This document shows, in pieces, positions 1-18,732 of a stretch of DNA of 18,732 nucleotides; position 1 is the stretch's first letter; every line of letters starts with the position of its first letter. Source of the stretch: Thalassiosira profunda (lineage: Eukaryota; Bacillariophyta; Thalassiosirophyceae; Thalassiosirales; Thalassiosiraceae). The position numbers were made by a program, and so were the translations under genes. The stretch spans positions 1 to 18,732 of the forward strand of contig JALLAP010000349.1 of the NCBI GenBank assembly GCA_036939355.1, given 5' to 3'. The notes under the pieces are model-generated. The model was not told the origin of the DNA and searched no databases. It saw only the letters and a program-made list of their open reading frames with translations.

Positions 1-704
1 GGGCGGTGGTCCAGCTGGGCGGGGAGGAGACGTTTTGAGGAAAAGAGAGGGGATTATTGGGGGAAGAGGGGAAGACTGGAAGAGGGGGGTGCCGAACTCT
101 CCCTGCGGGTCGGGGAAACAAGGCCGGGATCCTCTCAAGTGATTGTGGTGGTTGGACAAACACTTTTGTTGGAGTTGCAGAAACATCGACTGGATGTTCA
201 TCCGGGGCAATAGAAATGAGGGCGCTTTATCAACTCCCCTGCCATCTGATCGAGGACACGGATTCGCACAGCAACAAGTGAGGTCTCCCATTCGAGCACA
301 CGGTTGCATCGAGCCATTCCATTGAGTTGGGTTCATATCGTAACTTTAGCTTTAAGGTATCATATGCAGCAAAATTGGAACCTGCCCAAAGATCCTTTAC
401 TGCGCCCCAAAGAGAGAAAAAATGGGGGCGCAGGACCTTGCCGCGGCATTCCTCTGCGTCCGTGGCCTTAGGGCCGGAGGCATCTAAAAACTGTGGCAGC
501 CCCGCCCTCGGGTATGTGCACAAAAATCCGAGGGCAAGGCGACATGTGCAAAACTGCACTGGCGTGCGCAGCGTGTCGATGCTGTACAAAACTTGGCAGC
601 GGCCAGGGAGAGGGCCGGAGGGATTCCCTTGTCGGAGAGGAGGGTGAAAAATCTCCTTCAAGGGCATCTCCTGTTCTCGGGCACTGCTTGAAAAAAAATT
701 GGAG
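1..704. other. Intergenic / 3' flank, no supportable gene
   Basis: This stretch lies downstream of the regulator gene that ends at 705. Short open frames exist on both strands, the longest 145 codons on the minus strand, but none shows a recognisable domain, leader or intron pattern. The first ~120 bases are purine-rich with G runs on the plus strand. A small perfect hairpin lies at 546-559 (GTGCA, loop AAAC, TGCAC). It probably contains the 3' UTR of the regulator. The left edge may carry part of another gene that cannot be judged from here. Confidence 0.5.
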
Positions 705-3700
705 CTACCGCGAGCCGGCAGACTTTGGACTCGCTGAGCCGGCGGAACTCTGTGCGCACTGCCGTTGGACCGCGTTGTACGCCATCACGGGATGGGCCGC
801 GTACATGCGCGGAGGCGCCGGGATCGCCGGGCTCGACGCCGGTCCGGCGGGAGGGGCGCCGTACGCCGCCGCCAATTTCTCCTCCATCCGCAGGTGGAAG
901 TCGAAATCCCGCGCGACCATGACGGCGATGTCCGCCCTCCGCCGCCCGGCGGCGGCGTAGCTCTCGAACAGTACCAGGACGGTGTCGACGAGGCGGTCCT
1001 CTTCCGGGGTCCGGCGGTGGCCGCGGAGGAGGAGGAGGCGGAGGGAGAGGAGGCCGCGCAGCTGCTGTCCCAGCGGAGAGTTAGGGTCGGAGGGGAGGGT
1101 CTCGCCGAGGAGGAGGACGAGGGCGCGGATCTGTGCGTCCTTGGGGCTCACAGTAGGGTCGTGGGCGCACGTGCTCGCGGTGGCGGCGCTTTGGCAGCTT
1201 CCAAGGCTCGTCTGCCGGGTCGTGGCAGTCTGGGTCGTCGTCGACGACAGGACGGGGCTCCCCCTTGCGTCCGGCGGCGGAGCGTGCAGCGACGAGGCGC
1301 CCTGGGACTCGTCCCCGCCGCAGCCCGCGCCGTCGACATCGACAACGAGCTTCCACCTTGGGCACGGATTCAGCAGCCTCAGGTCGGCCGCCAGCCGCGC
1401 CAGCAGCCCCTCGTCCCGCGGACGATCGTGCCTCGAGTAGAGCCCCACCACCACCCGCCCGACGGTGGGGCTGTCCACCGGCACCGCCGCGGCGGTCCGG
1501 ACGCCGAACTGCGCGGCGCCCCCCCGGCGCTCGAAGCGGACCGCGGGGGCGTCGGCGAGGCGGCGCGCCCACTCGGGGCGGTTCGACGCGTGGGTTCGGC
1601 CCGGGAGGCCGGCGCCGGGGGCGAAGGAGAAGTGGGATGAGTGCTCCCCGAAGAGGGAGAGGGAGCGCCGGTCCTCCTGCGGGAGGGGCTCGCGCCGCAG
1701 GGCGTTGGAGGGGCTGGGACTCGCGAGGGTCGGGCTCGCGGTGCCATGGGTCATCGACGTCCTGAGGCGAGTTGGGGTAATAAGTACATACGTGAGTTGC
1801 CGCGAAAAAATGACAACGAACAAAATTGCGAGCTCGCCGCCTCGAACTCACCCCGCGGGAGGCTCGATCGGGACGACCTGCACGCCCATGGTGGCGCTGC
1901 CCCCGTGGCGCAGCCGGCCATCGTCGCCTTGACTGGGAACCCACACATCAATATGTTCGAAGGGCGCCCCGTTCCGCTCCACGTAGCTCGCGATCCCCGC
2001 CAAAAAGGGCGCGGCGTGGCGAAAGTTCGGCTCGCCGGAGCTCCAGCGGGCGTGCTCCTTGTCCTTCCCCGCCGCATTGACGACCGTGGCGCCTGCCTGG
2101 GCGGAAGCGGCGTGGGTCCCGGCCGAGTTGGCCACGGACCGCTCCACCGCGAGCTCGAACCCGTCCTTCGCCTCGGCGCTGACGAACACCCCCTCCTCCC
2201 GCGCCGCGGGATCGGCGTCCGTGGCCATCGCCTTCCCCATCAAGAACCTCCGCTTGGCCAGGCGGTGCCGCTCCGTCGCCAGGGCCAGGCGGCGCTCGGC
2301 CTCCTCGGCGCTCGCCAGATAGCGCCGTCCATCAAACTGAATGCCGAGGGAGGACAAACGGCGGGCGAGGTGGTCCCGCCACTCCCTCGCCATGTGGAAG
2401 GCGATCTCGCTCCGCTCGACCGGGTCGGGGACGCCGCGGACAAACTCTTGTTCCAACTTGCTCAGTTCTCTTGCGGCATCGACATCCCCAACACATCCCG
2501 CCTGGGGGCGAAAGTACCGCGTCGACAACTTGGCGTGCTTCATCTTCTTCGCCAGCCGGCTCTGCTTGCTCTTCAGCATGTTGGGCAGAAAGTCGTTCAA
2601 CTTCAGCCCCTCCCCCAACGGCAGGGCCCCCGCGAGGAAGTGACCGATGAGGGCGTCCCGGAAGGCGAGCTCGGCGTCGGTCCACCGCCCCGTGCGGGGG
2701 CGGGCGGGGTCGTAGCACGGGACGCTCCTTCGGGGGGGTTGGGCCCCGGCGTGGGAGGGGACGGCGGTGGGAAGGCCCAGGAGGCCGGGGGGGAGGTTCT
2801 CCCCGAGGCTGCCGTCCAGGGGACCGTTGAGGGAACCTTCGGGGGAGCCGACGGCCTCGCCGCTCGGCGGGCGCTTGCCTTGGGAACTCCCGCTCCCCAA
2901 GTGGGCGGGGTCGACCAGTCCCGAGCGGAGGAAGGCCTCCCGCGCCGCCGCCTGGGCGCGGTCCATGTCCCCGAAGGACAGGGGGAGGATCGCCATCCCC
3001 CCGGCGGGGCCGGCGCAGTGAGGACAACTTCTCACGCACACCTCGCGCCCTGCCTCGTGGGGCCCCTGCGGCGAGAGTCCATTGTGGTTGCGGACGTCCC
3101 GGCAGAGGGCGGAGAGGTCCAAACAGCGGGCGTGGTAGGCGCACCCCCTCCCGCAGCGGATTTGGACGTCGGCCCCGGGGAAGTGGCAGCGGGCGCACAC
3201 CACCTCGTCTTGGTTGGGGGCGGCTTGGGCCTTGGAGACTGCCATGGAGGCAGGGGAGGCCTGCGGGCTCGGGGAAGGACACCGGGGGGAGGGGGCCTGG
3301 CCCTGGAGAAATTGTTGGGTAGCGCGGGCTGCCTGGTGGATGTGCGCGTCCACTTGCGCGGGCAGGCTGTAGCCTTGTCCGCCGTGGCCGCAAGGAGCAG
3401 CCGCAGCGGGGTGGTCGAACCGCTGCCTCTTAGCCTCTGGGACCTCGAATCCATTGCGCTGGCTTGAAAATTGCGCGCGGGAATTGATTGGAGCCTGGGG
3501 AGCAACGCCGTGAAGATTTGGCTGCATTAGACCCTGGGCCCCAGCCTGGTGCGACAAAAATGGCTGGGATTTGGGGAGCAGCGCCGGCTTCGTGGGGACC
3601 GCGGGGACCGCGGAGGGGGCGGGCGTAACTTTATTTTCGCCCCGCGGCGCGGGGGACATCAGCGCCTCCGTGGTCTGGGAGGGGACGGCGATGGTGCTCG

Positions 3701-4268
3701 GCACGGCGAGGCTGCTCCCCTTGGCGGAAGCCGCGGCGTCGGCTTGGCCTTGGGTTATGGGCGACACCACACCCGCGCCCTCCTTCGCGTGTGTCACAGC
3801 CGCGGCCTGGGCGGTCGCCGCCCCGAGCGCCTCCCCCGCGAGCGCCTCCTGCGCGAACAGGTCCGCGCACAGCCGCTCCATGTCCACGCTCTCCATCGCC
3901 TTGGCCGCGAGCTGGGCGACGTCCCCGAAGTGGGAGAAGGCGTCGTCGTCGCCGTCGGCCTCGAAGGCGGGGGAGTCGGCGCCCGTTTGGCGGGATTCGT
4001 CCGTGGTCACCTCCGGGCTGGCCTCCGGGCTTGCCCCAACGTCCGCGCCAAGGCCGCCGGCGGGGCCGGGGCCGTCAAAATTGGTGCGGACGTCGAGCGT
4101 CGCCGACGCGGCGCTTGATGCACCGCCCTCGCCCGAAAGTGTAAGGGCACCTGCAAGGCCTCCTTCGGCCAGCTCCGCCGCCGGCAAATCAAAATTGGCG
4201 GCGGAGTCGAAGGGAGGGGATGGCGAGGCGCGAGGAGGCGAGGGCGGGCGGGGGGCGACGGCGGCCAT
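705..4268 (-). CDS. Putative nuclear regulator: zinc finger, Trp-helical domain, GAF-like domain
   Basis: Two exons, complement(join(705..1761,1852..4268)), about 1157 residues. The 90-bp intron begins GTGAGT and ends CTCAG, and a phase-2 junction keeps the frame exactly. The first in-frame ATG is at 4268, in good context (GCCGCCATGG). The frame stays open further upstream but without an ATG. The N-terminal third is Ala/Pro/Gly/Ser-rich, with an acidic-hydrophobic helical block that could be an activation segment. Near residues 357-420 lies a Cys/His cluster (CARC, then paired CxxxC and CPHC), resembling a PHD/RING-type zinc finger. Near 525-575 a GRWT start is followed by amphipathic helices and a basic KSKQSRLAKKMKH stretch, which may bind DNA. 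Exon 2 encodes a GAF-like domain (about 855-945, with FGVRTAAAVPV, GRVVVGLYSRHDR and WKLVVDV), then a helical tail with LLGETLPSDPNSPL and LLSLRLLLLRG. From memory this combination recurs in diatom proteins of unknown target. Transcriptional regulation is inference; the family identity was not searched. The locus is extremely GC-rich. Confidence 0.8.
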
Positions 4269-4771
4269 GGCGGCATGGGGTCCGATCCCGCGGGGGGATG
4301 GAGGGGCTGCAAGAGAGCAAGTTTGTGGGGGTGGGGGGTGCACCGTGCAAAAAGAGCGACAGGTGGAGGCGCAGCCGCGCGGTGGCAGATTTGATTTGCT
4401 GCAAATCTCGAACGTCGCAGCTGGTGATTGAGGTGTCGCGTCACGGAACGGTGTGGAATTCGACGGAATGTCCGTCGCTCGATGAGGCCTATGTGATTAA
4501 TCTAATTTAGCATCTGCGTATGGTATTTAGGACGCATCTGACGTTGGTCCTTCTAAACATTGTCGCTGCGATCTGAAGGCATCTCAAGATGCGGCACTCC
4601 GAAGCGACCTTTCGACTGACGTTTGCTTCGCTGGGAGAAATGACGAAATGGCCTGTCATCTCGGCGAAGGTTGTACGATCGTAGTTTGCGTTAGGGTTAA
4701 AGCAACACTAAGTAATGCTCGAAGAAAACAATTAACCCCAATGGATACGGGATCGATTCGAGACGCACGTC

Positions 4772-4802
4772 TCAATGGGTTCTCAGAGAACCCGCCCATT
4801 GA
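4772..4802. repeat. Hairpin / inverted repeat
   Basis: The core GGGTTCTC-A-GAGAACCC is a perfect 8-bp stem with a one-base centre. It sits inside a second pair, TCAATGGG and CCCATTGA, so two alternative foldings are possible. It lies about 500 bp upstream of the regulator start and about 400 bp past the MATE stop. It could be a dimer-binding operator, an RNA 3'-end hairpin of the MATE transcript, or the remnant of a small element. Confidence 0.6.
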
Positions 4803-4806
4803 AGTC

Positions 4807-4814
4807 TGACGTCA
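4807..4814. promoter_or_regulatory. TGACGTCA (CRE-like bZIP site)
   Basis: A perfect 8-bp palindromic CRE motif, five bases after the hairpin at 4772-4802 and about 540 bp upstream of the regulator ATG. CRE-type sites bind bZIP factors, and CO2/cAMP-responsive elements of related sequence are known in diatom carbonic anhydrase promoters. Function at this position is inference. Confidence 0.4.
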
Positions 4815-5206
4815 TTTTCGTTTGTGTCTCTCTTGACAGTGGCTGAATGATGTCTCCGCGCGAGCCGTTTCTGCCGAGTGGTGTTTGGACTGAGGAGACG
4901 TGAGACTGAGACAAAGGACTTTGCTTGATGTGAGATGAGAGACTCCAGACAACTCGGACAACAATTTGACGGGGATAAAAGGAAAAGGGTCGACCAAGCA
5001 GTCTGGAGGGCGTTGGGAGTACGATAAAGAAACGAAGTAACGGCTTGATACCTCAACTATGTTCCTGAGCCAGAGTAGATACAATCAGTTGGAAGAGGTT
5101 CAACAGCTGTATTGTGATACAACTGAGCTAACTCCTGGAGAACAACAGCCGACCATATCTTGATCTTCTAAATCTACCCAATAGCTAGCAAAGTTGCTTT
5201 CGATGC

Positions 5207-7251
5207 TCAATTGTCGACAGTCTCGTCTTCTTCCTCTCCTCCGCCCCGTTTCAACAAAAGCCTTCCGGCGAAACACGCCGACCGGAACAGTTGGAACAAT
5301 GCAAAGACGATCCAAACCTGCGTCACTGGCCCGCCTCCGGCCCGTATCCTCCTTAGCACCGGAGGCAAGAATGCCGTGCTGAGGAAGTACACACCGGCAA
5401 GGTACGTCAATTCTTTCCGCGCAATCAGCGTCCCCTCCGACACGGCCACTGGAGCGGTCAGAAAGGCGCCTGCGGCCAAGATTAACGCCAGGGGTTTGGC
5501 CGCCGCCTGAACAGCCGCGTCCTTCGTGACGATTCCCGGCGCGAACGCCACGATCGATCCCACCACCGACGCGATCAGCGCTCCCACCAATAGCCCGACC
5601 TTCTCCAGCCGCAGCACCAGCCGGTCCGCCGAAGCCCGCCACTCTTTTGGGTCTGCGCTCCTTCCCCGGGACGCCTCCGGCAACACCGAATACGAGGGCA
5701 GAAACGACTGGGCCGTCTGCGAGATGACCTCCAGGAACGGACTCGCGAAGAAGAAGAGCGAGAGCGCGATCTGGTGCGCGGCCAGCGTCGCCGGCTGGCC
5801 CGGCAGTCCGGCAGNTCGCGAAGAAGAAGAGCGAGAGCGCGATCTGGTGCGCGGCCAGCGTCGCCGGCTGGCCCGGCAGTCCGGCAGCCGCGTTGGTCAT
5901 GAATCCGAACGCCGAGATCTTTCCCAGAATGAGCGTGAGGACGGGCGCCGCGAATTTGAGGAAGGTCCGGCCGTTGATTTCGTCCGGGGGGCTGTTGGTG
6001 ATCCACCGCGGCAGCAATCCCAGCGACGAGCCCTTGGCCAGCAACTTTCGACGGGCCGGTCCGATCATGGCCACGGTCCCGGCCAGTTGCGCCAGAAGCG
6101 TTGCAATGGCCGCCCCTTTGAGACCCATGTGCAGGCGGTTCACCAGCAAAAAGTCACCGCTGATGTTCACCAGCGTGCTGTACAGAATGGAGATCAATGG
6201 CGTGACGCTGTCCTTGGCGCCCAGCAGCGCCGCCTGGAGGACGCCCCCGAGGAGGGACGTGGGCATCGAAAGCGCCCGGATCTGGACGTACTCGTGCGCG
6301 GCGTCGAGCAGTCCGGGCGAGGCGGCGGCCTCCGGGCCTTTGGTTGTGATTTGCAATGATGGATTGTCAATGGTTGCCCATACAAAATGATGTGCAAAAG
6401 AGTGCACTCCAGACAGAGCAAATGCAAAGATGTTTTGGCCCGGCCAAGAATAGCTCCGCAGAAAGATACATAGACAACGGCGCCTCGCAAACCCCTTTGC
6501 AATGAGCTCGCTTCAACGCCACCCAGACATCTTCACTTTAACCAAACATCACAACATGCATCAACAAAGATCGGCACTCACCCACATACAGCGCAATCAG
6601 CGGCCGCGCCACCGCCAGCAGAAAGACCATCAGCCCCACCCCCGAATACAGGCTGATCTTCGCCGCCGTCCGCACCACCCCCTCTCCGGGCCGCTCGTCG
6701 TTCCCCGCCCGATTCTTCTTCTCGCTCGTCCCCCGGGCCAGACTGCTCGCAAAAAGATTCGTCGTGGCGACATTGAGGAACGCAAAGAGGTACAAACTGC
6801 CGTCGATGAAGGTCGTGGCGGGGCCGAGGGCGGCGAGCTGCGCGGCGCTCCCGGCGCCCCCGGCGGCGTTGGCCGCGGCGGAGAGGCCGACGAAGGAGGT
6901 GTCGACCAGGGACAGGAGGGGCCCGGAGATCCAGAGGGCGAGGCAGGGGAAGTAGAATTTGAATAGCGATAAATTGGTGGGGGGATCGGGCGGCGGGATG
7001 GATGTGGTGGCGCCGGCGCGGAGCTGCGTTAGCGTGTGCTTTGCGTGGCGGTTGGGAATGCTTGCGCCGCGTTTGAAGGAGCTGCTGTTGATGATGGGTG
7101 CACCGTCCGATGATGATCGGCGGCAAGTGCCGAGGCCATCAGATTTGAGCGGCCTCGCGAGGCGGGAGGGATCGAGGCCGAAGGCCCGGCTCTCGGTGAG
7201 CAGGGCCGCCAGGAAGATGGCCGCAGCGGAGGCGCGGGCGCGGGGCGTCAT
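5207..7251 (-). CDS. Plastid-targeted MATE-family transporter (frame broken by assembly duplication)
   Basis: Exons complement(join(5207..6337,6582..7251)). The 244-bp intron starts GTGAGT and ends CAAAG, with a phase-1 junction. MATE proteins are polytopic cation- or proton-coupled exporters of organic compounds. The sequence resembles the plant chloroplast EDS5/DTX45-46 type, with [12 protein letters not shown] early, [14 protein letters not shown], an NISGDFLLV segment, and a [20 protein letters not shown] run near the C-terminal half. The start at 7251 is preferred because it gives a signal peptide ([18 protein letters not shown]) ending SRA before FG, the diatom plastid ASAFAP-like site, followed by a basic Ser-rich transit region. 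An upstream in-frame ATG at 7311 is possible but weakens this leader. A 72-bp exact repeat (5743-5814 and 5816-5887) flanking an N at 5815 shifts the frame. Removing one copy and the N gives a continuous protein of about 575 residues. The substrate is unknown. Confidence 0.88.
5743..5887. repeat. 72-bp exact direct duplication around a single N
   Basis: Bases 5743-5814 and 5816-5887 are identical, with one ambiguous base at 5815. The repeat lies within the coding part of MATE exon 2. Dropping 73 bases (one copy plus the N) restores the transporter frame across a conserved segment, so this is best read as a failed overlap at a contig join rather than a biological duplication. Confidence 0.9.
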
Positions 7252-7336
7252 GGCGGTGGGTTGGCGTCGTTGGTGTGACGGCCGCGCGGAAGCTTTGCCC
7301 AAAAGCTCCATCCACCATGCTACGATGATATCATGA

Positions 7337-7378
7337 CTAGCTTCGGCCTCCGGCCTCAGCTAGCGGCGCTCCGCGCCG
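7337..7378. repeat. Double foldback element
   Basis: Two adjacent foldbacks, both with a TCC loop. The first is CTAGC-TTC-GGCC-TCC-GGCC-TCA-GCTAG (7337-7363). The second is CGGCGC-TCC-GCGCCG (7364-7378), a perfect 6-bp stem. This regular structure looks like part of a dispersed repeat or the end of a small non-autonomous element. No target-site duplication could be defined. Confidence 0.5.
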
Positions 7379-7448
7379 TCAGACTTATTCGCTTGCCCTT
7401 TTTGCGCCAATATTTGTCTCTCCACGAAGCTTGTATTGGACTTCGCAT

Positions 7449-7456
7449 TGACGTCA
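7449..7456. promoter_or_regulatory. TGACGTCA (CRE-like bZIP site)
   Basis: A second perfect CRE palindrome, about 200 bp upstream of the MATE start and 370 bp upstream of the secreted-protein start. It could serve either gene. Regulatory use is inference from the motif. Confidence 0.4.
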
Positions 7457-7489
7457 TTAACCTGCTAACTTTCTCTGTTTAGTACCGGT

Positions 7490-7558
7490 GGGCAATATTG
7501 TACAGGACGTATCCGGCACTCAAAGGGCAGTATTGCATGTCGTAAGGGCAGTATTACA
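7490..7558 (+). promoter_or_regulatory. Three direct copies of GGGCARTATTRYA
   Basis: Copies at 7490-7502, 7525-7537 and 7546-7558 differ at only a few positions, with start-to-start spacing of 35 and 21 bp. They lie 260-330 bp upstream of the secreted Cys-rich gene. Repetition of a 13-bp motif in a promoter-sized gap suggests clustered binding sites. The binding factor is unknown. Confidence 0.4.
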
Positions 7559-7819
7559 GACAGACGGACGGACAGAATTTGCCTGGTACTCAATTAGATG
7601 GCTGACGTCGAGGTGCTGCAAGCTTCTCTCTGCAAAGAAGTTGCAACTTTTCACCCGTTCACCTTTCCCGACGAAGCTTGAATGAGGCAAATGATTGGGG
7701 CTGATCTTTGTGGGCAGATTGAGGCAGTTGTTTGCGCATCAAAGTGTCAGAGCGGTTATGAGCCCAAAGACTTCGACTTCGCATTCAGTTGCAACAACAA
7801 CAAGGGCAACGGCGGAACG

Positions 7820-9558
7820 ATGAAGCAGCTCTCCCTGGTGATCCTTGCTGCGGCCGCCGCGGCTGTGGCGGGGGCGGAGGTGGCCGAGGGTGGAGTTCTT
7901 GACGGCGGCCGGATGCTGCAGGGAAATTCCGGCAAAAACAACGGTGCGTCTAGGGAGTGCGTGCGCGTGCGCCATGTGTTGAAGTTGTTCAGGTGCAACG
8001 TCAACGGCCCGGCAGGGCTGTCGACGAACCACATGGTGGCGGGCTCATCTATCTCATCATTTTAATTGGTATGCTTGTTGCAGGCAACGGAAACGGGAAC
8101 GGTGGAGGCGGAAACGGCAACGGTGAGTATTTGACATGTCATGTGCGCACTTTTATTCTGATTGCAAAACATCGTATCTGACGTCCGCCTCGTTGCTGGA
8201 ACGCACTCAGGAAATGGCAACGGAAACAGCGGCAACGGTGGAGGGGGAAATGGAAATGGTGAGTGACTTGGATGCGATAAGTATGTGCACAACCTTGCAA
8301 AATGTACCCACGTCTGACGACGCGCTCCGTTCTGGAATATGATGTGTTTCAGGAGGAAACGGAAATGGAAACAGCGGCGGCGGAGGAAACAGCGGAGGCG
8401 GGGGAAATACTGGTGAGCGAGATGACATTCCTCATGAGAGGTCTGGAATAGCATGCACTCGTCAATTGGCACCTTCGGCTGATTGCGATGCTTTATTCTG
8501 CCCTTCGACTTATTTTGCTCACAGGCCCCGACACCGAGGATGGCACGGAGGATTCCGGCAGCCAAGGCCAAGGCGGGGGAGGCAACTCCAACCAAGGCGG
8601 GGGCAACCCGAACAAGCCCGACAAGCCGCAGGGTGGCCAAGGCGGAGGCGGAGGTGGGGGTGGCGGTAACCCCAGCTCTGGTGGGGGAGAAGTCTGCCCC
8701 GCAGAAACCGAAACGTGCGACGAGGGCGGCGTCCAAATGTGCCGGCTCCGGAACGCCCGCAAGGAAATCGTGGCGAACTTCTGCGTCCGCCAGGCCAAGC
8801 AGCAGTCGATGCTCCTCGCCCGGGGAGGGGCGTGCGGGTGCTGCGATTTTGCCAATCCTGTCACTGGCGGAAAGGCCAACACTGGAGCCTGCCCCACAGG
8901 GACGTGCGACGCGGGCGACGACTGCGAGAAGGAGAACGACGACGGCACCACCACGCCTGGATCGTACATGTGCCGGAAGAAGGGGCAGGGCGGGAGGACG
9001 CAAACTATGTGCGTCGCCAAGGAGCAGGTGCTGCGCATGCAGGGACGGGGGGCCACGTGCGGGTGCTGCGATGGCGGGTGCCCGCCGGGGCCCTGCTCGG
9101 TCGAGGGGCCCGCGGTGTCTTGCTCCCTTGACGATGGCGAAACGTCCGAGGATGGCGGTGGCAGGTTCCTCCAGGAGGCGACGAGCGGCTACTACATGTG
9201 CCGATCTATCGGCAACCCCAAGCGGGGGCGGTACAAGACGCAGTGCGTCGCGGACGAGGAGACGTTCAACCGGCAGCTCAAGGGAGATCAGTGCGGGTGC
9301 TGCGATGGCGAGGGGGGCGCTTCCGCAAGTTGCCCGACCGTATGCGTTGGAAACACGTGCGTGAAAGAGATCGACGATGGAGAGACCACCGAAGAAACGT
9401 CCACTGACAGCGGTGCGACCAGGTCCCTGCAGGAGACGCCAACGACCGAGACGGGATCCTTGATGTGCATGCGGAACGGACGGACCATGTGCGTGGTGGG
9501 AGAGGAGACGATCATCCAGAGACAGCTGAATGGCCAGGCCACGTGTGGGCCATGCTAG
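7820..9558 (+). CDS. Secreted Gly/Asn-rich, Cys-module protein with RXL motifs (candidate cell-wall protein)
   Basis: Five exons, join(7820..7943,8084..8122,8211..8258,8353..8412,8525..9558), 434 residues. All four introns (140, 88, 94, 112 bp) are phase 1, with donors GTGCGT, GTGAGT, GTGAGT, GTGAGC and acceptors ending CAG. Exons 2-4 (39, 48, 60 nt) encode almost only Gly and Asn, with a few Ser and Thr. Residues 1-19 form a signal peptide (MKQLSLVILAAAAAAVAGA). RXL motifs occur at 31-33 (RML, just before the Gly-Asn block), 304-306 (RFL) and 390-392 (RSL), each followed by Gln. A Gly-rich linker leads to four Cys modules from residue 148. Each has an MCR/MCM core, a (T/Q)xCV step and a closing CGCC at 194, 269 and 347, or CGPC at the C-terminus (431-434). 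There is no transmembrane segment after the leader. Signal peptide, RXL cleavage motif and low-complexity block recall diatom silaffin/cingulin/silicanin-type proteins; that role is inference and the exact family is not identified. The start at 7820 is chosen because it opens the leader. Confidence 0.85.
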
Positions 9559-9653
9559 TGAGAGTCCGGGCCGCAAGCGACATGGCACAGGGCACAGGGC
9601 GGGGTTTCCAGATAACTGGGGCAAAATGTTGATGTTGCATCTATAGGTAATGA
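9559..9653. other. Short convergent intergenic gap
   Basis: Only 95 bp separate the stop codons of the secreted Cys-rich gene (plus) and the unknown membrane protein gene (minus). Both 3' UTRs must be very short or overlap. No clear polyadenylation signal was recognised. Confidence 0.6.
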
Positions 9654-11926
9654 TTATTCATGTGTTTGCGTTGCTTTCGTGTCAACCCATGTGACATTCG
9701 AGGCCATCGTTCCGAGGAATGATACCGCAAATGCAATCGAACAGGCGGTCGCCATTCCCCAGCGATCGTTGGAGATCCAGATGGACAATGGCAGTGGCAA
9801 ATACGCCGTGCTCAAGACGCGCCGCTGCAGTATCACTTCGGTAGATAGGCCAGCTGCAAGGTAGGCGGCTCCGTTGACCATTGCAGACCGCTCCATCGAA
9901 GGGTATGCTGCCTCGATAAAATCCCCACAGAGAATGTTCGTCTTCAAAGCTTGCCAGGAGAGCGATGCAATACCACCGCCACTCTTCTTCTCTTTTTGCC
10001 CAGACCTCTCGCCAGAAGGAGGGAGAAGCAAGTTTGCAGCGCAGATTCCCGCACACACCATAACCAACGTGCACTCGTCAATCGCCCCGAGTAAACTTGC
10101 TCCCTCGCCGGTACTCGCGGAGTCCATTTCCAACAAGATTGCCGGGAGGAAGAGTGAGTGATATAGGCCAACCTTTGAGCCGTAAACAAAGAAGCAGCCG
10201 AAGAGAAACCCAAGACCTGTCGAAATTGGCAAGGGATCTGCATACGGCGAACAACCTCCTTCTGGCACGTTGAAACTCAGTATGGTTTGAAGAAATGTGG
10301 GAGTGGGTGGCATGAGCTTCGCCCACCGCTCCTGCATTCGTTGCAATTCAGGTAAGAGGCCCGTCTCAAGCGCACGCGGCAGCAGATCAGAGATTGATAG
10401 TGGGAGGTCGCTCCCAAGAGGTATCACTCTTCTCCAACGAAGCAGGCTTCTGACGGCGCCTGTTGCTAGGCTCAAACTGCGTGCAATGCCCGATAGATGC
10501 ATCGCCATCCCAACGAGCATGCCAACTCCTCCGCCACAGAGTATATTCGTCATGGTGGCCGTCACGTGGTAGCGATTGCAGAGTCGAGAAGTTTTCGACA
10601 GAACTACAGGGACCAGTGCGCCAGAAACTAAGCCGGCAAGTGCACTGCCGCCATTGTAATGTGTTGAAACGGCATCCTGCGATGCCGACGCCGATGTAAG
10701 CAACCCAGCTATTGCCGCAGACTGGCTTGGCTTTTGATCAGTTCTATGGTACAAGAATTAAAGATTGCAAAAGCGCAGTGGCTTACCATGAGCAGCGTGC
10801 TTTGGTCTTCCTTTGGTTGATTCGAGACGGATGCGCAGCGGGAGGTGGCCGCCAAAATGCAGCACGTGGTCCCCGGCACAAGATGCCGGAGAGCAAATTT
10901 GATCATTGATGTTGCCGAATGCTCCCTCTGCTCGTCGCCTTGGGCGGAGGAGCACGTATCTTCCATTTCGCTACCTTCCCAAGCATCGATCACGCGAAGG
11001 GCAAGACAAACAAAGAGAAAAGTCGGGAGGGCCACCTCCAGAATTGATTTCAGCGTGGGCACGGGTGACTCTGACACCGCGCTCGTCTGTGCCTCCAATT
11101 GCGTTTCACCCAATACTCCACCACCCGATGAAACGTTATTCTCATCATATGTCATTCCCCATTCCTCGGCTAGCCCCCTCGCCCACCCCCTCGCCTTGGT
11201 GAGCGTCGTGGAGGCCACGCTGCCCCCGGAGTTGCCCACGATTCTCAGATCGTACAGCGAGGCGATGCGGCTGAGGGACGTGCCCCCCGAGCCAACGATG
11301 GGAAGGTCCACGCCGTCCAATGGATTGCACGCACCGAGAGATGCAGCGTGAATGGCGGTGGGCTCGCTCGACATTGAAATCATGGCGGATATCGAAGGTG
11401 CACTGCTGTTTGGCCAATTGCTCCGGGAGATGGTCTCGCTTAGAGACACGTCCATATATTGCGCAAGATTGTTGATTTGTGTCAGCGGTCCTTCCTTGAC
11501 CAGAGTTACGCGGAACGGTTGTCCATTGATAGCCTTCCAATCACCCGTTGCTCCCTGCTCGAACCCGACCGCATACAGGGCTGCTGTAGGCCCGGGAGGG
11601 GCCCCTATGCCGCCTCCAGTAGGACGCCAATCATCTTCCTTCACAGAGTCAAAGCCCGATCCATCGCAGAGCGATACGAAGATGGCATGTGATAGTCCTA
11701 CGCACACTCGTCGGCGCCGCGCGTCTCCTCCATCTTTGCCATCATCCCCACCGCCATCAGAGGGCACATCATCACCACATGGTGTGTCATCACCTACACG
11801 AAGCAGCTCCCTATGAACGGTCGTCAACAATTCGACCGGATTGGTGTGTCCCAGCGTCGCGGTGCCGCCCCCCGACGATCCGACGAGGGCGACGGAGTGG
11901 CGTTCGGGCTCGGAGGCGGCCATCAT
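9654..11926 (-). CDS. Unknown protein: soluble Gly-loop domain plus polytopic membrane domain
   Basis: Two exons. The first runs 11926 to 10787; the second starts at 10730 or 10721 and ends at 9654. The donor is GTAAGC at 10786. Both AG choices (AAAG or CCAG) keep phase 0, giving a 56- or 65-bp intron and about 738 or 735 residues. Two adjacent ATGs (11926 and 11923) open the frame. The frame continues upstream only from a non-ATG codon. The N-terminal ~290 residues look soluble and contain Gly-rich turns: GSSGGGTATLGH near the start, then GSGGTSLSR and GNSGGSVA, the kind of loops that bind phosphate or nucleotides. The C-terminal part has about eight hydrophobic segments, including VALPTFLFVCLALRVI, ILCGGGVGMLVGMAMHLSG, TGLGFLFGCFFVYG and CSIAFAVSFLGTMA. 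I do not recognise the family and assign no function. It diverges from the sirtuin gene and converges on the secreted Cys-rich gene. Confidence 0.75.
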
Positions 11927-12230
11927 GCTATCGGCGGGGCGGATGAAGTGATGTGAGTCACGGGTTGCAATACGGCGAGTCACTAGTCGTCAGAAACAAC
12001 AGACAAGCATCAACCTGCGCTCTCAACCAACGCCGCCGCCAGTAGTGTGAACGCGCCTCGTTGCGGCGACGATGGGAAGAACTGTCCCTCCATTCCGGCG
12101 GTGCAGGTGTAGCTGTAAATCTGGGCGGGTTGTTGCTGGGCGCGTGTGAATGAGGCAGTGAGACAGTGTAGATACAAGTTGCAACGTATCGGAAAGAATC
12201 AAAGGGGCTGAAATTTGCAACACCCGAGAT
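11927..12230. promoter_or_regulatory. Divergent promoter region
   Basis: 304 bp lie between the start codons of the unknown membrane protein (minus) and the sirtuin (plus), so this gap must hold both 5' UTRs and promoters. No strong repeat or recognisable core element was seen. Confidence 0.45.
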
Positions 12231-14591
12231 ATGAGCGACAACGAGGGTCAGGGAGGCGGCGGAGGAGGCGCCAGCGACGACTGCAACAGCTGTGTTGCTG
12301 AGAATTGCCCCCAGCCGCAGCGATCCACGGACGCGGCGTCGGACGCAGAGGATGCACAATCACCAACCTCAGACTCCACGCAATGGCCGTCCGCCCCGTC
12401 TTCCCCCGCCTCCCAGGACAACGGCATGAACCGCCTCCAGGACATCCTCGACCGCGCCCTCCGCGACCCCTTCTCCTCCCACCCCGAGGTCTCCGCGCAC
12501 TTGAAGTCCAACGTCGGAATGTACTGCCGACTGGCCGCCGAGAAGATATACGAGGCGGACGTGTTGCTGGTGGTGACGGGCGCGGGGTTCTCGGCGGATA
12601 GTGGATTGGCGACGTACCTCGACGTGGCGGATATCGAGGCGTACCGGAGCAAGGGGTGGAGGTACCGGGACTTGTGCCGGCCGCCCGCCTTTGGCGATTT
12701 TGACGACTTGAATTGCGGTGGCGACGGGGAGGGAGAGGTGAGGGAAGAGGGCGATGGCGTTGGGGGCGATGGAGAGAATGACGAAAGCAAACGGCAAGAT
12801 AGCAACACGATGGAACCGTACAGAATTGAAGGCGGAGGTGGCATTGACAATGAGAAGGGGAGCGAGAGCAACAGCTATCAGGAGAAATTGCACCCCGAAC
12901 GCCCTTCTGACGAACACGACATTCACCACCCGCAGTACTTTTACGGCTTTTGGGGACAATGCAGCAACGATTACCGAAGGGTCAGTCCGCACGATGGCTA
13001 CGACATCATTGCGCGATGGGGGCGGGACAAGAACGTTTGTGCAACTGGAACCGGTGGTAATACAGCCACAAACGAAAGGGCGGAGTCTGAAGCAGCGCAT
13101 AATATCAGAAGGATCACGCAGATGCTGGAGATGGGCGAAGATGGAAGCGAAAGCAGCCACGACAGCAGCTCTTTCTTTCGCTTCAAGGAAGACGACGAGG
13201 ACGAGCCCTACTACGTTTCGCCGACCGAGCGGGCCGGAGCCTTTTTTGTGTTTACATCCAACGTCGACGCGCATTCCTTCGACGTGTTCAAATCGCACGA
13301 GATTCGGGAGTGCCACGGCAACGTCGAGATGTGGCAGTGCCACAACTTTGCGTGCGGCACCAATGCTACGGTGATGCACGGTGGCTCGCTGGATGGGAGT
13401 GATTGCAACGGCGATAACGATCGCGATAACGATCGCAACATAGGCGACAAAACAGAGCACGAGGAGAAGTGGCAACGTAGGTTGTGGCGGCTTCCGATGA
13501 ATCACCACTTCACTGTCGACTGCAACACAATGCAAGCACCTCGTGAGAAAACGACGATGGATACTGAGTCCAGTGAAAGTGCTTCTCCTGCCTCAAAGCG
13601 CAGAAAGTCATCGGTGTCCGAGCGCGACGGCGAAAACAGTGATACAGCTACTGCACTGGGCGGGCTGATGGAGGATACGCTGCGGAATCACCTTGCGAAG
13701 GAGGCTGAGCAAAGCCAACAATGTGAAAGTGACGCTTTAGACGGCAATGCCGAGACCGGTGCTCCTGCGCATGTAGGCGACGTGCACGGGAGACCCCGCC
13801 TCTTCCCTCTTCGGCATATGCAACCACCGACTGGAACTGCGAGCAACGGAGAAATTGATGCCGAAGCACAAAATTATTTCCTCCCCATTGCCGCAAATGA
13901 AAACTGGCCAAGGTGCCCACGCTGTCAGGAGGCTGCTCGCCCAGCAGTGCTAATGTTCGATGATCTAGACTGGGTGTACAACCTGAAACAGGAGCAACGC
14001 TGGCAGCGTTGGACTCAGAGCTTGTTAAAACTATGCAAATGGAGGGGCCGCGGGATCGAGGCGATTGACAACGAGAGCGTGAGCACTGCATCGGGTGACA
14101 ACATCAGTGAAAAGGGCTGGGAGGACGTTTCAGACCCCTCGACTGAGAAAAAGACGGATCCGATAGTAGACACCACGTCGCCTGCTGCCGCGGAGAAACG
14201 TGAAGGAGTCGCTGCGGAACAATGCATTGCCGCAAAGACTGATCAGGCAGTGGACGTTACTATGCCGACAGAGCCACAAGACGTGGCCGAGACAGAAGAT
14301 CCCGACAAACCAAAGCGACCACTGAAGGTGGCCATCCTCGAAATTGGGTGTGGATACAACGTGCCGACTTGCCGAGTGATCGCCGAGCGGTTGACTGGAG
14401 AGCTTACTGTTCGCGGCGGAGATGCAACTTTGATACGCATCAATCCCACGCATCCCGAGTCAGACGACCACGGGGCCGACGACTGCATCATAAGCATTAT
14501 GGAGAAGGGTTTGGCGGCTCTGAAGCTCATTGACGGTTGCTATCGTGAGTTTCGTGAGTTGTCAGGGAAATCATCCTCTTCAACAGAATGA
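12231..14591 (+). CDS. Sir2-family NAD-dependent deacylase-like protein with large acidic insertions
   Basis: Single exon, 786 residues, roughly two to three times a minimal Sir2 core. Sirtuins cleave NAD to deacylate lysines or transfer ADP-ribose. Visible core motifs: GAGFSADSGL at 116-125 (NAD-binding loop), FYGFWG and PHDGY near 236-256, FTSNVDAH at 340-347 (usual TQNVD), and ECHGN with the catalytic-type His at 361. Two likely zinc pairs follow, C369/C374 and CPRC at 562-565, then ARPAVLMFDD, EIGCG near 704 and IRINPTHPES near 740. This order matches a bacterial-type branch of Sir2 proteins recalled as SGLPDF / FYGHR / FTSNVDG / ECHGS / RPNILMF / EIGAG / RINP. In place of the usual DFRG after the NAD loop it reads ATYLD, so acyl-substrate or NAD handling may differ. 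Acidic, Ser-rich low-complexity insertions (about 160-230, 265-330, 385-555, 600-690) split the core, including the two zinc pairs. No leader is evident. Activity is inference. Confidence 0.85.
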   Translation: MSDNEGQGGGGGGASDDCNSCVAENCPQPQRSTDAASDAEDAQSPTSDSTQWPSAPSSPASQDNGMNRLQDILDRALRDPFSSHPEVSAHLKSNVGMYCRLAAEKIYEADVLLVVTGAGFSADSGLATYLDVADIEAYRSKGWRYRDLCRPPAFGDFDDLNCGGDGEGEVREEGDGVGGDGENDESKRQDSNTMEPYRIEGGGGIDNEKGSESNSYQEKLHPERPSDEHDIHHPQYFYGFWGQCSNDYRRVSPHDGYDIIARWGRDKNVCATGTGGNTATNERAESEAAHNIRRITQMLEMGEDGSESSHDSSSFFRFKEDDEDEPYYVSPTERAGAFFVFTSNVDAHSFDVFKSHEIRECHGNVEMWQCHNFACGTNATVMHGGSLDGSDCNGDNDRDNDRNIGDKTEHEEKWQRRLWRLPMNHHFTVDCNTMQAPREKTTMDTESSESASPASKRRKSSVSERDGENSDTATALGGLMEDTLRNHLAKEAEQSQQCESDALDGNAETGAPAHVGDVHGRPRLFPLRHMQPPTGTASNGEIDAEAQNYFLPIAANENWPRCPRCQEAARPAVLMFDDLDWVYNLKQEQRWQRWTQSLLKLCKWRGRGIEAIDNESVSTASGDNISEKGWEDVSDPSTEKKTDPIVDTTSPAAAEKREGVAAEQCIAAKTDQAVDVTMPTEPQDVAETEDPDKPKRPLKVAILEIGCGYNVPTCRVIAERLTGELTVRGGDATLIRINPTHPESDDHGADDCIISIMEKGLAALKLIDGCYREFRELSGKSSSSTE

Positions 14592-14701
14592 TTCAAAGAC
14601 AGACGCAGAATTCGCAGGAAGCCAGTGAAACAAATACTCTGATTGTACACCATCATTACTTGGCCCCTAAACCAGAGGTCCTCTGCCCTAAACAGACGAA
14701 T
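14592..14701. other. Short convergent intergenic gap
   Basis: 110 bp separate the stop codons of the sirtuin (plus) and the transhydrogenase (minus). 3' UTRs are necessarily short or overlapping. Confidence 0.6.
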
Positions 14702-17700
14702 CTAGCGCTCCTTTCGAAACATGAGGAGCATTCGATACGATACGGCAAAGCCTCCAAATACATTGATTGCCGCAACGCTCGTCGCAATGCAGCCAAGGAC
14801 GCTTGCGGCGGATCCCTTCTCGAGCGAGACCATGAGCATCCCTCCCAGTATCACCACGCCCGACAGAGCGTTGCTCACGCTCATCAACGGACTGAACAGC
14901 GACGGGTCGACGCCCCAGATCAGATAGTAGCCGAGGAATCCGGCCAGAATGAAGTATCCCAGCTGTTGCGCGAAGGTAACGGGCGCATACGCAGCGACAA
15001 TCCCAAAGAATACGGCCACGACGACGAGTGCCACGAACTCGCCCAGCGGAGCCAAGTCGAGGACTCTCTTCGAGAGAATCGATGGCTTCTGTTCGAGCTC
15101 GACAGCTTCCAACGTGGCTGCCGGTGACGGGGCTGCGTGAACGCTGGTTATCATGACGCTGGATGGAGGAGGGAACGTGATCTCGCCCTCGTGCACGCAC
15201 GTCATCCCTCGAATCACCTGATTGGACATGTCGATGTCCAGGCGTTTGTCCTTGCAGAGGATGTTGAAGAGATTGACGATGTTGTTGCTGAACATCGTCG
15301 ACGCCTGCCATGCCATGGCTTGGTTCTGCAAGTAGAATCGAAGAGCGTAAGCTTTTGCGAAGCGAAAGAGAACGAATGAGGGTATCAGCTGCTTACCGTC
15401 ATGTCGCCGCCAATGATTGTGACTCCATTGTGCACGTAGGTCTCTCCCTTTTTCGTGAGAGCGCAGTTGCCGCCCGTAGCCCCGGCGAGGTCCACGATCA
15501 CACTGCCTGCTTTCATCTCGTCTACGGCCTCCTCTTTTATGAGAACAGGCGCCTTTCGTCCCGGAATGGCTGCCGTTGTGATGATGATATCAACGTCCTT
15601 CGCCTGCTCCTTGAACATTTCCATTTCCTTCTCGATGAACTCGTGGCTCATGACCTTGGCATAGCCCGAGGCATCGGCGCCGTCCTCGCCAAAGTTGAGA
15701 ACGAGGAACTCTCCTCCCAGCGATTCGACCTGCTCTTTGGTCTCGAGCCGCGTGTCGAACGCCCGCACGATGGCGCCCATATTGCGTCCAACGGAGATCG
15801 CAGCCAGGCCAGCAACTCCAACGCCAACAACGAGGATCTTCGATGGTGGGAAGTTGCCGGCAGCAGTACTCTCGTGGTTCATGAAGCGTTGGTAGACGCT
15901 GGCGGCCTCCACGACGGCTCGGTAACCGGCGATCTTCGCCTGGCTAGAAAGCACATCGAGATTCTGCGCCTTGGAAATGCGCGGAATGGCATCCACCGCC
16001 AGCAGATTGACGCCCGCAGTCTTTGCCTTCTCCATCAGCTCCTTCCCAGCATCCGTTCGAGGCCCGAGGAAGCTAATAAGACTCTTTCCTTTGCCGAGCA
16101 TGTCGATCTCATGCTTGCCAGTGACCGGGTGATGCGTCGGTTCGCGGATCTTGACTACCAAATCCGACGCGTCGAAGACCTCTTCAGCCGAAACAAGTAT
16201 CTTTGCTCCGGCATCCTCGTATTGTCTGTTGGAAAACGCCCCGCCGTCTCCAGCCCCGGACTCCACCACCACCTGGATCCCGGCCTTCAATAGTTGTTTG
16301 GCGCCGTCCGGGACAATCGCCACCTTGCGCTCGTCGTCACCGATCTCCTTCGTCACTCCAACGGTGAAATATGCGTCCGCCTGAAGAGTCGGAATCTCGG
16401 CAATGAACTTGTCAGTTGCCTTTTGCGCCACTTCCACCGGCGTCTCGACATCCAATGAGGGGTGTGTTGCAGCAGTGTCGTCGTTGCTCTCCGTTTTCGC
16501 CACTGTCTCGCCCATGAGATTCACGAGTTTGTCGACCATCTCCTTCGCGTCTCCGAGGTACATACAGTTGTTGTCCTTGAAGAAGAGAGGATTGTCAACT
16601 CCGGCATATCCCACGCGAAGGCTGCGCTTCATGACGATGGTCTGCTTCGCCTTCCAGACCTGGAGGACGGGCATGCCAGCGATGGGCGAAGTTGGGTCGT
16701 CCTCTGCTCCGGGGTTTATGATGTCGTTCGCGCCGCAGCAGAGAACAACGTCCGTTTCAGGAAAGTCCGGGTTGATGTCGTCCATGACCAGCGTAATATC
16801 GTAGGGAACCTGCGCCTCCGCGAGGAGGACGTTCATGTGTCCGGGCCTAAAGAGCGATTCGCTCAATGAGACGAAATGCTTGCACAAGATGTGCCACGAA
16901 CGGTATCAAACTCACATTCGCCCAGCGACGGGATGGATCGCAAATCGCACCTTGACTCCTCGTGAACGAAGACGGGTCGTCAGCTCTTTGATGGAGTGCT
17001 GCGCTCTCGCTACCGCCATTCCATAGCCAGGCACGATGATGACACTCCGCGCCGAGGTCAGCGCCTGCACCACTTCCTCTGCTGCAATCCGCTTCGCCAC
17101 GCCCTGCTCCTTTGGTCCGTCGCCGGCACCTACTTTCGACGACTTGGTGGCGCCGTCCCCAAACCCTCCCATCAACACGTTCTTCACGCTCCGGTTCATG
17201 GCGTTGCACATGACGAGCGTCAGAATCAGCCCGCTGCACCCCACGAAGGCACCCGCGACGACCAGCGCCGTGTTCGAGAGCATGAACCCCGCAGCGGATG
17301 TGCTGAATCCAGACAGGCTGTTGAGGAAGCTGATGGATACGGGCATGTCGCCACCGCCTGTACGAGTTGTAAGGGTGAGTAGCAGATCGAACTTTGCTGC
17401 ACTAGCCACAAGACATCTCAAAACTCGACGCTCACCAATGGCCATGACGGCCGTTCCTCCATACACGCAAGCGATGAGGCCGACGATGGCCAAGAACGCG
17501 ATGCCCTCCTGCCGGTTGTTCCACCCGTCCATAAACGACAGGGCCCCAAACACCACCATCAGCGCCGCCATAATGGCAGATGAGATAGCCCGGAACGGGA
17601 TGATGCGCGGCTTGCTGGCGATCCACCCGTGCAGCTTGCACACGGCCACGCAGCTGCCGGCGAACGTCATCATCCCGATGACGATGCTCAGCACAAGCGC

Positions 17701-18260
17701 TATGCCCTGCACCCACAGCATGGCGTCCGTCTGCTCCACCTTCACCTCCCCGTTCCGCACGAGATACGTCGCCGTCGGGTCGAGATATAGTCCGTACCCC
17801 GTGATCGCGGCGGCCAGCCCGCCGAATCCGTTGTACGCCCCCACCATCTCCGGCAGTCCCGTCATGGCCACTGTGTACGCGCTGCCGAGGCCGACGAGGG
17901 CGCCGGGGGCCATGGCCACGGCGAGCAGCCACGTCCCGGAGCCGTAGGTGTAGGTGGCGTCGGCCCAATAGGCGGCGATGAGGGCGGCCATGCCGGCTAT
18001 GCCGTAGATCATGCCCATGCGGGCGGTGGGCACCTGTTCATATTGCACATAAGATGTGAGTGTCAGGCATAAGATGTGAGTGGGCAGTGGCGTATTGTAT
18101 GCGCACGGTTATCCATCATCCAAAAGACGCCGCGACGCACCTTGGCGAGGCCCTTGAGGCAGAGGATGAAGCACGTCAGTCCGACGACGACCACGGTCTG
18201 CAGCCATGCCTCGTCGATCCACAGGGGATCGCCGCTCTCGTTCATGACGTGCTCCTGCAT
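14702..18260 (-). CDS. Proton-translocating NAD(P) transhydrogenase, beta-alpha fused order
   Basis: Exons complement(join(14702..15325,15397..16846,16916..17357,17436..18033,18141..18260)), 1077 residues. The introns are 107, 78, 69 and 71 bp, all GT-AG, with phases 0, 1, 2 and 0 matching. The enzyme couples proton movement to hydride transfer from NADH to NADP+. The order here is beta membrane part (about 1-290, with [24 protein letters not shown] and GFML), NADP(H) domain dIII (about 335-500: [11 protein letters not shown] near 350, [46 protein letters not shown]), a linker of about 45 residues, NAD(H) domain dI (from about 545: [40 protein letters not shown]), then the alpha membrane part (871-1077). 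Each junction falls inside a conserved motif, which supports the splicing. Mitochondrial or plastid inner membrane is likely. The 18260 start gives no leader, and a possible extra 5' exon (18311-18448) is listed separately. It converges on the sirtuin gene and diverges from the QueH-like gene. Confidence 0.93.
18048..18082. repeat. 15-bp direct repeat inside transhydrogenase intron 1
   Basis: CATAAGATGTGAGTG occurs at 18048-18062 and 18068-18082, a 20-bp period, within the 107-bp intron near its 3' end. On the coding strand each copy reads CACTCACATCTTATG. It is probably a recent small duplication. Confidence 0.7.
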
Positions 18261-18310
18261 CGTTTGTGTAGTTGCAATCTACAATACTCGATGCCTTGAT
18301 GATCTTGCAC

Positions 18311-18448
18311 GTGTTTGCTTTTATGAAGGCAATAGCTGCCGACGACAGGATGATCCAAAGATCGCTGTTCGCTTCCAATCGATCTGAAACTTCGAGTGTG
18401 ACCTTTGCCGAGGAGGAGCGTGGAGCGAGGTGATTGCGGGGTTCTCAT
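18311..18448 (-). CDS. Possible 5' exon of the transhydrogenase (targeting sequence)
   Basis: An ATG at 18448 opens a 46-codon segment that starts MRTPQSPRSTLLLGKGHTRSF, rich in Arg, Ser and Thr with no acidic residue in its first 20 or more positions, as in a mitochondrial presequence. A donor GTGCAAG at 18310 and the acceptor GATGCAG ending at 18255 would join it in phase 0 to GAG CAC GTC of the next exon through a 56-bp intron, giving about 1121 residues in total. The donor is not a strong consensus. The simpler model starts at 18260. Confidence 0.35.
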
Positions 18449-18514
18449 TCTTCTGCCGTTGTGAAACTCGCTCGATCGCCACCACTCAAAACCAAGCAGA
18501 TTGATAGGCGGCTG
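18449..18514. promoter_or_regulatory. Short divergent gap upstream of the QueH-like gene
   Basis: Only 66 bp (or about 250 bp if the transhydrogenase starts at 18260) lie between the diverging starts. The gap must include promoter elements for both genes. No specific site was recognised. Confidence 0.35.
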
Positions 18515-18732
18515 ATGAGGAAGGTCGACATGGCCAGCGGCTCCCTGGCCTACAGCGAGGGGGGCAAGCTCCCGCCCACCGCACCGGAATGGGCGGTGGC
18601 GGCGTCCCAAAGGCTAAAAAAGCGGCGCGAGGAAGGCCATCAATCCCTCTGCGCCCCTCCACCTGGCGTCACCCGGGTGCTCCTCCACAGTTGCTGCGCA
18701 CCGTGCAGCGGGGCGATGGTCGAGGAGATGTG
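18515..18732 (+). CDS. queH: QueH-like epoxyqueuosine reductase, N-terminal fragment
   Basis: An open frame from the ATG at 18515 (a second in-frame ATG is at 18530) runs off the right edge. An in-frame TAG at 18506 bounds it upstream. After about 55 residues it reads VLLHSCCAPCSGAMVEEM, the hallmark start of the QueH (DUF208) family, in which the CC and CxxC cysteines bind the metal centre used to reduce epoxyqueuosine to queuosine in tRNA. The remaining domain, with further conserved cysteines, lies outside the window. The N-terminal extension (Pro, Lys and Arg-rich, with SQRLKKRREEGHQ) is not present in typical bacterial QueH and does not look like a classical plastid leader. The name is confident from the motif; function in a eukaryote is inference. 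Only 72 residues are visible. Confidence 0.8.
   Translation, partial: MRKVDMASGSLAYSEGGKLPPTAPEWAVAASQRLKKRREEGHQSLCAPPPGVTRVLLHSCCAPCSGAMVEEM

Follow-up and report, generated by a model that had tools for sequence, protein, structure and literature searches.

The window analysed here is the whole of contig JALLAP010000349.1 of Thalassiosira profunda, 18,732 nt (C348 in a 21.8 Mb assembly of 1366 contigs), and on its plus strand, at 7820-9558, lies a gene of five exons separated by four GT-AG introns, all of phase 1. Exon 1 (7820-7943, 124 nt) carries the start codon, the hydrophobic segment MKQLSLVILAAAAAAVAGA and RMLQGNSGKNN, and ends in phase 1. Intron 1 (7944-8083, 140 nt, GTGCGT...GCAG) is followed by three short exons that are each symmetric 1-1, namely exon 2 (8084-8122, 39 nt), exon 3 (8211-8258, 48 nt) and exon 4 (8353-8412, 60 nt). 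Between them lie intron 2 (8123-8210, 88 nt) and intron 3 (8259-8352, 94 nt), which resemble each other and both run GTGAGT...TCAG; intron 3 has a further GT 4 nt downstream of its donor. Intron 4 (8413-8524, 112 nt, GTGAGC...ACAG) leads into exon 5 (8525-9558, 1034 nt including the stop), which holds the remaining Gly-rich linker and, at about 8689-9555, a set of Cys-rich repeats whose number by eye is four. With a slash at the junction, the donors read CG/GT or TG/GT and the acceptors AG/GC or AG/GA. The sequence-only reading had proposed just these exon lengths and phases, and they are confirmed in the sequence. Its description of the three cassette exons as nearly pure Gly/Asn also holds on translation, with Gly or Asn at 13/13 residues in exon 2, 15/16 in exon 3 and 17/20 in exon 4.

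Spliced in this way, the window copy gives a frame of 434 amino acids with no internal stop. That any cassette could be skipped without loss of frame is true by arithmetic, all three having flanking introns of equal phase and a length that is a multiple of three, in this copy and in the second copy described below. No intron has a length that is a multiple of three, so retention of any one would shift the frame, with a stop at codon 82, 74, 73 or 176 for introns 1, 2, 3 and 4 respectively. An open frame of 531 codons also runs antisense to the gene at 8062-9657 of the minus strand, across introns 2-4, and is probably a by-product of G+C-rich codons.

The encoded protein starts with a signal-peptide-like stretch (by eye), continues through the Gly/Asn blocks and the Gly-rich linker, and ends in the four Cys-rich repeats, all of them in one long exon. 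It is probably secreted, and from the secretion signal and the Cys-repeat structure we would guess at a cell-surface or wall-associated role. The only protein found was the hypothetical protein ACHAXT_003512 of T. profunda, with 98% identity over the Cys-rich part. Searches with a widening alignment added six further relatives (P0002-P0007) from ENA records; their contigs measure 935-2394 bases and are probably metagenomic. All six carry the Cys repeat of the window protein, by eye roughly C..C..C.K.DD..YMC..RTMCV..EE...Q.KG.A.CGCC in tandem, and a block resembling exons 2-4 occurs in none of them. No Pfam family scored above cut-off for the window protein or for P0003-P0005, the four proteins scanned out of a set that also held P0002, P0006 and P0007; P0003 gave weak matches, including DUF1609, below the cut-offs. 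A profile search of the PDB returned none of 177635 sequences at E <= 1, and the AlphaFold models (mean pLDDT 34.8 and 44.4) were too poor for use. Within its own genome the protein has convincing matches on C348 and C714 only. The match on C258 (E 3.6e-6, 60 residues, in the Gly-rich linker) was judged to be low-complexity, one on C733 reached E 0.07, and a pattern match on C115 was read and judged unrelated (a match on C516 was left out of this reading). Among viral contigs, 38 pattern matches yielded none that could be confirmed.

Contig C714 of the same assembly carries a colinear second copy of the locus (L004), which aligns to about 6212-17930 of the window, with the longer blocks about 83-93% identical; over window 16600-18732 the identity to C714 is 93-98%. 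A further match lies on a third contig, C1049, with 91% identity over 416 nt in the right-hand part of the window (16600 onwards), while window 1000-6200 has only short matches of 71-75% in the assembly. One segment of C258 likewise has no second copy of high identity, only a partial match of 70% on C182. The C714 copy may be either an allele or a segmental duplicate of the window copy. For T. profunda a genome size of 41 Mb is reported (PMC11309476), and in another account 26% of BUSCO genes are duplicated and the ploidy is estimated as diploid (PMC12159174). Upstream of the gene, window 7262-7600 and C714 1038-1337 show no blastn match to one another although their flanks align at about 83-89%; one copy may have undergone an insertion or replacement here, in what is likely the promoter region.

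The neighbouring genes were named by eye. A gene resembling NAD(P) transhydrogenase lies at 14700-18100 of the minus strand, and a gene for a Sir2-like protein, with no Pfam match, at 12162-14591 of the plus strand. At 5743-5892 a 73-nt unit is present in about two copies that match at 97%, with a single N at 5815. The N interrupts a minus-strand open frame that looks like a MATE-type transporter, and a Pfam scan of the frame at 6538-7359 of this MATE-like stretch gave no match. On two other contigs, in L003 (709) and L008 (881), one N with repeated sequence around it was likewise seen by eye, and in all three places the feature looks like an artefact of an assembly gap.

Comparison of the two copies bears directly on the reading frame. 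All four introns are kept at the same places in C714, as is the start ATG of exon 1, with exons of 118/33/54/45/1022 nt and introns of 142/88/84/92 nt. Relative to the window, the net change in exon length is -6, -6, +6, -15 and -12 nt, in each case a multiple of three, and that in intron length +2, 0, -10 and -20 nt. Counted as single gaps, 8/10 exonic gaps against 4/16 intronic ones are multiples of three (Fisher p = 0.014, a value that depends on the alignment); the two exceptions in exons, of 1 and 4 nt, both fall in exon 1, where the net difference is -6. All six substitutions between the copies in exons 2-4 lie at codon position 3, and over codons 42-92 dN is 0.063 against a dS of 0.344.

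The last two of these figures argue against the view that the Gly/Asn reading is an artefact of a wrong frame or gene and that the public gene model, which starts MNGRCREIP..., is correct. In favour of that view, C714 spliced with the proposed sites, apart from another start and an intron 3 donor 4 nt downstream, yields the public protein P0001 with all but 2 of 398 residues matching. In C714 the intron 3 donor of the model is the position that corresponds to the additional GT of the window copy. The public annotation therefore gives no confirmation of the frame of exons 1-3, since its start and its intron 3 donor both differ. However, the ATG with which the model begins is absent from the window copy, so we take the public N-terminus to be a mis-prediction, and the model also requires a donor that switches the frame; the substitutions fall on the third positions of the Gly/Asn frame. 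We consider it extremely unlikely that the public model is the correct one.

The shared phase of the introns is less informative than it may seem. In exons 2-4, 28 of the 33 GG boundaries are in phase 1, with three in phase 2 and two in phase 0, so that four phase-1 introns in a row would be expected about half the time if introns sat at G/G ((28/33)^4). In 18 eukaryotes, proto-mitochondrial genes are described as having phases 0, 1 and 2 in a ratio of 5:3:2, which is said there to fit other genes (PMC2834692); under that ratio the chance of four phase-1 introns is near 1%. Composition suffices to explain the equal phase because the G/G boundaries are mostly of phase 1. Equal intron phase is thus weak evidence for exon duplication here, being mostly forced by glycine codons, and the locus serves mainly as a warning that codon composition alone puts most G/G junctions of Gly-rich exons in phase 1.

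For traces of duplication we aligned the introns with each other in each of the six possible pairings, for the window copy and for C714, which are not independent of each other, and used as controls dinucleotide shuffles (n = 2000) and real genomic segments of like G+C (n = 1500). In the window copy the local score of introns 2 and 3 is 37 untrimmed, reached by 3/2000 shuffles, and 34 with the splice signals trimmed, reached by 6/2000. Against genomic segments the trimmed local score of 34 was reached by 5/1500 in the window, and the corresponding 36 in C714 by 0/1500; the global test gave a modest 31/1500 in the window and 0/1500 in C714. The match is based on about 90 nt, and the alignment is continuous from exon 2/3 through intron 2/3. 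Thus the intron-against-intron alignment that had been suggested as a source of duplication traces raised one pair above the controls, and left the other five weak, null or discordant between the copies. Cassettes 2 and 3 are probably one old tandem duplicate, and such a duplication would be older than the split of the two copies, because both carry it.

The sequence-only reading had gone further and seen the exon-intron units as likely products of repeated local duplication of one ancestral cassette. This idea is supported for the pair of cassettes 2 and 3 only, the relation of introns 1 and 4 to the others being unconvincing. An origin of all three cassettes, perhaps with intron 1 too, from one exon-intron unit would gain from the likeness of introns 2 and 3, from the global score of introns 3 and 4 (reached by 75/1500 control segments in the window and 19/1500 in C714), from that of introns 2 and 4 in the window (75/1500 global, 68/1500 local) and from GGAAACAGCGGC, which exons 3 and 4 have in common. 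The copies are discordant, however, the scores of introns 2 and 4 in C714 being reached by 346/1500 (global) and 675/1500 (local) controls, and the local score of introns 3 and 4 by 422/1500 in the window and 899/1500 in C714. Low complexity alone, moreover, predicts similarity between the exons. In the local test the pairs that include intron 1 score much as the controls do, with counts of 249/1500 (window) and 950/1500 (C714) for introns 1 and 3, 1144/1500 and 1022/1500 for introns 1 and 4, and 1416/1500 and 567/1500 for introns 1 and 2; the corresponding global counts are 60 and 336, 264 and 343, and 970 and 213. We regard repeated duplication as unlikely. The opposite account, in which each intron was gained independently at G/G in a Gly-rich exon and the similarity of introns 2 and 3 is chance, draws on the phase that composition predicts (28/33 boundaries), on the lack of a firm relation of introns 1 and 4 to the rest, and on intron gain being a known process for which several mechanisms are proposed (PMC3443670). 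Set against it are the handful of real segments, 5/1500 and 0/1500, that reach the score of introns 2 and 3, and the absence from every junction of AGGT, which would be expected from gain by AGGT tandem duplication; seven AGGT occur within 7820-9558, none of them at a splice junction. We hold independent gain to be quite unlikely. A dispersed intron repeat (introner) was rejected as a source, since a search of the 21.8 Mb assembly, of a kind that passes over simple repeats and very frequent words, matched 7600-8524 at E <= 0.01 only to itself and to C714.

Between the copies the Gly/Asn spacer does differ in length, exons 2-4 adding up to 147 nt in the window copy and to 132 nt in C714. The differences fall inside exons as multiples of a codon, and the proposed tuning of length by the number of tandem exons is not seen in this pair, there being three cassettes in both copies. 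Gain and loss of whole codons inside exons would be what a repeat prone to slippage commonly shows. A different means of setting length would be splicing, with exons 2-4 facultative and isoforms of 0 to 3 blocks. Such a use would fit the symmetric 1-1 form and 3n length that all three exons have in the window and in C714; in Phaeodactylum tricornutum about 20% of genes are reported to undergo exon skipping (PMC5859163), and human UBC has isoforms that differ in repeat number in frame (PMC10809524). The same account of P. tricornutum, however, has intron retention as commoner than skipping, at about 24% of genes, and the donors of the cassette exons (GTGAGT, GTGAGT and GTGAGC) are consensus-like and give no hint of weak splicing, while a dual-specific AGGT site is present at none of the eight junctions. 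Splicing-tuned length is in our judgement distinctly improbable, although its odds and those of our preferred reading given below are not mutually exclusive. If skipping does occur, the gene would be a unicellular case of a low-complexity spacer whose length is set by splicing, and two diverged copies in one assembly would offer a ready comparison. More speculative still is a modular spacer in which a variable number of exons 2-4 would let one gene make a ladder of secreted Cys-rich proteins that differ in spacer length, and in which the introns would further restrain slippage, the repeat being split into pieces of at most 60 nt.

Gly-Asn arrays elsewhere in the genome were sought with a pattern of three GN units and up to one mismatch. 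This gave 26 forward and 6 reverse matches, a number not above control, since the same pattern written backward gave 20 and 8. Four of the places outside C348 and C714 were read, as distinct from the one-mismatch matches on C492, C531, C538, C954, C1202 and C1237, which were left out. Exact arrays on C10, C883 and C1125 lie in open frames and are intron-free within the array, and the one-mismatch match on C94 has no clear frame. On the strength of the three exact arrays read, all uncut, the idea of Gly-Asn arrays as general intron magnets was rejected, and introns are not needed to hold such arrays. The array on C10 (L040, G000:C10:18204-18307), an uninterrupted stretch of about 100 nt inside an open frame of 1006 codons, would make a useful control for slippage.

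Taken together, we favour, with a probability of roughly two in three, an ordinary intron-containing diatom gene whose spacer lies in micro-exons, with one old cassette duplication, an intron phase given by composition and a length that drifts by codons. This reading builds on the exon map, the introns conserved between the copies, the length change in codon units and the similarity of introns 2 and 3. The product would be a probably secreted protein with a signal peptide, a Gly/Asn-rich spacer and four Cys-rich repeats. Either exon 2 with intron 2 or exon 3 with intron 3 was probably copied from the other in an old tandem duplication, and introns 1 and 4 give no evidence of an origin shared with the rest. 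The phase would be 1 throughout mainly since nearly all G/G junctions of GGN-rich sequence fall between the first and second bases of a Gly codon. Constitutive joining of the cassette exons is most likely, and the spacer would drift in length as whole codons are gained or lost within exons, with replication slippage as the most likely cause. The original observation is therefore real and mostly ordinary; its duplication idea is half right and its argument from phase is weak.

Tandemly duplicated symmetric (1-1) exons are a known general kind, and the present gene is like them in its frame-neutral exons and in the likeness of introns 2 and 3 as well as of exons 2 and 3. It differs in that just one duplicate pair is supported and in that the phase is largely forced by Gly codons. 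Tropoelastin, too, is a Gly-rich low-complexity protein made from cassette exons that share one phase; the diatom gene has this in common with it, but belongs to another protein and another lineage, and alternative splicing is here hypothetical. In human polyubiquitin, UBC, ubiquitin monomers are described as spliced in or out, the repeat number being set by splicing at dual-specific AGGT sites (PMC10809524). The repeat units of both genes are bounded by splice sites and removable in frame, but the diatom gene, for which such removal is hypothetical, lacks AGGT at its junctions and has true introns between the blocks. Introns can also be gained when genomic AGGT is duplicated in tandem (PMC3443670, PMC2891723), a process in which, as here, coding sequence close to introns is duplicated locally; AGGT, however, stands at neither end of our four introns, and it is an existing exon-intron unit that seems to have been copied.
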